Assembly (NCBI RefSeq): GCF_016907975.1 | Contig: NZ_JAFBCY010000001.1 | Span: 558,001-622,000, forward strand | Direction: 5' to 3' | DNA from: Methylopila capsulata | Lineage (GTDB): Bacteria; Pseudomonadota; Alphaproteobacteria; Rhizobiales; Methylopilaceae | Length of the DNA: 64,000 bases | In this document: positions 1-64,000 of the stretch, piece after piece | Position numbering within the stretch: the first letter of the stretch is position 1 | How the letters are laid out: each line of letters starts with the position of its first letter | Made by a program: the position numbers and the translations under genes | The notes under the pieces: model-generated | The model's input: only the letters and a program-made list of their open reading frames with translations | Told to the model about the DNA's origin: nothing | Databases searched by the model: none

Positions 1-1892
<1,892 letters not shown>

Positions 1893-1901
1893 CGGATCAC
1901 C

Positions 1902-2300
1902 TCACTTCTTTTCCATGACGCACTGCAGAGGATGCTGATGCTTTCGCGCAAAATCCATCACCTGCGTCACTTTGGTTTCGGCCACCTCATAGGTGTAGAC
2001 GCCGCACTCCCCCGCGCCGTGATTATGGACGTGCAACATGATGCGCGTCGCCGCTTCACGGTCTTTCGAAAAGAACTGCTCCAGCACATGAACGACGAAC
2101 TCCATCGGGGTGTAGTCGTCGTTCAAGATCAGCACGCGATAAAGGCTCGGGCGCTTGGTCTTCGGCCGCGTCTTGGTGACGACCGCGGCGCCAGGGCCGC
2201 CGTCGTCAGGCCGCCGCGGCCCGTTCGCGGCCCAAGGGCCGTCATGTCCGTCCAGATCTGCGCGGACAGAAGAGAGAAGCGTCGTCGCGCCGTCGTTCAT
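1902..2300 (-). CDS. clpS: ATP-dependent Clp protease adaptor ClpS
   Basis: N-degron adaptor that binds ClpA and delivers proteins with destabilising N-terminal residues. The 132-residue product has a disordered N-terminal tail of about 45 residues and then the ClpS core. The core shows [18 protein letters not shown] (substrate and ClpA-binding face) and [19 protein letters not shown]. The tail is longer than in E. coli ClpS but ordinary for Rhizobiales; an internal start is possible. It lies directly upstream of clpA on the same strand and is probably co-transcribed with it. Confidence 0.96.
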
Positions 2301-2449
2301 TTCACCGCCGTTTCGCCTTCGGCTCGTCGCTTGCGTCCGGCGCGCCGCGCGGCGCGGCGCCGGGCCGCTTCGTCGATCCTAACCCAATTTTCCGGGTGCG
2401 CCAGATCGGACGCCGACCCGACCTGTCGTCAGGTATGAACGCCGCGGCC

Positions 2450-2478
2450 AAAAAAAAGCCCGGCGCGAGCCGGGCTTT
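2450..2478 (-). terminator. Intrinsic terminator of the phasin gene
   Basis: Perfect 10-bp inverted repeat (AAAGCCCGGC, loop GCGA, GCCGGGCTTT). On the minus strand it is followed by a run of eight T. It lies about 100 bases downstream of the phasin stop codon and upstream of clpS, so it separates the two minus-strand units. Confidence 0.85.
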
Positions 2479-2578
2479 CATGCGGATGGATCATGCCGGG
2501 GGCGCGAGCCCCACGGACTGTCGACTCTTGTGACGCGGCGGCTGCGACGTTACGCCCGCCGCCAACGCATCACGCCAG

Positions 2579-2908
2579 TCACTTGGCCTTGGAGATCGCG
2601 GTCTCGATCGGCTTGTAGCTTTCCTTCGCGAGGTCGGCGTAGAGCTCGCCGATCTTCGTCATCCGCGAGACGTAGGTCTCATAGCTGGACTTTACGTAGT
2701 CGGTCTGCAGCTCGATCGCCTTGTCCAGCGTCTTCACGCCGAAAAACTTCTCGACGAAACCGGTGCTGTCCTCGAACGACTTCTTGGAGTAGTCGGCGAC
2801 CTCGACCGCAATGGCCTGGAAACCCTTGCTCACAGCGCCGAAGCTCTTGAGCGCGACATCAACGTTTTCTTTGCTAATCTTCTGCACGTCGTCAAAATTG
2901 GCGTTCAT
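2579..2908 (-). CDS. Phasin family protein (PHA granule-associated)
   Basis: Small amphipathic helical protein of 109 residues of the Phasin_2 type, which coats polyhydroxyalkanoate granules. Visible features are an almost entirely helical composition, the segment VALKSFGAVSKGFQAIAVEV, the FxEKxFGVKTLDKAIELQ stretch and a Lys-rich C-terminus, all typical of rhizobial phasins. I chose the ATG at 2908 because a GGGAGC ribosome site precedes it and the family begins near MNANF; a longer open frame reaching 3061 runs through the promoter. It is monocistronic, with its own promoter and terminator. Base composition is lower in GC than its neighbours, as is common for highly expressed small genes. 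Confidence 0.88.
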   Translation of the reverse strand: MNANFDDVQKISKENVDVALKSFGAVSKGFQAIAVEVADYSKKSFEDSTGFVEKFFGVKTLDKAIELQTDYVKSSYETYVSRMTKIGELYADLAKESYKPIETAISKAK

Positions 2909-3011
2909 TGTGGTTGCTCCCTCCGGGCGAGCGCGCCCGTCTCCGTTCAGCAATCGATCGGCCCCTGGGGCCTCCCTCGGCGGCAGGGTCAGCCCCACAA
3001 GCCGTGACGGA

Positions 3012-3039
3012 GATATATGCACTGCAACATTTTTGTCAA
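3012..3039 (-). promoter_or_regulatory. Phasin promoter with TGCA-rich PhaR-like site in the spacer
   Basis: On the minus strand a consensus TTGACA (3034-3039) is followed by a 16-base spacer and TATATC (3012-3017). The spacer contains TTGCAGTGCA. TGC/GCA-rich palindromes of this kind are bound by the PHA repressor PhaR in alphaproteobacteria, so this may be the autoregulatory operator. The match to PhaR specificity is from memory, not computed. The rest of 2909-3284 is an AT-rich leader plus GC-rich sequence before the carboxypeptidase gene; I see no gene in it. Confidence 0.6.
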
Positions 3040-3284
3040 CGAACATGTTTGCGATGCACAATTATCAATCGATTTAACCCTCCCGTAACCGCGTCTGCTT
3101 AGCGTCGTTGACTGTGCCGTTCAGAGGACGGTGCGCCGCGCAGGCCTGGATTCGTCCGGCGCCTCTCGGAAGACGCTTGCGAAGACGCGCCGCCCTTGCG
3201 GCCGGGCTTTGTGACGCTCCGAGCGCCGCGCGGTAGGTGCGGCGACTTCCGACCATCGGCCGGAGACGACGAGGACAGGGCGTT

Positions 3285-4940
3285 ATGATTGCGAGTTGCG
3301 TAACCGGCCGTGGCGGCCGCATCGTCACCGGACTTCTTGCCGCGACGGTTTTCGCGGGAGCCACCTTCGCCGGCGTCGCGGACGCCGACGCGCGATCGAA
3401 GCGGAAGGTGCGGGCCACGTCCTCCCGTCCCGCCATCGCCCAGTCGATCTCCGCGCGGGCCAACTACGCCGCGCTGGTCGTGGACGCCAAAACCGGCCGC
3501 ACGCTGTTCGAAAAGAACTCGGACTCGCTGCGCTTTCCCGCCTCCATCACCAAGGTCATGACGCTCTACCTCGTGTTCGAGGATCTCGAGCGCGGGCGGA
3601 TCGAGCTCGACGGGCGCATCACCATGTCGTCCCGCTGCTCCATGATGCCCCCGACCAAGCTCGGCGTCCGCACCGGCGGCGCCGTGCGCGTCGAGGACGG
3701 CATCAAGGCCCTCGTCACCAAGTCGGCGAACGACGTCGCCTGCGCCTTCGCGGAGAACCTCGAAGGTTCGGAGGCGGCGTTCGCGGAACGGATGACCCGC
3801 AAGGCGCGCGCGCTGGGCATGAGCCGGAGCACCTTCCGCAACGCCTCCGGCCTGCCGAACCCCTCGCACGTGACCACCGCCCGCGACCTTGTCACCCTGG
3901 GCCGCGCGATCCAGGATCGGTTCCCGCGCTATTACGGCTACTTCGGAACGCGGGTGTTCAATTTCGCCGGCCGTTCGATGCCGAACCACAATCAGCTTCT
4001 CGGACGCGTCGAGGGCGTGGACGGCATCAAGACCGGCTACACCAACGCCTCCGGCTTCAACCTGCTGTCCTCGGTGAAGAGCAACGGTCGCTCGATCGTG
4101 GCGGTCGTGATGGGCGGACGCTCCGGCGCCTCCCGCGACGCCCACATGCGCGAGCTGATCGCGCTCAACATGCCGAAGGCGGCCCCCGGTTCGCGCACTG
4201 CGCCGCTTGTCGCCGAAGTCGGCGAGCGCGCCCCCGCCCGCACGCGGCCGGCTGTCATCGCCGCCATCCCGATGCCGATCCCGGCCCCGGCCGTCGAGGC
4301 CACCCCGGCGCCGGTGCCCGTGCCTGTCGCCGCGCCCGCCATTCCCGCCGCCGCGCCTGCGCCGCGCGTCGCGGCCGTCGCCGCCACCACGACGCCCTCA
4401 GCCGCCCGCATCGTGCAGACGGAACGCGTCGTCGCCGCCGATGCGGAGCCGGTGGTCGCCAGCTCGGCCGGCGCCACCACCACGCCGCAGACCCTGCGCT
4501 GGGTCGTCGGCGCCCCCGCCACCACCGGCAGCGTCGTGCGCAACCGCGACCTCCCGCAGGAAGCGAGCGCCTACGCCGAGACCGAGGCGTCCGCGCTCCC
4601 GACGCCCTCCCCGCGCCCCGTCCGCGTCGCTTCCGCCTCCAACGACATCGAAGGCGCTCCGCAGGTCGCCCCGACCGCCGAGCGGCAGCCGCTGCGCAAG
4701 GGCTGGTTCATCCAGATCGGCGCGACCACGGCCCCGGACTCCGCCCAGGCCCTACTGTCGGACGCCAAGTCCAAGGGCGGCCGCGTGCTGTCCTCGGCCG
4801 AGCCGTTCACCGAGGTCTACGCAAAGGGCGACACCACCTATTACCGGGCGCGGTTCGCCGGCTTCAACGAACGCTCCGCCGGCGCCGCCTGCAAGGCTCT
4901 CAAGCGCAGCTCCGTCAGCTGCTTCGCTGTCAAGAACTGA
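3285..4940 (+). CDS. D-alanyl-D-alanine carboxypeptidase (S11) with C-terminal SPOR domain
   Basis: Periplasmic penicillin-binding protein that trims the terminal D-Ala of peptidoglycan stem peptides. The 551-residue product has a signal-peptide-like N-terminus (about residues 12-36) and the three S11 active-site motifs: SITK 87-90, SAN 147-149 and KTG 249-251. A long Ala/Pro-rich linker (about 300-450) follows. A C-terminal SPOR-like domain of about 75 residues begins near GWFIQIGA; SPOR domains bind denuded glycan strands at the septum. I chose ATG at 3285, since the longer frame from GTG 3237 only adds a basic tail. It is convergent with the J-protein gene 9 bases downstream. Class and domain order are secure. 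Confidence 0.93.
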   Translation: MIASCVTGRGGRIVTGLLAATVFAGATFAGVADADARSKRKVRATSSRPAIAQSISARANYAALVVDAKTGRTLFEKNSDSLRFPASITKVMTLYLVFEDLERGRIELDGRITMSSRCSMMPPTKLGVRTGGAVRVEDGIKALVTKSANDVACAFAENLEGSEAAFAERMTRKARALGMSRSTFRNASGLPNPSHVTTARDLVTLGRAIQDRFPRYYGYFGTRVFNFAGRSMPNHNQLLGRVEGVDGIKTGYTNASGFNLLSSVKSNGRSIVAVVMGGRSGASRDAHMRELIALNMPKAAPGSRTAPLVAEVGERAPARTRPAVIAAIPMPIPAPAVEATPAPVPVPVAAPAIPAAAPAPRVAAVAATTTPSAARIVQTERVVAADAEPVVASSAGATTTPQTLRWVVGAPATTGSVVRNRDLPQEASAYAETEASALPTPSPRPVRVASASNDIEGAPQVAPTAERQPLRKGWFIQIGATTAPDSAQALLSDAKSKGGRVLSSAEPFTEVYAKGDTTYYRARFAGFNERSAGAACKALKRSSVSCFAVKN

Positions 4941-4949
4941 GCGGGGAGG

Positions 4950-5474
4950 TCAGCGATGTCGCGGCCCCATCAGCATATCCTTCGCGGCGTTGACGCGGGC
5001 GGCGAGCTCCGTCGTCCCCCCCTGGTCGGGATGGATTTTCTTCATCAGCGCCCGATGCGCACGGACGATTTCTTCCGCCCGCGCCCCCGGCTGCAGGCCA
5101 AGGATCTGATACGCCTCCTGTTCCGTCATTACGCCCGACCGACGGAACCCTCCCCCGCCGCGCCGCCCGTCCGCGTCGCGCTGAGCGCCCTCACTCCCGC
5201 CGGCCGCCCCGCGGTGACGATCACCTTCGGACGCGGCTGAGCGACGGCGGGCGCCGGGCAGCGCGACGGCGCCAAGCCCGACGGCGCCGAGTCCGAGCAG
5301 CGTCAGGCCGAGCACGGGCTTGCCGGACACCGTCATGGCGAAGCCGATCGCCCAGGCGGCCCCGGCGAGAAACCGCAGCGTCTTCCGAAGGCGCTGCACG
5401 TCGGCCGCGACGAACAGGCGGCCGAGCGCCACGAGCGCGGCGAGCGCCATCGCTCCCACAAGAACCCAGATCAT
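4950..5474 (-). CDS. Membrane-anchored J-domain (DnaJ-like) protein
   Basis: 174 residues. There are two hydrophobic segments near the N-terminus (about 2-22 and 36-62) and a basic/Gly-rich linker. A C-terminal J domain runs from about residue 116 to the end (EAYQILGLQPGARAEE) with the HPD signature inside KKIHPDQGG. J domains stimulate the ATPase of a DnaK-type Hsp70; the topology would place this one on the cytoplasmic face of the membrane. This architecture, J domain at the extreme C-terminus after transmembrane helices, is common in alphaproteobacteria and resembles Tim14/Pam18. No function beyond Hsp70 recruitment can be assigned. Its 3' end nearly abuts the carboxypeptidase gene. Confidence 0.85.
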   Translation of the reverse strand: MIWVLVGAMALAALVALGRLFVAADVQRLRKTLRFLAGAAWAIGFAMTVSGKPVLGLTLLGLGAVGLGAVALPGARRRSAASEGDRHRGAAGGSEGAQRDADGRRGGGGFRRSGVMTEQEAYQILGLQPGARAEEIVRAHRALMKKIHPDQGGTTELAARVNAAKDMLMGPRHR

Positions 5475-5641
5475 CGACTCACGACTTCCATAGCTGCGGC
5501 GCCCGCGTCGCCCGGCGCCACCAAAGCATGACCGGGCCGCGCACCGCCATCGCGCAGGCGCCGTGGCGCGCCGCGCCGCATCCTGCTAACCCGCTCCCCG
5601 CGAACCGGGCCTGAGACCCGGAGAAGCCCGCGAGGAGCCCG

Positions 5642-6496
5642 ATGTCCCGACCCGCCGTCGTCACCACCGTCGCCGATCTGCGCGCGCATCTGAAGCCCTG
5701 GCGGCAGGCCGGCGAACGGATCGCGCTGGTCCCGACCATGGGCGCGCTTCATGCGGGGCACATCTCGCTCGTGCAGATCGGCCACGCCCGCGCCGAGCGG
5801 GTCGTGACGTCGATCTTCGTGAACCCGAAGCAGTTCGCCCCGACCGAGGACCTCGCCACCTACCCCCGCGATTTCGACGGCGACCTCGAGAAGCTCGCCG
5901 CGGCCGGCGTCGACCTGGTCTTCGCGCCGGAGGCGGGCGAGATGTATCCGGAGGGCGAGGCCACCGTGGTGACGGTCGGCGGGCCCTCGGCCGGCCTTGA
6001 GAGCGACGCGCGCCCGCATTTCTTCGCCGGCGTCGCGACCGTCGTGACGAAGCTGCTGATCCAGTGCGCGCCGGACGTCGCGATCTTCGGCGAAAAGGAC
6101 TTTCAGCAACTCGCCGTTATCCGGACGTTAACCCGCGATCTCGCTTTGCCGACCGAAATCGTCGCGGGCGCGACCATGCGGGAGCCGGACGGCCTCGCGA
6201 TGTCCTCGCGCAACCTCTACCTCGGCAAGGAGGATCGCAGGCGGGCGACCGCGCTGTCCGCAGCGCTCGCCGCGGCGGGAGAGGCGATCGAGGACGGCGC
6301 CCCGGCGGACGCCGCCCTGATCTCCGCGCGCCGGGCGATCGAGGCCGCCGGCTTCACGATCGACTACGTCGAGCTCCGCGACGCCGAGACGCTCTCGGCC
6401 TCGACGCGGCCGGGCAAGCCGCGGCGGCTGCTGGCCGCGGCGCGGATCGGCGGCGTCCGGCTGATCGACAACATTGCGGTCGCCGCCGTCGAGTGA
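5642..6496 (+). CDS. panC: Pantoate--beta-alanine ligase
   Basis: Cytoplasmic enzyme of coenzyme A synthesis that joins pantoate and beta-alanine with ATP to give pantothenate. The 284 residues match the family length. Motifs seen are PTMGALHAGHISLV (the HIGH-like nucleotide site), IFVNPKQF, FGEKDFQQL (the ATP-binding KMSKS-type region) and DGLAMSSRNLYL. A GAGGAG ribosome site precedes the ATG. panB and panD are not adjacent. Its stop is 2 bases from the convergent DoxX gene. Confidence 0.97.
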   Translation: MSRPAVVTTVADLRAHLKPWRQAGERIALVPTMGALHAGHISLVQIGHARAERVVTSIFVNPKQFAPTEDLATYPRDFDGDLEKLAAAGVDLVFAPEAGEMYPEGEATVVTVGGPSAGLESDARPHFFAGVATVVTKLLIQCAPDVAIFGEKDFQQLAVIRTLTRDLALPTEIVAGATMREPDGLAMSSRNLYLGKEDRRRATALSAALAAAGEAIEDGAPADAALISARRAIEAAGFTIDYVELRDAETLSASTRPGKPRRLLAAARIGGVRLIDNIAVAAVE

Positions 6497-6498
6497 CG

Positions 6499-6894
6499 TC
6501 AGATCCGCGAGGACTTCGACCGCATCGCGTCCACGCTCCAGACACCTGCGCCCGCGAACACGAAGTACAGGAACACGAAGGAGTAGAGGATCGCCGCGTC
6601 GCCGCCGTTGAGGACGGGGAAGAAGCTCTTCGGCGCATGCGCCAGGAAGTAGGCGAAGGCCATCACGCCCGAGAGAACGAAGGCGGTCGGTCGGGTGAAC
6701 AGGCCGATAACGATCAATGCGCCGCCTATGAGCTCGAACCAGCCGGCGATCCAGGGCATCGACCCCGCGGCCGGCAGCTGCGCGGACGCGGGGAAGCCGA
6801 GGTGCTTCATCGTGCCGTGCGCCAGAAACAGCAGGCCGGTCATGATGCGGAGGATGCTGAGGACGCGAGGTTCCCAGGCGGACAAAGCGTTCAT
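6499..6894 (-). CDS. DoxX family membrane protein
   Basis: 131 residues with four predicted transmembrane segments and the family features GLLFLAHGTMKHLGFP near the N-terminus and GWFELIGGALIVIGLFTRP in the middle. DoxX proteins of this size are inner-membrane proteins of poorly defined function; some associate with redox or thiol-stress systems. It is a monocistronic minus-strand gene. The 120 bases upstream (6895-7017) include a moderately AT-rich stretch that may hold its promoter. Confidence 0.88.
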   Translation of the reverse strand: MNALSAWEPRVLSILRIMTGLLFLAHGTMKHLGFPASAQLPAAGSMPWIAGWFELIGGALIVIGLFTRPTAFVLSGVMAFAYFLAHAPKSFFPVLNGGDAAILYSFVFLYFVFAGAGVWSVDAMRSKSSRI

Positions 6895-7017
6895 CGTTCA
6901 GGCTCCTTTGACGTGTATGAGCGCAATGGTAACTGGAATTTTCGCGGATGGATCCGGCGCCTCCGCAAAACTCATTCTTTGAGCGTGCAATATCGTAAGC
7001 CCTCGGACGCTCCGATA

Positions 7018-7614
7018 TTACCCGCGACGCCACGCGCGCCAATCGACCTCTTCGTCGACGTCCGAGAGCCGTTCCAGAAATCCCACGGAGTCTCCTGCGT
7101 TCGCGCGCGTGTCGGCGAGGGCGTGCTCCGTCGACCACCGGACGTTTCCGAACAGGCGCGGAACACGCGGTCGTCCGCGCGCGCCGATCAGCCAGTAGCC
7201 GCCGTCGTCCGCCGGACCGAACACGATCTCGTGCGTCCCCAGGGCCCGGAACGCCTGCGCGACATGGCTGCGCCGGACGCCGGGAATGTCGGACCCGACG
7301 ATAACGGTCGGAGCGCTTCGGTTGAGATCGATCAGCCGCTGCATCCGGGCGCCGAGGTCGCCGGACCCCTGCCCGATGCGCGCGATGTCCGCCGGCCAGA
7401 ACCGATGCCCCGCCGCGACGTCGGGGGCGACCGCCAGGACCGTGCGCCAACGCGGGTCCCGGCCGACCCGCCGGAGCAGCGCCGCCGTCGCCGTGCGGTA
7501 GAAGCGCAGCGCTTCCGGCGCGCCGATGGTGCGCGCGAGCCGGGTTTTCACACGGCCCGCGACCGGCGCCTTCACCATCACGAACAGCGTCGGACTCGGA
7601 CGGCGCTCAGCCAT
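7018..7614 (-). CDS. TIGR04282-type glycosyltransferase-like protein (DUF2064)
   Basis: 198 residues with the nucleotidyl/glycosyl-transferase fold of DUF2064. Visible features are LFVMVKAPVAGRVKTRLA at the N-terminus, IVGSDIPGV (the DxD-like site) near the middle and GPADDGGYWLIGA, which is characteristic. The family is named rSAM/selenodomain-associated transferase 1 because it recurs next to particular radical SAM enzymes and to the TIGR04283 transferase, which is its neighbour here. It overlaps the upstream gene by 8 bases, so the two are translationally coupled. The substrate is unknown. It is the last gene of a five-gene minus-strand unit that begins with the importer genes. Confidence 0.87.
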   Translation of the reverse strand: MAERRPSPTLFVMVKAPVAGRVKTRLARTIGAPEALRFYRTATAALLRRVGRDPRWRTVLAVAPDVAAGHRFWPADIARIGQGSGDLGARMQRLIDLNRSAPTVIVGSDIPGVRRSHVAQAFRALGTHEIVFGPADDGGYWLIGARGRPRVPRLFGNVRWSTEHALADTRANAGDSVGFLERLSDVDEEVDWRAWRRG

Positions 7615-8281
7615 AGAGCCTCGCTATCCGCGCAGGCGACACCCCGCCGAGATAGAGCGTGAGACAGAGGGCGTTCCGCACCATGCGGCGGAGATAGCCG
7701 TCCCGGCGGTAGCGCGCGGCGCTCGTCACCGCGCGGACGGGCAAGATCGTCAGCCGACGCCGGCCGATGCGGCGAACGAGGTCGACGTCCTCCATCAGGG
7801 GCGCATCGGCGTAGCCGCCAAGGCGATCGTAGAGCGCTCGCGAAATCAGCAGCCCCTGATCACCGTAGGGCAAGGCAAGCAGCCGGCCGCGCCAGCGCAC
7901 CATGCGCTCCAGCCTCCGGGCGGCAGGCGCGTCATCGTCCAGCGCAAAGGCGAACGCCGCGGCTCGGTTGTCGCCGGCGTCGATCGCGAACCGCCCGGCG
8001 GCCGCGCTCCAGCCGGCGTCCAGCCGCGTGTCGGCGTGAAGGAACAGCAACCACTCGCCGGTCGCGAGTTCTGCCCCCCGCCGGAGTTGCGAGCCGCGGC
8101 CCCGCGACCCGACGATCACCCGGCAGCCGACCGCTTTCGCCACGTCGCGCGCGCCGTCCGACGAGCCGCCGTCGCTGACGACGATCTCGGCGATCGCATG
8201 CCGCGCCTCCTCCAGGCACGCGAGCGTGGCCGGCAGTTCGCGCTCGGCGTTCAAGGCCGGGATGACCACCGAAAGCCTCAC
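7607..8281 (-). CDS. TIGR04283-type family 2 glycosyltransferase
   Basis: 224 residues of GT2 fold, beginning MRLSVVIPALNAERELPATL. It carries the sugar-nucleotide site VSDGGSSDGA, the DxD-type LFLHADTRLD and the acceptor-side PLMEDVDLVRR. This is the rSAM/selenodomain-associated transferase 2 family, members of which sit in arsenosugar-type biosynthetic loci. It overlaps both neighbours by a few bases, consistent with one operon running from the importer to the transferases. The donor and acceptor cannot be read from sequence. Confidence 0.88.
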   Translation of the reverse strand: MRLSVVIPALNAERELPATLACLEEARHAIAEIVVSDGGSSDGARDVAKAVGCRVIVGSRGRGSQLRRGAELATGEWLLFLHADTRLDAGWSAAAGRFAIDAGDNRAAAFAFALDDDAPAARRLERMVRWRGRLLALPYGDQGLLISRALYDRLGGYADAPLMEDVDLVRRIGRRRLTILPVRAVTSAARYRRDGYLRRMVRNALCLTLYLGGVSPARIARLYG

Positions 8282-8964
8282 AGGTCGCCCTCCGGCGCCG
8301 CGAGGACGACGATCTCATCGGCGTAGGCGCGCGCGAGGTGATGCTGGTGCAGACTGCAGAGCACCGTAAGTCCGCGTTCCCGCGTGAGGTCCTTGAGCAG
8401 CGAGAGCACGCCCGCGGCGGAGTCGGGATCGAGGCTCGCCACCGGCTCGTCCGCCAGCAGCACGGCGGTGTCCTGAACCAGCGCGCGCGCGATCGCCACC
8501 CGCTGGCGCTGTCCGCCGGAGAGTTCGTCCGCACGGGCGTCGGCCCGGTCGCCGAGCCCGACACGGTCAAGCGCCGCCATCGCCGAGCGGGCGTCGTCCG
8601 GCCGCGGACGCCCGAGCGCCACGCGCCACAGCGGCGTGCTTGCCAGCACGCCGCCGAGCGCGTTTTCCAAGGCCGAGCGGCGCCGAACGAGGTTAAAGTC
8701 CTGGAACACGAAGCCGATGCGCGCCCGCGCCTCCTTCAAAGCCCGGCCCGACAGCGCATGCATCGGCCGGCCGTCGACGAAGGCTTCTCCTCCGTCCGGA
8801 TCGGCAAGGCGGGCGAGGCACCGCAGCAGCGTGGTCTTGCCCGCGCCGCTCGGCCCCAGCAGCGCGACGAAGCTGCCGCGCGGCGCGGTGAGCGAGGCGT
8901 TCCGAAGCGCTGCGCGGCCGTCGTAGGCCTTCGAGAGCCCGCGCACGACGACGCCGCCGCTCAT
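8278..8964 (-). CDS. PhnC-like ABC transporter ATP-binding protein
   Basis: 228-residue ATPase of an oxyanion importer. It has Walker A GPSGAGKTT, signature DELSGGQRQRVAIARAL, Walker B AVLLADEPVASLD and a switch His in CSLHQHHLARAYAD. The length and the RIGFVFQDFNLV Q-loop region match the phosphonate/phosphite PhnC group. Its stop and start overlap the neighbours, so ATPase and permease are co-translated. The transported ion is uncertain: phosphonate, phosphite, phosphate and other oxyanions are all carried by this family. Confidence 0.9.
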   Translation of the reverse strand: MSGGVVVRGLSKAYDGRAALRNASLTAPRGSFVALLGPSGAGKTTLLRCLARLADPDGGEAFVDGRPMHALSGRALKEARARIGFVFQDFNLVRRRSALENALGGVLASTPLWRVALGRPRPDDARSAMAALDRVGLGDRADARADELSGGQRQRVAIARALVQDTAVLLADEPVASLDPDSAAGVLSLLKDLTRERGLTVLCSLHQHHLARAYADEIVVLAAPEGDL

Positions 8965-9731
8965 GCCAGCCTCCGGCGCGCGAAGGCGCTGAAGGCGTCG
9001 ATCGCGGTCACCATGACGAGGATGATCAGGATGATCGCGAACACGCGTGGCGAGTCGAGCAGGTCCACGGCGTTCTTCAACTCCTGCCCCAAGCCGCCGG
9101 CACCCACGACGCCGAGCACGGTCGAAGCTCGAACGTTGAACTCGAGGATGTAGAGCGCGGTGGAGGCGAGCCCCGGGGCGACGTCCGGCAGGAGCGCATG
9201 CAGCGCGATCTTGAGGCGCGAGGCGCCGGTGAGCGTCGCGGCCTCGACCGGGCCGGGAGCCGCCTGCTCGATCGTCTCAGACCAGAGCTTCGCGATCGAG
9301 CCTGCGGAATGCATCGCGATGCCCAGCAGACCCGCAAACGGCCCGAGACCGACGGCCGCCACGAACAGCAGGGCGAAGACGAAGCTGTCGACCCCGCGCA
9401 GCACGTTCAGCAACGCACGGGCCGGCGCATAGACAAGAACGCCTGGCGCCGTGGTGCGGGCGGCGAGCAGGCAGAGCGGGGCGGCTACGAGCGCGCCGAG
9501 AAGCGTGCCGAGCGTCGCCATGGCGAGCGTCTCGCCGGCGCGGCGCAGAAGCGTGACGCCGTCCTCGAAGTCGGGCGGCCAGGCCCGGGCGCCCCAGGCG
9601 GCGAGCCGAGGCAGCCCCTGCCACAGACGGGCGAGATCGACCTCGGCGACCTGCCACATGAGCGCAAGCACGGCCACCGCGATCATCGCCGCGAGCAGCC
9701 GGCCGAGCGCGCGCCTCAGGTCAGACGGCAC
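8961..9731 (-). CDS. PhnE-like ABC transporter permease
   Basis: 256-residue inner-membrane permease with about six hydrophobic segments. Its cytoplasmic coupling loop reads EAATLTGASRLKIALHALLPDVAPGLAS, the EAA motif of binding-protein-dependent importers. NVRASTVLGVVGAGGLGQEL near the C-terminus is characteristic of PhnE. It lies between the ATPase and the binding protein with a 4-base overlap and a 3-base gap, so the three form a complete importer. The order phnD-phnE-phnC differs from the E. coli phnCDE order. Confidence 0.9.
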   Translation of the reverse strand: MPSDLRRALGRLLAAMIAVAVLALMWQVAEVDLARLWQGLPRLAAWGARAWPPDFEDGVTLLRRAGETLAMATLGTLLGALVAAPLCLLAARTTAPGVLVYAPARALLNVLRGVDSFVFALLFVAAVGLGPFAGLLGIAMHSAGSIAKLWSETIEQAAPGPVEAATLTGASRLKIALHALLPDVAPGLASTALYILEFNVRASTVLGVVGAGGLGQELKNAVDLLDSPRVFAIILIILVMVTAIDAFSAFARRRLA

Positions 9732-9734
9732 GGC

Positions 9735-10598
9735 TCACTCAGGCGCCCGCGGCTTCAGCTTGCCGACGGCGACGCCGGCGTCTTCGATCAGCTTGTAGTC
9801 GGCGTGGGCGGCGGGAACCCAGCCGGTGTAATGGGGCGGCATCACCGCCTTCGCCTCTTCCTCGTCGATCGCGACCACCGCCTTGCGCAGCGCCTCGACG
9901 CGCGAAGGGTCAAATCCCTTACGCACCACCAGAGGGTCGTTCGGCAGCGGCTCCGAGGTCCAGATCACCCTGACCTGATCCGGCTTCAGCAGCCCGCGCT
10001 CCTGCATGGCCTTGAGGTTCCGGTCGTAGTCGGTGGCGAGGTCGACCTGCCCGTTCGCGACAGCGATCTCGTTCGCCGGATGCGAGGCGCCGTCGCGGTA
10101 TTTGAAGAAGGTCCTGGGGTCGATCCCCTTCGTCTTGAACCACCAGGTCGGGATCAGCCAGCCGGAGGTGGAGCCGACGTCGGCGAACGAGATGCTCAGG
10201 CCCCTGGCGTCCTCCGGCCAGTTCGCGATCTGGAGGTCAGGACGACCGACGACGATGGCGTGGTACGTCGGCTTGCCGTCGTACTTCACCGTCGCGATCG
10301 CCTGGGCGTCGCCCTCGCGGTTCGCGAGCACGTAGCCCCAGGGACCCATCCAGGCGACGTCGGCCTGCCCGGTCGCGAGCGCGGTCGCGATGCCGGCCCA
10401 ATCCGTGGTGACCACCAGCTCGTAGTCCACCCCGAGCGTCTTCGCGAGATAGGCGAAGAACGGCTCGTAGGCCTTTCGCGTATCTCCCGGGGTGGGCTGG
10501 AACGGACCGACCGCGAAGCGCAGGGTCTCCGCGCCGGCCGGAGCGCCGCCGGCGGCAAGGAGAAGAGCTGCGGCGAGGCCTCGGAATGCGGCGCGCAC
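9735..10598 (-). CDS. PhnD-like periplasmic substrate-binding protein
   Basis: Binding component of the adjacent importer, 287 residues from a GTG start. I chose GTG at 10598 because a GAGGGAG ribosome site lies upstream and the resulting N-terminus is a clean signal peptide ending in GAPAGA. A longer frame from 10655 would share its start with the divergent gene. Features of the PhnD group are KAYEPFFAYLAKTLG, GQADVAWMGPWGY, SFADVGSTSGWLIP and IWTSEPLPNDPLVV. The pocket segments ADVAWMGP and GSTSG are where PhnD proteins coordinate the anion. The exact ligand is not decidable here. Confidence 0.88.
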   Translation of the reverse strand: MRAAFRGLAAALLLAAGGAPAGAETLRFAVGPFQPTPGDTRKAYEPFFAYLAKTLGVDYELVVTTDWAGIATALATGQADVAWMGPWGYVLANREGDAQAIATVKYDGKPTYHAIVVGRPDLQIANWPEDARGLSISFADVGSTSGWLIPTWWFKTKGIDPRTFFKYRDGASHPANEIAVANGQVDLATDYDRNLKAMQERGLLKPDQVRVIWTSEPLPNDPLVVRKGFDPSRVEALRKAVVAIDEEEAKAVMPPHYTGWVPAAHADYKLIEDAGVAVGKLKPRAPE

Positions 10599-10653
10599 AA
10601 GCGGCTCCCTCGGGTTGCGGGCAAATCGTTCGAACACGTGTAGCATCCCTCCC

Positions 10654-12495
10654 ATGGCTTTCGTATCTCACGACATGACGATCCCTCCCGATACGACGCC
10701 GGACGGCCCGCTGTTTCTGTTCGGGGGCCCTTATTCGAACCTCGAGGCGACCGCCGCCGCGCTGCGGGAGGCCGCGCGGCTCGGCGTTCCGCCGCATCGC
10801 GTGGTCTGCACCGGCGACATCGTGGCCTATGGCGCCGACGCGAAGGCCTGCGTGGAGCTCGTTCGCGGCGCAGGCGTCCACGTTGTCATGGGCAATTGCG
10901 AGGAGCAGCTCGCGGCCGGCGAGGAGGACTGCGGCTGCGGCTTCGCGCCCGGAAGCGCCTGCGACCGGCTCTCCGCCGCCTGGTTCGCGCACGCCTCGCG
11001 CGAGCTCGGGCCGGACGACCGTGCGTGGATGGCCGCCCTGCCCCGCCGGCTCGACGTCGCGGTCGGCGGCCTGACCCTCGCGGTGGTCCACGGGTCGCTC
11101 GACCACATCGCGCGCTTCGTCTTCCCCTCGACGCCTGCGCGGGTGAAAGCGTTGGATCTCGCGGCGTCCGGGGTCGACGGGATCGTCGCGGGCCACTCCG
11201 GCCTCCCCTTCAGCCAGGTGATCGACGGCCGGCTCTGGCACAATCCCGGCGCGGTCGGGATGCCGGCGAACGACGGCCGCGCGGACGTCTGGTGCAGCCT
11301 CCTCACCCCCGGCCCCGACCCACGGAGCGTCGTCGTCGAGCACCGGCGGCTGGAGTACGGCTGGGCGGCGGCGGCGGCGAAGATGCGCGCGGCCGGCTTG
11401 CCCGAGGGCTACGCCTCGGCGCTCGGAAGCGGCCTTTGGCCGAGCTGCGACGTGCTACCTCCGCCCGAGGCCAAGCGCACGGGCCGCACGGTCGAGCCCG
11501 GCGGCTTCGTCTGGCGCCGAGACGCGGACGACGCGCCGGCTTGGCCGATCTCGACCGCGGCGCCGCGACTGGCGCCCGAAAAGTTTCAGGACGGCGCATC
11601 GACCGCGCTCGGGGAGCCTCGCGCCACGGTCGGACTCTCAAGCCTACGCACCCTCTGGATCAATACGGGCACGCTCTGCAATCTCGCCTGCGCGAACTGC
11701 TACATCGAGTCGACCCCCCGCAATGACCGGCTCGTCTACATCACGGCGGCGGAGGCCGGCGCCTTTCTCGACGAGGCCGCGCGCGACCATCCCGAACTCG
11801 CCGAGATCGGTTTCACCGGCGGCGAGCCCTTCATGAACCCCGACCTTCTGGCGATGGTCGAGGACGCCCTCGCCCGTGGTCATCGGGCGCTGGTGCTGAC
11901 GAACGCCATGCGGCCGATGCAGCGGCTGAAAGCGCCCCTGCTGGCGCTGAAGGAGCGCTATGGCGCGCAGCTGGCGCTGCGGGTCTCGCTCGACCATTAC
12001 GACCCGGCGCTGCACGAGCTGGAGCGCGGGCCGCGCAGCTTCCAGCCCACGCTCGACGGCTTGAAATGGCTGGCGGATCAGGGCTTTGCGCTCTCCGTCG
12101 CCGGGCGCCTGTTCTCCGGCGAGGCGGAAGGCGTGGTGCGGGCGGGCTTCGCCCGGCTGTTCGGCGAGCACGGCGTCCCCGTCGACGCCGCCGACCCCGT
12201 TGCGCTGACGCTGTTCCCGGAGATGGACGCGGGCGCCGACATGCCCGAGATCACCACCGCCTGCTGGGGCCTCCTGGGCGTCGATCCGCGGAGCCTCATG
12301 TGCGCCTCCTCCCGCATGGTGGTGAAGCGCAAAGGCGCGGAGCGCCCCGCCGTGCTCGCCTGCACCCTGCTCGCCTACGACGAGCGCTTCGAGCTCGGCG
12401 CGACGCTCGCGGAGGCCAGCCGGCCCGTCGCGCTCAATCATCCGCACTGCGCAACCTTCTGCGTGTTGGGCGGAGCCGCCTGCAGCGCGGGCTGA
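10654..12495 (+). CDS. Fusion of a degenerate metallophosphoesterase and a radical SAM enzyme
   Basis: 613-residue two-domain protein. Residues about 18-240 have the calcineurin-like phosphoesterase layout: GGPYSN 24-29, GDIVAYG 54-60, GNCEE 80-84, VHGSLDH 145-151 and GHSGLPF 180-186. The first motif, normally DxH, reads GxY, and the usual GHTH reads GHSG, so at least three expected metal ligands are missing. A Cys-rich insertion follows GNCEE (C93, C95, C103). Residues about 330-613 are radical SAM: CNLACANC 342-349 (Cx3Cx2C) and GGEP 389-392, with a C-terminal Cys group (C599, C603, C610) that could hold an auxiliary cluster. It is divergent from the importer operon across 55 bases. No strong ribosome site is visible, so the start is tentative. 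Function unknown. Confidence 0.88.
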   Translation: MAFVSHDMTIPPDTTPDGPLFLFGGPYSNLEATAAALREAARLGVPPHRVVCTGDIVAYGADAKACVELVRGAGVHVVMGNCEEQLAAGEEDCGCGFAPGSACDRLSAAWFAHASRELGPDDRAWMAALPRRLDVAVGGLTLAVVHGSLDHIARFVFPSTPARVKALDLAASGVDGIVAGHSGLPFSQVIDGRLWHNPGAVGMPANDGRADVWCSLLTPGPDPRSVVVEHRRLEYGWAAAAAKMRAAGLPEGYASALGSGLWPSCDVLPPPEAKRTGRTVEPGGFVWRRDADDAPAWPISTAAPRLAPEKFQDGASTALGEPRATVGLSSLRTLWINTGTLCNLACANCYIESTPRNDRLVYITAAEAGAFLDEAARDHPELAEIGFTGGEPFMNPDLLAMVEDALARGHRALVLTNAMRPMQRLKAPLLALKERYGAQLALRVSLDHYDPALHELERGPRSFQPTLDGLKWLADQGFALSVAGRLFSGEAEGVVRAGFARLFGEHGVPVDAADPVALTLFPEMDAGADMPEITTACWGLLGVDPRSLMCASSRMVVKRKGAERPAVLACTLLAYDERFELGATLAEASRPVALNHPHCATFCVLGGAACSAG

Positions 12496-12579
12496 GCGCT
12501 CGCAATCGCCGCCGAAGACGGCCACATAGAGTGGAGATGCGCCGTCCGAGGCGCGATTCCGCCGTCCGAGGAGACCGCC

Positions 12580-12873
12580 ATGGCCCGCCGGCCGACAGAC
12601 CCCCGCGACGCCGCCGAGGCGGCGTTCAAGCCGAAGACGCCCACGGCCCCGCCGGCGCCCAAACCCGCCGCCATCCCCGGCGCCCGCGAGCAGGTCACGC
12701 TCCGGCTGGACCAGGACGTGCTGCTCTATTTCCAGGATGACGGCGCCGGCTGGCAGGACCGCATCAACGCGGCGCTGCGGGACTACGTCCAGACCCACGG
12801 CGGCTTCGGCGGCGGCGATCGGTCGATCCCGGTCGACCAGCTCTCGGGCGCCAACGACGACGGCGCCGGCTGA
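12580..12873 (+). CDS. BrnA-like antitoxin-family protein, no partner toxin
   Basis: 97 residues. After a Pro/Ala-rich N-terminal half, the segment EQVTLRLDQDVLLYFQDDGAGWQDRINAAL resembles the ribbon-helix-helix DNA-binding core of BrnA/DUF4415 antitoxins (beta strand, then helix with GxGWQxRIN). No BrnT-like toxin is next to it: upstream is the radical SAM fusion and downstream the tRNA-Arg gene. It may act as a stand-alone regulator. A GAGGAGA ribosome site precedes the ATG. Confidence 0.72.
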   Translation: MARRPTDPRDAAEAAFKPKTPTAPPAPKPAAIPGAREQVTLRLDQDVLLYFQDDGAGWQDRINAALRDYVQTHGGFGGGDRSIPVDQLSGANDDGAG

Positions 12874-12995
12874 CGGCGCCGTCCTGCGGCCATCGCCATC
12901 GTTGACGACGCCATCCACGCCGCTATGAATGCCGGACGGTTGACGGGCAGTCCACGACGGTCGTCGGCCGAGCCTCGCATGCGAGAACGTCACGC

Positions 12996-13072
12996 GGCCC
13001 CGTAGCTCAGCCGGATAGAGCACCAGCCTTCTAAGCTGATGGTCGGTGGTTCGAATCCACCCGGGGTCGCCA
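12996..13072 (+). tRNA. tRNA-Arg (anticodon UCU), CCA encoded
   Basis: Cloverleaf read by eye. The acceptor stem GGCCCCG pairs with CGGGGTC. The D-arm GCTC...GAGC, the anticodon loop CTTCTAA with TCT, and the T-arm GGTGG-TTCGAAT-CCACC follow. The 3' CCA is in the gene. The deaminase and acetyltransferase remnant just downstream could have arrived by insertion at this tRNA, but I found no repeat of the tRNA 3' end to support it. Confidence 0.95.
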
Positions 13073-13151
13073 ACAACCTCTCGGGATTCCGCGCGCTCTG
13101 GATCTCTCGCGATGACTCCCGACGGGCCCCTTCGGGAGGACCGTACGGGGG

Positions 13152-13667
13152 TCAGCCGCCGCTTGAGCGAACCGCCGCGGCGAATTCAGGAGCGCCTCCC
13201 GTCAACCAGAAAGGCTCCTGTGTCGAATCGAGGAACTGACTGAAGAGCGCGCGAGCCTCCCCCCTGCGCACCCCCCGGCGGATCGCCACTGGGCGGCCTC
13301 GATGTCGAGGCGGGAGGACGTCGTCTGGAACCTCGGCGCAGCCCCCATAGGCATCCTCCATCGCGTAGACCAAACGCGTGATCGGCAGGTGTCGAAGCGC
13401 GCCCCAACACATGATGCATGGTTCAAGCGTCGTATAGAGGCCCAGGCTATCCTGCCGCGAGTAGTCGTAATCACCTTGGAATACTGCGCGAAACACAACC
13501 ATCTCCGCATGATCGAGATGGTTTGACCCCATAGCCTTGTGGCCAGTTGCGACGACCCGTTCCCCTATGGTCAGCACCGCGCCGACAGGGAAATGCGCCT
13601 TGGCCAAGGCCTGCCGTGCCTCTTCGAGCGCGTAACCCATCATTTCGTGATCGAAGCGGTCATCCAT
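13152..13667 (-). CDS. Cytidine/guanine deaminase-family zinc enzyme
   Basis: 171 residues with the zinc-dependent deaminase motifs HAEMVV (His ligand and catalytic Glu) and PCIMC (two Cys ligands). PVGAVLTIGERVVATGHK is the substrate-loop strand. This places it among small nucleoside/base deaminases, such as guanine deaminase-like or MafB19-like. The nucleotide base it acts on cannot be told. It lies between tRNA-Arg and a broken acetyltransferase gene, pointing away from the latter, and its GC content is a little below that of surrounding genes, consistent with a recent arrival. Confidence 0.85.
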   Translation of the reverse strand: MDDRFDHEMMGYALEEARQALAKAHFPVGAVLTIGERVVATGHKAMGSNHLDHAEMVVFRAVFQGDYDYSRQDSLGLYTTLEPCIMCWGALRHLPITRLVYAMEDAYGGCAEVPDDVLPPRHRGRPVAIRRGVRRGEARALFSQFLDSTQEPFWLTGGAPEFAAAVRSSGG

Positions 13668-13684
13668 GACGATGATTGCCCTTG

Positions 13685-13780
13685 ATGACCCTCATCCGCG
13701 ATGCCTCCGAAGAGGACATCTCAGCGATCTTCGAGATCCGACCGAGCGTGTCGTCGGCTTTTCGAGGGGATGCAGCAGGC
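13685..13780 (+). pseudogene. Remnant of a GNAT N-acetyltransferase gene
   Basis: The first about 20 codons (MTLIRDASEEDISAIFEIRP) look like the start of a small GNAT acetyltransferase. The frame then loses resemblance. In the next frame ERVVGFS, typical of the GNAT core strand, follows within about 10 bases of DNA, where roughly 40-50 residues should lie between. I read this as an internal deletion with frameshift. The remaining sequence to 13923 shows no further clear family match. The end coordinate is approximate. Confidence 0.45.
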
Positions 13781-13923
13781 TCGCGCCGCTCACCCGCATC
13801 GCCAACCTGCGTTGCGAGGAGGCTTGTCTGCGCGACGAGCGCGGCCAGCTCATCTCGGAAACCGCGCAGCGGGTCTCTAACGAGATCGCGCGCGTCGACT
13901 CGCTCGCCGGCCCAGGCGCCCGG

Positions 13924-14229
13924 TCAGTGCGTCCAGGGCTCGGGACGGCCGGCGCGGAAGTTGTCGGAGTAGGAGAAGGTGCGCGGCGCGGCCGGCTTCG
14001 GCTCCTGAACGCGGAAGGCGAGACCCTCGCGCTCGGCGTAGGCGATCGCCTCTTCCTTGGTGTCGAACCAGAGCTTCACCTGCGCGCGGGTGTCGCCGGA
14101 CGAGGTCCAGCCCATCAGAGGCTCGATCCGCCGCGCTTCCGCCGCATCATGCTCCAGCAACCAGCGCTTGGTCTTTCCGACGCCCGACTGCATCGCGTTG
14201 CGCGCCGGCTTGTAGATGCGTGCGGTCAT
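13924..14229 (-). CDS. NADH dehydrogenase accessory subunit, NDUFS4 (ETC_C1) type
   Basis: 101 residues of the family containing mitochondrial NDUFS4 and its alphaproteobacterial homologues, which stabilise the peripheral arm of complex I. Visible are ARIYKPARNAMQSGVGKTK at the N-terminus, RRIEPLMGWTSSGDTRAQV with the conserved W-T-S-S-GD, the KEEAIAYAEREGL helix, and YSDNFRAGRPEPWTH at the C-terminus. I chose the ATG at 14229, which matches the family start; the open frame extends to 14295. The main nuo operon is not in the window. Confidence 0.9.
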   Translation of the reverse strand: MTARIYKPARNAMQSGVGKTKRWLLEHDAAEARRIEPLMGWTSSGDTRAQVKLWFDTKEEAIAYAEREGLAFRVQEPKPAAPRTFSYSDNFRAGRPEPWTH

Positions 14230-14280
14230 GGCGGGGGTCCTCGAGCGGGTCCTTAGCGGTCGTCGTGCGCGAAAAACGAC

Positions 14281-14357
14281 TGGTCGGGGCGACATGATTC
14301 GAACATGCGACTTCCTGCTCCCAAAGCAGGCGCTCTACCAGGCTGAGCTACGCCCCG
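14281..14357 (-). tRNA. tRNA-Pro (anticodon UGG), CCA encoded
   Basis: On the minus strand the acceptor stem CGGGGCG pairs with CGCCCCG and is followed by A and an encoded CCA. The anticodon stem CCTGC/GCAGG encloses TTTGGGA with anticodon TGG, and the T-loop is TTCGAAT. Confidence 0.95.
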
Positions 14358-14453
14358 AAGTCTCGAATTTCACCGGGTTATGCCCGTTTCGAGGGTCGAC
14401 GGCAACACCATGCGACGGCGCCCCTCGCGCTCTTCCGCCGAGAGCCCGCGCCG

Positions 14454-15974
14454 TCACGCCGTGGCGCGCCGCGCGTCGCCCAGAATCGGGTCGAGCGCAG
14501 CCAGGAAGCCGTCGAGATGAACGCTCCAGGGCGCTTTGGCGGCCGCCTGCGCTTCGGCCCAGGCGTGGTACTCGAGCCCGCGCGCGACGGCGAGATGCGC
14601 GTAGTTCAGCCGCTGCGTGTCGGCGCCTTCGCAGATCGGCAGGAGTTCGATCACCTTAGCGCCCGGCTGCGCGACCACGATGTGCGACAGCCCGGAGCCA
14701 TGCGCGCCCACGATCACCTTCGCCCGGCTCATCACCGCGATCTGCTCCGCCAGCGACATCTCCGACAGCACGCAGATCCGGAAGCCGCGGGCGGCCAAGG
14801 CGGCCTCGACGGCGGCCTCGTTCTCCATCCTGCGTCGGCTGGCGTCGCTGCGCGAGACATAGATGCGGTCGGACGCGTCGGCCGAGGCTTCCGTCAGGGC
14901 GCGGGCGACGATGCGGTCGTAGATCGGCGCAATGCGGTTCCAGCGCGGGAACGACCGCAGCCCCACCTTCGCGACGAGGAGCTTTTCGACGAAGACCGGC
15001 CGGCTGCCGCGGACGACGTCCGCCACGTCGAGGCCCGCGAGCCGCAGGGTCTCGAGCTCGTATCCCTGCCCCTTCTCGCCGAGCAGAAGCCGGGGCTTCG
15101 GGGCGCCGCCCTCGAGCAGCCATGACAGCTTCGGCGACTGCTCGACGAGCCAGGGATAGAGGCCCTTCGCCCGCCCGGAGACGTGGAGCGCCAGCTCGAT
15201 GTGCGCGACGTCGGCTTTCGAGACCTTGGGAACGGCCGCGCCCTGGCTGAGCAGGATCGAGCCTTCTTCGCTCCAGACCTGCCCGATCCCGTCGACGAAG
15301 ACGTTCTCGTAGAAGCCGACGCGCGGCTTGAAGGGCTTCGCCTGCCCCTCGCGAAACCTAGCGAGATCGGCTTCGAGACGCTGGACATGAACCGTCGGGA
15401 CGCCCGGAGCGGCATGTAACGCCGCCGTTCCCGGCGCCGTCAGGCCGGCGGCCTCGCGGTAACCGTGCTCGTAATCGGCGAGCGCCACCGTCTCGCCGCC
15501 TGCTTTCTGGATCGCCGCGTCGACCTCGGCCAGCAGGCGCGGGTCCGTGAGCTTCTGCTTGATGGCGCGCGCCGACTGCAGGAAGCGGGGATCGGCGACC
15601 GTCGCGGGATCCGCCGTCAACACCCGCCACGCCTGCTCGGGCATGTCGGCGGCCGCGAGATCGTGCGCGATCCGCCGCCTCATCACCACGGTCATCGCCA
15701 GCCACGCCGCCGCGAGACCGACCTCCTGGATGACCGCCGTGGCCTTGAGCGCGCGCGCGGCGGACAGCCGAAAGACGAGCAGCCGAACGTCGGCGGCGAG
15801 GTCGCGCTTCGAGCTGGTGAGGTCGAGAACCTTCGTCCAGTCGCCGGCGGCGAGGCTCGCCTCCGCCTCGGCCCGCAGACGCGCTTCCCGCGTCTCTCCG
15901 GCCGCGGTCCCCGTCGGGCTGGCAGAACCTCGTCCGGACCTGAGCGCGCCGAAGCGTTTGAGAAGAGCTATCAT
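14454..15974 (-). CDS. Glycosyltransferase family 61 protein
   Basis: 506 residues. The N-terminal half is helical, of TPR-like composition and unclear role. The C-terminal half has GT61/DUF563 features: a DRIYVSRSDASRRRMENE strand-loop, then RGFRICVLSEMSLAEQIAVM, then VIVGAHGSGLSHIV with the conserved GxHGxGL-type turn, and GAKVIELLP. Such enzymes act on cell-surface polysaccharides or glycolipids; donor and acceptor are unknown. It is monocistronic on the minus strand and divergent from the deoR gene. The 136-base gap is moderately AT-rich and likely holds both promoters. Confidence 0.85.
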   Translation of the reverse strand: MIALLKRFGALRSGRGSASPTGTAAGETREARLRAEAEASLAAGDWTKVLDLTSSKRDLAADVRLLVFRLSAARALKATAVIQEVGLAAAWLAMTVVMRRRIAHDLAAADMPEQAWRVLTADPATVADPRFLQSARAIKQKLTDPRLLAEVDAAIQKAGGETVALADYEHGYREAAGLTAPGTAALHAAPGVPTVHVQRLEADLARFREGQAKPFKPRVGFYENVFVDGIGQVWSEEGSILLSQGAAVPKVSKADVAHIELALHVSGRAKGLYPWLVEQSPKLSWLLEGGAPKPRLLLGEKGQGYELETLRLAGLDVADVVRGSRPVFVEKLLVAKVGLRSFPRWNRIAPIYDRIVARALTEASADASDRIYVSRSDASRRRMENEAAVEAALAARGFRICVLSEMSLAEQIAVMSRAKVIVGAHGSGLSHIVVAQPGAKVIELLPICEGADTQRLNYAHLAVARGLEYHAWAEAQAAAKAPWSVHLDGFLAALDPILGDARRATA

Positions 15975-16110
15975 GACCGTCTTTAAATCACAGTTTATCG
16001 TCGAATAAGGGCATGTAAGATTTTGCGAGGCGGCGATTGACCGGACAAGTCCGCGAACCGCGCCGGAATCCTACGCGACGAAGTATGTATGAGGCGATCG
16101 TATCACGCGA

Positions 16111-16872
16111 ATGAAACTCACCAAGGCCGCCCGGCACGAAGAGATCCTCGCCCAGATCACCCAGCAACCCAGCCTTCGGGTCGCCGATCTCGCGGGCCGG
16201 CTGCGAGTCTCGACGGAGACGATCCGACGCGATCTCGACGAATTGACCGACCAGGGCCTCGTCAACCGCACCTACGGCGGAGCGGTGCCGATGCGCGGGG
16301 CCGAGCCCTCGGTCGGCGAGCGCCACGGCCTGTTCGTGGCGGAGCGCGAGCGCATCGCGCGGGCGGCCTCGGCCCGCATCAAGCCGGGCGCTCTTGTGAT
16401 GATCGGCTCGGGCGCGACGACGACGCACGTCGCCCGCCGCATCGCGGTCGAGCACAAGGGGCTGACCGTCGTCACCCACTCCTTCAGCGTGGCGACCGTG
16501 CTGTCGCTCAATCCGACGATCACGGTGCTCATGGCGCCGGGCAACTACCTCGCCAGCGAAGGCGCGACGGTGGGGGTCCACGCCGCGCGCTTCCTCCACG
16601 ATTTTTCCGCCGACCTCGCCATCCTCGGGGCGAGCGGACTGACCTCGGAAGGCGCGACCGACGCGCGGCTGGAGCCGGCCGCGATCTTCAGCGTGCTCGC
16701 CTCCCGGGCCGCCGAGACCTTGGTGGTGGCGGACCGCTCGAAGTTCGACAAGGTGTTCCCCGCCCGCTACGCGAGCTGGCGCGAGCTCGGCGCCCTCGTC
16801 TGCGATCAGACGCCCGAGGGACCGTTGGCGGAAACGCTGCGCCGGCACGGCGTCGAGGTGACGGTGGCGTAA
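16111..16872 (+). CDS. DeoR/GlpR-family transcriptional regulator
   Basis: 253 residues. The N-terminal helix-turn-helix contains RVADLAGRLRVSTETIRRDLDEL, the DeoR recognition segment, followed by NRTYGGAVP. The C-terminal DeoRC sugar-phosphate sensor domain shows MIGSGATTTHVARRI, VVTHSFSVATVLS, ILGASGLTSEGATD and VVADRSKFDK. DeoR regulators respond to phosphorylated metabolites. This one is 87 bases upstream of a kinase and a predicted phospho-lyase, so a phosphorylated amino alcohol or amino acid produced by the kinase is a reasonable inducer. That link is inferred from position. Confidence 0.92.
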   Translation: MKLTKAARHEEILAQITQQPSLRVADLAGRLRVSTETIRRDLDELTDQGLVNRTYGGAVPMRGAEPSVGERHGLFVAERERIARAASARIKPGALVMIGSGATTTHVARRIAVEHKGLTVVTHSFSVATVLSLNPTITVLMAPGNYLASEGATVGVHAARFLHDFSADLAILGASGLTSEGATDARLEPAAIFSVLASRAAETLVVADRSKFDKVFPARYASWRELGALVCDQTPEGPLAETLRRHGVEVTVA

Positions 16873-16959
16873 CCTCCGTCCTGTGGCGATTCAGTCAGCA
16901 TTTGTTGCGTTCGCCACATTTCCGTGGAATGTCTGTCGGGAGACTCCACGAGGCGACGG

Positions 16960-17940
16960 ATGTACGACGACGACTTTCTGGCGCGGCTCACCGCGCGACT
17001 GCGGGAAGCGCTGCCGCGCTGGGGCGTCGGGCCGGACGCCGGGCTCAGGCTTCTGACCATCTCCGAGAACGCCACGTTCCTCGCTGACGACGACGGGCGG
17101 CGCATCGTCTTCCGCGTCCACCGGCCGGACTATCATACGCTCGAGGAGATCCGCTCCGAGCTCGCCTGGATCGAGGCGCTGCGCGCCGACGGCGTCGCCG
17201 CCACGCCGGAGCCGCTGCGTATGCGCGACGGCGAACTGCTGGGCGCCTTCGAGGACGAGGGCAGCCTGCGCCACGTCGTCGCCTTCGAGCACATGAGCGG
17301 CGGGGAGCCGGAACCGGGAGCGGACATGCCGCACTGGTACCGCACGCTCGGGACCATCACCGCCGGACTCCATGGCCATGTCCGCGGCTGGCGGACGCCA
17401 GCGCGCTTCCGCCGCAAGCTATGGGACTTCGACGCCATGCTGGGCGACCGCCCGTTGTGGGGCGACTGGCGCGACGGGCTCGGCCTCGAGCCTGAGGGCC
17501 GGGCGTTGATCGAGCGCGCCTCGGCGGTCCTGCGCCGCGAGGTCGAGGCCTATGGCGCGGCGCCGGAGCGCTTCGGGCTGATCCACGCCGACCTCCGGCC
17601 GGCGAATTTGCTGGTCGACGGCGACCGCCTCGGCGTCATCGACTTCGACGACTGCGGCTTCTCCTGGTTCATGTACGACTTCGCCGCGGCCGTGAGCTTC
17701 ATGGAGCACGAACCGTTCATTCCGGAGCTGCAGGACGCCTGGCTCGAGGGCTACGCCGCGATCGCGCCGGTCTCGCGCGAGGAGCGCGCGATCATGCCGA
17801 CCTTCCTGCTGCTGCGGCGGATCCTGCTCACCGCCTGGGTCGCGTCGCACGCCGAGACGCCGACCGCCCAGTCGATGGGCGTCCCCTTCACCCACGGCAC
17901 GCTCGAACTCGCGGAGCGACACCTGGTCCAGCGCGGCTGA
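16960..17940 (+). CDS. APH-fold kinase, candidate amino-alcohol/hydroxylysine-type kinase
   Basis: 326 residues of the aminoglycoside/choline phosphotransferase fold. The catalytic loop HADLRPAN (209-216) and the metal-binding DFDD (228-231) are intact, and SENATFL near residue 36 is the nucleotide-binding strand. I chose the ATG at 16960, behind a CGAGGCG site. The downstream gene, 16 bases away, is a class III aminotransferase-fold enzyme. In animals and bacteria, APH-fold kinases pair with such enzymes as hydroxylysine kinase plus 5-phosphohydroxylysine phospho-lyase, or ethanolamine kinase plus phosphoethanolamine phospho-lyase. A kinase for a small hydroxylated amine is therefore the best guess. 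Homoserine kinase-like activity is the main alternative. Confidence 0.85.
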   Translation: MYDDDFLARLTARLREALPRWGVGPDAGLRLLTISENATFLADDDGRRIVFRVHRPDYHTLEEIRSELAWIEALRADGVAATPEPLRMRDGELLGAFEDEGSLRHVVAFEHMSGGEPEPGADMPHWYRTLGTITAGLHGHVRGWRTPARFRRKLWDFDAMLGDRPLWGDWRDGLGLEPEGRALIERASAVLRREVEAYGAAPERFGLIHADLRPANLLVDGDRLGVIDFDDCGFSWFMYDFAAAVSFMEHEPFIPELQDAWLEGYAAIAPVSREERAIMPTFLLLRRILLTAWVASHAETPTAQSMGVPFTHGTLELAERHLVQRG

Positions 17941-17956
17941 GGCCCGAGGAGACGTC

Positions 17957-19309
17957 ATGACCACGCCCGCGAACAGCCGGACGGCCGACGCCGCGCCGGC
18001 GGCGAGCCGCCAGATCCTGGCGCTCAACGCCTTCGACGCCGCGCGCCCGTCGGACCTGCCCCCGGAGACGGCGGCGCTCGTCGCCCGGCGGCAGCGTTCG
18101 TTCGGCCCGACCTCTGTGCTGTTCTACGACCGCCCCTTGCACGTGGTCTCAGCCGACGGCGTCTGGCTGCAGGAGGCGGACGGGAAGCGCTACCTCGACG
18201 TCTACAACAACGTCCCCTCGGTCGGGCACTGCAACCCGCGTGTGGCGGCCGCTGTGGCGAAGCAGGTCGCGACGCTCAACATCCACACCCGCTACCTCTA
18301 CGACGTCGTCCACACCTATGCGGAGCGGCTGCTCGCGACCTTCCCCGAAGGGCTCGACAAGGTCGCCTTCACCTGCACCGGCAGCGAAAGCAACGACCTC
18401 GCGCTCCGGATCGCGACGGCGGCGACGGGCAAGCGTGGCTTCGTGGTGACGGAGATGGCCTACCACGGCAACACGACCGCCGTGACGGACGTCTCGCCCT
18501 CCTCCCGCCCGGGCCAGCCGCTCGCCCCGCACGTGCGCGCCATCCCCGCGCCGTTCGGCCCGGGCGACGTGGCGGGCCGCTTCGCCGCTGATCTCGAAGC
18601 GGCGATCGCGGATCTGGAGGCGAGCGGGCACGGCTTCGCGGGGCTGCTGGTCGACACGATCTTCTCCAGCGACGGGGTCGCCGCCGACCCGGCGGGCTTC
18701 CTGGCGCCCGCGGTCGAGGCGACGCGCCGCGCCGGCGGCCTGTTCATCGCCGACGAGGTGCAGCCCGGCTTCGGCCGCACCGGCGCCGCGATGTGGGGGT
18801 TCCAACGCCACAGCGTCACGCCCGACGTCGTCACCATGGGCAAGCCCATGGGCAACGGCATCCCGATCGGCGGCGTGGTGGCGCGGCTCGACCTCATGCA
18901 GCGCTTCGCGGCGAGCGTCGGCTATTTCAACACCTTCGGCGGCAACCCCGTCGCCTCCGCCGCGGCGCTCGCGGTGCTTCAGGAGATCGAGGAGCGCGGG
19001 CTCGTCGCGAACGCGGCGGACGTCGGCGGCTACATGCTGGCGCGGCTGAAGGCGCTGGGACAGCGCCACGGGGAGATCGGCGAGGCGCGCGGCGCAGGCC
19101 TCTACCTCGGCGTCGAGTTCGTCGCCGACGGCGCCCCGGCCCCGGAGATCGCGAGCTACGTCATCAACGCCCTGCGCGGGCGCCGCATCCTGATCGGCGC
19201 CGCCGGCCGCTACGGCAACGTGCTGAAGATCCGCCCGCCGCTGATCTTCGAGCGCGCCCATGCCGACATGCTGGTCGAGGCGCTGGACGACGCGCTGGCG
19301 AGTCGCTGA
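17957..19309 (+). CDS. Class III aminotransferase-fold PLP enzyme, probable phospho-lyase
   Basis: 450 residues with the fold-type I PLP features DEVQPGFGRTG (266-276) and Schiff-base Lys296 in TMGKPMGNG. Its N-terminal YNNVPSVGHCNPRV resembles the YxxxNNVxxVGHCHP signature of ethanolamine-phosphate and phosphohydroxylysine phospho-lyases, rather than ornithine or GABA aminotransferases. The expected reaction is PLP-dependent elimination of ammonia and phosphate to give an aldehyde. It forms a two-gene operon with the upstream kinase, and a GAGGAG ribosome site is present. Substrate specificity is inferred from context; an ordinary omega-aminotransferase remains possible. Confidence 0.9.
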   Translation: MTTPANSRTADAAPAASRQILALNAFDAARPSDLPPETAALVARRQRSFGPTSVLFYDRPLHVVSADGVWLQEADGKRYLDVYNNVPSVGHCNPRVAAAVAKQVATLNIHTRYLYDVVHTYAERLLATFPEGLDKVAFTCTGSESNDLALRIATAATGKRGFVVTEMAYHGNTTAVTDVSPSSRPGQPLAPHVRAIPAPFGPGDVAGRFAADLEAAIADLEASGHGFAGLLVDTIFSSDGVAADPAGFLAPAVEATRRAGGLFIADEVQPGFGRTGAAMWGFQRHSVTPDVVTMGKPMGNGIPIGGVVARLDLMQRFAASVGYFNTFGGNPVASAAALAVLQEIEERGLVANAADVGGYMLARLKALGQRHGEIGEARGAGLYLGVEFVADGAPAPEIASYVINALRGRRILIGAAGRYGNVLKIRPPLIFERAHADMLVEALDDALASR

Positions 19310-19343
19310 CGCGATTTCAGTCGGTCGTTGGGGACCAGCAACG

Positions 19344-19374
19344 CCGTCATGCCCGGCGCAGCCGGGGATGACGG
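19344..19374. repeat. REP-like palindrome between convergent genes
   Basis: Inverted repeat of 14-base arms with one mismatch (CCGTCATGCCCGGC, 3-base loop, GCCGGGGATGACGG). It lies between the aminotransferase stop and the MFS stop, so it may also terminate both. Similar CGTCAT...ATGACG palindromes are scattered through many alphaproteobacterial genomes. Confidence 0.7.
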
Positions 19375-19408
19375 GTGTGCGACTTGGATCTCGCGCTCAA
19401 GAACGCCC

Positions 19409-20629
19409 TCAGGTCGCAGGCGCCAACCGCGCGACGGGGACCTCGCGGATCGGCAGGTTGATCAGGCCCGACATCACGCTGAGCGCGATCGCGATCCACC
19501 ACACCACGTCGTAGCTGCCCGTGCGCTCGTAGAGCAGACCGCCGAGCCACACCCCGAAAAACGAGCCGACCTGGTGCGAGAAGAACACGAAGCCGTAGAG
19601 CATCGTGAGATAGCGCGTGCCGAACAGCGTCGCGACGATGCCGGACGTCGGCGGGATCGTGGAGAGCCAGAGCAGGCCGATCCCGGCGCCGAAGGCGAGC
19701 GAGGTGGCCGGCGTCACCGGCAGCGTGATGAAGCCGACGATCAGCACGCCGCGGGCGAAGTAGATCGCGGCGAGCAGCACCCGCTTCGGCATCCGCCCCG
19801 CCAGCACGCCGGACGACAGCGAGCCCGCGATGTTGAACAGGCCGATCAGAGCGAGCGTCCAGCCGCCGATCGTCGGCGAGACGCCGTGGTCGATCAGGTA
19901 CGGCGGCAGATGCGCGGTGATGAAGGCGAGGTGGAAGCCGCAGGTGAAGAAGCCCACGACCAGCAGCCAGTAGCTCGGCGTGCGCGCGGCCTCGGCGATC
20001 GCCTCGCGGATGGTCTGGTCGACCACCTTCGGGCCGTCGCCGGGGGCCGCCTTCGGCGCGGCGAGCGCCAGCGACAGCGGAACCACCAGCAGCATCAGCG
20101 CGGCGAAGATCATCACCGTCGTCTGCCAGCCGTAGGCGGTGACGAGCGCGGAGGCGAAGGGCGTGAAGATGAACTGGCCGAAGGACCCGGCCGCCGTGCC
20201 GAAGCCGAAGCCGAGCGTCCGCCACTCCGCCGGCAGCAGCTTTCCGAAGGCGCCGATCACCAGCGAGAACGAGGCTCCGGACAGGCCGAAGCCGATCAGC
20301 ACGCCGGCGGACAGATGCATGCCGAGCGGGTCGCTCGAGAACGGCATCAGCGCGAGGCCCGCCGCGTAGAGCAGTCCGCCCAGCATGAGCACGCGCACCG
20401 CGCCGAAGCGATCGGCGATGGCGCCCGCGAAGGGCTGGCCCACGCCCCACAGCAGGTTCTGGATCGCGAACGACATCGCGAACACGTCGCGGCCCCAGCC
20501 GTGGCTTTCCGAGATCGGCGTGAGCAGCAGCCCCGCCGCGGATCGCGGCCCGAAGGTCAGCGCCGCGATGGCGCAGCCGCAGAGGATGATGACGAGGGGC
20601 GAGCGCACGGCGCGGGCGGCGGCGGTCAT
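19409..20629 (-). CDS. MFS transporter
   Basis: 406 residues from ATG 20629, with about 12 hydrophobic segments. Major facilitator features are GAIADRFGAVRVL in the first cytoplasmic loop (GxxxDRFG), the matching LAGRMPKRVLLAA loop between helices 8 and 9, and charged breaks at the centre (APKAAPGDGPKV). It resembles the oxalate/formate antiporter-like and nitrate-type subfamilies of drug and metabolite carriers, but no substrate can be named. It is convergent with the kinase/phospho-lyase operon, so a shared pathway is possible but unsupported. Confidence 0.88.
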   Translation of the reverse strand: MTAAARAVRSPLVIILCGCAIAALTFGPRSAAGLLLTPISESHGWGRDVFAMSFAIQNLLWGVGQPFAGAIADRFGAVRVLMLGGLLYAAGLALMPFSSDPLGMHLSAGVLIGFGLSGASFSLVIGAFGKLLPAEWRTLGFGFGTAAGSFGQFIFTPFASALVTAYGWQTTVMIFAALMLLVVPLSLALAAPKAAPGDGPKVVDQTIREAIAEAARTPSYWLLVVGFFTCGFHLAFITAHLPPYLIDHGVSPTIGGWTLALIGLFNIAGSLSSGVLAGRMPKRVLLAAIYFARGVLIVGFITLPVTPATSLAFGAGIGLLWLSTIPPTSGIVATLFGTRYLTMLYGFVFFSHQVGSFFGVWLGGLLYERTGSYDVVWWIAIALSVMSGLINLPIREVPVARLAPAT

Positions 20630-20758
20630 GGCGGCGTCCTGAACGAGAGTCCCGCTGCGAAGCTTAGCGGCGCGCTGCGGCGGCGGCTCATGAAACTCCA
20701 TGATCCGCGGCATTGCAGGAATTGATTGCGAGCGGCGCAGGTGCGCGCCTCGCAATCA

Positions 20759-21262
20759 TCACTGCCTGAGCTCGGCTTTCCAGCCGAACTCCGTCAGATC
20801 GATCTGATCGCCCTCAAACGCCGCGTCGAACCCTTGCTCCCAGGGAAACAGGCCGGCCCGATCTGGCCACACGAGTTGGAGGCAAGGAAAGTCGTCCCCG
20901 CAGTAGAACCAGCGGCTCCAGCCAAGGTATTCAGCGTAGCGCCGCCGATCTATTGGAAAGAGACAGGCGGGAACGTTTGCAAAAACCTGATCCGTACGAC
21001 GACCGACCGGAAGGGCTTCGCCCCGCTCTGCCCGCCGGAAAAGGTCCCACAAAACATCGTGGGCAAGGTCGCTCCTCATGCTGAAAATGAGGATCTCCGG
21101 TTGCTTGACGCTTAGCCAAAAACCAGTGCTGAACGCAAAACTAGGGCCCTCGCCGTCGGCCAAGACCTGAGTCCGGAACCAGCCGTAATTCCGGACAGCG
21201 GCAACGAACGCCGTCTCCGGCCCGTCGAGAGTTTCCGAGGGTTTGTCGAGGGCCGCCAGCAT
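20759..21262 (-). CDS. DUF4262 domain protein
   Basis: 167 residues from the ATG at 21262; an open frame extends to 21394 with an unconvincing N-terminus. The family core is visible as FAFSTGFWLSVKQPEILIFSM, AHDVLWDLFRRAERGEALPVG, and the aromatic C-terminus YAEYLGWSRWFYCGDDFPCLQLVWPD. DUF4262 proteins have no established function and are often found in accessory DNA. GC content here is clearly below the surroundings, suggesting transfer. It is divergent from nadA. Confidence 0.72.
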   Translation of the reverse strand: MLAALDKPSETLDGPETAFVAAVRNYGWFRTQVLADGEGPSFAFSTGFWLSVKQPEILIFSMRSDLAHDVLWDLFRRAERGEALPVGRRTDQVFANVPACLFPIDRRRYAEYLGWSRWFYCGDDFPCLQLVWPDRAGLFPWEQGFDAAFEGDQIDLTEFGWKAELRQ

Positions 21263-21451
21263 TCGCGGAGAATATCTCTCGAAGGCGTCCTGACAAGTCG
21301 GCTCAGCTTGATCACGCGTGACGGATCGGCTCCTGGCTAGCTTGAGCAGGGGACGGGCGCCGCCCGTTCTCAGGCTAAGCCGCTGGCATGCCACGTGACG
21401 TTTTCGTGGCGCCGCCCTCTTTTATTCCGGCCTGCGACGCATTATCATAGT

Positions 21452-21470
21452 TATGCTCGAAATGAGCATA
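21452..21470. promoter_or_regulatory. Palindromic operator upstream of nadA, candidate NAD-pathway repressor site
   Basis: Perfect 7-base inverted repeat TATGCTC-N5-GAGCATA, 30 bases before the nadA start, inside the only AT-rich stretch of the region. Its placement suits a repressor of nadABC such as the alphaproteobacterial NadQ. I do not recall the NadQ consensus well enough to claim a match, and no regulator gene lies nearby. Confidence 0.6.
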
Positions 21471-21499
21471 TTGGAACGGTTCGATCCTGGGAGGACGCC

Positions 21500-22579
21500 A
21501 TGTCCCCGCTCGCCGCCCTCACCGCCGACGTCATCCGCCCGCGCCTTAGCGTGGAGCCGCGGCGTTTTCCGCCGGTCGCCATGCCGTCGCTCGAATGGAC
21601 TCCCGAGGTGGAGGCCGCGACGGCGCATCTCTACGAGCGGGTGAAAGCCGTCATCCCGCCGGTCGAGTGGCCGTTCTTCGCGCCCTACGTGAAGGCGATC
21701 AACGAGCTCAAGACGGTCCGCAACGCGGTCATCCTGGCGCACAACTACCAGACGCCGGAGATCTACAACTGCGTGGCGGATGTGGTCGGAGACAGCTTCC
21801 AGCTGGCGCGCGAGGCGACGAAGACCAACGCCGACGTCATCGTCCAGTGCGGCGTGCACTTCATGGCCGAGACCTCGAAAATCCTGAACCCCGACAAGAC
21901 GGTGCTGATCCCGGACGCCCGCGCCGGCTGCTCGCTCGCGACCTCGATCACCGCGGCCGACGTGCGCGAACTGCGCCGCAGGCACCCTGGCGTTCCGGTG
22001 GCCGTGTATGTCAACACCACGGCCGAGGTGAAGGCCGAAGCCGACATCTGCCTGACCTCCGGCAACGCCGTCGCCGTGGTGGAGTCGCTCGGGACCCCGG
22101 AAGTGATGGTGCTGCCCGACCAGTATCTCGCCGCCTGGATTGCGACCCAGACCAAGGTGAAGATCATCACCTGGAACGGCGCCTGCGAGGTGCACGAGCG
22201 CTTCACGGCTGAGGAGCTGCGCGCCTACCGCGAGGCCGACCCGGACGTGACGATCCTCGCGCACCCCGAATGCCCACCGGAGGTGCTGGCCGAGGCCGAC
22301 TTCACCGGCTCGACCGCGAAGCTCGCGGACTACGTGAAGAACCGGTCGCCGAAGAAGGTGGTGCTGATCACCGAGTGCTCGATGGCGGACAACATCATGA
22401 GCTTGTCCCCGAACACCGAGTTCGTGAAGCCCTGCAACCTCTGCCCGCACATGAAGCGCATCACGCTGCCGAAGATCCTCGAGAGCCTGGTGCACATGCG
22501 CGAGGAGATCGTGGTCGACCCGGTGATCGCCGACCGCGCCCGCGCCAGCGTCGAGCGCATGGTCAACCTGAAGATCTGA
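21500..22579 (+). CDS. nadA: Quinolinate synthase NadA
   Basis: 4Fe-4S enzyme that condenses iminoaspartate with dihydroxyacetone phosphate to form quinolinate, the NAD precursor. The 359-residue product shows [27 protein letters not shown], the [10 protein letters not shown] segment, ARAGCSLA (cluster Cys), [22 protein letters not shown] and PCNLCPHMK (cluster Cys residues). I chose ATG at 21500 after GGGAGGA; the longer frame back to 21395 crosses the operator. First gene of nadA-nadB-nadC. Confidence 0.97.
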
Positions 22580-22614
22580 GCGGCGGACGTTCGCGACCTT
22601 CGAAATCCCTGCGA

Positions 22615-22703
22615 GCCGTCGTCCTCCGGCTTGACCGGAAGACCCACCTCGGACGTGGAGTTCCACGCCTGACGTGGATGGTCCGGTCAAGCCGGACCAT
22701 GAC
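22615..22703. repeat. 89-base double-hairpin repeat, copy A
   Basis: An 89-base element in the nadA-nadB gap. It matches the copy at 30148-30236 in inverted orientation: the outer 30 or so bases at each end differ by about one base each, while the centre has diverged. Each end forms its own hairpin (CCGGCTTGACCGG and CCGGTCAAGCCGG cores). It does not disrupt a gene but sits inside an operon, where it could influence mRNA stability. Confidence 0.85.
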
Positions 22704-22758
22704 GCGCAATTCCGGAAAAAGGTCCGGTCGTTTTTGGCCGGCGACAGGTGATCGTCCC

Positions 22759-24366
22759 ATGACCGACGCCCCCGACCCTCTCGATCCCGACGCGCTCGCG
22801 CCCCTCTCTTGGGCCGGCGTCGATGACGTCGTCATCGTCGGCGGTGGGCTGGCGGGTCTGTTCACCGCGCTGAAGCTCGCGCCCCGACCCGTCACCATCG
22901 TCACCGCCGCCCCGCTCGGCGACGGCGCGTCGTCCGCCTGGGCGCAGGGCGGCATCGCCGCGGCGGTGGGCCTCGGCGACAGCGCGGAGTCGCATGCCGC
23001 CGACACGGTGGCGGCCGGCGCCGGCATCGTCGACGAAGCCGTCGCACGGCTGATGACCAGCGAGGCGCCCGCCCGCATCGCCGACCTGCTCGCCTACGGC
23101 GTGCCGTTCGATCGCGATCTCGAAGGCAAGCTGCAGCTCTCGCGCGAGGCCGCCCACTCCGAGCGCCGCATCGTCCGGGTCAACGGCGATCTCGCCGGCC
23201 GGGCCATCATGGGCGCGCTGGTCGCCGCCGTCCGGCGCACGCCGTCGATCCGCGTGCTGGAGGGCCTCGCCGCTGAGGAGCTCGTCACCGAGGGCCGCTT
23301 CGTTGTCGGCGTGGTCGCGCGCCCGGTCGGCGGCGCGAAGCCGGTGCGCATCATCGGCCGCGCCGTGGTGCTGGCCTCCGGCGGCGTCGGCCATCTCTAT
23401 GCCGTCACGACCAACCCGGTCGAGGCGCGGGGCGCGGGGCTCGCCATGGCGGCGGAGGCCGGCGCGACGCTGGCGGACCTCGAGTTCGTGCAGTTCCACC
23501 CGACCGCGATCGCCGTCGGCCGCGACCCGGCGCCGCTTGCGACCGAGGCTCTGCGCGGAGAAGGCGCGGTGCTGGTCGACCATGCCGGCCGGCGCATCAT
23601 GGAGGGCGTCCACCCCGACCTCGACCTCGCGCCGCGCGACATCGTGGCCCGCGCGGTGTTCGAGGCCGTGCGCAACGGCGGCGCCTTCCTCGACGCGCGC
23701 CACAAGGTGGGCGAGCGCTTCCCGAGCCGGTTCCCGACCGTCTACGCCGCGTGCATGGCCGCGAGCGTCGACCCGGTCACGCAGCCGATCCCGGTCGCGC
23801 CCGCCGCGCACTACCACATGGGCGGCGTGCTGGTGGATGCGAACGGCCGCTCCTCGCTCGATGGCCTCTGGGTCTGCGGCGAGACCGCCTCCACCGGCGC
23901 CCACGGCGCGAACCGCCTGGCGTCGAACTCGCTGCTGGAGGCCGTCGTCTTCGGCGCCCGCATCGCCGAGGACATTCTGGGCCTCCTTCCCGCCCCGCCC
24001 GCGGCCCCGCGCGTCGCGCCGTCCCGCGCGGCGCCGGCCGCGACGCCCGCCGACGGCGCCGCGGTCGCCGAGCTGCGCCGGACCATGGCCGATCATGTCG
24101 GCGTGGTGCGGAACGCAGTGGGCCTCGGCCGCGCGGTCGAGACCTTCGCCCGCATCCGCCGGGCGGCGAACGACGCCGACACCCGCAACATGGCGACCAC
24201 CGCCCTGTTGATCGCGGTCGCCGCGGAACGTCGGCGCGAGAGCCGCGGCGGCCATTTCCGCTCCGACGCGCCCGACGCTGTCCCCGCGCTCGCCCGTCGC
24301 TCCCTCCTGACGCTCGACGACGCGCTGGGGCGCGCCGAGGCGCCGCTGGCGCAGGCCGCATCGTGA
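22759..24366 (+). CDS. nadB: L-aspartate oxidase NadB
   Basis: FAD enzyme that oxidises L-aspartate to iminoaspartate for NadA. The 535 residues show the FAD-binding [57 protein letters not shown] and the active-site region [21 protein letters not shown], followed by [21 protein letters not shown]. An AGGTGA site precedes the chosen ATG. The open frame continues upstream through the repeat, but family alignment places the start here. It overlaps nadC by four bases. Confidence 0.96.
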
Positions 24367-25232
24367 ACGCGCGGCCTCCGCTCGGCGGGCTGGACCCGAT
24401 CGCCGTCCGCCGCGCCGTCGAAGCGACGCTCGCCGAGGACCTCGGCCGCGCAGGCGACATCACCACCGCGGCGACCATTCCCGCCTCAGCGACCGCGCGG
24501 CTCGTGATCGCCGCGCGCCAACCCGGCCGGCTCGCCGGGCTCCAGCTGGCGCAGGCGGCCTTCGCGGCGCTCGACCCGTCGATCGCGTTCGCGGCCGAGC
24601 TCGTGGACGGCGCAGCGCTCTCGCCCGGCATGGTCATCGCCCGCATCGAAGGTCCCGCCCGGCCCGCGCTGTCGGCGGAGCGGACCGCGCTCAACTTTCT
24701 CGGGCGGCTGTCCGGCGTCGCCACCGCGACCGCGGTCTACGCCGACCTCATCGCCCACACCAAGGCGAAGATCTGCTGCACGCGGAAGACGACGCCGGGC
24801 TTGCGCGTGTTCGAGAAGTACGCGGTGCGTTGCGGCGGCGGCGCGAACCACCGCTTCGGCCTCGACGACGCGATCCTGATCAAGGACAACCACATCGCGG
24901 TCGCCGGCTCGATCGAGGCCGCGCTCGACGGCGCCAAGGCCTACATCGGCCATCTCGTGAAGATCGAGATCGAGGTCGACACGCTCGACCAGCTCGACCG
25001 GGTCATCGCCCACGGCGGCGCCGACGTCGTGCTGCTCGACAACATGGGGCCGGACACCTTGCGCGAGGCGGTCGCGCGCATCGGCGGTCGGATGGCGGCG
25101 GAGGCCTCGGGCAACGTCTCGCTGGAGACGGTGGCGGCGATCGCGGAGACCGGCGTCGACCTGATCTCCGTCGGCCGCATCACCCACTCCGCGCCGACGC
25201 TGGACCTCGGGCTGGACGTGGCGGTGGGGTGA
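24363..25232 (+). CDS. nadC: Nicotinate-nucleotide diphosphorylase (carboxylating) NadC
   Basis: Converts quinolinate and PRPP to nicotinate mononucleotide. The 289 residues from GTG 24363 show [46 protein letters not shown] (phosphate-binding Arg/Lys), [25 protein letters not shown] and [14 protein letters not shown] is used because the start overlaps the nadB stop (GTGA), typical coupling. It completes the de novo route from aspartate. Confidence 0.96.
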
Positions 25233-25278
25233 ATGTGTCTGCGCATCCTGACCTGCGGGCAGGCGATGCAGCTTCGGA

Positions 25279-25680
25279 TCAGCCCTTGAAGGGATCGAGG
25301 ATCGTGACGCCGTCGAGCGTCGCGCCGTCCTGCATGTCCTCCGACCACAGGTTGGCGCAGCCGGCGAGCCTCGCAGCCGCAACGATCATCGCATCGTAGA
25401 CCGAGAGCTGGTGACGGCGCGCAAGCGCGACGCCCCGCTCGTGCGTTTCGACCGTGATCGGCACGATTTCGCAGACGGACCTGAGGACCGAGAGGACATC
25501 GTCAAGCTCGTCCCACGACAGCGCCATTTTGCGGCGGGCGACATTTGCGAACTCGTTCAGCACTTGCACGCTCACCGTTGCACCCTCGGCGAGGCGCGCC
25601 TTGGCGATCTCCGCTTTTCGACTGTCCTGGCCGAGGAGATAGACGAGAACGTTGGTGTCGACGAACGCGTTAACGCTCAT
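25279..25680 (-). CDS. VapC-like PIN-domain toxin
   Basis: 133-residue PIN endoribonuclease. Acidic metal ligands are visible: Asp in AFVDTNVLVYLL, Glu in VLNEFANVARRK, Asp in SVYDAMIVAAA and acidic residues in LWSEDMQDG. The ATG at 25680 matches the family start and overlaps the antitoxin gene by 11 bases. The toxin would cleave RNA when freed from its antitoxin. Confidence 0.9.
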   Translation of the reverse strand: MSVNAFVDTNVLVYLLGQDSRKAEIAKARLAEGATVSVQVLNEFANVARRKMALSWDELDDVLSVLRSVCEIVPITVETHERGVALARRHQLSVYDAMIVAAARLAGCANLWSEDMQDGATLDGVTILDPFKG

Positions 25681-25900
25681 TCGCTTCAAGGCGATCGAAA
25701 CGAAAGCCGTCGGGCAACCGTCCGCGGTACTTGTCCAGCCGGGCGAGCAGCTCCTCACGAGAGGGAGCCCGCGTGACCTCGAAGGCGCGTGATCCCATCA
25801 CCTGGATGTCGATCTGATCGCCCGCCTTCAGCTCCAGCGCCTCGACGACGGCTGACGGCAGCCGGACCGCGAGGCCATTTCCCCATTTCGCGACCTGCAT
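25670..25900 (-). CDS. VapB/MazE-like AbrB-fold antitoxin
   Basis: 76 residues from ATG 25900. The N-terminal swapped-hairpin AbrB/SpoVT domain reads MQVAKWGNGLAVRLPSAVVEAL, followed by KAGDQIDIQV. The acidic/basic tail REELLARLDKYRGRLPDGFRFDRLE would wrap the toxin. First gene of the pair. A palindromic operator lies immediately upstream, so autoregulation by the antitoxin-toxin complex is expected. Confidence 0.9.
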   Translation of the reverse strand: MQVAKWGNGLAVRLPSAVVEALELKAGDQIDIQVMGSRAFEVTRAPSREELLARLDKYRGRLPDGFRFDRLEANER

Positions 25901-25909
25901 GGCGCACCT

Positions 25910-25943
25910 CCGATGATACACGTTACCTTATGTATATCATCGG
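25910..25943. promoter_or_regulatory. Inverted-repeat operator of the vapBC pair
   Basis: Arms CCGATGATA (25910-25918) and TATCATCGG (25935-25943) are exact complements around a 16-base AT-rich spacer. The element starts 10 bases upstream of the antitoxin ATG. Its position and symmetry fit binding by a dimeric AbrB-fold antitoxin. Confidence 0.65.
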
Positions 25944-25955
25944 AACGCCGCCCCG

Positions 25956-26948
25956 TCACAACCCGATCGACAAGCCCGCCCGTTTCCGCTCGGCGAGCAG
26001 CCCGAGATAGATCTGCGCCATCGAGCAGCCGGCGAGCGCCGTGATCCCGGCGTGGTCGTAGGGCGGCGAGACCTCGACGATATCAAAACCCTTGAGGTCA
26101 AGCGCGCCGAGGCGGCGGAGGCACGAGATCGCCCAGGCGGAGGAGACGCCGCCCGGCACCGGCGTGCCCGTCCCCGGCGCGAAGGCGGGGTCGAGGCAGT
26201 CGATGTCGAAGCTGACGTAGACCGGCGTGTCCTCCACGTGGCCGAGGATGCGGCTCGCCACAGCCATCGGCCCCATCTCGCCGGCGAGCAGGCCGTCGAC
26301 GATGGCGATCCCGTAGTCCTGCGGCGCGTGGGTGCGGATGCCGATCTGGATCGAGCGCTCGGGGATGATGAGCCCGTCGCGCACGGCGCGCGTGATCATC
26401 GTGCCGTGGTCGATGCGGGAGCCGTCGTCGTCCCAGGTGTCCTGGTGGGCGTCGAATTGCACCAGCGCCACCGGCCGACCGAGCCGCGCCACCAGCGCCT
26501 TCAGCACGGGATAGGTGAGGAAGTGGTCGCCGCCCAGCGTGACGAGATGAGCGCCGGTCGCGATCCGCTCCGCCGCCTGCGCTTCGATCGCGGCGGGCAT
26601 CAGCTCCACCCGGCCGTAGTCCAGCGAGCAGTCGCCGGTGTCCGCCACCGCCATATCCGCGAAGATGTCGAAGCCGAAGGGATAGGCCGGGTCTCCGACG
26701 TTGACGGTCGAGGCCTCGCGGATCGCGCGCGGCCCGAAACGGGTCCCCGGCCGGTTGGAGACCGAGGTGTCCAGCGGCACGCCCCAGACGGCGACGTCGA
26801 AGCCCTCGGCCAACCGGGCGTAGGGTCGCCGCAGGAACGAGGTCGCGCCGGCGTAGTTCGCCTCGGTGGACTCGCCATAGCGGCGCGTGGGGTTCAGCGC
26901 GTCGTCGACGGGGCGGGGACGCAGCGGATCGGCGTTCAGCTCGGCCAT
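25956..26948 (-). CDS. Agmatinase/ureohydrolase family protein
   Basis: 330-residue binuclear manganese hydrolase of the arginase/agmatinase superfamily. Metal motifs are intact: GGDHFLTYP, QFDAHQDTWDD and SFDIDCLDPAFAPGTGTP. The RFGPRAIREAS and GGVSSAWAIS segments are typical of agmatinases. It probably cleaves agmatine to putrescine and urea, although guanidinobutyrase and other guanidino hydrolases share these motifs. It is monocistronic, and its 3' end faces the vapBC operator region. Confidence 0.88.
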   Translation of the reverse strand: MAELNADPLRPRPVDDALNPTRRYGESTEANYAGATSFLRRPYARLAEGFDVAVWGVPLDTSVSNRPGTRFGPRAIREASTVNVGDPAYPFGFDIFADMAVADTGDCSLDYGRVELMPAAIEAQAAERIATGAHLVTLGGDHFLTYPVLKALVARLGRPVALVQFDAHQDTWDDDGSRIDHGTMITRAVRDGLIIPERSIQIGIRTHAPQDYGIAIVDGLLAGEMGPMAVASRILGHVEDTPVYVSFDIDCLDPAFAPGTGTPVPGGVSSAWAISCLRRLGALDLKGFDIVEVSPPYDHAGITALAGCSMAQIYLGLLAERKRAGLSIGL

Positions 26949-27107
26949 GGGCGCTCGTTCGGGTTCGGCCGGCGCGTCGGATCCGACGCCAGCGTTTGGC
27001 GGGCGGTGACGTCATCGTTTAGCAGCATGGCGGACGGATGACGACGCCGTTGCGCGCGCCGCCCCACGCGTTAGCTTTTCCGAAGCGAAACGGCTGAAGG
27101 GGAGCCC

Positions 27108-28649
27108 ATGGCGACGGCCGCATGCCCGGAGTTCACGGTCGAGATTTCCGATCGCTTTCAGGTGGTTCGGGTCATCGGCACGTCCATCGGCGCGCGCTGC
27201 GCGCCGGAGACCGACACATCGCCCCAAATGAGCATATGGACCGACCCGGCGGACACAGGTTCTATCGCCAAGGCCCTGACCGACATCACACAGGACCTCG
27301 GGGAGATCGTGGAGCGGCGCCCGATCGCGATCGCGGGTCTCGAAGGCGAGTTCGTTCATTGCCTGGACGAGCTCAAGGACTGGGAGACGAACGCCAAGAT
27401 CCCCTGGCGCCGCATGCGGGTCATGGCCGCCGGCCTGAGCGCCGGCGGGAGACTGCACGCCACCGCGATGTGCACGAACGACGATCTCCCCGAAGTGGCG
27501 GCCGCGTTCCTCCGCATGCTGGAGAGCTTCGTCGTCACCGCGACCGGGACCGCGGCGACCGCCGCGCGGCAGGCCGGAGACGAGGAGGTGGACGCGATGC
27601 TTCAGGCGGCCATGGCGCGGCTCGACGCCGCGGCGAAGGCCGTCAGCGCCGAGGCCAAGGCGAGCACGGACGCCGGCGTCGCCCCGCCGGCAGCGGACGT
27701 CGAGACCCGTTTCGCCGCCGCCCTGCGTAGCGCGGGGCTCGCAGCGCTCCACGGCCGCGTCCGCCCGCTCGCCACGCCCGCCCTTCTGTTGATCGAAGAC
27801 GGCCCGGACGATCCGGGCGCGACCGGCCTGACGCGCGTCGGCGGCGGCCCGGACCTCGCCGAAGACGCGATCTGGCCGCGGGACGAGAGCGGACTTCACC
27901 TGAACTTCCTCGCCCAGCTCGACCTCGCCGCCCTCCCCCGCGACGACGCGGGGTTTCCGGCGCTTCCGGCGGACGGCCTGCTGTCGTTCTTTTCCGGCGC
28001 GGATCTGCACGATGGGCTCGTGCTGCTCACGCCGGCGGGCACGAGACTTCGGCGCCACGATCTCCCCGACGACGCCGAGGAGATCGCGGTCTCCGCCGCG
28101 AGGATGCGCGTGTGGAGCTCCGACCTCGGACGGTTTCGCCTGACCGCCACGGAGGCCGACGGGCTGACCGGCGAAACCGAGCCCGACGGCCGCGTCCGCT
28201 TCCTGCGCGACGGCGCGCCCGTGATCGCGCTTGCGTCGGAATATGAGATCTGCGCGACGCCGCAGCGTCTGCGGATCGAGCCGACGCTTTGCGTGCCCGC
28301 AGAGGACGAGCGCTACGCGGCCGCAGGCGTCGACGACCCGTTCGCCCTGTGGCGGGCGATCGAAGACGGCATGGCGGTTGGCGACGGACCGCAGCACCAG
28401 ATGTTCGGCTTGCAGGCGTTCGACATGGGCGCCGCCTCGCCGGTCGGGCGCGCCGTCGCCCATGCGCGGACGGCTGGTTGGACCGAACTGGCGGCGCCGG
28501 ACGGCTGGTTCACGCTGCTCGCCCTGCGCTCAGGCGGAGGCGCAGGGTTCGAATTCTGGGATCATGGCGGCGTGGTCTTCATGGCGCACCGCGACGACCT
28601 CGCGCGCGGGGACGTCTCGCGGGTGGTCATGTTGGTCGAGTCGGCGTGA
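27108..28649 (+). CDS. DUF1963 domain protein
   Basis: 513 residues with two parts. The N-terminal part (about 1-150) is an alpha/beta region that I do not recognise; the Ala-rich stretch after it may be a linker. The C-terminal part (about 240-513) is DUF1963/YwqG-like: TRVGGGPDLAEDAIWPRD (the W-P after a Gly-rich turn), LNFLAQLDLAALP, GLLSFFSG and GDGPQHQMFGLQ. No biochemical role is established for the family. A GGGGAG site precedes the ATG. It is divergent from the ureohydrolase. Confidence 0.78.
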   Translation: MATAACPEFTVEISDRFQVVRVIGTSIGARCAPETDTSPQMSIWTDPADTGSIAKALTDITQDLGEIVERRPIAIAGLEGEFVHCLDELKDWETNAKIPWRRMRVMAAGLSAGGRLHATAMCTNDDLPEVAAAFLRMLESFVVTATGTAATAARQAGDEEVDAMLQAAMARLDAAAKAVSAEAKASTDAGVAPPAADVETRFAAALRSAGLAALHGRVRPLATPALLLIEDGPDDPGATGLTRVGGGPDLAEDAIWPRDESGLHLNFLAQLDLAALPRDDAGFPALPADGLLSFFSGADLHDGLVLLTPAGTRLRRHDLPDDAEEIAVSAARMRVWSSDLGRFRLTATEADGLTGETEPDGRVRFLRDGAPVIALASEYEICATPQRLRIEPTLCVPAEDERYAAAGVDDPFALWRAIEDGMAVGDGPQHQMFGLQAFDMGAASPVGRAVAHARTAGWTELAAPDGWFTLLALRSGGGAGFEFWDHGGVVFMAHRDDLARGDVSRVVMLVESA

Positions 28650-28661
28650 CCCGGCTCCGCG

Positions 28662-28862
28662 TCAGCCCCCCTCCATCCAGCGGATCAGAAGGCCCGCGGG
28701 AATGATCCACAGCAGCCCGAAGACCGCGAAGAACGCGAGTTGGGCCGCAGGGTGCGAGTCCGCGAGCTTGAGCTGGCCCACGAACATGACGATCAGCGCG
28801 TAGACGGACACGCCGACGACCAGCACGGGCGTCCCGATCAACTTCCTGACGCGCGGGGTCAT
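28662..28862 (-). CDS. DUF2842 small membrane protein
   Basis: 66 residues from ATG 28862, with two transmembrane segments (about 10-28 and 39-58) after a basic start MTPRVRKLIGTP. This matches DUF2842, a short alphaproteobacterial membrane protein commonly next to ctaA. Function is unknown; neighbourhood suggests a link to heme A or cytochrome oxidase assembly. It is divergent from ctaA. Confidence 0.82.
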   Translation of the reverse strand: MTPRVRKLIGTPVLVVGVSVYALIVMFVGQLKLADSHPAAQLAFFAVFGLLWIIPAGLLIRWMEGG

Positions 28863-28981
28863 CGGGGGCTCCGTCGAGGGTGGGCGAAACGCCTGCTTGT
28901 CCGCGGCGCGAGGCGGACTTAAAGCCCTCACGACGCCCCTGATCAAGCTCAACCGGCGCCCGAGGAGGCCGCGAGGTCCGC

Positions 28982-30091
28982 ATGTCCGCATCCCCCGTCC
29001 CCTCGCCCGCGCGTCCGCGCCGCTTCCTGCGCGGCTGGCTGTTGCTCACCCTGGCGCTTGTGGCGCTGATGGTCGTCGTCGGCGGCGCCACGCGCCTGAC
29101 GGGCTCCGGCCTCTCGATCACCGAGTGGAACCCGATCACGGGCGCGATCCCGCCGCTCGGCGAGGCGCCCTGGGCCGAGGCGTTCGAGAAGTACCGGGCG
29201 AGTTCGCAGTACAAGCTGCTGAACGAGGGCATGTCGCTCGGCGAGTTCAAGTTCATCTTCTGGTGGGAGTGGGGCCACCGGCAGCTCGGGCGCTCCATCG
29301 GCGTCGTCTTCCTGCTCGGCCTCGGCTTTGCCGCAGCCACGCGGCGCGTGAGCCGGAACGAGGGCCTCACGCTGTTCGCCATGGGCCTGCTGCTCGGCCT
29401 GCAGGGCGCGGTCGGCTGGATCATGGTGGCGTCCGGGCTGGAGGAGGGCATGACCGCCGTCGCCCCGGTGAAGCTCACGCTGCACCTCGGGCTCGCCCTC
29501 GCCTTCTTCGCGACGCTGGTGCTGTTTCTCGTGCATCTCAGGCAGTTCGGCCGCGACGGCGGCCTGCTGCGGCCGGGCCTTCGCGCCGGCGCCTACGCCG
29601 TGCTGGCGCTGTCGTTCGTGCAGATCCTGCTTGGCGGGCTGGTGGCGGGCTCGAAGGCGGGCTTCTCGTTCAACACCTGGCCGCTGATGGACGGCGGGTT
29701 CGCGCCCTCTTCCGCGACGCTGTTCGCGACGACGCCGTGGTGGGAGAACTTCGTCGACAACGTCGCCCTGGTGCAGCTCAACCACCGCATCGGCGCCTAC
29801 GTGCTGTTCGCTGCGACGATCGCCTACGCCCTCGCCGTCACCAACGCCAAGCTCTGCCGCCGCGCGTCGAACCGCGCGGTCGCCCTCGCCTTCCTGATGA
29901 CGCTGCAGGCCGCGCTGGGCGTGCTGACGCTGATCCACGTCGTGCCGCTGGAGCTCGGCCTCCTGCACCAGTTCGGCGCCGTCGTGGTGCTGGGCCTCGC
30001 AGTGATGAACGCCGGCCTGCTGCACGAGCGCGCGGCGCGCGAACGGGCGAAGGCGCAGGCGCCGCAGGGGCTGACGCAGCCGGCGGGGTGA
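28982..30091 (+). CDS. ctaA: Heme A synthase (COX15/CtaA)
   Basis: Inner-membrane enzyme that oxidises the C8 methyl of heme O to the formyl of heme A for cytochrome aa3 oxidase. The 369 residues have about eight transmembrane helices. Heme-ligand histidine regions are WEWGHRQLGRSIG, LTLHLGLALAFF, LVQLNHRIGAYV and ELGLLHQFGAVV. GGATRLTGSGLSITEWNPI in the first loop is a family signature. The length fits the proteobacterial type 2 form. Confidence 0.95.
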   Translation: MSASPVPSPARPRRFLRGWLLLTLALVALMVVVGGATRLTGSGLSITEWNPITGAIPPLGEAPWAEAFEKYRASSQYKLLNEGMSLGEFKFIFWWEWGHRQLGRSIGVVFLLGLGFAAATRRVSRNEGLTLFAMGLLLGLQGAVGWIMVASGLEEGMTAVAPVKLTLHLGLALAFFATLVLFLVHLRQFGRDGGLLRPGLRAGAYAVLALSFVQILLGGLVAGSKAGFSFNTWPLMDGGFAPSSATLFATTPWWENFVDNVALVQLNHRIGAYVLFAATIAYALAVTNAKLCRRASNRAVALAFLMTLQAALGVLTLIHVVPLELGLLHQFGAVVVLGLAVMNAGLLHERAARERAKAQAPQGLTQPAG

Positions 30092-30147
30092 GTTGGGCGG
30101 TCGGCCCCGCCCTACTGCGGTCCCCTGCTGTCGTTCCATCCGCAGAC

Positions 30148-30236
30148 GTCATGGTCCGGCTCGACCGGACCATCCATATCCGACGTGGCGCTCGACGCCG
30201 ACGATGGGTCCTCCGGTCAAGCCGGAGGACGACGGC
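30148..30236. repeat. 89-base double-hairpin repeat, copy B
   Basis: Inverted copy of the element at 22615-22703, again exactly 89 bases. It lies between ctaA and the sulfhydrylase gene, which converge on it, so it could also act as a bidirectional terminator. The two end hairpins are conserved and the central 30 bases are not. Confidence 0.85.
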
Positions 30237-30274
30237 TGAGGACGGCCCAACGCATCGGTCGCCTCCCCGCCTCC

Positions 30275-31573
30275 TCACACCGCCGCCAGCGCCTGCTCCA
30301 GATCGGCGATGATGTCCTCGGCGTCCTCGATGCCGACCGAGAGCCGCACCACCTCAGGCCCGGCGCCGGCCGCAGCGAGCTTGGCTTCGTCGAGCTGGCG
30401 ATGGGTTGTCGAGGCGGGGTGGATGATCAGCGAGCGGGTGTCGCCGACGTTCGCGAGATGAGAGAACAGCTTCACCTTCGAGACCAGCGCCACGCCCGCC
30501 TCATAGCCTCCGGCCAGGCCGAAGGTGAACACCGCGCCGGCGCCCTTGGGCGCATATTTCTGCGCGCGGGCGTGGTGGGGGTTCGAGGCGAGGCCGGGGT
30601 AGTTCACCCAGGCGACCTTGGGGTTGCTCTCGAGGTAACTCGCGACCTTCAGCGCGTTGTCGCAATGGGCGCGCATGCGCAGCGGCAGCGTCTCGACGCC
30701 GGTCAGCAGCAGGAAGGCGTTGAACGGCGACAGCGCCGGCCCGAGGTCGCGCAGCGACAGCACGCGCGTGGCGATCGCGAAGGCGAAGTTGCCGAAGGTC
30801 TGGCCCAGCACCACGCCGCCGTACTCCGGCCGCGGCTCGCTGAGGAAGGGATAGCGCCCGCTCGCGAGCCAGTCGAACGAACCGCCGTCGACGATCAGCC
30901 CGCCGATGGAGTTGCCGTGGCCGCCGAGGAACTTGGTGGCGGAATGCACCACGATGTCCGCGCCGTGCTCGAACGGCTTCACGAGGTACGGCGTGGCCAG
31001 CGTGTTGTCGACGATCAGCGGGACGTCCGCGCGCTTCGCGATCTCCGAGATCGCCGCGATGTCGGTGACGCTTCCTCCCGGGTTCGCGATCGACTCCACG
31101 AAGATTGCCTTGGTCTTCGGCGTCACAGCGCGCTCGAAGGCCTCCAGATCGTCCGGATCGGCCCAGGCGACATTCCAGCCGAAGCTCTTGAAGGCGTGGC
31201 CGAACTGATTGATGGACCCGCCGTAGAGCTTTGTGGCGGCCACGAATTCGTCGCCCGGCGTCAGCAGCGCATGAAATACCAGAAGCTGCGCCGCGTGGCC
31301 GGAGGCGACGGCGAGCGCAGCTGTTCCGCCTTCGAGCGCCGCGATCCGCTCCTCCAGCACCGCGTTCGTCGGGTTGCCGATGCGGGTGTAAATGTTGCCG
31401 AAGGCCTCCAGGCCGAACAGCGCCGCCGCGTGGTCGACGTCGTCGAAGGTGAAGGAGGTCGTCTGGTAGATCGGCGTTGCGCGGGCCTTGGTCGCCGGGT
31501 CGGGCTGCGCGCCGGCGTGGACGGAGAGCGTCGCGAAACCGGGCGCGCGCGCGCCAGGAGCGTCTTCAGACAT
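30275..31573 (-). CDS. O-acetylhomoserine sulfhydrylase (aminocarboxypropyltransferase)
   Basis: PLP enzyme of the Cys/Met-metabolism family that makes homocysteine from O-acetylhomoserine and sulfide. The 432 residues show [42 protein letters not shown] (long insertion typical of the OAH group), [20 protein letters not shown] and the PLP lysine in [15 protein letters not shown]. Length and the GGS.NQF segment separate it from cystathionine gamma-synthase. It is monocistronic, with an AT-rich upstream region. Confidence 0.92.
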
Positions 31574-31595
31574 ACGTTTCTCTCCCGTGGATTGC

Positions 31596-31609
31596 TGACG
31601 TATTCGTCA
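31596..31609. promoter_or_regulatory. Short palindrome in the sulfhydrylase leader
   Basis: Inverted repeat TGACG-TATT-CGTCA, 23 bases upstream of the sulfhydrylase start and between it and a minus-strand TATAAT (31620-31625). It could be an operator for sulfur or methionine control. No -35 at good spacing was found, so the promoter itself is uncertain. Confidence 0.3.
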
Positions 31610-31638
31610 ATCTATCTGTATTATAGAAAGTCCTGCCG

Positions 31639-32085
31639 TCAACCGGCTCCGCCGGCGCGGGCGGGCAGCCCAAGCTCCATCATGTCGATCTTCGGGCAGC
31701 GGTCCTGAACCACCTGTAGGCCGGCGGCCTCGGCGCGCGCGGCGGAAGCGTCGTCGCGCACGCCGAGCTGCGTCCAGAACACCTTCGGCGGCGTCGCGAG
31801 CGCCAGCGCCTCGTCCAGCACGCCGGCCACATGCTCGCAGGCGCGGAACACGTCGACCATGTCGATCGGCTCCGGCACCTCGGCGAGCGAGCCGTAGGTC
31901 ATGAGGCCCGCGATCTCCTTGCCGCCATGGCCCGGGTTGACCGGGAACACGCGGTAGCCGCGGGCGGCCAGGAAGGCGGCGACGATGTGGCTGTCGCGGG
32001 CGGGATTGGGGCTTGCACCGACCACGGCGATGGTGCGGACGGAGCCGAGGATCTGGCGAATGGCGTCGGATGAGGTCTGGGTCAT
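31639..32085 (-). CDS. CoA-binding domain protein (YccU type)
   Basis: 148 residues from ATG 32085, forming a single Rossmann-like CoA_binding_2 domain. Visible are TIAVVGASPNPARDSHIVAAFL, GYRVFPVNPG, PIDMVDVFRACEHV, and the C-terminal VVQDRCPKIDMMEL, with the conserved DRCPKI that lines the CoA pocket. Function is unknown although widely conserved. It lies upstream of the sulfhydrylase on the same strand with a 65-base gap, so it could be co-transcribed. Confidence 0.9.
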   Translation of the reverse strand: MTQTSSDAIRQILGSVRTIAVVGASPNPARDSHIVAAFLAARGYRVFPVNPGHGGKEIAGLMTYGSLAEVPEPIDMVDVFRACEHVAGVLDEALALATPPKVFWTQLGVRDDASAARAEAAGLQVVQDRCPKIDMMELGLPARAGGAG

Positions 32086-32215
32086 GTCCACAGACTTAAG
32101 GCGTCCGCACGCCTGGCGCAGCCCCTTCCTCATCCCTGCGGCGTCAGCCTGCGGTGACACCCACTCGGCCGCGTCCTATAAGCGCGCTCTCCTGTAACAT
32201 CGCGTGTAGGGCGAC

Positions 32216-32635
32216 ATGAGGCTGAAGGCGATTATTCTTGGGGTCGCGTGCGCAGGCTTGGCGTCGGGCGGCGCTGCGGCGCAGAGTTGCGAGCGCAACT
32301 TCACGAGCCAGGGCGTTCCGCTCCTGACCGCCCTCACCTATCGGGCCTGGCAGGCCTTCCCGAAAACCACGCCCAAACGCGCGCTGGACAATCTCGCTCG
32401 CGCCGTCGCCGTGGAGGGCTTCGACAACATCCGCGTGGACCGCGCGCTCGGGGCGATCTCGGCCACCCAGGAGGTCACCGGCTCGGGTCGGGAGCAGACC
32501 CTGCGTGTGGTCGTGCGCAAGGAGGCGGCCGGGTCTCGGGTGGACGCCGTGTTCGCGGTGAAGCCCGGCCAGGTCGCTCCGGAAGGCGCGACCCGCGACG
32601 CCATGTGCCGGATGATCAGCGCGGCGCCGCGCTGA
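32216..32635 (+). CDS. Secreted hypothetical protein
   Basis: 139 residues with a clear signal peptide (LKAIILGVACAGLASGGAAA, cleavage before QSCERN). The mature part has two Cys residues (near the N-terminus and in DAMCRMIS) that could form a disulfide. I do not recognise the family. It is a single gene with a short leader and faces the SDR gene. Confidence 0.7.
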   Translation: MRLKAIILGVACAGLASGGAAAQSCERNFTSQGVPLLTALTYRAWQAFPKTTPKRALDNLARAVAVEGFDNIRVDRALGAISATQEVTGSGREQTLRVVVRKEAAGSRVDAVFAVKPGQVAPEGATRDAMCRMISAAPR

Positions 32636-32654
32636 TCATCGCCCTCGCGCCGTC

Positions 32655-33716
32655 TCACGGAATGAGCCGGTCGCTCCGCAGCCGCTCGAACAGCGCGTAG
32701 AACGCGTCGTCGGTCGGCTGATAGAGCGCAAAACCCATGCGTCGGCTCTTCGACATGTCGGTGACGACCTCGATGGGCCGGCCGAGGTCGGCGTCGGTGT
32801 GCCAGGGCGACGCCAGCCGGCCGAGGTCGGGCTCGGCGAGGCCGCGCCGCGCGGCGATGTCGCGCCAGACGGTCGCGTCGTCCGCCATCTGCTCCTCCAG
32901 CGGGCGCACGACGCCGTCGAACGGCGCGGCGTCGAGCTCGAACCACGCCGCGATGCGCTTCCACATCCAGCTCCAGCGGAAGACGTCGCCGTTCACGACG
33001 TTGAAGTCCTCGTTCGCGGCGGCGGGCGTCTCGGTCGCCCACAGCATGTGGCGGGCGAGCAGACGCGCGTCGGTCATGTCGGTGAGGCTGCGCCACTGCG
33101 CCTCGCTTCCCGGAAACCGGAACGGACGCCCGGTGGCCTTGCAGATCGAGGCGTAGACCGCGAGCGTCGTCCCCATGTTCATGGCGTTGCCGACCGCCTT
33201 GCCGATGATCGTGTGCGGGCGGTGGACGCTCCAGGCGAACCCGTCGCGGGCCGCGGCGGCGAAGACCTCGTCCTCCTGGGCGTAGTAGAAGTTCTCGACG
33301 TCGAGCCGCCCCTGCTCCTCGCGGAACGGCGTCTCCGGGAGCGTTCCTTTGCCGTAGCTCTCGAACGGCCCGAGGTAGTGCTTCAGACCCGTGACCAGCG
33401 CCACGTGGCGCACCGATCCCGACGGACGCAGAGCGTCGAGCAGGTTCCGCACCATCGCCGCGTTGACGCGGATGTTCTCCGCCTCGGTCTCCTGCCGGAG
33501 CCATGTGGCGATGAAGACATGGGTGGGAGAGGCGCCGGCCAGCGCCTTACGCAGCGACGGCGGATCGAGAAGGTCGCCGGACAAAGCGGTGACGCCCGAT
33601 TGCGTGGCGGGGCGCCGGGCGAGGCCCAGCACCGGCCATCCCGCCTGAGACAGGACCTCGGCTGTCGCTGCGCCGACGACGCCGCTCGCGCCGACCACCA
33701 GGGCTGTGTTCGTCAT
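32655..33716 (-). CDS. SDR oxidoreductase of the PRISE (5-beta-reductase-like) type
   Basis: 353 residues of the extended short-chain dehydrogenase group. The Rossmann motif is LVVGASGVVGAATAEVL. The catalytic region reads VALVTGLKHYLGPF, where Tyr follows Lys as in progesterone 5-beta-reductase/iridoid synthase-like (PRISE) enzymes rather than the classical YxxxK. Further PRISE features are FYYAQEDEVF, WSVHRPHTIIGKAVGNAMN and the C-terminal MSKSRRMGF. It would reduce an enone-type substrate with NADPH; the substrate is unknown. Confidence 0.85.
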   Translation of the reverse strand: MTNTALVVGASGVVGAATAEVLSQAGWPVLGLARRPATQSGVTALSGDLLDPPSLRKALAGASPTHVFIATWLRQETEAENIRVNAAMVRNLLDALRPSGSVRHVALVTGLKHYLGPFESYGKGTLPETPFREEQGRLDVENFYYAQEDEVFAAAARDGFAWSVHRPHTIIGKAVGNAMNMGTTLAVYASICKATGRPFRFPGSEAQWRSLTDMTDARLLARHMLWATETPAAANEDFNVVNGDVFRWSWMWKRIAAWFELDAAPFDGVVRPLEEQMADDATVWRDIAARRGLAEPDLGRLASPWHTDADLGRPIEVVTDMSKSRRMGFALYQPTDDAFYALFERLRSDRLIP

Positions 33717-33867
33717 GATCGCTCCTCTTCAAGACGAGCGATCTAGGCTTCTCGAACAGGCGCATCCAGAGTGAGGGCGCACACTGGCGATGCGCGAAAG
33801 CAAAGCTTGCTTGTGCCGAAGCCCGCCGCCCTCGCAGTCGCAGTCGGCAGCGCCGGCGCGCGCTTAC

Positions 33868-33908
33868 GGGGAGCCGCGAGGCCGCCTCGAGAGGCGTCGC
33901 GGCTCCCC
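33868..33908 (-). terminator. Terminator-like hairpin after the acidic secreted protein gene
   Basis: Arms GGGGAGCCGCGA and TCGCGGCTCCCC pair perfectly over 12 bases, and the loop contains a smaller stem. It sits 5 bases beyond the stop of the minus-strand gene. No T run follows, so it may be a stability hairpin or a factor-dependent end. Confidence 0.6.
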
Positions 33909-33913
33909 GTCGC

Positions 33914-34582
33914 TCAGTTCTCGTCTTCGCCGAACAGCGCCTTGATCTTGGCGACGTAGGGCTTCACCGCCTCGACGTTGCCCGGCAGAGGCTGGAAGCT
34001 CTCGAGCGCCGCGAACTGCTCGTCGAGGTCCTTCAACGCCGCCTGCTTCTCGTCTTCGGAGAGCGCCGCGTCGTTCTGGATCTCGGCCTGAACCTTCTTC
34101 TTCTCTTCGGCGAGGTCGGTGTCGCCGCCTTCCGGGTCGCTTGCGCCGAAGGCGAGCAGCACCGACTGCGCCACGTCCGCCCAGTCGGAATAGGTCGCGA
34201 ACTGGTGCTTCTTGAGGATCGCGTCGATCTCGGCCTTGGCCTCGGGCTTGTCGAGATAGCTCGCGAGCGCGCCGATCGGGTCCTCGGCCTCGCCCACCTC
34301 GGCTTCGTCGCTCTCCGGCTGGTCGGTGCTGTTTTCCTGCGCCTTGGTCTGGGGGTTCTGCGCCGCCAGCTTCTCGCGCAGCTTGTCGAACTCGGGCCAG
34401 GCCGCGAGGAAGCTCTCGACCAGCTTGCCGTTGAGCGGCACCTGCTTCGGCTCGACGTCGCCGGTCTGTTCGACGGCGGCGCTCGGCTGCTCCTGGGCCC
34501 AGGCCGGGGCCACGGAGGCGCCAAGCGCCATGCCGGCGAAAACGGCGGCCCGCAGCAGGCGGCTCGCAGCGACGATGTTCAT
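33914..34582 (-). CDS. Acidic exported hypothetical protein
   Basis: 222 residues with a signal peptide (LLRAAVFAGMALGASVAPAWA, cut before QEQPS). The mature region is helical and strongly acidic, with runs such as ESDEAEVGEAEDP, EEKKKVQAEIQNDAALSEDEKQAALKD and a FGEDEN end. There are no cysteines and no recognised domain. Its composition suggests a soluble periplasmic helical protein. Role unknown. Confidence 0.75.
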   Translation of the reverse strand: MNIVAASRLLRAAVFAGMALGASVAPAWAQEQPSAAVEQTGDVEPKQVPLNGKLVESFLAAWPEFDKLREKLAAQNPQTKAQENSTDQPESDEAEVGEAEDPIGALASYLDKPEAKAEIDAILKKHQFATYSDWADVAQSVLLAFGASDPEGGDTDLAEEKKKVQAEIQNDAALSEDEKQAALKDLDEQFAALESFQPLPGNVEAVKPYVAKIKALFGEDEN

Positions 34583-34735
34583 TTCGGACGTCCTCCGGAA
34601 GACGCGGGCGCCCCCTTGGGGTCTTGCGCGCCGAGGCCCGACCGGCGAAAGCCTCGCCGGCAGAATCTCGACGCGCCCGACATGCGGGCAGGCTTTTTCG
34701 ATTCGGGACTATGACGGGACAATGGGGACGCCACC

Positions 34736-35191
34736 ATGACGGAAATGCCACGCCCGACGTCTGATCTCGCGCCCCGCATGACAATCGCCGACATGCAGGC
34801 GTTCCTGGGCGCGGAGTTTCCGCAGATCCGGCTCGGCGTGGACTACGCCGTCGAGGCGGTGGGCCATGGCTCCGCGCGCATGCGGCTGATCTACGCCGAA
34901 CGGCATCTGCGGCCCGGCGGCACGATTTCGGGGCCCGCGATGATGGCGCTGGCGGACGTCGCGCTCTACGTCGCGCTGCTCGGCGCGATCGGCCCGGTGA
35001 AGCTCGCCGTCACCACCAATTTCGCCGTCAACTTCCTTAAGCGGCCGGACCCTCGCGACCTGATCGCGCACTGCCGCTACCTCAAGATCGGCCGCAGCCT
35101 CGCGGTGGGCGAGGCCGAACTGCGCTCCGACGGCGGGGACGAGGCGGTGGCGCATGTGGTCGCCACCTACTCCATCCCGCCTCGCGGATGA
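34736..35191 (+). CDS. PaaI-family hotdog-fold thioesterase
   Basis: 151 residues with one hotdog domain. RLIYAERHLRPGGTISGPAMMALADVALYVALL carries the PaaI-type G(G)T(I)SGP...D active-site helix, followed by VTTNFAVNFLKRPDPRDLIAHCRYLKIGRSLAVGEAEL. Such enzymes hydrolyse acyl-CoA thioesters; the acyl group is not predictable. It is transcribed towards rplM, about 200 bases upstream of it. Confidence 0.88.
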   Translation: MTEMPRPTSDLAPRMTIADMQAFLGAEFPQIRLGVDYAVEAVGHGSARMRLIYAERHLRPGGTISGPAMMALADVALYVALLGAIGPVKLAVTTNFAVNFLKRPDPRDLIAHCRYLKIGRSLAVGEAELRSDGGDEAVAHVVATYSIPPRG

Positions 35192-35244
35192 CCGCCGCAC
35201 GACGGCTGGAACCGCTCTCCCTGTACGGCTACAGAGGAGGTTAT

Positions 35245-35298
35245 ATGATACCATTTTTCAAGTATCTGATTTTGCTTGGTTTTGCCACATGCGTGTGA
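35245..35298 (+). CDS. Possible 17-residue hydrophobic small protein upstream of rplM
   Basis: ATG with a near-perfect AGAGGAGG ribosome site 4-5 bases upstream encodes [17 protein letters not shown] and then TGA. The peptide would be a single short hydrophobic segment. The ribosome site is stronger than those of most genes in the window and the segment is AT-rich. It lies in the leader region of rplM-rpsI, where it could be a leader peptide or an independent micro-protein. No homology can be judged at this size. The remaining 90 bases to rplM contain a GC hairpin (CGCGCC...GGCGCG) followed by a T-rich stretch. Confidence 0.45.
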
Positions 35299-35386
35299 GT
35301 TGATTTTTTCCGCTGCGTTGGGTATCACCAGCCCGTCGCGCCAGACCCCGTCCGGCGCGCTTTCGTTTTCAATCGAGGTTCACCCC

Positions 35387-35866
35387 ATGCGCCCCCAGCT
35401 GGCCCGCTCCTATGTGGCCAAACCGGCCGAGGTCGAGAAGAAGTGGGTCGTGATCGACGCGAAGGGCCTGGTCGTGGGCCGTCTTGCGTCCGTGATCGCG
35501 ATGCGTCTTCGCGGCAAGCACAAGCCGACCTTCACCCCCCATGTGGACGACGGCGACAACGTCATCGTCATCAACGCCGCCCAGGTGGTGTTCACGGGCA
35601 AGAAGCGTCAGGACAAGCCCTACTACTGGCACACCGGCTATCCCGGCGGCATCAAGGAGCGCAAGGCGCACCAGATCCTCGACGGCCGCTTCCCGGAGCG
35701 CGTGGTGGAGAAGGCGGTCGAGCGCATGCTCCCGCGTGGTCCCCTCGGCCGCAAGCAGCTCGGCAATCTCCGCGTCTACGGCGGCGAGACCCATCCGCAT
35801 GAAGCCCAGCAGCCGGCGCCGCTCGACGTCGCGGCCCTGAACAGCAAGAACAGCCGGAGCGCCTGA
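35387..35866 (+). CDS. rplM: 50S ribosomal protein L13
   Basis: 159 residues of the 50S subunit protein that binds 23S rRNA early in assembly. Motifs are [51 protein letters not shown] and [27 protein letters not shown] at 35387 matches the family start; the longer frame back to 35276 has no support. It is followed 2 bases later by rpsI, the universal pair. Confidence 0.97.
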
Positions 35867-35868
35867 TC

Positions 35869-36348
35869 ATGGCCGAGAACATCCAGTCGCTCAGCGACCT
35901 CGGCGGCGCGCTCACTGCGTCCGCCCCCGACGCGCCGAAGTACGAGAAGAAGGTCGACCAGTTCGGCCGCGCCTACGCCACCGGCAAGCGCAAGGACGCG
36001 GTCGCCCGCGTCTGGATCCGCCCCGGTTCGGGCCGCATCGAGATCAACAAGCGCTCGCTCGAGGTCTACTTCGCCCGTCCGGTTCTGCGCATGATCCTGC
36101 AGCAGCCGCTCGACGTGGTGAACCGCAAGGGCCAGTACGACGTGACCGTCACGGTCGCCGGCGGCGGCCTCTCCGGCCAGGCCGGCGCGGTGCGCCACGG
36201 CCTGTCGAAGGCCCTCACCTACTTCGAGCCGGAGCTGCGCGGCGCCCTCAAGAAGGGTGGCTTCCTGACCCGCGACAGCCGCGTGGTCGAGCGCAAGAAG
36301 TACGGCCGCGCCAAGGCGCGTCGGAGCTTCCAGTTCTCGAAGCGCTGA
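35869..36348 (+). CDS. rpsI: 30S ribosomal protein S9
   Basis: 159 residues. The N-terminal 35 are an alphaproteobacterial extension, then the S9 core [43 protein letters not shown], and the basic C-terminal tail [22 protein letters not shown], whose last Arg reaches the P-site tRNA. It is co-transcribed with rplM. Confidence 0.97.
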
Positions 36349-36379
36349 TCGCAGACCTACGGTCTCTGCATATGGAAAA

Positions 36380-36403
36380 GGCGGGCTCAGGCCCGCCTTT
36401 TTT
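36380..36403 (+). terminator. Intrinsic terminator of rplM-rpsI
   Basis: GGCGGGC-TCAG-GCCCGCC stem-loop followed by six T, 31 bases after the rpsI stop. Confidence 0.9.
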
Positions 36404-36447
36404 GTTTTCGCCGCGGGACGTCGCGCCGTCGCGCGCGCCCTGCCCGC

Positions 36448-37515
36448 TCAGCCGCGCCCGAGCGCCCGCAGGCCGAGAAACGGCGTGCCGGCGAGCAGCG
36501 CGTCGACCGCGGCGGGCGTCTGGAAATGGCCGTTCAGCGAGACCCGCGGCAGCGCCGTCGGCGTCGCGGCGTGGCGCTTGAACAGATGCCCCGGCCGCGT
36601 CGTGACGGCGGTGACGAAGCCGAGGTCGCGCGCGATGTCGTACTCCCGCGGCCCCGCCGCCGAGAGATCTCCGACGGGATAGGCGAAATGCGCCGGCGCC
36701 TCGCCGAGCTTGAGCCGGATCGCCTCGCGGCTCTCCGCCATCTCGGCCCGCGTCGCGTCCTCCGGATGCTTCGCCAGCATCGGATGCGTGACGGTGTGGG
36801 CGCCGATCGTGACCAGGGGGTTCTTCGCGACCTCCTTTAGCTCGTCCCAGCGCATGCAGAGATCGCGCGCGAAGGCGAACACGTCGACGCCCTGCTCCTC
36901 CGCCAGCCGGCGAACCTCCGACCGCAGCCGCTCCTCCGGACCGGAGCGCAGCCGCCAGTAGATCGCGTCCCACGCCGCCGCCTTCTCCTGCGCGGAGACG
37001 GTGGACAGCACCGCCTCGCCGCGCCCGAGATCGACGACGACGCGGCGCGCGCGGACCAGGGCCTCCTCGAGCGCCAGCCACCAGATCTCGGCTTCGCCGT
37101 CGGCGAAGGCCGAGGCGACGTAGAGCGTGGCGGGCGCGCCATGCCGCTCGAGCACCGGCAGCGCGAAATCGCGCACGTCGCGGTAGCCGTCGTCGAAGGT
37201 CACATGCAGGAAGGGGCGCAGCGAGACTCCGACCGAGACCCTCCGCCACGCCTCGTCGAGCGAGACGAAATCGAAACCGAGCTCACGCGCGCGGGCAAGC
37301 GTTGCGTCGAGGAACTCGGGCGTGACTTCGAGCAGCCGGTTGGGCGCGAAGGCGCGCTCCCGCCACGGGCGCACGTGATGCAGCGTCAGCACGACGCCCA
37401 GCCCCCGCGCGCGCCGCGCCAGCCAGCTGTTGGCGCCGCTCGCGTGAAGCCCGGCGAACGCCGCGCGAAAGGCCGTCGTCCGCACGCCCGCCATGCGGCT
37501 ACGCCCCCGCTTCAT
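36448..37515 (-). CDS. Polysaccharide deacetylase (NodB/CE4) family protein
   Basis: 355 residues from ATG 37515 (a later ATG at 37494 is possible). CE4 motifs are FLHVTFDDGYRDV (metal-binding Asp pair) and IGAHTVTHPML (HxxxH-type metal site), then FAYPVGDLS. A roughly 100-residue insertion lies between the first two motifs. It resembles deacetylases in surface-polysaccharide loci, and it lies near the Tad and export genes, though on the opposite strand. It removes N-acetyl groups from an unknown glycan. Confidence 0.86.
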   Translation of the reverse strand: MKRGRSRMAGVRTTAFRAAFAGLHASGANSWLARRARGLGVVLTLHHVRPWRERAFAPNRLLEVTPEFLDATLARARELGFDFVSLDEAWRRVSVGVSLRPFLHVTFDDGYRDVRDFALPVLERHGAPATLYVASAFADGEAEIWWLALEEALVRARRVVVDLGRGEAVLSTVSAQEKAAAWDAIYWRLRSGPEERLRSEVRRLAEEQGVDVFAFARDLCMRWDELKEVAKNPLVTIGAHTVTHPMLAKHPEDATRAEMAESREAIRLKLGEAPAHFAYPVGDLSAAGPREYDIARDLGFVTAVTTRPGHLFKRHAATPTALPRVSLNGHFQTPAAVDALLAGTPFLGLRALGRG

Positions 37516-37758
37516 TCTCACCAACCCGTACTATCAGCTGATCTGGTGAACGAACCGTGCACCGGACGCAGCGCGCCATGTACCCTCCTCCAGCCAACGC
37601 CCGCAGAACTAAGGCGAACTCCCTCATTTGTACAGTTAATGACACATTAAATACTTCTGTCGTGAATACATCTCTTTTTATGCAGCCCCATTTAATCAAC
37701 GTAGAGATGTGCGTGAGATAACGGCTCCACTAACGAGATTAGCCGGATCCGTTCATTC

Positions 37759-38346
37759 ATGCGAACGCGCAGACTTAAGACATCGATCGTCGCATTGCGA
37801 CGGGACTCGCGCGGCCTGGCGGCCGTGGAGTTCGCTATGATCGCTCCGGTCCTGTTGCTGTTCGTCTTCGGAACGATCGAGGTTGGGCTGATGATGGCGG
37901 CCCAGCACGTGCTGGACGACGCCGTTTTTATGGGCTCGCGCACCTCGAAGACCGGCTACGTCGCGTCGACCTCGACGCAGACCGCGACGGTCGCGGCCGC
38001 TATCAGGAAAGCCGCTCAGGCGTACCTTGATCCGACCAAAATCATCGTCACCTCGACGTCCTACGCCGACTACAGCTCAATCAATCCGGAACCCTTTACC
38101 GACACCAACAAGAACGGCGTGCGGGACGCCGGCGAAGCTTACACCGATGTTAACGGAAACGGATCCTACGACGACGGTAAGGGCTCCGCCGGCTATGGAA
38201 CCGGCGGCCAGATCGTGGTTTTCACCGCCACCTACAACTGGCCGGTGCACACTCCGATGATCGCCGACCTTATCGCGACCAAGGGCGTCCGTACGCTGAG
38301 CGCGCGCGCGGTCGTCCGCAACGAACCTTATGGGACGATGCCATGA
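37759..38346 (+). CDS. TadE-like pseudopilin with aspartate-rich loops
   Basis: 195 residues. RDSRGLAAVEFAMIAPVLLLFVFGTIEVGLMM is the TadE N-terminus with the conserved Glu in a hydrophobic helix, processed like type IV prepilins. An unusual middle part, DTNKNGVRDAGEAYTDVNGNGSYDDG, has two EF-hand/dockerin-like loops rich in Asp and Asn, a likely calcium site. It starts a three-gene operon. The upstream 240 bases (37516-37758) are AT-rich and presumably hold the promoter, though I found no well-spaced consensus. Other tad genes (tadABC, cpaE, flp) are not in the window. Confidence 0.87.
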   Translation: MRTRRLKTSIVALRRDSRGLAAVEFAMIAPVLLLFVFGTIEVGLMMAAQHVLDDAVFMGSRTSKTGYVASTSTQTATVAAAIRKAAQAYLDPTKIIVTSTSYADYSSINPEPFTDTNKNGVRDAGEAYTDVNGNGSYDDGKGSAGYGTGGQIVVFTATYNWPVHTPMIADLIATKGVRTLSARAVVRNEPYGTMP

Positions 38347-38930
38347 GGCGGCGGACGCTCCGTTCCCTAGGCCAGCAGTTTCGCCGGCTAAACCGCTCGG
38401 ACTCCGGCGTCGCAGCCGTGGAGCTTGCTTTGGCGGCGCCCCTCCTATCCCTCCTGTTGCTCGGCGGCACGGACCTCGCGCGCTACACGCTCGCCGTCCA
38501 CAAGGTCATGGGCATCGGTTTCGCGGTCTCCGACGTCGCCTCGCAATACAAGGCCGACGAGTTGAGCGACAAAGCCCTCGATCAGATTTATCGGATCAGC
38601 AGCGAGAACTTGTCGTCCTACGTATCCGGCTCAACCGGCGTGACAATGCTGACTTCGGTGTACCTCGCCAGCAACGGCGCCGTGAAAGTACGATGGCAGT
38701 GTAAGAGCGCAACGGTCTCTGGTTGGTCGAGCAAGATCGGCTCGCCCGGCGGCGCGGCATCCGTCGACAAGAACATGCTTCTTGATGAGAACGACAACAT
38801 TATAATTTCAGAAGTGTATTATAAATACACGCCATTATTCAAGTTATTCTCAACATCTACGATCGACATTTACAGCAAAGCAATGTTCCGCCCGCGCCTT
38901 GGCGGCCTCACCACAAAGCCCTGCAGCTAA
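38343..38930 (+). CDS. TadE/TadF-like pseudopilin
   Basis: 195 residues, with the TadE helix at DSGVAAVELALAAPLLSLLLLGGTDLARY. The remainder is extracytoplasmic, with Cys residues in RWQCKS and at the C-terminus (KPCS) that may form a disulfide. Its ATG overlaps the preceding stop (ATGA), so it is translationally coupled. The 3' third is unusually AT-rich for this genome. It would be a minor pilin of a Flp/Tad secretion apparatus. Confidence 0.85.
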   Translation: MRRRTLRSLGQQFRRLNRSDSGVAAVELALAAPLLSLLLLGGTDLARYTLAVHKVMGIGFAVSDVASQYKADELSDKALDQIYRISSENLSSYVSGSTGVTMLTSVYLASNGAVKVRWQCKSATVSGWSSKIGSPGGAASVDKNMLLDENDNIIISEVYYKYTPLFKLFSTSTIDIYSKAMFRPRLGGLTTKPCS

Positions 38931-38933
38931 GGC

Positions 38934-40376
38934 ATGACGCCCTTGTCGCACACGTTTCGCCCCCTCCGTCGCTTCACGCAGTCCGACAGCGGCGCAACCG
39001 CGCCGCTGCTTGGCCTAATCGGCCTTGTCCTCATCGGCTGCATGGGGATCGCTATCGACATCGGGCGCTCGGTCATCGTCCGCGCTCGCCTCTATGACGC
39101 GCTCGACGCCGCCGGCCTCGCGGTTGCGAACCGCATCAGCACGGTCACGCCCACCGCAGAGGCGACGAAGTTCGTCAAAGCAAACTTCGTCGACAATTTC
39201 GCCGGCGCGACCGTCACGGCCGTCACCGCCACGCCCAACGCCGACAAGTCGGTCGTCACGCTCACCGCTACAGCCATTATGCCCACCTCATTCATGAGGC
39301 TGTTCGGGCAGGACTTCGTCACTGTGGGCGCCACGTCCGAGGTCACGCGCAAGCTGACCGGCCTCGAGGTTGTCATGGTGCTCGACAACACCGGCTCCAT
39401 GGAACAGAGCGGCAGCATGCCGGCATTGAAGGACGCCGCCAATCTGCTGGTCGACCAACTGTTCGGCAACCAGACGACCGCAAGGAATCTTTACGTCGGC
39501 CTAGTGCCGTTTTCTCAAGCAGTCAACATAGGCACCAATAAGACACGAGCGGATGCGTGGGTCACGGCCACGTCGCGCGAAAACAGCACAAACCCCTATT
39601 ATCCTGACTACTGGACAGGCTGCGTCGAGGCGCGTGCAGGCGGACTCGATCAGACGGACGATCCGCCGCAATCCAGGACCGCGAACAGCGTATTCAAAGC
39701 CTATTACGCCCCGGATACATCCGGAAACAATTGGATAGACACGTCAAGCCGACCGACGAAGCTCAATATCTACTATACCAGCTGGACGCTGCAGAGTGGG
39801 CCGGGTCGGTTCTGCCCGACGCCGATGACCAGCATGACCAACGTCAAGCAGGACATCAAGACCGGCATTTCGGCCATGAAGGCGCAAGGGTCGACGATGA
39901 TCAACCTCGGGGCTGTCTGGGGATGGCGCATGCTGTCGCCGCGGTGGCGGGGCTTCTGGGACGGCGTGATGCTGACGAACTCACTGCCGCTCGATTATGG
40001 CACGAAGAATATGCAAAAGGCCGTAGTCTTGATGACTGACGGCGAAAACCGCTTCGGCGCGAATACGTCTTCGGATACGACATACACAGCCTACGGCGTT
40101 CGGTCGCAAGGCCGGATAGGCTATACCGGCTTCAGCACTGCCAGCAGCGAACTCAACAAGCGGCTCACGACGGTCTGCGGCAAAATCAAAGCAGCAGGCA
40201 TCCTGGTTTACACGGTCGCGTTTAACATCAGCCCGGAAGAAGTGGGCGTTAAGACGCTTCTTCAAAACTGCGCCAGCTCGACATCGTATTATTTCGACGC
40301 CACCGATCAGGCGGCTCTTAAAGCGTCGTTTCAGAAGATCGGCGACTCGCTCTCGAACCTCCGCGTCAGTAAGTGA
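38934..40376 (+). CDS. TadG-like protein with von Willebrand factor A domain
   Basis: 480 residues. The TadE/TadG-like membrane helix is GATAPLLGLIGLVLIGCMGIAIDIGRSVIVRARL. A vWA domain begins at VVMVLDNTGSM, where the MIDAS motif (DxSxS) reads DNTGS, and contains ALKDAANLLVDQLF and AVVLMTDGENRF. TadG proteins sit in the envelope and support pilus assembly and adhesion. It is the last gene of the three-gene operon; codon usage is less GC-rich than elsewhere. Confidence 0.88.
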   Translation: MTPLSHTFRPLRRFTQSDSGATAPLLGLIGLVLIGCMGIAIDIGRSVIVRARLYDALDAAGLAVANRISTVTPTAEATKFVKANFVDNFAGATVTAVTATPNADKSVVTLTATAIMPTSFMRLFGQDFVTVGATSEVTRKLTGLEVVMVLDNTGSMEQSGSMPALKDAANLLVDQLFGNQTTARNLYVGLVPFSQAVNIGTNKTRADAWVTATSRENSTNPYYPDYWTGCVEARAGGLDQTDDPPQSRTANSVFKAYYAPDTSGNNWIDTSSRPTKLNIYYTSWTLQSGPGRFCPTPMTSMTNVKQDIKTGISAMKAQGSTMINLGAVWGWRMLSPRWRGFWDGVMLTNSLPLDYGTKNMQKAVVLMTDGENRFGANTSSDTTYTAYGVRSQGRIGYTGFSTASSELNKRLTTVCGKIKAAGILVYTVAFNISPEEVGVKTLLQNCASSTSYYFDATDQAALKASFQKIGDSLSNLRVSK

Positions 40377-40444
40377 GCTGTCGGGAATCCGGTAGCGTCG
40401 CCTTAACGGGAGCATGCCACGGTCGGCCGGACGCTCAGGGACGG

Positions 40445-41674
40445 ATGGGCACCATGACGAGCCTCGACACCATCGACGGCCGCGGACGCAGCGCCGGCCC
40501 AGCTTTCGCGTCGATCGAGATCCATCGCGACGTCGCGGCCGTCGAGCCGCTCTGGAGCGACCTGCTCGGCCGAGCCTTCGTCACGCCCTACCAGACCCCC
40601 GCATTTCTCCGGGCCTGGAGCGATCACGCCGCCGCTCATGAGCGGACGGCGCCGCTGATCGCGGTCGCGCGCGACGGGGACGGGGCGGCGGTCGCGCTGC
40701 TGCCGTTCGGCCTGCGCCGGTCGTTCGGCGTCGCGACCGCGGCGTTCCTCGGCGGCACCCACGTCAACTACAACATGCCCGTCATCCGCCGCGACCGGCT
40801 CGCCGCCTTCGACGCCGGCGAGGTCGCGCGTCTGATCCGGGAGACCGCCCAGGCCGGCGGGGTGGACCTGTTCGTCCTGCGCAACCAGCCCATGGCGTGG
40901 AACGGCGTTCCGAACCCCTTCGCGGCGTTGCCGCGTCAGGCCGCGCCGGACGAAGGCTACAGCGGCCCCCTGGCCGACAGCCTCGAAGCCCACCTCAAGC
41001 GCTTCGTCTCCGCCAAGACGCGCTCCGCGCAGCGGCGGAAGATGCGCCGGTTCGAAGAGCAGGGCGCCGTGCGGCTCTACCGCGCCGAGAGCGCGGACGA
41101 CCGCGAACGCGTGCTCGAGGCCTACTTCCGCCAGAAGGCCCAGCGTCTCGGCGCCCGAGGCGTCGACAACCCCTTCGCGCTGCCGGGCGTCGATCGCTTC
41201 ATCCGAGCGGCCGCCGGGCTGGACGGCGGCGTGCGCACGGTCGACCTCTACGGATTCGACCTCGACGGACAGGTCATCGCCACTTTCGCGGTGATCTGCG
41301 ACGCCGACCGGATGTGCGGGATGTTCAACTCGATCACGAGCGGCGACCCGGCCCGGTACAGCCCCGGCGAGCTGCTGCTGAACGTCATGGTCGAAGATGC
41401 GATCTCGCGCGGCATGGCGCGTTTCGACCTCGGCGTCGGCGCCGCAGCCTACAAGCAGATGTACTGCCCCGACAGCGAACCGCTGTTCGACTCGATCTTC
41501 GGCGTCAGCGCTCTGGGCCGCGCGATCGCGGCGGGCGCGGCGGCGAAGACGGCCGCCAAGGCGCGCATCAAGGCGAATCCGACCGCCTATGGCCTGATCG
41601 AGAGGCTCCGCAAACTCCGGGCGAGGCCCAGGTCCGCGACGGACGCCGCCGAGGCCAAAGAGCCCGCCGACTGA
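40445..41674 (+). CDS. GNAT-fold acyltransferase, BioF2/CelD-like
   Basis: 409 residues from ATG 40445 (AGGGA upstream). It has the double-GNAT arrangement of BioF2-like/CelD proteins: PLWSDLLGRAFVTPYQTPAFLRAW at the start, an RKMRRFEEQGAVRLYRA segment in the middle, and FDLDGQVIATFAVICDADRMCGMFNS with YSPGELLLNVMVEDAISRGMARFDLGVGAAAYK in the second half. CelD/BcsL-type proteins act in exopolysaccharide production. The divergent export genes and the preceding pilus genes fit a surface function. Confidence 0.82.
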   Translation: MGTMTSLDTIDGRGRSAGPAFASIEIHRDVAAVEPLWSDLLGRAFVTPYQTPAFLRAWSDHAAAHERTAPLIAVARDGDGAAVALLPFGLRRSFGVATAAFLGGTHVNYNMPVIRRDRLAAFDAGEVARLIRETAQAGGVDLFVLRNQPMAWNGVPNPFAALPRQAAPDEGYSGPLADSLEAHLKRFVSAKTRSAQRRKMRRFEEQGAVRLYRAESADDRERVLEAYFRQKAQRLGARGVDNPFALPGVDRFIRAAAGLDGGVRTVDLYGFDLDGQVIATFAVICDADRMCGMFNSITSGDPARYSPGELLLNVMVEDAISRGMARFDLGVGAAAYKQMYCPDSEPLFDSIFGVSALGRAIAAGAAAKTAAKARIKANPTAYGLIERLRKLRARPRSATDAAEAKEPAD

Positions 41675-41714
41675 CCGCGACAGGCTCCTTCGCCGACGTC
41701 GCGCAACCCGCACC

Positions 41715-41741
41715 GTCCGACGGAATCTGCGAACGTCGGAC
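41715..41741. terminator. Hairpin between convergent genes, probable bidirectional terminator
   Basis: Perfect 8-base inverted repeat GTCCGACG/CGTCGGAC with an 11-base loop, midway between the acyltransferase stop and the co-polymerase stop. No long T run on either side. Confidence 0.5.
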
Positions 41742-41790
41742 TGCAAGATCCCCGTTCGCGGAGCAAGCTCGCCGGGCGGCCGCAGCGCGC

Positions 41791-43950
41791 TCAGGCCGCG
41801 AGACGCGAGCCGTCGTCCGGGCCCATGTCGCGCTTGAGGAGAACGACGACGTCCTCGATCCCCGTCGCCTTCAGCCGATCGTGGGCGTCGACCGTCGCGA
41901 CGTCGCCCGCGCCGGTGTTGGAGACCAGGATGGCCGCCTCGCAATGCGGCGTGAAGGCGTCGGCGGCGCCGACTCCGCCGGGCGCGGACAGCAGGACGAA
42001 ATCGTAGGTGAGCGCAAGCGCTTCGAGCACCACGCCGAGGCGTCCCTGGGCGGCCGCGTCGAGCGACGCGTAAGCTGCTCCTCCCCGCGGCACGATGTGC
42101 ACCCGCGAGCCCCGGTCGCGATGAATCGCCTGGGCGAAGGTCGCGGAGCCTTCGAGCAGTTCGGCGAGCCCCGGCCCTGCCGCCTCGTCGCCGAGGCGAG
42201 GCGCGCCGCCTCCCGCGTCGATGGCGACCACACGGCGCCCGGACTCCGACATGATGCGCGCGAGATTGGTCGCGACGTCGTCCACGGACACGTCGGGCCT
42301 GGCGCCGGTCGCGAGGATGCGCAGCGCGCCGCCGGAGGTCGGCATGGCGGCAAGCTGGCGGGCGAGCGCCGACACGAGGGCCGCGTCCGCGACCTCGATC
42401 GATTCGGCGCGCGAGGGCGTGGCGCCCGGCGGCGGCGCGGCCGCCGCGGGAGCCGTCTCCGGCGGCGTCTGGTAGGCGGCGCCCTGAAGCCGTCCGAACA
42501 CGGGCGTCTCGCCCACCGCGGGCGGGGGCGGGGCCGTGTCCTCGTCTTCCGGCCGACGGCCCGCAGCGCTGAAGACCTCGGCGGTCGCCGCCGCGAACAG
42601 CGCCAGCACGAAGGCGCCGAGCGTCGCGAGCACGATGGTCGGAATCTTCTTGGGGAAGTAGGCTTCGCTCGGCGCGGCGGCCTTCGTGATGATGCGGGCG
42701 TCGGCCAGCAGCGCATCGGGGTTCTCGCGCGCGGAGGTCTCGCGGTAGCGGGTCAGCATCTGCTCCAGAAGGTCGCGCTGGGTGCGCGCCTCGCGGTCGA
42801 GCGCGCGAAGCTGGACGTCCTGGTCGTTCGCGGTCGCGGCGACCGACTTCTGGTCTTCGAGCCTGCCTTCGAGCGCCGCCACGCGCGCGCTGGCGGACTT
42901 GGCGTCGTTTTCGAAGGCGCGGGCGAGCTTCTCCGCCTCCGTGCGGATCGAGACGTCGAGGCCGGAGAGCTGCGCCGTGAGTTCGCGCATCCGCGGGTGC
43001 TGCGAGAGCAGCGTGCGGGCCTCGCTCGCGATCTGGGCGGCGAGCTGGGAGCGCTGCTGCACCAGCGCGCGGACGACGTCCGAGTTCGCGATGTCGAGCG
43101 CTTCCGCCGGCCGGCCCTGACGCATGAGGTCGCGGATGAGGTCGGCCTTCGCGCGGGCCTCGCCCTGCAGGGTGCGCGCCGCGCCGAGCTGGGTGTTGAT
43201 CTCGCCGAGCTGCTGGGCGGTGACCGTCGCGCCGCCGCTGCCGACGAGCAGTCCGGCTTTGGCGCGGAACGCCTCGACCTTGCCCTCGGCTTCGCTGACG
43301 CGGTCGCGCATCCGCTCGATCTCTTCGGAGAGATACTGGACGGCCTGGCGGTTCTGGTCGCGCTTCGCGCCGCGCTGGATATCGAAGTAGGCCTCCACGA
43401 AGCCGTTCGCGACGTTGGCGGCCCGGTCCGGATTGGTGGAGACGAACTCGATCCCGATCACGCGGGCGCCCGACACGGGATAGACGGACAGGTTCCTGGC
43501 GACCTTGTCGACCACCTGCTCGCGCACCGGCTGATCGCCATCCACGTCGCCGAGCCCGACCAGCCCGACGAGTTTCTGCAGGAACGAACCGCTGCCGACG
43601 GAGAACTCGTTGTCCCGGCCGAGATCGAGCTTGGCCGCGACCTGGCGCACGAGATCGCGCGACTGGATCAGCTGGACCTGGGTGGCGACGGCCTGCTCGT
43701 CGGGAAGCTGGGGCGCCTGCCCTCCGCCGCCTGGCGCGAGCTGGTCGCGGTTCTCGATCAGGACGAGCGCGGTCGCCCGGTAGTAGGGGCTGGTGAGCTC
43801 AACGAAGAGGAAGGCGAGCACGGCGACGACGAGCGCCGGGCCGAGGATCCAAAACCTGCGGCGCCACAGCCCACGGCCAAGCGCGCGCAGATCGATCTCG
43901 CCGCCGATGGGGCGATCGTCCTCTGCCGCGGTGCTCGTTCGGTTGGACAT
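41791..43950 (-). CDS. Wzc/ExoP-like polysaccharide co-polymerase with degenerate kinase domain
   Basis: 719 residues of the exopolysaccharide chain-length regulator/BY-kinase family. There is a Wzz region with a first transmembrane helix near 33-53 and a long periplasmic coiled coil (about 200-400, e.g. LSEEIERMRDRVSEAEGKVEAF). A second helix lies near IPTIVLATLGAFVLALF. The C-terminal P-loop-like domain keeps Walker A' (VVAIDAG) and a Walker B-like FVLLSAP, but where the GxxxGKS/T loop should be it reads ATGARPDVSVDDVATNLA. No Tyr-rich tail is present. It is therefore likely inactive as a tyrosine kinase, or uses a partner. It is divergent from the Wza-like gene. Confidence 0.88.
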   Translation of the reverse strand: MSNRTSTAAEDDRPIGGEIDLRALGRGLWRRRFWILGPALVVAVLAFLFVELTSPYYRATALVLIENRDQLAPGGGGQAPQLPDEQAVATQVQLIQSRDLVRQVAAKLDLGRDNEFSVGSGSFLQKLVGLVGLGDVDGDQPVREQVVDKVARNLSVYPVSGARVIGIEFVSTNPDRAANVANGFVEAYFDIQRGAKRDQNRQAVQYLSEEIERMRDRVSEAEGKVEAFRAKAGLLVGSGGATVTAQQLGEINTQLGAARTLQGEARAKADLIRDLMRQGRPAEALDIANSDVVRALVQQRSQLAAQIASEARTLLSQHPRMRELTAQLSGLDVSIRTEAEKLARAFENDAKSASARVAALEGRLEDQKSVAATANDQDVQLRALDREARTQRDLLEQMLTRYRETSARENPDALLADARIITKAAAPSEAYFPKKIPTIVLATLGAFVLALFAAATAEVFSAAGRRPEDEDTAPPPPAVGETPVFGRLQGAAYQTPPETAPAAAAPPPGATPSRAESIEVADAALVSALARQLAAMPTSGGALRILATGARPDVSVDDVATNLARIMSESGRRVVAIDAGGGAPRLGDEAAGPGLAELLEGSATFAQAIHRDRGSRVHIVPRGGAAYASLDAAAQGRLGVVLEALALTYDFVLLSAPGGVGAADAFTPHCEAAILVSNTGAGDVATVDAHDRLKATGIEDVVVLLKRDMGPDDGSRLAA

Positions 43951-44059
43951 GTCCGTTCCCGATTCCTGATCGAACGCATTTCCTACGGTTAGAAAACCAT
44001 CGTTATGGTTGCCGCATGGTTAACCTGGAGCGATCTCGTTCACCGGAAGACAACCGATT

Positions 44060-44079
44060 GTTAACCCTGTTGGGGTAAC
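44060..44079. promoter_or_regulatory. Imperfect palindrome in the divergent exopolysaccharide promoter region
   Basis: GTTAACCC-TGTT-GGGGTAAC, one mismatch in 8-base arms, in the 165-base AT-rich gap between the co-polymerase and Wza-like genes. Other GGTTAAC motifs occur nearby. It could bind a shared regulator; the factor is unknown. Confidence 0.4.
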
Positions 44080-44115
44080 GAAGCGTAAACCTTCAACGCG
44101 AGGTTCGCTTAGCCG

Positions 44116-44676
44116 ATGTCGACCCGCCTCACGCTCACCCTGTCGTTCGCCGCCGCGCTCCTCGGAGCGTGCTCCGGCCCGCGCGCGGTGCCCCCGCCGC
44201 TCGCAGCGGCCTTCGACGAACCCTACGTGCTCGCGACCGGCGACCGGTTGCGCGTCAGCGTCTTCGGCCAGCCCAACCTCTCGAACAGCTACACGGTGGA
44301 GGCCGACGGCCAGATCGCCATGCCGCTGGTCGGCCGCTACGCGGTCGTGAACAAGACGCCTGACCAGGTCCGCACCGGCCTCGAGGCCAGGCTCAAGAGC
44401 GGATTCCTGCGGGACCCCAACGTCTCCGTGGAGATCGAGGGCTACCGGCCGTTCTACATACTGGGCGAAGTCAACAGCGCTGGCCAGTACCCCTACGTCG
44501 TCGGCATGACGGCGGAGAATGCGGTCGCGATCGCCAGCGGCTTCTCGCCGCGCGCCCAGAAAAAGACGGTCGAGCTGACCCGCCGCCACGGCGACCGGGT
44601 GTTCAAGGCCGAGGTGCCGCTCACCTACCCCGTGCGCCCCGGCGACACGATCACGGTGGAGGAGCGCTGGTTCTAA
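44116..44676 (+). CDS. Wza-like polysaccharide export outer-membrane lipoprotein
   Basis: 186 residues with a lipoprotein signal peptide (lipobox LLGAC, lipidated Cys18). The poly_export domain shows YVLATGDRLRVSVFGQPNLSNSYTVEADGQIAMPLVGR, then one SLBB-like segment PFYILGEVNSAGQYPYVVGMTAENAVAIASGF, ending GDTITVEERWF. It is shorter than E. coli Wza, lacking extra SLBB repeats and the pore helix region, as is usual for rhizobial ExoF-like short forms. It pairs with the divergent co-polymerase. Confidence 0.9.
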   Translation: MSTRLTLTLSFAAALLGACSGPRAVPPPLAAAFDEPYVLATGDRLRVSVFGQPNLSNSYTVEADGQIAMPLVGRYAVVNKTPDQVRTGLEARLKSGFLRDPNVSVEIEGYRPFYILGEVNSAGQYPYVVGMTAENAVAIASGFSPRAQKKTVELTRRHGDRVFKAEVPLTYPVRPGDTITVEERWF

Positions 44677-44716
44677 GAGCCGGCGATCACCGCTGGAAGG
44701 CGCAGGAATCGCCGCG

Positions 44717-44747
44717 CCCGTGTCCCGGCCTTGAGCCGGGACACGGG
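44717..44747. repeat. GTCCCGGC-family palindrome, copy 1
   Basis: Perfect 13-base arms CCCGTGTCCCGGC and GCCGGGACACGGG with loop CTTGA. It lies between convergent wza-like and mfd genes and may terminate both. It shares core and loop with the copies at 48348 and 48442. Confidence 0.85.
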
Positions 44748-44799
44748 GAAAGAAGCCGCCTGCGGGACGGTTTGCACGGCTGGCCTCAAGCCCGCGCGC

Positions 44800-47700
44800 T
44801 TACGCCGCCTTCTTTCCAGCCTCGGCGATTTTCACCAGATCGCGCAGCAGCTTGGCGGCGCCCTTGAGGCGTTTCTCCACCGTCGGCCACTCGCGCTTGA
44901 ACACGATCTTCATGTCCGGCCGGACCTTGGCGTTCGGGCCTTCCTCGATCGCGATATGGCGGACGAGGCCGTCCGGGTTCGCGAACGAGTTCTCGCGGAA
45001 GGCCAGCACCACGCCCTTCGGGCCGGCGTCGATCTTCTCCACGTTGGCGCGGCGGCAGAGCGCCTTGATAGCGGCGATCTCGAGCAACTGCTTGACCTCG
45101 CTCGGCAGCGGGCCGAAGCGGTCGACCAGTTCGGCGGCGAAGGAATCGAGCCCCTCGTCAGTATCGATCTCCGCGAGGCGCCGGTAGAGCGACAGCCGGA
45201 TCGCGAGATCGCCGACGAACTCCTCCGGGATCATGACCGGCGCGCCGAGCGTGATCTGCGGCGACCACTGGTCGGCGACGACCTCGGCCCCGCCCTCCTT
45301 GAGGCTCTCGACCGCGTCCTCCAGCATCTGCTGGTAGAGCTCGTAGCCGACCTCGCGGATGTGGCCGGACTGCTCCTCGCCCAGCAGATTGCCCGCTCCG
45401 CGGATGTCAAGGTCGTGGCTCGCGAGCTGGAAGCCGGCGCCGAGACCCTCAAGCGACTGCAGCACCTTCAGCCGCCGCTCGGCGTTCACAGTCGGGGCCT
45501 TGTTGGCCGGCACCGTGAACAGCGCGTAGGCGCGCGTCTTGGCGCGTCCCACGCGGCCGCGGAGCTGGTAGAGCGCGGCGAGGCCGAACATGTCGGCGCG
45601 GTAGACCACCAGCGTGTTGGCGTTCGGGATGTCGAGGCCAGACTCCACGATCGCGGTCGAAAGCAGCACGTCGTAGCGGCCCTCGTAGAAATCGGTCATC
45701 GCCTGCTCGAGGTCGCCCGCTGCCATCTGGCCGTTCGCGACCACAAACTTCACTTCCGGCACCTGTGATTCCAGGAAGGTGCGGGCGGCGGCGAGGTCCT
45801 CGATGTGCGGGCAGACGAAGAACGACTGGCCGCCGCGGTAGCGCTCGCGCAACAGCGCCTCGCGCACGATCAGCGGGTCGAACGGCGCCACGAAGCTGCG
45901 CACCGTCAGGCGGTCGACCGGCGGCGTCGCGATCATCGACAGTTCGCGGACGCCGGTCAGCGCCAGTTGCAGGGTGCGTGGAATCGGGGTGGCGGAGAGC
46001 GTCAGCACGTGCACCTCGGCGCGCAGCGTCTTCATCTTCTCCTTGTGGCCGACGCCGAAGTGCTGCTCCTCGTCGACGATCACGAGGCCGAGGTCGCGGA
46101 AGCCGATGCCCTTGCCGAGCAGGGCGTGGGTGCCGACCACGATGTCGACGTCGCCGGAGGCGAGCCCCTTCTTGGTCTCGGTCATGTCCTTCTGGGACAC
46201 GAAGCGCGAGGCCTGCCGCACCTTCAGCGGCAGCCCCCTGAAGCGCTCCGCGAAGGTCTTGAAGTGCTGGCGAGCGAGCAGCGTGGTGGGCACGATGACC
46301 GCGACCTGACGGCCGCTCATCGCCACCACGAAGGCGGCTCGCAGCGCCACCTCGGTCTTGCCGAAGCCGACGTCGCCGCAGATCAGCCGATCCATCGGAC
46401 GGCCGGCGGCGAGATCGTCCAGCACCGCGTCGATCGCGGCCTGCTGGTCCTCGGTCTCGTCGTAGGGGAAGCGCGCGCAGAACTCGTCGTAGAGCCCCTC
46501 CGGCGGCACCGCGCGGGGCGCCTCCTTGGTCATGCGCGCGGCGGCGATCTTGATCAGCTCGCCCGCCATCTCGCGGATGCGATTCTTCAGCCGCGCCTTG
46601 CGCGACTGCCAGCCCGCGCCGCCGAGCCGGTCGAGCACGGCCTCGGTCTCCTCGGAGCCGTAGCGCGTCAGCAGCTCGATGTTCTCGACAGGCAGAAACA
46701 GCTTGTCGTTGTTGGCGTAATGCAGCTCGACGCAGTCGTGCGGCGCCCCCGCGGCCTCGATGGTCTTCAGCCCCACGAAGCGGCCGATGCCGTGGTCGAC
46801 GTGCACCACGAGGTCGCCCGCGGCGAGGCCGGCCGCCTCGGTCAGGTAGTCCTGCGGACGGCGACGCTTGGTCTTGGCGCGCACCAGCCGGTCGCCGAGA
46901 ATGTCCTGCTCGGCGACGACCACGACCTCGTCGGTCTCGAAGCCCTGCTCCAGCCCGAGCACGCCGAGCGCCACTGCGTCCTTCGGCAGCGCCATGGCGT
47001 CGCGCCAGCTCGCGACGTTGCGGGTCGCCTTCAGCCCGTGGTCGCCGAGCACCGTGCCCAGCCGATCGCGCGCGCCTTCGCTCCAGGCGGCGACGACGAC
47101 CCGCTTGCCGTCCTCTTTCAGCTCGCGGATGTGGGCTGCGACGGCGTCGAAGACGTTGGCGTTCTCGTCGGCGCGCTCGGCGGCGAAGCTGCGGCCGGCG
47201 CGGGCCCCGGCGTCGAACACGCGGCCGCCCTGCCCCTCCGGCAGCGAGAACGGCGTCAGCTTCAGCGGCGCCGTCTCGTCGAGGCGCGCGCGCCACTCCG
47301 CGGGGGCGAGATAGAGCGCGTCGGGCTTCAGCGGCTTGTAGGAGCCGCCGCCCTTGTCCTGCTTCGCCTGCGTGACGCGGGCGTCGTAATAGTCCGCGAT
47401 CAGCGCGAGGCGCTCGCCCGCGGCGTCCTCGGCCAGAGGATCCAGCACGAACCGGGCGTCGGCGAGGTGATCGAACAGCGTCGCCATGCCGTCGTGGAAC
47501 AACGGCGACCAGTGCTCCAGCCCCGCGTAGCGCCGGCCTTCGCTGATCGCGGCGTAGAGCTGGTCGTCGCGGCCCGGCGCGCCGAAGGTCGCGGCGTAGG
47601 ACTGGCGGAACCGCCGGATGGTGTCGGAGGTCAGCTGCACCTCGGACATGGGCACGAGGTCAAGCGCGCGCAGCTGGCCGGTGGAGCGTTGGGTCTCCGG

Positions 47701-48312
47701 GTCGAACGGGCGGATCGACTCCAGCGTGTCGCCGAAGAAGTCGAGCCGGATCGGCTCGGCGTGGCCGGCGGGGAATAGATCCACGATGCCGCCGCGGATG
47801 GCGTACTCACCGTAGTCGCGGACGGTCGAGGATCGCAAAAAGCCATTGATCTCAAGCCATTCGGCGAGAGCCTTAAGGTCCACCATGTTGCCGGGCGCGG
47901 CCGAAAAGCTCTGGCGCGCGACGCTTTCCGGGGTCGCGATGCGCTGGAGCGCGGCGTTGACGGTGGTCAGCACGAGCCGCGGCGCGTCGCCGCCGCGGGT
48001 CCGCGCGAGGCGGGCGAGAGTCGTCGTGCGCTGGGCGACCACCGCCGCGTTGGGCGACACCCGGTCGTAGGGCTGGCAGTCCCAGGCGGGGAACACCAGC
48101 AGCTCCACGTCCGGAGCCATGAAAGCCAGCGCCCGTTCCAGCGCCGCAAGCCGCGCCCCGTCGCGCGCCACATGCACCACGCCGGGCGCGTCGTGCCGGC
48201 TGCCCCGCGCCGCGCGGGCGAGGTCGGCCAGGATCAGCGCGTCGAACCCGTCCGGCACGTTGGTGACGGTGGCGGGGGCGAGGGTGAGGAGTGCGTCGGG
48301 CTTCAGGGTCAT
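44800..48312 (-). CDS. mfd: Transcription-repair coupling factor Mfd
   Basis: 1170-residue ATP-dependent DNA translocase that removes RNA polymerase stalled at lesions and recruits UvrA. It has an N-terminal UvrB-homology region (MSEVQLTSDTIRRFRQSY, DYGEYAIRGGIVDLFPAGH) and the RNA polymerase-interacting domain DLVVHVDHGIGRFVGLKTIE. The RecG-like helicase has Walker A CGDVGFGKTEVAL and DEEQHFGV. The translocation motif is near VYRADMFGLAALYQLRGRVGR, with a C-terminal TRCF domain. Full length. Flanked by palindromic repeats on both sides. Confidence 0.97.
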   Translation of the reverse strand: MTLKPDALLTLAPATVTNVPDGFDALILADLARAARGSRHDAPGVVHVARDGARLAALERALAFMAPDVELLVFPAWDCQPYDRVSPNAAVVAQRTTTLARLARTRGGDAPRLVLTTVNAALQRIATPESVARQSFSAAPGNMVDLKALAEWLEINGFLRSSTVRDYGEYAIRGGIVDLFPAGHAEPIRLDFFGDTLESIRPFDPETQRSTGQLRALDLVPMSEVQLTSDTIRRFRQSYAATFGAPGRDDQLYAAISEGRRYAGLEHWSPLFHDGMATLFDHLADARFVLDPLAEDAAGERLALIADYYDARVTQAKQDKGGGSYKPLKPDALYLAPAEWRARLDETAPLKLTPFSLPEGQGGRVFDAGARAGRSFAAERADENANVFDAVAAHIRELKEDGKRVVVAAWSEGARDRLGTVLGDHGLKATRNVASWRDAMALPKDAVALGVLGLEQGFETDEVVVVAEQDILGDRLVRAKTKRRRPQDYLTEAAGLAAGDLVVHVDHGIGRFVGLKTIEAAGAPHDCVELHYANNDKLFLPVENIELLTRYGSEETEAVLDRLGGAGWQSRKARLKNRIREMAGELIKIAAARMTKEAPRAVPPEGLYDEFCARFPYDETEDQQAAIDAVLDDLAAGRPMDRLICGDVGFGKTEVALRAAFVVAMSGRQVAVIVPTTLLARQHFKTFAERFRGLPLKVRQASRFVSQKDMTETKKGLASGDVDIVVGTHALLGKGIGFRDLGLVIVDEEQHFGVGHKEKMKTLRAEVHVLTLSATPIPRTLQLALTGVRELSMIATPPVDRLTVRSFVAPFDPLIVREALLRERYRGGQSFFVCPHIEDLAAARTFLESQVPEVKFVVANGQMAAGDLEQAMTDFYEGRYDVLLSTAIVESGLDIPNANTLVVYRADMFGLAALYQLRGRVGRAKTRAYALFTVPANKAPTVNAERRLKVLQSLEGLGAGFQLASHDLDIRGAGNLLGEEQSGHIREVGYELYQQMLEDAVESLKEGGAEVVADQWSPQITLGAPVMIPEEFVGDLAIRLSLYRRLAEIDTDEGLDSFAAELVDRFGPLPSEVKQLLEIAAIKALCRRANVEKIDAGPKGVVLAFRENSFANPDGLVRHIAIEEGPNAKVRPDMKIVFKREWPTVEKRLKGAAKLLRDLVKIAEAGKKAA

Positions 48313-48347
48313 ATGGCTTCAGACAGGCTGGCGCGGAGACGCAACGC

Positions 48348-48374
48348 TGGGTCCCGGCCTTGAGCCGGGACCCA
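48348..48374. repeat. GTCCCGGC-family palindrome, copy 2
   Basis: Perfect 11-base arms TGGGTCCCGGC/GCCGGGACCCA with the same CTTGA loop as copy 1, just upstream of mfd. Confidence 0.85.
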
Positions 48375-48441
48375 TAACCGCGACAACTCGCAAGAAAAAG
48401 CGACGACGGCGGAATCCGACCTGAAACAACAGCGTTTCTGG

Positions 48442-48462
48442 GTCCCGGCTCGGGGCCGGGAC
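48442..48462. repeat. GTCCCGGC-family palindrome, copy 3
   Basis: Arms GTCCCGGC/GCCGGGAC with a 5-base loop TCGGG, between sdhE and copy 2. A diverged member of the same family. Confidence 0.75.
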
Positions 48463-48475
48463 AAGGGAGCGGCCG

Positions 48476-48778
48476 TCACCCGATGTGCTCGGTCGTCGGG
48501 AAGGCTAGGTGAAACGCCAGCAGGCGGCGGTAGACGGTCGTGTCGTAGTTTTCAGGAACAGGTTCGTTGTTCGAGATCCAGGCGAACAGGTCGCGGTCCG
48601 GAACCTCGATCAGCTCCTCGTAGACGTCGAGCTCGCCCTCGGTCAGCAGGTCGATCTCGGCGTCGGCGAAGCGGCCCATCAGCAGGTCCATCTCGCGCGT
48701 GCCCCGCCGCCAGGAGCGGTAGAGCGCACGGCGGCGGCGGGGGTCGAGACCCTCTCCGGTGCGTGTCGTGCCTGTCAT
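48476..48778 (-). CDS. sdhE: FAD assembly factor SdhE
   Basis: 100-residue helical protein that promotes covalent flavinylation of succinate dehydrogenase SdhA. The family signature RGxxE is visible in SWRRGTREMDLLMGRF, followed by YEELIEVPDRDLFAWI. Its location between mfd and recG is common in Rhizobiales. It is read away from recG. Confidence 0.93.
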   Translation of the reverse strand: MTGTTRTGEGLDPRRRRALYRSWRRGTREMDLLMGRFADAEIDLLTEGELDVYEELIEVPDRDLFAWISNNEPVPENYDTTVYRRLLAFHLAFPTTEHIG

Positions 48779-48880
48779 CGCGGCCTCGCGGGTTGCTGGA
48801 CGAGCGTTCGATATATGTCCGCGCGGCCGAGGTCCTAGCAGCCGCGGCGCCGCATGTCAGCTTTGAGAAGGGCCGCCGTC

Positions 48881-48910
48881 ATCCCGGACGGCCTTAGGCC
48901 GATCCGGGAT
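48881..48910. repeat. REP-like palindrome between sdhE and recG
   Basis: Arms ATCCCGGA/TCCGGGAT with a further internal GGCC/GGCC pairing, in the divergent gap. Typical alphaproteobacterial REP-type hairpin. Confidence 0.75.
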
Positions 48911-49002
48911 CGTCGTCAGAAGAAAGCAAACCGCGGAGCTTTCGCCACCACTTAGGGTCATCCCTTGCCTTCCCCGCCGGGCTCGGCTTTCCCTGAAGCC
49001 GC

Positions 49003-51105
49003 ATGCGCGATTCCCGGCTCGATCCCCTGTTCGCCGACGTGACCTCGCTGCCCGGCGTCGGGCCGAAGGTGGCGAAGGCGCTGACTCGCCTGCTTGGAAG
49101 CTCGGCCGGCGGCGGGGCGCCGCGCGTGGTCGACGCCCTGTTCCATGCGCCGACCGGCGCGATCGACCGCCGGGCGCGGCCGACGATCGCGGAGCTCATC
49201 CCCGGCGAGATCGCGACCGTCGAGGTGGTGGTGGAGCGCCACCAGCCGGGACGTTCCCCCCGCGCGCCCCACCGCGTGGTGGTGGCGGACGCAACGGGCG
49301 CCATGACGCTCGTGTTCTTCAAGGCGCAGGAAGCCTACATCGAGCGCCTGCTGCCCTTGGGCGAAACCCGCTGGGTGTCCGGCAATCCCGAGCTGTTCGA
49401 CGGCATGGTGCAGATGGTGCACCCCGCCCATGTGCTCGACGCCGAAGGCCTCGCCAGGCTGCCGCCGGTGGAGCCCACCTATCCGCTGGTTGAGGGGCTG
49501 AACCACAACCTCGTCGCCCGTATCGCCCGCGCGGCCTTCGACCGGCTGCCGGCGCTGCCCGAGTGGCAGGACGCGGCGTTTCTCGCCCGCAGCGGCTTCG
49601 CAGGCTTCGCCGCCAGCCTGAACGCTCTTCACCGCCCGACGACCCCCGGCGACGTCTCCGCCGACGGACCGGCGCTGACGCGCCTCGCCTACGACGAGGT
49701 GTTCGCCAATCAGCTCGCGCTGCAGATGGTGCGCGCGCACATGAAGCGGGCGAGCGGCCGCGCCACCGCCGGCGACGGCCGGATCGCGGCGAAGATCACG
49801 GCCGCCCTGCCCTTCCAGCTCACGGGCGCGCAAGCCCGCGCGCTCGAGGCCATCCGCGCGGATCTGGCCGCTCCCATGCGCATGCTGCGCCTGCTGCAGG
49901 GCGACGTCGGCTCCGGCAAGACCGTGGTGGCGCTGCTCGCGGCGGCCGTCGCGGTCGAGGCCGGCCGGCAGGCGGCGCTGATGGCCCCGACGGAAATCCT
50001 CGCCCGCCAGCACCTCGCGACGCTGGAGCCGCTGGCGGCCGCCGGCGGCATGACGGTGGCGCTGCTGACAGGACGCGAGAAGGGCCGCGAGCGGGCGAAG
50101 TTGCTCGAGCGTCTGGCGGCGGGCGAGATCGACCTGCTGGTCGGCACCCACGCGCTGTTCCAGGACGAGGTGGTCTTCCGCGACCTCGCGCTCGCGATCG
50201 TCGACGAGCAGCACAAGTTCGGCGTCCGCCAGCGGCTGGCGCTGGCCTCCAAGGGAAACGCCGTCGACGTTCTGGTGATGACCGCGACGCCGATCCCGCG
50301 CACGCTGGTGCTCACCACCTTCGGCGACATGGACCATTCGATCCTCGACGAGAAGCCGCCGGGGCGGACGCCGATCGAAACCCGGCTGTTCAACCTCGAC
50401 CGCCTGGAGGAGATCGTCGCCGGCGTCGGTCGGGCCATCGACAAGGGCGCGCGGGTCTACTGGGTGTGCCCGCTGGTCGAGCAGTCCGAGACGCTGGACG
50501 TCGCCGCGGCGGAAGACCGGTTCGCGAGCCTCGCGGAAGTCTTCCCCGGCCGGGTCGGCCTCGTGCACGGCAAGATGAAGGGCGCGGAGAAGGATGCCGC
50601 CGTCGCAGCCTTCGTGGAGGGCCGCACCTCGATCCTAGTCGCGACCACGGTGATCGAGGTCGGCGTCAACGTGCCGGAGGCGACGATCATGGTGATCGAG
50701 CACGCCGAGCGCTTCGGCCTTTCCCAGCTCCACCAGCTCCGCGGGCGCGTCGGCCGCGGAGCTGACAGGTCCATGTGCCTGCTGCTGTGGAAGGAGCCGC
50801 TAGGCGAGACGGCGAAGCAGCGGCTGGAGACCATGAAGGCCACCGACGACGGCTTCGTCATCGCCGAGAAGGACCTGGAGCTGCGCGGCGAAGGCGAGGT
50901 GCTGGGGGCGCGGCAGTCCGGCATGGCCGTGTTCCGCTTCGCCCGCATGGAGCGCCACGCCGAGCTGGTCCGCATCGCCCACGACGACGCCGGGCTGGTG
51001 CTGGCGAAGGATCCGAATCTCACCTCCGAGCGCGGCGAGGCGCTTCGGCTGCTGCTGCACCTGTTCGAACGCGACGCCGCGGTGCGGCTCCTCCGGGCGG
51101 GGTGA
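49003..51105 (+). CDS. recG: ATP-dependent DNA helicase RecG
   Basis: 700-residue fork-reversal helicase. The N-terminal wedge/OB domain includes LPGVGPKVAKALTRL and VVVADATGAMTLVFFKAQEAYIERLLPLGETRWVSG. The helicase part shows Walker A QGDVGSGKTVVALLAA, DEQHKFGVRQR (DExH), TATPIPRTL and QLHQLRGRVGRG, with the C-terminal wedge-contact motif of the family. Full length. Confidence 0.97.
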   Translation: MRDSRLDPLFADVTSLPGVGPKVAKALTRLLGSSAGGGAPRVVDALFHAPTGAIDRRARPTIAELIPGEIATVEVVVERHQPGRSPRAPHRVVVADATGAMTLVFFKAQEAYIERLLPLGETRWVSGNPELFDGMVQMVHPAHVLDAEGLARLPPVEPTYPLVEGLNHNLVARIARAAFDRLPALPEWQDAAFLARSGFAGFAASLNALHRPTTPGDVSADGPALTRLAYDEVFANQLALQMVRAHMKRASGRATAGDGRIAAKITAALPFQLTGAQARALEAIRADLAAPMRMLRLLQGDVGSGKTVVALLAAAVAVEAGRQAALMAPTEILARQHLATLEPLAAAGGMTVALLTGREKGRERAKLLERLAAGEIDLLVGTHALFQDEVVFRDLALAIVDEQHKFGVRQRLALASKGNAVDVLVMTATPIPRTLVLTTFGDMDHSILDEKPPGRTPIETRLFNLDRLEEIVAGVGRAIDKGARVYWVCPLVEQSETLDVAAAEDRFASLAEVFPGRVGLVHGKMKGAEKDAAVAAFVEGRTSILVATTVIEVGVNVPEATIMVIEHAERFGLSQLHQLRGRVGRGADRSMCLLLWKEPLGETAKQRLETMKATDDGFVIAEKDLELRGEGEVLGARQSGMAVFRFARMERHAELVRIAHDDAGLVLAKDPNLTSERGEALRLLLHLFERDAAVRLLRAG

Positions 51106-51861
51106 TCACCCCGCCGCGGGCGCCGCGATCTCCGGCTTTTCCCCGCCCGGCAGGTTCGGCGCGATCATCGGCGGCGTCGCGGGAGGCGCGGCGTTGGGCT
51201 GGATGATGCCCATGGACATGATGAGCTTGAAGGCGTCGTCGGTGGAGACGTCGATCTCGGTCACCTTCGAGGCTTCCATCATCACCAGATAGCCGGTGGT
51301 CGGGTTCGGCGTGCAGGGCACGAACAGGCAGAGGTGCTCCGGTCCCGGAAGCCCCTCCGCCAGCGCGCCGCGCGCGGGCTCGGTGATGAAGCAGAGCGAC
51401 CACATGCCCGGCCCCGGCCATTCGATCAGGCCCACGCGGCGGAAGCTGGTGCCGTCCTGCTTGAACACGGTCTCGAAGATCTGCTTCACGCCCTTGTAGA
51501 GCGAGCGCACGATCGGCATCCGGTTCAGCACCTGCTCGCCGGACTGCACCACGGTGCGCCCGACGAGATTCGCGGTGAGGAAACCGAGAATCGTAAGTCC
51601 CAGGAATGCCGCCAGCACGCCGAAGCCGGGCACCGCCACCGGCAGGTAGCTGTCGGGATTGTAGGCCAGCGGGATCAGCGGCTTCACCCAGCCGTCGATC
51701 AGGCCGATCAGCCAGAGCGTGATCCAGATCGTGATCGCCACCGGCCCGGCGACCACCAGTCCGGTCAGGAAGTAGGTGCGGATGCGCGCCGCCCCCTTCG
51801 GCTTCGGCGCCGGCTGCGGCTCGGCCAGTGCGGCGAGCGTCGCGTCGGGCTTTTCCTTCAT
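51106..51861 (-). CDS. DUF502 membrane protein
   Basis: 251 residues from ATG 51861. Two transmembrane segments (YFLTGLVVAGPVAITIWITLWLIGLI and FGVLAAFLGLTILGFLTANLVG) are followed by the conserved DUF502 core RMPIVRSLYKGVKQIFETVF and VPCTPNPTTGYLVMM. The C-terminal 30 residues are Pro/Ala-rich. Function unknown. It is convergent with recG, with adjoining stops. Confidence 0.88.
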   Translation of the reverse strand: MKEKPDATLAALAEPQPAPKPKGAARIRTYFLTGLVVAGPVAITIWITLWLIGLIDGWVKPLIPLAYNPDSYLPVAVPGFGVLAAFLGLTILGFLTANLVGRTVVQSGEQVLNRMPIVRSLYKGVKQIFETVFKQDGTSFRRVGLIEWPGPGMWSLCFITEPARGALAEGLPGPEHLCLFVPCTPNPTTGYLVMMEASKVTEIDVSTDDAFKLIMSMGIIQPNAAPPATPPMIAPNLPGGEKPEIAAPAAG

Positions 51862-51951
51862 GCGCTCAGGCGCTCCGTGATCCGCGCGCGCGCCGGCTTG
51901 CGGCCGGCGCTTTCGCAACGCACAAACAGTTTCATAGCATGTGGAGCGACG

Positions 51952-52365
51952 ATGGGGCGAAACGAGGGAGGGGCGGCGGCAGGAAGCCGCGCGGTGCGGT
52001 TCCTCTGGCTCGCGCTCGGGTTCGGACTGCTGGGACTTGGGGTCGCAGGGCTCATCCTGCCGGTGATGCCCGGAACGGTCTTCCTCATCCTTGCAGCGGC
52101 GTGCTTCGCGCGCGGCTCGCCGCGCCTCGAAGCCTGGCTGCTGGCGCATCCCAAACTTGGCCCGACCGTGGTGGCCTGGCGCCGCGACCGCGCGATTCCC
52201 CTCAAGGCCAAGCTTTTCGCCTTCGCCGGCATGGCGCTCTCGGTCGTGCTCGTGAGCGTGTCGGGCGCGCCGCCGATCGCGATCGGATCGACGCTCGCTC
52301 TGGTCGCGGCCGGAGCGCTCTACGTCGGCACGCGCCCGTCCCGACCTCGCGCGCGCGGAGGGTGA
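51952..52365 (+). CDS. DUF454 (YbaN-type) membrane protein
   Basis: 137 residues with three to four hydrophobic segments and the family motif LPVMPGTVFLILAAACFARGSPRLEAWLLAHPKLGP. The ATG at 51952 was chosen over an upstream frame that overlaps the DUF502 gene. Function unknown. Divergent from the DUF502 gene. Confidence 0.85.
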   Translation: MGRNEGGAAAGSRAVRFLWLALGFGLLGLGVAGLILPVMPGTVFLILAAACFARGSPRLEAWLLAHPKLGPTVVAWRRDRAIPLKAKLFAFAGMALSVVLVSVSGAPPIAIGSTLALVAAGALYVGTRPSRPRARGG

Positions 52366-52495
52366 TTTCCCCTGTCGCCACGATGACATAGTGTTCTTTC
52401 CGCGGCGTTGCGGGGCTGTTAACTCGGGCGCAGGATGGTCTTGACGAATGAGTCGTGGGCGGACGGGCCCGGCTTTCGTCGTTGAGGATCAGCAC

Positions 52496-54484
52496 ATGGT
52501 CGGTGCGGGACGACCTTTATCGCGCGGAGCGAAGGGCGCCGCGACGGCCCTTCCGCATCTGATCCGAGCCGATCAGCTCACCGCCGTGCGACGCAGCGTG
52601 CTTCTGTCGATCCCCGTCAACGTGGCGTTGGGGATCATGTCCGCTTTGGTGGCCTGGAACTCCGGCGCGACCACGGCCGGGCTGCTGTGGTTCGCCGCAT
52701 CCTGCGTTCCCAACAGCTTCCGCATGATGCTCTGCCGACTGCCGGAGACGACGGATCCGGCAGCCGTCGATCGACGCTTGCGACTGCACTCGGCGGCCGC
52801 GCTGTCGTCGGGTCTGGTCTGGGCGTTCATCCCGACGCTCTGCGCCGGCTACACGTCGCCCCAGACGCTGTTCTACCTGATCGTGGTGAGCGGGATCACC
52901 GCGGGCGCCGTCACGCACGGTTTCGCCTATGCGCGCATCCCGACCGGCTTCATCACGCCGCCGCTTCTGTCCGCGGCGGGTTGCCTGTTCTACGCGGGCG
53001 GCTTCGACCGCGTGTGTCTCGGCGCGACCGTCGTTCTCTATCTCGCGGCCCTGATCCGGGCCTGCCGGGAAGGCGAAGGCCTCATGCGAGAGACCAGCCG
53101 GCTGAAGAACGAGGCGACCTTTCTCGCGACGTCGCTCGAGGGCGCGCACGACGCGGCGACGGAGATCGCCGAGGAGATGACCCGCCGGGCCTCGCGCGAC
53201 GCGCTGACCGGCCTGCTCAACCGCAGCGGCTTCCTGGAGGAGGCGGAACGGCGGGCGGCGATCGCGCAATCGCCGCTGAGCCTGCTGTTGCTCGACCTCG
53301 ACGGCTTCAAGGCGGTCAACGACACCTACGGCCATAAGGCCGGCGACAACGTGCTGATCGAGGTCGCGCGTCGCCTGCGGCTCACGCTGCCCAGTTCCTT
53401 CGCGGTGGCGCGGCTCGGCGGAGACGAATTCGCCGTGCTGTTCGAAATGGGCCTCGTCGACGTCAACCCGACGCTCCTCGCGCACGAGTTGATCGCCGCC
53501 ATCACGATCCCCTTCGCGGCCTTCGACGCCGGCCGCATCGGCGTCAGCATCGGCGTTCACGTGTCGACGGCGCCGGCGATCGACGAGATGCTGATCTCGG
53601 CCGACGCGGCGCTCTATGCGGCCAAGGTCGCCGGCCGAAACCGGTGCTACGTGTTCGACGCGGAGCTCGCGCACCATATCGCGATGCGCCGCGACATCGA
53701 GCGCGATCTCGGCAAGGCTTTGGCGGAGGGCGGCCTCGAGGTCTGGTATCAGCCGGTCATGGTCGACGGCGGGGCGCGCTTCGGCGGCTTCGAAGCGCTC
53801 GCGCGCTGGCGCCACCCGCGACACGGCTGGATCGCGCCTCCGGACCTGATCGCCTCGGCCTCGCTCGCAGGCTTCGGCGAGCAACTGTTGCGCTTCATCC
53901 TGAGCGACGTCTGCGTCACCATCCTCGCCATGCGGGAGATCGGCCTCGGCGGCGCCCGCGTCGCGATGAACGTCTCGCCCCGCGAGATGTCGCAGATCGC
54001 CGTGGACGAACTGGTGCTGAAGGACCTGAAGGCGCGCGGCGTTCCGCCGTCCATGCTCGAGATCGAGATCACGGAGGAGACCGCGCTCGACATCCAGGCG
54101 GTGCGCGGCAAGCTCGCCGCCTTGTCGGAAGCGGGCGTCAGCGTGGCGATCGACGACTTCGGCGTGGGGTACTCCTCGCTTGGAGCGCTTCGGCGGCTTC
54201 GGGTGGACCGGGTGAAGATCGACCGCATCTTCGTCGAAGGCGTGTCCCGGTCCACCGAGAACCGCAGCCTGGTGCTGGCGATCCTCAGCCTCGCCGGCCC
54301 TCTCGGCTTCGAGGTTGTGGCCGAAGGCATCGAGCATGAGGACGACCTCGAGACGATGCGGGAGCTGGGCTGCAAAGCCTTCCAGGGCTACCTGATAGCC
54401 CGGCCGATGCCGCGCAACGAAGCGCTGCGGTGGGCGCGCGCGCATGCGAACGCCATGCCCGCCCGCCCGGCGCCGCGCCGCTGA
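52496..54484 (+). CDS. Membrane GGDEF-EAL cyclic-di-GMP protein
   Basis: 662 residues from ATG 52496 (GAGG 9 bases upstream; ATG 52448 is an alternative). Residues about 30-190 have five or more hydrophobic segments, followed by a short coiled stretch. The GGDEF domain is intact (LGGDEF, 307-312), so cyclase activity is possible. The EAL domain has FEALARW (EAL 433-435), NVSPREM, EITEE, DDFGVGYSSL, KIDRIF and EGIEHEDD, the residues needed for phosphodiesterase activity. Both activities therefore look possible. No periplasmic sensor domain is recognised. It is the last gene before the antitermination operon. Confidence 0.92.
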   Translation: MVGAGRPLSRGAKGAATALPHLIRADQLTAVRRSVLLSIPVNVALGIMSALVAWNSGATTAGLLWFAASCVPNSFRMMLCRLPETTDPAAVDRRLRLHSAAALSSGLVWAFIPTLCAGYTSPQTLFYLIVVSGITAGAVTHGFAYARIPTGFITPPLLSAAGCLFYAGGFDRVCLGATVVLYLAALIRACREGEGLMRETSRLKNEATFLATSLEGAHDAATEIAEEMTRRASRDALTGLLNRSGFLEEAERRAAIAQSPLSLLLLDLDGFKAVNDTYGHKAGDNVLIEVARRLRLTLPSSFAVARLGGDEFAVLFEMGLVDVNPTLLAHELIAAITIPFAAFDAGRIGVSIGVHVSTAPAIDEMLISADAALYAAKVAGRNRCYVFDAELAHHIAMRRDIERDLGKALAEGGLEVWYQPVMVDGGARFGGFEALARWRHPRHGWIAPPDLIASASLAGFGEQLLRFILSDVCVTILAMREIGLGGARVAMNVSPREMSQIAVDELVLKDLKARGVPPSMLEIEITEETALDIQAVRGKLAALSEAGVSVAIDDFGVGYSSLGALRRLRVDRVKIDRIFVEGVSRSTENRSLVLAILSLAGPLGFEVVAEGIEHEDDLETMRELGCKAFQGYLIARPMPRNEALRWARAHANAMPARPAPRR

Positions 54485-54513
54485 CGGCGAGCATCGCCCC
54501 GCCAACTTTGGCG

Positions 54514-54542
54514 TTGACGGCGCGCGGCTCGGCGCCTAGCGT
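54514..54542 (+). promoter_or_regulatory. Candidate promoter of the amiC-amiR-hyu operon
   Basis: TTGACG (54514-54519), a 17-base spacer, then TAGCGT (54537-54542). The -35 is good and the -10 weak. It would place the RNA start near 54549, immediately before the attenuator hairpins, so the first terminator lies at the very 5' end of the transcript. Confidence 0.45.
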
Positions 54543-54550
54543 CTGCCTCA

Positions 54551-54567
54551 GGAGCAAAGGGAGCTCT
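54551..54567 (+). promoter_or_regulatory. Putative ANTAR antiterminator hairpin, leader 1
   Basis: GGAGC-AAAGGGA-GCTCT can fold as a 5-bp stem with a 7-base loop. Its 3' side (54563-54567) lies within the 5' arm of the terminator at 54560-54601, so the two structures exclude each other. The loop has A at position 1 and G at position 4, like ANTAR target loops, although those are usually six bases. Confidence 0.55.
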
Positions 54568-54601
54568 CGCCGGTTCTGCCCGGCGGGAGCTCCTTTTTTT
54601 T
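54560..54601 (+). terminator. Strong attenuator terminator ahead of amiC-like gene
   Basis: 14-bp stem (GGAGCTCTCGCCGG/CCGGCGGGAGCTCC, one G-T pair), loop TTCTGC and eight T. It is upstream of the first gene of the operon, 20 bases from its start, so it must be bypassed for expression. Confidence 0.9.
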
Positions 54602-54620
54602 GTGCTTGAGGCGGAAGAGC

Positions 54621-55784
54621 ATGGCGTTCGACACCACCAAGCCGTTGATCGTTGGCGCGCTGTATTCGGCGACCGGCCCGACGGCCTATCTCGAGCGCAC
54701 CCAGCTCAACGCGACGCTGCTCGCGATCGAGGAGGTCAACGCCACCGGCGGCGTGGCCGGCCGCGAGGTCGTTCCCGTGACCTACGACGCCCAGTCCGAC
54801 CCGGCGCGGTTCGCGAGCCTCGCCGAGCGCATGCTGGACGAGGACGGCGCCGGCCTGCTGGTCGGCTGCTACATGACCAACACGCGGCAGGCGGTGGTGC
54901 CGATCGTCGAGCGACGCGGCGCGGTGCTGGCCTACGCCGCGCCCTACGAGGGCTTTGAATACTCGCCGAACGTGATCTACGGCGGGGCGGTGCCGAACCA
55001 GCACATCCTGCTGCTGGCGCGGCATCTGATCCTCAACGCCGGCAAGAGCTTCTATCTCGTCGGCACCCGCTACACCTTCCCGGTCGAATCCAACCGGGTG
55101 ATGATGACCCTGGTCGCGGAGCAGAAGGGGCAGACGCTGGCCGAGCGCTACGTGCCGCTCGACGCCTCCCGCCGGGAGCTCGACCAGATCGTCCAGGACA
55201 TCAAGAAGAAGAAGCCGGACGTCGTGTTCTGCACCGTCGTCGGCGAAGCCGCTGTGCGGTTCTACGAGCTCTGCGCCGAAGCCGGGCTGACCGGCTCCCT
55301 GACGATCGCGAGCCTGACCGTCACCGAAGCGGAAATCGCGGCGATGCCCGCCGGCCTCGCCGTCGGCCACCTCACCGGCGCCACCTATTTCCAGTCGATC
55401 GACAGCCCCGAGAACCGGCGCTTCGTGCGCGCCTACCAGTCCCGCTTCGGCGTGCACGAGCGCCTGAACGCCATGGCCGAGACCGCCTACAGCGTGACGC
55501 GCATGACGCTCGACGCCGTCGGTCGCGCCCGGTCCGTCGAACCCCGGGACATCCGGTCGGCGCTCGGCGAAACGAGCTTCCTCGCGCCGCAGGGCGAAAT
55601 CCGGATCGACGCCGAGAACGGCCACTCCTACCTCTGGCCGCGGATCGGGCGCGTCGAGGCGGACGGCCAGTTCACGGTGCTCGAGCAGAGCGTGCAGGCG
55701 ATCAAGCCCGACCCCTACCTGATCCACCACAGCCTCGAGGACTGGGCCCCCGCGCCCGCCCCCGCGCGCGCGACGGGGGGCTGA
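54621..55784 (+). CDS. AmiC-like cytoplasmic amide/ligand-binding regulator
   Basis: 387 residues of the type I periplasmic-binding fold (UrtA/AmiC group): PLIVGALYSATGPTAYLERTQLNATLLAIEEVNATGGVAGREV, ASLAERMLDEDGAGLLVGCYMTNTRQAVVPIVERRGAVLAYAAPYEG, and the C-terminal EIRIDAENGHSYLWPRIGRV. It starts at ATG 54621 with no signal peptide, as in Pseudomonas AmiC, which is cytoplasmic and sequesters AmiR until an amide binds. Six bases separate it from the ANTAR gene. The natural ligand is probably a substrate or product of the hydantoinase-like enzymes downstream. Confidence 0.88.
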   Translation: MAFDTTKPLIVGALYSATGPTAYLERTQLNATLLAIEEVNATGGVAGREVVPVTYDAQSDPARFASLAERMLDEDGAGLLVGCYMTNTRQAVVPIVERRGAVLAYAAPYEGFEYSPNVIYGGAVPNQHILLLARHLILNAGKSFYLVGTRYTFPVESNRVMMTLVAEQKGQTLAERYVPLDASRRELDQIVQDIKKKKPDVVFCTVVGEAAVRFYELCAEAGLTGSLTIASLTVTEAEIAAMPAGLAVGHLTGATYFQSIDSPENRRFVRAYQSRFGVHERLNAMAETAYSVTRMTLDAVGRARSVEPRDIRSALGETSFLAPQGEIRIDAENGHSYLWPRIGRVEADGQFTVLEQSVQAIKPDPYLIHHSLEDWAPAPAPARATGG

Positions 55785-55789
55785 CCGGC

Positions 55790-56380
55790 ATGCTGAAGGC
55801 CCTCCGCGACCTTCGGAACGTCCGCGTGGTGGTCTATCACCCGAAGGACCGCGAGCGCGACGAACTGGTCGACCAGATCCGCCGCATCGGCTGCAACGTC
55901 GAGGCCGTGTGGCCGCCGCGGGACGCGATCCCCTCGGACGCCGACATCGTGTTCATGCTGTTCCGGCAGGACGGATTCACGCACGTCCTGCTGAAGGCGC
56001 TGGCCGAGCGTGACGCGCGCGTGACCCTGGTCGCGATCGTGGAGTTCGAAAGCCCGGCCGTGATCGAGGCGGTCGCCCGCGCCGGCGCCGCCGCAATCGT
56101 GACGAAGCCGATCCGCGCCTTCGGCCTTCTGACCAGCATCGTCATCGCCCACACAATTTCCTCTAAAGAGAAAATCCTTCTTGACAGAGTTCGCAAGCTT
56201 GAGGCACGGTTGGAAGGCTTCAGGAAGCTTGAGAAAGCGAAGCAAATACTGATGTCCCGCAAGGGATTATCTGAACAAGAGGCGTATGAGACCATACGCT
56301 CTCGCGCAATGACTGCGCGAATTACTATGGAGATCGTCTGCGAGACGATCATTAACGCTGAGGAATTCGTGGGTTTCTGA
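55790..56380 (+). CDS. AmiR-like ANTAR antiterminator
   Basis: 196 residues. The N-terminal part (about 8-115) is a receiver-like fold without a recognisable phospho-acceptor Asp at the usual place (VFMLFRQDG), as in AmiR, so control is by protein binding rather than phosphorylation. A coiled-coil helix (LLDRVRKLEARLEGFRKLEKAK) leads into the ANTAR domain KAKQILMSRKGLSEQEAYETIRSRAMTARITMEIVCETII, with the family's spaced Ala and Arg residues. It binds leader RNA to prevent termination. It is followed by the second attenuator. Confidence 0.92.
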   Translation: MLKALRDLRNVRVVVYHPKDRERDELVDQIRRIGCNVEAVWPPRDAIPSDADIVFMLFRQDGFTHVLLKALAERDARVTLVAIVEFESPAVIEAVARAGAAAIVTKPIRAFGLLTSIVIAHTISSKEKILLDRVRKLEARLEGFRKLEKAKQILMSRKGLSEQEAYETIRSRAMTARITMEIVCETIINAEEFVGF

Positions 56381-56462
56381 CCCGTCCGGCGCAGAGCGCG
56401 CCGACCGGAAACGCCACGTCCACATAAGTCCGCGCGCGCCAGAGATCGTCGCCAGCGGACAC

Positions 56463-56477
56463 CGGCCAAGGGAGCCG
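56463..56477 (+). promoter_or_regulatory. Putative ANTAR antiterminator hairpin, leader 2
   Basis: CGGC-CAAGGGA-GCCG forms a 4-bp stem. The loop shares AAGGGA with leader 1, and its 3' arm (56474-56477) is the start of the terminator's 5' arm. An upstream hairpin GGCGC-AGAGC-GCGCC (56388-56402) could be the partner stem-loop that ANTAR targets usually have. Confidence 0.55.
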
Positions 56478-56509
56478 TCGCCAGCATCATCGCTGGCGGC
56501 GGCTTTTTT
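56474..56509 (+). terminator. Attenuator terminator between amiR-like gene and hyuA
   Basis: 12-bp stem GCCGTCGCCAGC/GCTGGCGGCGGC (one G-T pair), loop ATCATC, then six T. It sits within the operon 57 bases before hyuA, separating the regulatory genes from the catabolic genes. Confidence 0.9.
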
Positions 56510-56565
56510 CGTTTTCACGGCCTGCGCGACGCACGGCGCCCGCGGCCCGCCATGAGGAGCCAGAG

Positions 56566-58623
56566 ATGACTCAAGCGATTGACGTGGAGGACCGCAGGGT
56601 CCGCGTCGCCTGCGACGTGGGCGGCACGTTCACCGACATCTGCGTGCTGAGCGAGGCCACCGGCCTGATGCACGTCGCGAAGGTGCCGACCACGCCGGAC
56701 CCGATCGACGGCGTGCTGGCCGGCATCGACGCCGGCGGCGTGAACCTGAACGATCTGCTGCTGTTCAAGCACGGCACCACGCTCGCCACCAACGCGCTGA
56801 TCACCCGCCGCTTCCCGCCGGCCGTGATGGTCACCACCAAGGGCTTTCGCGACACCATCGAGATCCGCCGCGGCAACCGCGACGACCTCTGGGACACCTA
56901 CAAGGAGATGGCGAAGCCCTACATCCGGCGTCGCGATCGCCTGGTGGTGACCGAGCGCACCGACTACTCCGGCGCCATCGTCGCGCCGCTGGACGAGACG
57001 GAGGCGGCCGAGCTCGCCCGCGTGATCAAGAAGCGCGGCGTGAAGACCATCGCGGTCTGCTTCGCGAACTCGTTCATCAACCCGGCCAACGAACAGCGGA
57101 TGCGCGACATCCTGGCCGAGGCGATCCCCGACGCGACGATCTCGATCTCCAGCGACATCATGCCGGAGATTTTCGAGCACGAGCGGTTCTCGACGACGGT
57201 CGCGAACGCGGTGCTGGCGCCGGTCGTCGGCCAGTACGCCAGCCGTCTCGAGAGCCGCATGAAGGCCGGCGGCTACAAGGAGGACGTGCTGCTGCTGCAT
57301 TCCGGCGGCGGCGTCATGACCGCGAAGATGGCCGAGCGCTACGCGGCGCGCTTGTCGGCCTCCGGCATCGCGGCCGGCGCGATCGCCAGCCGCTTCGTCG
57401 CCGAGCAGGCCGGGTTCAAGAACTCGATCGGCCTCGACATGGGCGGCACCTCCACCGACGTCTCGCTGTGCGACAACGGCGAGATCAACGTCACCAAGGA
57501 GTGGTTCGTCGAGTACGGCTACCCGATCTGCTTTCCCTCGATCGAGGTGCTGACGATCGGCGCCGGCGGCGGCTCGCTGGCCTGGATGGACGCCGCCAAC
57601 TCGTTGCGCAACGGCCCGCAGTCGGCGGGCTCCACGCCTGGACCCGCCTGCTACGGCCGCGGCGGCGAGAACCCGACCAACTGCGACGCCAACGTCGTGC
57701 TCGGCCGCCTCAGCGACCAGCTCGCCGGCGGCAAGGTCTCGCTCGAGAAGGGCCTCGCGACCGAGGCGATCCGCAAGGGCGTCGCCGAGCCGCTCGGCAT
57801 GTCGGTCGAGGACGCCGCGCTCGCGATCCTGAAGGTCGCGAACGCCAACATGGCGGACGCCGTCCGCCTGCTCTCGATCCGTCGCGGCTACGACCCGCGC
57901 GACTTCGCGCTGGTCGCCTTCGGCGGCGCGGGGCCTCTCCACGGCGCGGCGCTCGCCAAGGATCTGGCGATCCCCGTCGTGCTGGTGCCGCCGAACCCGG
58001 GCGTGACCTCGGCGCTCGGCTGCCTGCTGGTCGACATCCAGCACGACATCTCGCGGATGTACCTCGCGAAGGCCGAGGAGGTGAACGTCTCCGACCTCGA
58101 GACGACCTTCCGCGAGCTGGAGATCGAAGGCCGCGAGCGGCTCGTCACCGAGGGCGTGACGCCGGAGAACATGGTGTTCCAGCGCAAGATCGACATGCGT
58201 TACCACGGCCAGTGGCGCGCGCTGTCGATCAACATCGCCTCGCCCGTCGTCTCGCTCGACGAGTCGATCGCCTACTTCCACGAGGAGCACGGCCGCGAGC
58301 ACAACTACTCGCGTCCCGGCGCGCCCGTCGAGATCTACCGCGTCAGCGTGATCGCGACCGGCGTCACCTCGAAGGCGAAGTTCGCCGACTTCGATCCCGT
58401 CGACGCCGAAGCGACGCCCGTCGGCACGCGCCGCGTCCGCTTCGACGAGCTGCCGGAGACGATCGACGCGCCGGTCTATGACCGGGCGGCGCTCCAGTCC
58501 GGGATGAAGGTCGCCGGCCCCGCCGTGATCGACCAGCTCGACTCGACGGTGATCGTGCCGCCCGGCGTCACGGCGGAAGTCGACCGCTCCCTCACCCTCG
58601 TCATGCGCATCCCGCTGGCCTGA
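56566..58623 (+). CDS. Hydantoinase/oxoprolinase subunit A (HyuA-like)
   Basis: 685 residues of the HyuA/N-methylhydantoinase A family, the ATP-binding subunit. The N-terminal ASKHA phosphate motif is VRVACDVGGTFTDICVL, then FKHGTTLATNALI, NSIGLDMGGTSTDVSL (second phosphate motif), LTIGAGGGSLAWMD and AFGGAGPLHGAAL. Enzymes of this family open hydantoins, N-methylhydantoin or 5-oxoproline, or carboxylate ketones, using ATP. Which one applies here cannot be read out. A GAGGAG site precedes the ATG. First structural gene after attenuator 2. Confidence 0.92.
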   Translation: MTQAIDVEDRRVRVACDVGGTFTDICVLSEATGLMHVAKVPTTPDPIDGVLAGIDAGGVNLNDLLLFKHGTTLATNALITRRFPPAVMVTTKGFRDTIEIRRGNRDDLWDTYKEMAKPYIRRRDRLVVTERTDYSGAIVAPLDETEAAELARVIKKRGVKTIAVCFANSFINPANEQRMRDILAEAIPDATISISSDIMPEIFEHERFSTTVANAVLAPVVGQYASRLESRMKAGGYKEDVLLLHSGGGVMTAKMAERYAARLSASGIAAGAIASRFVAEQAGFKNSIGLDMGGTSTDVSLCDNGEINVTKEWFVEYGYPICFPSIEVLTIGAGGGSLAWMDAANSLRNGPQSAGSTPGPACYGRGGENPTNCDANVVLGRLSDQLAGGKVSLEKGLATEAIRKGVAEPLGMSVEDAALAILKVANANMADAVRLLSIRRGYDPRDFALVAFGGAGPLHGAALAKDLAIPVVLVPPNPGVTSALGCLLVDIQHDISRMYLAKAEEVNVSDLETTFRELEIEGRERLVTEGVTPENMVFQRKIDMRYHGQWRALSINIASPVVSLDESIAYFHEEHGREHNYSRPGAPVEIYRVSVIATGVTSKAKFADFDPVDAEATPVGTRRVRFDELPETIDAPVYDRAALQSGMKVAGPAVIDQLDSTVIVPPGVTAEVDRSLTLVMRIPLA

Positions 58624-58661
58624 CCGGCCCCCGGCCACTCATTCGAACAGGAGCTGCCCCC

Positions 58662-60683
58662 ATGTCCGCTAACATGGACCACGGCCTCGATCCGGTCACC
58701 TTCGAGGTCCTCAAGAACGCCTACGTCAACATCGTCGACCAGATGGCGGAGCAGATCTTCCGAACCTGCTACTCCTTCGTCATCTGGTCGCGCGACTTCT
58801 CCTCCGCGCTCTGCGACGCCAACGGCGACACCATCATGCAGGGCTCGGGCGACATCGCGGCCCATGTCGGCACGCTGCACTACACCGCCAAGGCCGTGAT
58901 CAACGCCTTCAAGGGCGACATCCACCCCGGCGACGTGTTCGTCGTGAACGACGTCTACCAGGGCGGCACCCACTTCAATGACACCCGCATCGTGCGGCCG
59001 ATGTTCTACCAGGGCGAGCTGCTCGGCTTCGCCCAGGCGAACGGCCACTGGGCGGACGTCGGCGGCGCGACGCCGGGCTCGTTCAACGTCAACGCCATCG
59101 ACCACATGGCCGAAGGGCTGCGCATCACGCCCGTCCGGGTGTGGAGCAAGGGCCAGTGCCTGCACGACGTCTGCAACCTGATCGCCTCCAACACCCGCGC
59201 GCCGGCCGACATCATCGGCGACATGGAGGCCCAGGCCGAGGCGACCAAGGTCGCCGAGCAGGAGGTCTGCCGCCTGATCGAGAAGTACGGCCTCGACGTC
59301 ATCAAGACCTCCTTCGGGGCGGTGCAGGACTACGTGGAGACGCTGACCCGCCAGCGCGTGTCGGCGCTGCCGGACGGCGTCTGGGAGACCGAGGACTACA
59401 TCGACCTCGATCCCGGCGTCGGCGAAGGCCTGATCCCGATCCGCGTGCGGATGACGATCAAGGACGACACCGTCCACTACGACCTGTCGAAGTCGCACCC
59501 GACGAGCATCCGCTGCTTCCTCAACGCCTGCTTCGGCGGCTCGTTCGCCGCGATCGTCGCCGGCACCAAGATGCAGTTCCCGGAGATCCCGCTGAACTCC
59601 GGCTTCTACCGGGTCGTCACGGTGGATCTCGGGCCGGCAGGGTCGGTCGTGAACGCCGCCTGGCCGACGCCGGTCGCGGGCTTCTGCTCCGGCCCGTTCG
59701 AGAAGATCATGAACTCGATCTTCGAGCTCTGGGCCGAAGTGATGCCGGAGCGGGCGATGGCCTGCACCTTCAACCTCGACTACCTGCTGATCGGCGGCCA
59801 GGACAAGCGCGACGCCTCCGGCGGCCACAAGTACTTCATGTGGTACGACTGGATGGTCGGCGGCTGGGGCGCTCGCAACGGCCGCGACGGCTGGGCGGCG
59901 ACCGGCCCGGTGTTCGGCGTGCAGCTCGGCACCCAGCCCTTCGAGGGCCAGGAGCGGCTCGCGCCGGTTCTCACCACCTGCCACGAGCTGCGCGTGGATA
60001 GCGGCGGCCCCGGCGAATCCCGCGGCGGCATGGGCGTCGACAAGGGCGTCATCCTCACCAAGGTCGACCGCACCGTCGTCTCCTACTGCTGCGACCGCGA
60101 ACGCTCCATCACCTGGGGCCTCTGGGGCGGCCTGCCCTCGATCCCGCACGGCGTGTGGGTCAACGAAGGGCTGGAGAACGAGCGCTATCTCGGCTCGATG
60201 TTCTCGAACGAGTCGCTGTCGCCCGGCGACGTCGTCAGCCGTCCCTCGGCCGGCGGCGGCGGCCTCGGCGACCCGCTTGAGCGCGACCCTCAGCTCGTCT
60301 GCGAGGACGTGGCCGACGGCTACGTCTCGATCGAGCGGGCCGCGATCGACTACGGCGTGGTGGTCAAGGAGGTCGACGCCGACCTCGCCGACTACGTCGT
60401 CGACCGCGAGAGCACGCTCGCCAAGCGCGCCTACATCCGCGCCAACCGCGGCAAGTGGCTGGACGAGGACGCCGGCGCGATCGCCGCGAAGTACCGGGCG
60501 GGCGAGCTCGGCACGCTCGACCTCATCCGCCAGTACGGCGTGATCGTGAACTGGGGCTCGGGCGAGCTGCTCGAAAAGACCACCCAGCAGTTCCGCGCCA
60601 TGCTGAAGCGCCGCACCTCCCCGTACTGGAGCCAGCGCATGCAGCCCGGCCAGGACGCGACGGTCTCCCTCAAGGTGGCCTGA
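58662..60683 (+). CDS. Hydantoinase/oxoprolinase subunit B (HyuB-like)
   Basis: 673 residues of the HyuB family, the hydrolytic partner of HyuA. Visible are DPVTFEVLKNAYVNIVDQMAEQIFRTCYSFVIWSRDFSSALCDANG, QGSGDIAAHVGTLHYT, DVFVVNDVYQGGTHFNDTRIVRP, NGHWADVGG and the Gly-rich RPSAGGGGLGDPLERDP. Residues of the putative metal site (DVYQGGTHFND and HWADVGG) are conserved. AGGAG precedes the ATG. The longer-than-usual C-terminus is within family range. Confidence 0.92.
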   Translation: MSANMDHGLDPVTFEVLKNAYVNIVDQMAEQIFRTCYSFVIWSRDFSSALCDANGDTIMQGSGDIAAHVGTLHYTAKAVINAFKGDIHPGDVFVVNDVYQGGTHFNDTRIVRPMFYQGELLGFAQANGHWADVGGATPGSFNVNAIDHMAEGLRITPVRVWSKGQCLHDVCNLIASNTRAPADIIGDMEAQAEATKVAEQEVCRLIEKYGLDVIKTSFGAVQDYVETLTRQRVSALPDGVWETEDYIDLDPGVGEGLIPIRVRMTIKDDTVHYDLSKSHPTSIRCFLNACFGGSFAAIVAGTKMQFPEIPLNSGFYRVVTVDLGPAGSVVNAAWPTPVAGFCSGPFEKIMNSIFELWAEVMPERAMACTFNLDYLLIGGQDKRDASGGHKYFMWYDWMVGGWGARNGRDGWAATGPVFGVQLGTQPFEGQERLAPVLTTCHELRVDSGGPGESRGGMGVDKGVILTKVDRTVVSYCCDRERSITWGLWGGLPSIPHGVWVNEGLENERYLGSMFSNESLSPGDVVSRPSAGGGGLGDPLERDPQLVCEDVADGYVSIERAAIDYGVVVKEVDADLADYVVDRESTLAKRAYIRANRGKWLDEDAGAIAAKYRAGELGTLDLIRQYGVIVNWGSGELLEKTTQQFRAMLKRRTSPYWSQRMQPGQDATVSLKVA

Positions 60684-60860
60684 CCCGAGCGGGGAGGAGC
60701 GGCCTTGAGCGCCCCTCCTCTCCGCTGTTTTGCGTCCGAGGCGGCGAAGACCGCCCGGACCCCCGAGAGGAACGCCTCCACGCCAACGCGGTACGGCGCC
60801 GGCCGATCCCGGCGAACGAAAACGTCACGTCGCGTCGCACGACGGGCTCAGGGGACGACC

Positions 60861-62105
60861 ATGACCGATTTCAGCCGCAGGACGCTTCTCAAGACCGCCG
60901 CCGCGGGGGCGGCGCTGGGCCTCGCGCCCGCCTATCTCCGCCACGCCTCGGCCGCGGAGCCGATCCAGGTGGCCGGCATCCACGACGCCTCGGGCGGCAT
61001 CGACATCTACGGCCGGCCGATGATCAACAGCCTGGCGCTGGCGGTCGAGGAGATCAACGCGGCCGGCGGCGTGCTGGGCCGCCCGATCGCGCTGAAGAAC
61101 TACGACCCGCAGTCGAACATGCAGCTCTACACGCAGTACGCGACGGAAGCGGCCACGAAGCAGAAAGCCTCGGTGGTGTTCGGCGGCATCATCTCGGCCT
61201 CGCGGGAGGCGATGCGCCCGACGCTCCGGCGGTTCCGCACGCCCTATTTCTACAACATGCTCTACGAGGGCGGCGTCTGCGACCGCAATGTGTTCTGCAT
61301 GGGCTCGACGCCGGCGCAGACGCTTCAGAAGTTCACGCCCTTCGTGATGAAGCGCTTCAACGCGAAGACGATCTATGTGCTGGCGGCCGACTACAACTAC
61401 GGCCAGATCACCACCAAGTGGATCCGCAAGTTCGCCTCCGAGAACGGCGGCGCGGTCGCGCAGGCGGACTTCTTCCCGCTCGACGTCAACGACTTCGGCC
61501 CGACGATCCGCAAGATCCAGGCGGAGAAGCCCGACATGATCATGTCCGTGCTGGTCGGCGCCGCGCACAACTCGTTCTACCGCCAGTGGGTCGCGGCCGG
61601 CATGAAGGACAAGATCCCGATGGCCTCGACCACCTTCGGCATCGGCAACGAGCAGGTCCTGACCTCGCCCGACGAGCACAACGGCATCGTGGTGTCCTAC
61701 GCCTACTTCGACGGCCTCAAGACGCCCGAGAACGAAGCCTTCCTGAAGAAGTACACGGCCCGCTTCGGCGAAAAGGCGGACGCGGTGACCGAGGCCTCGG
61801 CGATGACCTACCACGCGGTCAACCTCTGGGCCGCGGCGGCCGCCAAGGCCGGCAGCGTAGACCGCGACAAGGTCATCCTCGCGCTCGAGAGCGGCCTGTC
61901 GTTCACGGGACCCGCGGGCAAGACCACGATCGATCCCAAGACCCATCACGACACGCTGGACACCTACATCGCCGAGGTGCGGGACCGCGCCTACCACGTG
62001 CTGGAAAGCTTCCCGCAGCAGCCGCCGGCCGACACCGCGGCCGTATGCGATCTCGCGGCGAGCCCGAACGAGACCAAGCAGTTCGTCATAGACGTGAAGA
62101 GCTGA
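60861..62105 (+). CDS. Urea/amino-acid-type ABC transporter binding protein, Tat signal
   Basis: 414 residues of the UrtA/Leu-Ile-Val-binding type. The N-terminus SRRTLLKTAAAGAALGLAPAYLRHASAA is a twin-arginine signal. The mature part shows HDASGGIDIYGRPMINSLALAVEEINAAGGVLGRPI, GGIISASREAMRPTL and VLAADYNYGQITTKW. It is homologous in fold to the AmiC-like protein at the head of the operon, the usual relation between an ABC binding protein and its cytoplasmic sensor. It lies 177 bases after hyuB in the same direction. Confidence 0.9.
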   Translation: MTDFSRRTLLKTAAAGAALGLAPAYLRHASAAEPIQVAGIHDASGGIDIYGRPMINSLALAVEEINAAGGVLGRPIALKNYDPQSNMQLYTQYATEAATKQKASVVFGGIISASREAMRPTLRRFRTPYFYNMLYEGGVCDRNVFCMGSTPAQTLQKFTPFVMKRFNAKTIYVLAADYNYGQITTKWIRKFASENGGAVAQADFFPLDVNDFGPTIRKIQAEKPDMIMSVLVGAAHNSFYRQWVAAGMKDKIPMASTTFGIGNEQVLTSPDEHNGIVVSYAYFDGLKTPENEAFLKKYTARFGEKADAVTEASAMTYHAVNLWAAAAAKAGSVDRDKVILALESGLSFTGPAGKTTIDPKTHHDTLDTYIAEVRDRAYHVLESFPQQPPADTAAVCDLAASPNETKQFVIDVKS

Positions 62106-62132
62106 GGCGAGGCTGGGGCGGCCGCGACTGGC

Positions 62133-62252
62133 TGCGTACTTCGAGACGGCCCTACGGGCCTCCTCAGCCTGAGGACCCTTTGGGGGTGAAGCGGCGCTCC
62201 CCCTCCTCATGCTGAGGAGCCTCGCGAACAGTGAGACGTCTCGAAGCACGCA
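62133..62252. repeat. 120-base element with 16-base terminal inverted repeats
   Basis: Terminal arms at 62133-62148 and 62237-62252 match in 15 of 16 positions (CTTCGAGACG core). Inside are two more hairpins, CCTCAGCCTGAGG and TCCTCATGCTGAGGA. It lies between the binding-protein and permease genes. The sequence type is known from intergenic regions of many Rhizobiales; no coding sequence is inside. Confidence 0.8.
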
Positions 62253-62313
62253 CTCATCTGACGCGGCCCCCTGTCGCTTGCGCCGAAGCTCCGCCGCATT
62301 CTGGAGACGAACC

Positions 62314-63180
62314 TTGGACTATGCGCTCATCGTCATCCTGCAGCTCGTCGTGACCATCGCCAACCTCGCGCTCATCAGCGCGGGGCTGGCGGTGATCTTC
62401 GGCATGATGCGGATCATCAACATGGCCCACGGCGAATTCCTGATGCTCGGGGGCTACGCAGCGCTGGTCTCGCACCAGGCGGGGCTCAATCTCTGGCTCG
62501 CGATCTTCGTGGCGGCGCCGGTCACGGTCGGCCTCATCGGCGCCGTGCTGGAACGCCTCGTCATCCGGCGGCTCTACGGGCGGATGATCGACACCATGCT
62601 TGCGACCTGGGGCGTCAGCCTCGCGCTCGTCGGCGTCGTCACGGTGATCTTCGGCAACCGCGTCTCCGGCATCTCGCCGCCGCTCGGCAGCGTTCCGATC
62701 GGCGGCTACGCCATCGGCCTCTATGAACTGCTCACCGCCGGCGTGACCGCGCTGCTCTTCCTCGGCGGATGGATCGTGCTGAGGCGAACCCCGGTCGGCC
62801 TCATCGCCCGCGGCGCCATGCAGAACCGCGAAATGGCGGCGGCGCTCGGCGTCGATCCCGCCAGGGTCTACGCCACGACCTTCGTGACCGGCGCCGCGAT
62901 CTCAGGGCTCGCTGGCGCGCTGATCGCGCCGATCACGGGCGTCGCGCCCTCCATCGGCTCGGTCTACATCGCCAAGGCCTTCATCACCGTGATCTCCGGC
63001 GGAACCGCGATCCTGACGGGGGCCCTCAGCGCGTCGGCGCTGCTGGGATCGGTCAACACCGCCTTCTCCTTCGTCATGACGCCGGTGCTCGGCGAGGTCG
63101 CCCTGCTCGCGGCCGCCGTGCTGCTGCTGCGCGTGCTGCCGCGGGGGATCACCGGCCGCTTCTTCCGGAGGTCGCTGTGA
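62314..63180 (+). CDS. Branched-chain amino acid/urea-type ABC permease (LivH/UrtB)
   Basis: 288 residues from TTG 62314, chosen because GGAGA is about 8 bases upstream and the product then starts at the first transmembrane helix; the open frame upstream runs through the repeat element. About eight hydrophobic segments are seen, with the family features INMAHGEFLMLGGYAAL, TWGVSLALVGV and RAMQNREMAAALGVDPARVYATTF-type EAA region (GAMQNREMAAALGVD). Transport substrate is inferred to be a hydantoin, oxoproline or related amide. Confidence 0.9.
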   Translation: MDYALIVILQLVVTIANLALISAGLAVIFGMMRIINMAHGEFLMLGGYAALVSHQAGLNLWLAIFVAAPVTVGLIGAVLERLVIRRLYGRMIDTMLATWGVSLALVGVVTVIFGNRVSGISPPLGSVPIGGYAIGLYELLTAGVTALLFLGGWIVLRRTPVGLIARGAMQNREMAAALGVDPARVYATTFVTGAAISGLAGALIAPITGVAPSIGSVYIAKAFITVISGGTAILTGALSASALLGSVNTAFSFVMTPVLGEVALLAAAVLLLRVLPRGITGRFFRRSL

Positions 63181-64000
63181 CCCTTCGCGACGCTCTCGGC
63201 TGGCTGCTCGTCGGAGCCGCCGCCCTCTACGCCCTCGTGGCCGTTCCCACGGGGGGCGAGCTGACGACCATGATCAACGGCTCGATCTACGCGAGCTACG
63301 CGATCCTCGCGCTCTCGCTCGCGCTGATCTGGGGCTACGCCGGCATCCTCAGCTTCGGGCAAGCCGCGTTCTTCGGCCTCGCGGGCTACGTCTACGCGGT
63401 CGCCGGCCTCAACCTCGAAAGCACCCCGCTTGCGGCCGTGATCGCCGTCGCGGCCGCCGCCGGCTTCGCAGCCCTGCTCGGCTACTTCATGTTCTGGGGA
63501 CGGATCTCGGACGTCTATCTCGGCGTGATCACCCTCACGGTCTCGCTGATCCTCTACCGCTTCATCAACCAGACCGCGGGCGAGGAGTGGACGATCGGCG
63601 CAGCCCCGCTCGGCGGCTTCAACGGCATCCCCTCCACCCCCATCCTCGCGCCGCCGGGCCACCCGGACGAGCCCTTCCTGCCGGAGCAGATCTACGTGCT
63701 CGCGGTCGGCGCACTGCTCGCCTGCTACGTGATCTGCAAACTCGCGATGGCGACGCGCTTCGGCCGGGCGGTGGTCGCGATCCGCGAGAACGAGGGGCGC
63801 GCCGAGCTGCTCGGCTACGACACCCGCCGCTACAAGCTCGGGATCTTCACCCTCGGCGGCGCCATCGCGGGCGTCGGTGGCGTGCTGTTCGCCAACAGCG
63901 TCTTCGTCAGCCCCAACATGTTCAGCCTCCAGACCAACGGGCAGGTGATCATCTGGGTGATCGTCGGCGGGCTCGGCACCTTCGCCGGCCCCGTGATCGG
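63177..64000 (+). CDS. Branched-chain amino acid/urea-type ABC permease (LivM/UrtC), truncated by window
   Basis: The GTG start at 63177 overlaps the upstream stop by four bases and follows CGGAGG. The 274 visible codons encode a LivM/UrtC permease: SYAILALSLALIWGYAGILSFGQAAFFGLAGYVYAV, then AIRENEGRAELLGYDTRRYKLGIFTLGGAIAGVGG and IVGGLGTFAGPVIG. The ATPase genes expected to follow lie outside the window. Confidence 0.93.
   Translation, partial: MTLRDALGWLLVGAAALYALVAVPTGGELTTMINGSIYASYAILALSLALIWGYAGILSFGQAAFFGLAGYVYAVAGLNLESTPLAAVIAVAAAAGFAALLGYFMFWGRISDVYLGVITLTVSLILYRFINQTAGEEWTIGAAPLGGFNGIPSTPILAPPGHPDEPFLPEQIYVLAVGALLACYVICKLAMATRFGRAVVAIRENEGRAELLGYDTRRYKLGIFTLGGAIAGVGGVLFANSVFVSPNMFSLQTNGQVIIWVIVGGLGTFAGPVI

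Follow-up and report, generated by a model that had tools for sequence, protein, structure and literature searches.

The window analysed here, a 64,000-nucleotide stretch of the Methylopila capsulata genome, contains an amiC-amiR gene pair with a strong intrinsic terminator on either side, and at each terminator a small antiterminator hairpin overlaps the terminator stem. The locus is probably an operon that responds to amides by antitermination, with AmiR controlling two successive intrinsic terminators, of which the first (gate 1, before amiC) is stripped down. Two mutually exclusive hairpin/terminator pairs had been proposed in the original prediction, and they were corroborated by the folds, by the presence of both gates in all seven distinct orthologous loci and by structure-keeping base changes.

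All genes of the operon are on the plus strand. The amiC product (54621-55784; Pfam Peripla_BP_5, 1.9e-117) matched AmiC (1pea/1qo0) with an E value of 2.6e-88 over residues 7-378, and its gene adjoins amiR; by homology, it would act as a ligand-sensing negative regulator of AmiR. The amiR product (55790-56380), a pseudo-receiver plus ANTAR antiterminator protein, contains AmiR_N (1.3e-37) and ANTAR (9.1e-14) domains and showed similarity to AmiR (1qo0_D, E value of 4.2e-28) and EutV (6wsh, 8.7e-10). The ANTAR protein of an AmiC-AmiR pair, which had been predicted between the gates, was thus identified. When the RNA-contact residues of EutV named in PMC8934654 were placed by hand on the AmiR-EutV alignment, K147, R168, M172, and R175 were kept, K143 was changed to R, and N173 and R177 were changed to T. 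Downstream of amiR are the genes for a hyuA-like subunit of the ATP-dependent hydantoinase/oxoprolinase/caprolactamase family (56566-58623; Hydantoinase_A, 1e-83), a hyuB-like subunit (58662-60683; Hydantoinase_B, 4e-146), an ABC substrate-binding protein (60855-62105; Peripla_BP_6, 4.5e-77), and an ABC permease assigned with Pfam (62209-63180). A second permease gene runs from about 63177 past the window end and is followed by an ABC ATPase gene, as seen via L093. The operon is probably used for cyclic amide breakdown. The best NCBIfam match of the hyuA-like product was caprolactamase alpha; against caprolactamase CapA/CapB, the scores of the two subunits (514.5 bits for the hyuA-like product, and 340.2) were both below the cut-off of 1000. 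A terminator-like hairpin 3' of hyuB (60688) was rejected as a third gate, since it failed the A1/G4 loop rule; a similar hairpin without a T-run was found in L005, and the search of L006 covered two exact strings only.

Gate 2, located between amiR and hyuA on the plus strand, consists of an intrinsic terminator at 56468-56509 (T-run, 56504-56509), an antiterminator hairpin P2 at 56463-56477 (CGGC-CAAGGGA-GCCG), and an upstream hairpin P1 at 56428-56460, in which a lower stem (GTCCGC/GCGGAC) and an upper stem (GCG/CGC) carry the loop AGAGAT at 56441-56446 with residues A1 and G4. This P1 had been missed in the original prediction. The region 56400-56514 had a folding energy of −53 kcal/mol (z −3.9; none of 200 shuffles as stable), and for P2 the fold program gave slight preference to a bulged A and a loop of 4 nt over the 7-nt loop. 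The linker between P1 and P2 is 2 nt when the lower P1 stem is counted and 10 nt with the upper P1 hairpin only; eut linkers are 5-12 nt. In the P1 helix, 3 of 10 pairs were changed on both sides and 97.1% of cells were paired. For the 14 pairs of the antiterminator, 96.9% of cells were paired and the covariation score was 0.272 against 0.187 in shuffles, and neither value was reached in any of 500 shuffles; versions slid along the alignment were 26-58% paired. Both partners had changed in four of these pairs, a count reached by 38 of 500 shuffles, and further pair types were not above shuffles for the antiterminator (450 of 500 as high) or the terminator (500 of 500). By its sequence, gate 2 fits the classical type of ANTAR target with two hairpins. 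The covariation in relatives on which the original prediction was staked was obtained for gate 2 on the score, whereas it was thin for the P2 of gate 1, where one of four pairs was doubly changed and 62 of 500 shuffles were as high.

The terminator of gate 1 (54556-54601, plus strand) has an 18-bp stem and 8 T residues (T-run, 54594-54601), and its P2 (54551-54567, plus strand; GGAGC-AAAGGGA-GCTCT) is present in 7/7 orthologs with 5-6 bp. For the region 54550-54602, the folding energy was −34.5 kcal/mol, with a z score of −5.8 and none of 200 shuffles as stable. P2 was the minimum-energy fold for an RNA ending at 54573 (−5.7 kcal/mol), and the P2 stretch was not better than its own shuffles (z 0.09). 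At both gates of the window, the 3' arm of P2 sits within the 5' arm of the terminator, and therefore P2 and the terminator are mutually exclusive. Seven-base loops, to which attention had been drawn, are indeed present in the window, where they contain A1 and G4, but do not distinguish the system, since the gate 1 loops are six nucleotides long in four of the seven orthologs.

Putative −35 (TTGACG, 54514-54519) and −10 (TAGCGT, 54537-54542) sequences separated by 17 nt were found on the plus strand upstream of gate 1. A pattern fitted to the seven orthologs themselves (TTGAC[GC], a 17-18-nt spacer, and [TG]A[GA]CnT) was present in all of them; the generic form TTGACN-16..18-TAnnnT was found in six of the seven, and it occurred 6 times in the 928,000 nt given by the two strands of a 464-kb sequence that includes the window. 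The −10 element ends 7-8 nt upstream of the P2 stem ([AG]GAGC or GGAAGC) in 7/7 orthologs, and the transcription start site is predicted at about 54549-54551. Because the promoter-like sequence abuts P2, the transcript should begin at P2 without P1. No conserved P1 with an A1/G4 loop was found in the seven orthologous gate 1s; the promoter-like sequence fills its place, and the lone A1/G4 hairpin, in L012, overlaps the −35 sequence of that locus. The P1-less P2 hairpins of the orthologs have 5-6 bp and −5.0 to −8.1 kcal/mol, compared with 3-5 bp and −1.7 to −4.1 kcal/mol for the gate 2 P2 in the same operons. P2 length is nevertheless not a clean divider of P1-less and P1-bearing gate 1s, since the distant locus L026, whose gate 1 has P1, also has a P2 of 5 bp (−5.6 kcal/mol).

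Both gates were found in 7/7 distinct amiC-amiR-hyuA loci (L008, which is the window, L005, L009, L011, L012, L006, and L013), a small set from a single clade in which three have 97-100% AmiR identity and in which gate 2 of L005 was counted from a separate scan, the main script having paired its terminator differently. Among 50 more distant AmiR-like loci, gate 2 was present after amiR in 38 and gate 1 before amiC in seven (L016, L018, L023, L026, and L047-L049). Gate 1 falls into four separate groups with at least four changes on the AmiR tree, and every locus with gate 1 also has gate 2 (14/14). In all seven distant gate 1s, the −10 sequence lies 31-36 nt upstream of P2, whose stems have 3-5 bp. 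Between promoter and P2 there is a clear A1/G4 P1 in L016, L018, L023, and L026, and a less canonical hairpin takes this place in L048 and, by eye, in L047 and L049; the motif itself is short, and the distant P1 hairpins were aligned poorly by MAFFT. In each gate listed, at most one position of the arm common to P2 and the terminator is unable to pair with both partners, P2 having been chosen by the script for its overlap with the terminator. By the script's rule, A1 is missing in gate 1 of L012 (GAAGGG) and in gate 2 of L011 (TAAGAGA) and L006 (TGTGAGA), and many distant gate 2 P2 loops have no A1 and have G4, a residue required by the script. The AmiR scan of genome contigs gave three relatives. 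No AmiR-type ortholog was found on plasmids, where all 173 matching records had less than 60% identity, and an order-level sample recentred on G050 overlapped the first sample and contained no further ortholog. The Rfam search by which the original prediction was to be checked gave no ANTAR-type family, either over the whole window at gathering scores or over 54400-56700 at E values up to 5.

A 464-kb portion of the same genome, which has 19 further strong terminators, was used to estimate the background rate of P2-like hairpins. Under the strict rule, an A1/G4 loop on a stem of 4 bp or more, 2 of the 19 have such a hairpin, and looser rules gave 4 (A1/G4, 3 bp), 3 (G4 only, 4 bp), and 5 (G4 only, 3 bp). 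The two strict-rule hairpins are each downstream of one gene; from their translations, we take these genes to be mscL-like and ferredoxin-reductase-like. A P2-like hairpin alone is not rare; the case for the gates rests on conservation, covariation, and context. A search of the 4.1-Mb genome for AARGGAGCYNTCGCC, a pattern derived from both gates, gave two exact matches, and these are the gates.

In the proposed mechanism, transcription would start from a single promoter directly ahead of gate 1. In the absence of inducer, AmiC would hold AmiR, and most transcripts would stop at gate 1, with leakage providing a little AmiC and AmiR. Binding of its ligand by AmiC would free AmiR (the ligand is probably a lactam or hydantoin, both cyclic amides), which would then bind the P2 loop at the extreme 5' end of the nascent RNA, block terminator 1, and increase amiC-amiR expression. 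We infer that both gates are opened by AmiR, which would thereby exert positive feedback on its own expression. AmiR would subsequently bind P1 and P2 of gate 2, allowing polymerase to proceed into hyuA-hyuB and the ABC transporter genes. Since two gates would be passed for the structural genes and one for the regulators, a steeper response of the structural genes is expected, and the series arrangement would be a compact route to this difference.

It is very improbable that the gate 1 terminator is that of the GGDEF-EAL gene lying upstream (52448-54484) and overlaps P2 by accident. The terminator does sit about 70 nt past this gene on the same strand; however, the conserved promoter-like sequence lies between them, so that amiC transcripts starting at this sequence must cross the gate 1 terminator, and terminator, P2, and promoter remain, by eye, in L006, L011, L012, and L013 despite unlike upstream sequence. 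A parallel arrangement, in which a promoter within amiR feeds gate 2 and the structural genes are independent of gate 1, is unlikely, though it deserves more weight. TTGAC-type patterns occur within amiR 251-309 nt ahead of the terminator in three of the seven loci (L006, L012, and L013) but not in the window, L005, L009, or L011, and no conserved internal promoter ahead of gate 2 was found in the seven orthologs. In the orthologs, the part of amiR that encodes the ANTAR domain is rich in AT, clearly in 6/7, which would suit such a promoter, but its synonymous sites show no consistent gain in conservation over the rest of amiR. A cis element in this AT-rich part was also considered and was set aside, since codon identity at unchanged residues exceeded that of the N-terminal part in 4 of the 11 pairs compared, each of which includes L006, whereas it was equal in 2 pairs and lower in the other 5.

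Gate 1 might also be a constitutive attenuator that sets a low basal level of amiC-amiR, with its P2-like hairpin unused by AmiR and gate 2 alone regulated; we regard this as improbable, slightly more so than the parallel arrangement. Deletion of P1 abolished induction of E. faecalis eutP (PMC3369931), and for this reason a gate 1 without P1 may not respond to AmiR. The absence of a conserved P1 from the seven orthologous gate 1s and the P2-like hairpins seen, according to the rule applied, at 2-5 of the 19 background terminators point the same way. On the other hand, P2 is kept in 7/7 orthologs and its stem is never shorter than in gate 2 of the same operon, the stretch common to the two P2 hairpins is exact nowhere else in the genome, and the distant gate 1s have P2, with a clear P1 in 4/7. 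In the paper on the structure of EutV with RNA, a dimer is reported to engage no more than a single hexaloop at once, and P1 is called the recruitment hairpin (PMC8934654). The preferred reading, AmiR control of both gates, would make gate 1 a stripped-down ANTAR target, in which P1 is missing, P2 is longer, and transcription would begin right at P2. More tentatively, with the balance tilting slightly against it, gate 1 could be a minimal ANTAR switch, in which one hairpin at about +1 to +18 suffices for AmiR-dependent antitermination and promoter proximity and the longer P2 replace P1; the operon would then combine an autoregulatory gate of one hairpin and an output gate of two, both read by AmiR. 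With a conserved, natural P1-less gate beside a P1-bearing gate for one protein, the need for P1 becomes testable in a single operon.

The operon resembles the amidase operon of Pseudomonas aeruginosa in its AmiC and AmiR homologs, an ANTAR hairpin overlapping a terminator, and the theme of amide catabolism. In P. aeruginosa, the target described in PMC3369936 is the leader ahead of the first gene, amiE, whereas here the operon opens with the regulator genes, which have a gate at both ends, and continues with hyuAB and the ABC transporter genes. The Klebsiella nasF leader and NasR have the P1/P2 logic and the loop residues A1 and G4 in common with this system (PMC3369936) and differ in the single leader described, the NIT-domain sensor, and the role in nitrate assimilation. 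The two-gate circuit of the original prediction stands in that two gates flank amiC-amiR, but multi-gate ANTAR loci are already known: several ANTAR-controlled terminators in one locus have a precedent in the E. faecalis eut locus (EutV/EutW, four ANTAR terminators), as described in PMC3369931 and PMC5821096. The eut consensus AGCAANGRRGCUY, taken from PMC3369931, was by eye exact in gate 1 of L006, L011, L013, L023, and L026 and matched gate 1 of the window with one extra A. As in the present operon, the ANTAR protein is encoded within eut loci of this type (PMC5821096). The E. faecalis eut locus differs in that constitutive promoters are reported for three of its four upstream regions (PMC5821096). 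All four E. faecalis leaders have P1 and P2 (PMC3369936), in contrast to gate 1 here, which has no P1, and the signal is phosphorylation in E. faecalis eut, whereas here, by homology, it would pass through AmiC.

From 54514 on the forward strand, the operon comprises a putative promoter, a terminator with an overlapping hairpin (gate 1), amiC, amiR, a second such pair (gate 2), hyuA, hyuB and genes for a substrate-binding protein and a permease; a second permease gene overruns the end of the window and is followed by an ABC ATPase gene. The homology of AmiC and AmiR to the Pseudomonas proteins is clear (1pea/1qo0, E 2.6e-88, and 1qo0_D, E 4.2e-28, respectively). The products of hyuA and hyuB fall in the ATP-dependent hydantoinase/oxoprolinase/caprolactamase family, with scores far under the caprolactamase cut-offs. 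Beyond the operon, a second cluster (L093:3414-9916 in the sequence continuing past the window, approximately 2.4-8.9 kb from its end) contains genes for ABC ATPases, a binding protein of the Peripla_BP_5 type and a member of the FmdA_AmdA formamidase family.

The gate 1 terminator (54556-54601, 18 bp, eight T) overlaps with the hairpin P2 at 54551-54567 (GGAGC-AAAGGGA-GCTCT), and the gate 2 terminator (56468-56509) overlaps with P2 at 56463-56477 (CGGC-CAAGGGA-GCCG). As the original prediction held, the 3' arm of P2 lies within the 5' arm of the terminator in both gates. Twenty-one strong terminators, including both gates, were found in 464 kb of this genome; at the remaining 19, a hairpin of at least 4 bp with A and G at loop positions 1 and 4 (A1 and G4) was present in 2 cases, and 5 had one when the rule was at its loosest (G4 only, 3 bp). 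Taken alone, a P2-like hairpin overlapping a terminator is not significant; since such hairpins also occur at other strong terminators, the case for the gates depends on comparison. The 15-base pattern AARGGAGCYNTCGCC, derived from both gates, matched exactly at the two gates only in the 4.1 Mb genome and, with one mismatch, at 14 sites versus 9 for the reversed control pattern. This distribution is consistent with a private two-site regulon. A short hairpin also lies directly 3' of the amiR stop codon (56388-56402, GGCGC-AGAGC-GCGCC), where relatives have other sequences that, by eye, seem foldable too.

Genome samples were taken from the order (397), family (18), class (385), the family of genome G050 (5), the phylum (398) and the recentred order (396). 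The order amiC-amiR-hyuA, with hyuA starts assigned by eye, was found in seven distinct loci: the window, L005, L009, L011 and L012 of the same genus, L013 of a different family in the same order, and L006 of Methylobacterium. L010 (the contig of L005 again), L002-L004 (repeats of other loci) and L001 (a distant ANTAR gene lacking amiC) were excluded. The AmiR of L005 (Methylopila sp. Yamaguchi) is 97% identical to that of the window, which spans C1:558001-622000 of a genome thus judged Methylopila-like. Both gates were found in all seven orthologs, gate 2 of L005 coming from a separate scan. Gate 2 has an additional hairpin, P1, upstream of P2 (56428-56460, loop AGAGAT); the P1 loops of relatives, AAAGGT, ACCGAT and AACGTT, likewise all have A1 and G4, and the L006 loop GAAGGTC fits in a shifted register.

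Compensatory changes in relatives, whose absence would have counted against the original prediction, were seen in gate 2 and more weakly in gate 1. In the ortholog alignment, 96.9% of the cells in gate 2 P1 and P2 were paired and 4 of 14 pairs had changed on both sides; the covariation score and the percentage paired were reached by none of 500 shuffles, the doubly changed pair count by 38 and the pair-type count by 450. Both sides had changed in 2 of 13 pairs of the gate 2 terminator and in 1 of 4 pairs of gate 1 P2, the latter count being reached by 62 of 500 shuffles. In every listed gate, the stretch common to P2 and the terminator was complementary to both of its partners throughout or with a single exception, which is a consistency check rather than independent proof, as P2 was picked by script for terminator overlap. 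Within amiR, the segment encoding the ANTAR domain is AT-rich in the window (56153-56380) and in the other six orthologs, the GC drop relative to the N-terminal part being 0.13-0.22 in six and 0.08 in L006 (at most 0.11 in distant loci); synonymous-site conservation did not explain it.

A promoter-like sequence, TTGAC[GC]-17/18-[TG]A[GA]CnT, ends 7-8 nt upstream of the gate 1 P2 stem in all seven orthologs, to which the pattern had itself been fitted. The generic form TTGACN-16..18-TAnnnT, satisfied by six of them, occurred 6 times in 928,000 nt (464 kb, both strands, window included). Because of this short distance, the gate 1 transcript should start at P2 or within about two bases of it, with no space for P1. 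Each of the seven distant gate 1s has its −10 at 31-36 nt before P2; a clear A1/G4 P1 occupies this interval in L016, L018, L023 and L026, and the hairpin found there in L047-L049 has a loop that is less canonical (L048 by script, L047 and L049 by eye). P2 is longer where P1 is absent: 5-6 bp in gate 1 of the orthologs and 3-5 bp in their gate 2, with energies of −5.0 to −8.1 and −1.7 to −4.1 kcal/mol, respectively, these being equilibrium values for a decision that falls during transcription. Distant gate 2 P2 stems averaged 3.05 bp (n = 38), and distant gate 1 P2 stems were 3-5 bp (n = 7), L026 having 5 bp and −5.6 kcal/mol. Because the seven orthologs form one clade, the P1-less gate 1 with its longer P2 counts as a single evolutionary event, not seven.

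Among 57 AmiR-like loci on the tree, gate 2 was found in 45 (L005 added by hand) and gate 1 in 14, always together with gate 2; gate 1 is possibly undercounted, since some loci are without a complete upstream stretch or without amiC (e.g. L017, L056 and L060). A1 is missing in many P2 loops of distant loci, and the frequency of G4 is partly built into the detection rule. Gate 1 is spread over four sets of loci (the orthologs, L016/L018, L023/L026 and L047-L049), and the AmiR tree requires at least four gains or losses. A gate before amiC-amiR with a second before the structural genes is thus recurrent and not private to this genome.

At gate 2, three tandem hairpins rather than two were seen by eye ahead of the terminator in L028, L030, L032, L034, L037, L043, L045, L046, L056 and L058 (e.g. 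GAGC-AGGTTT-GCTC, GGC-AGGGCT-GCC and GGC-TATGTA-GCC), the upstream loops usually having A1 and frequently lacking G4. Of 44 AmiR loci, 14 have an extra A1/G4 hexaloop hairpin, mostly resembling CCGAC-AGGGAT-GTCGG with varying loops and flanks, whose loop lies 15-64 nt past the gate 2 terminator, versus 0.46 expected from composition shuffles (L014, of a different type, L015, L016, L018, L019, L022, L023, L026, and the near-copies L038-L040 and L047-L049); none was found in the six orthologs examined. On read-through transcripts, this hairpin could act as a sponge for AmiR or as a site for its hand-over. Two more AmiC-AmiR loci of the genome, C2:25432-26013 (L039) and C3:698157-698717 (L044), each have their own gate 2 with differing loop sequences and, beside the window locus, provide a natural set for studying ANTAR specificity; the genome has a fourth ANTAR gene at C4:184923.

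In published work, stabilization of P2 by ANTAR proteins is described as preventing terminator formation (PMC3369931, PMC3369936, PMC8934654, PMC5821096), A1 and G4 as required in target loops (PMC3369936), and deletion of P1 as ablating eutP induction (PMC3369931); an EutV dimer is described as touching one hexaloop at a time, P1 being termed the recruitment hairpin (PMC8934654). By analogy, gate 2 would be an ANTAR target of the standard kind, with gate 1 as a reduced version. Once freed from AmiC, AmiR would open gate 1, and more AmiR would be made; it would also open gate 2, and polymerase would enter hyuAB and the transporter genes. The structural genes would have two gates to cross and the regulators one. 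No promoter pattern turned up ahead of gate 2 in the window or in L005, L009 and L011; TTGAC-type matches occur within amiR of L006, L012 and L013, so that a serial-only arrangement is not certain.

Titles and abstract openings in the open-licence literature yielded no report of a P1-less ANTAR gate abutted by a promoter or of how this hyuAB operon is controlled. The design of the two-gate circuit in the original prediction was already known: the E. faecalis eut locus, also multi-gated, has four terminators under EutV, with constitutive promoters in three of four upstream regions (PMC5821096). The present circuit is therefore a new instance of a known design.
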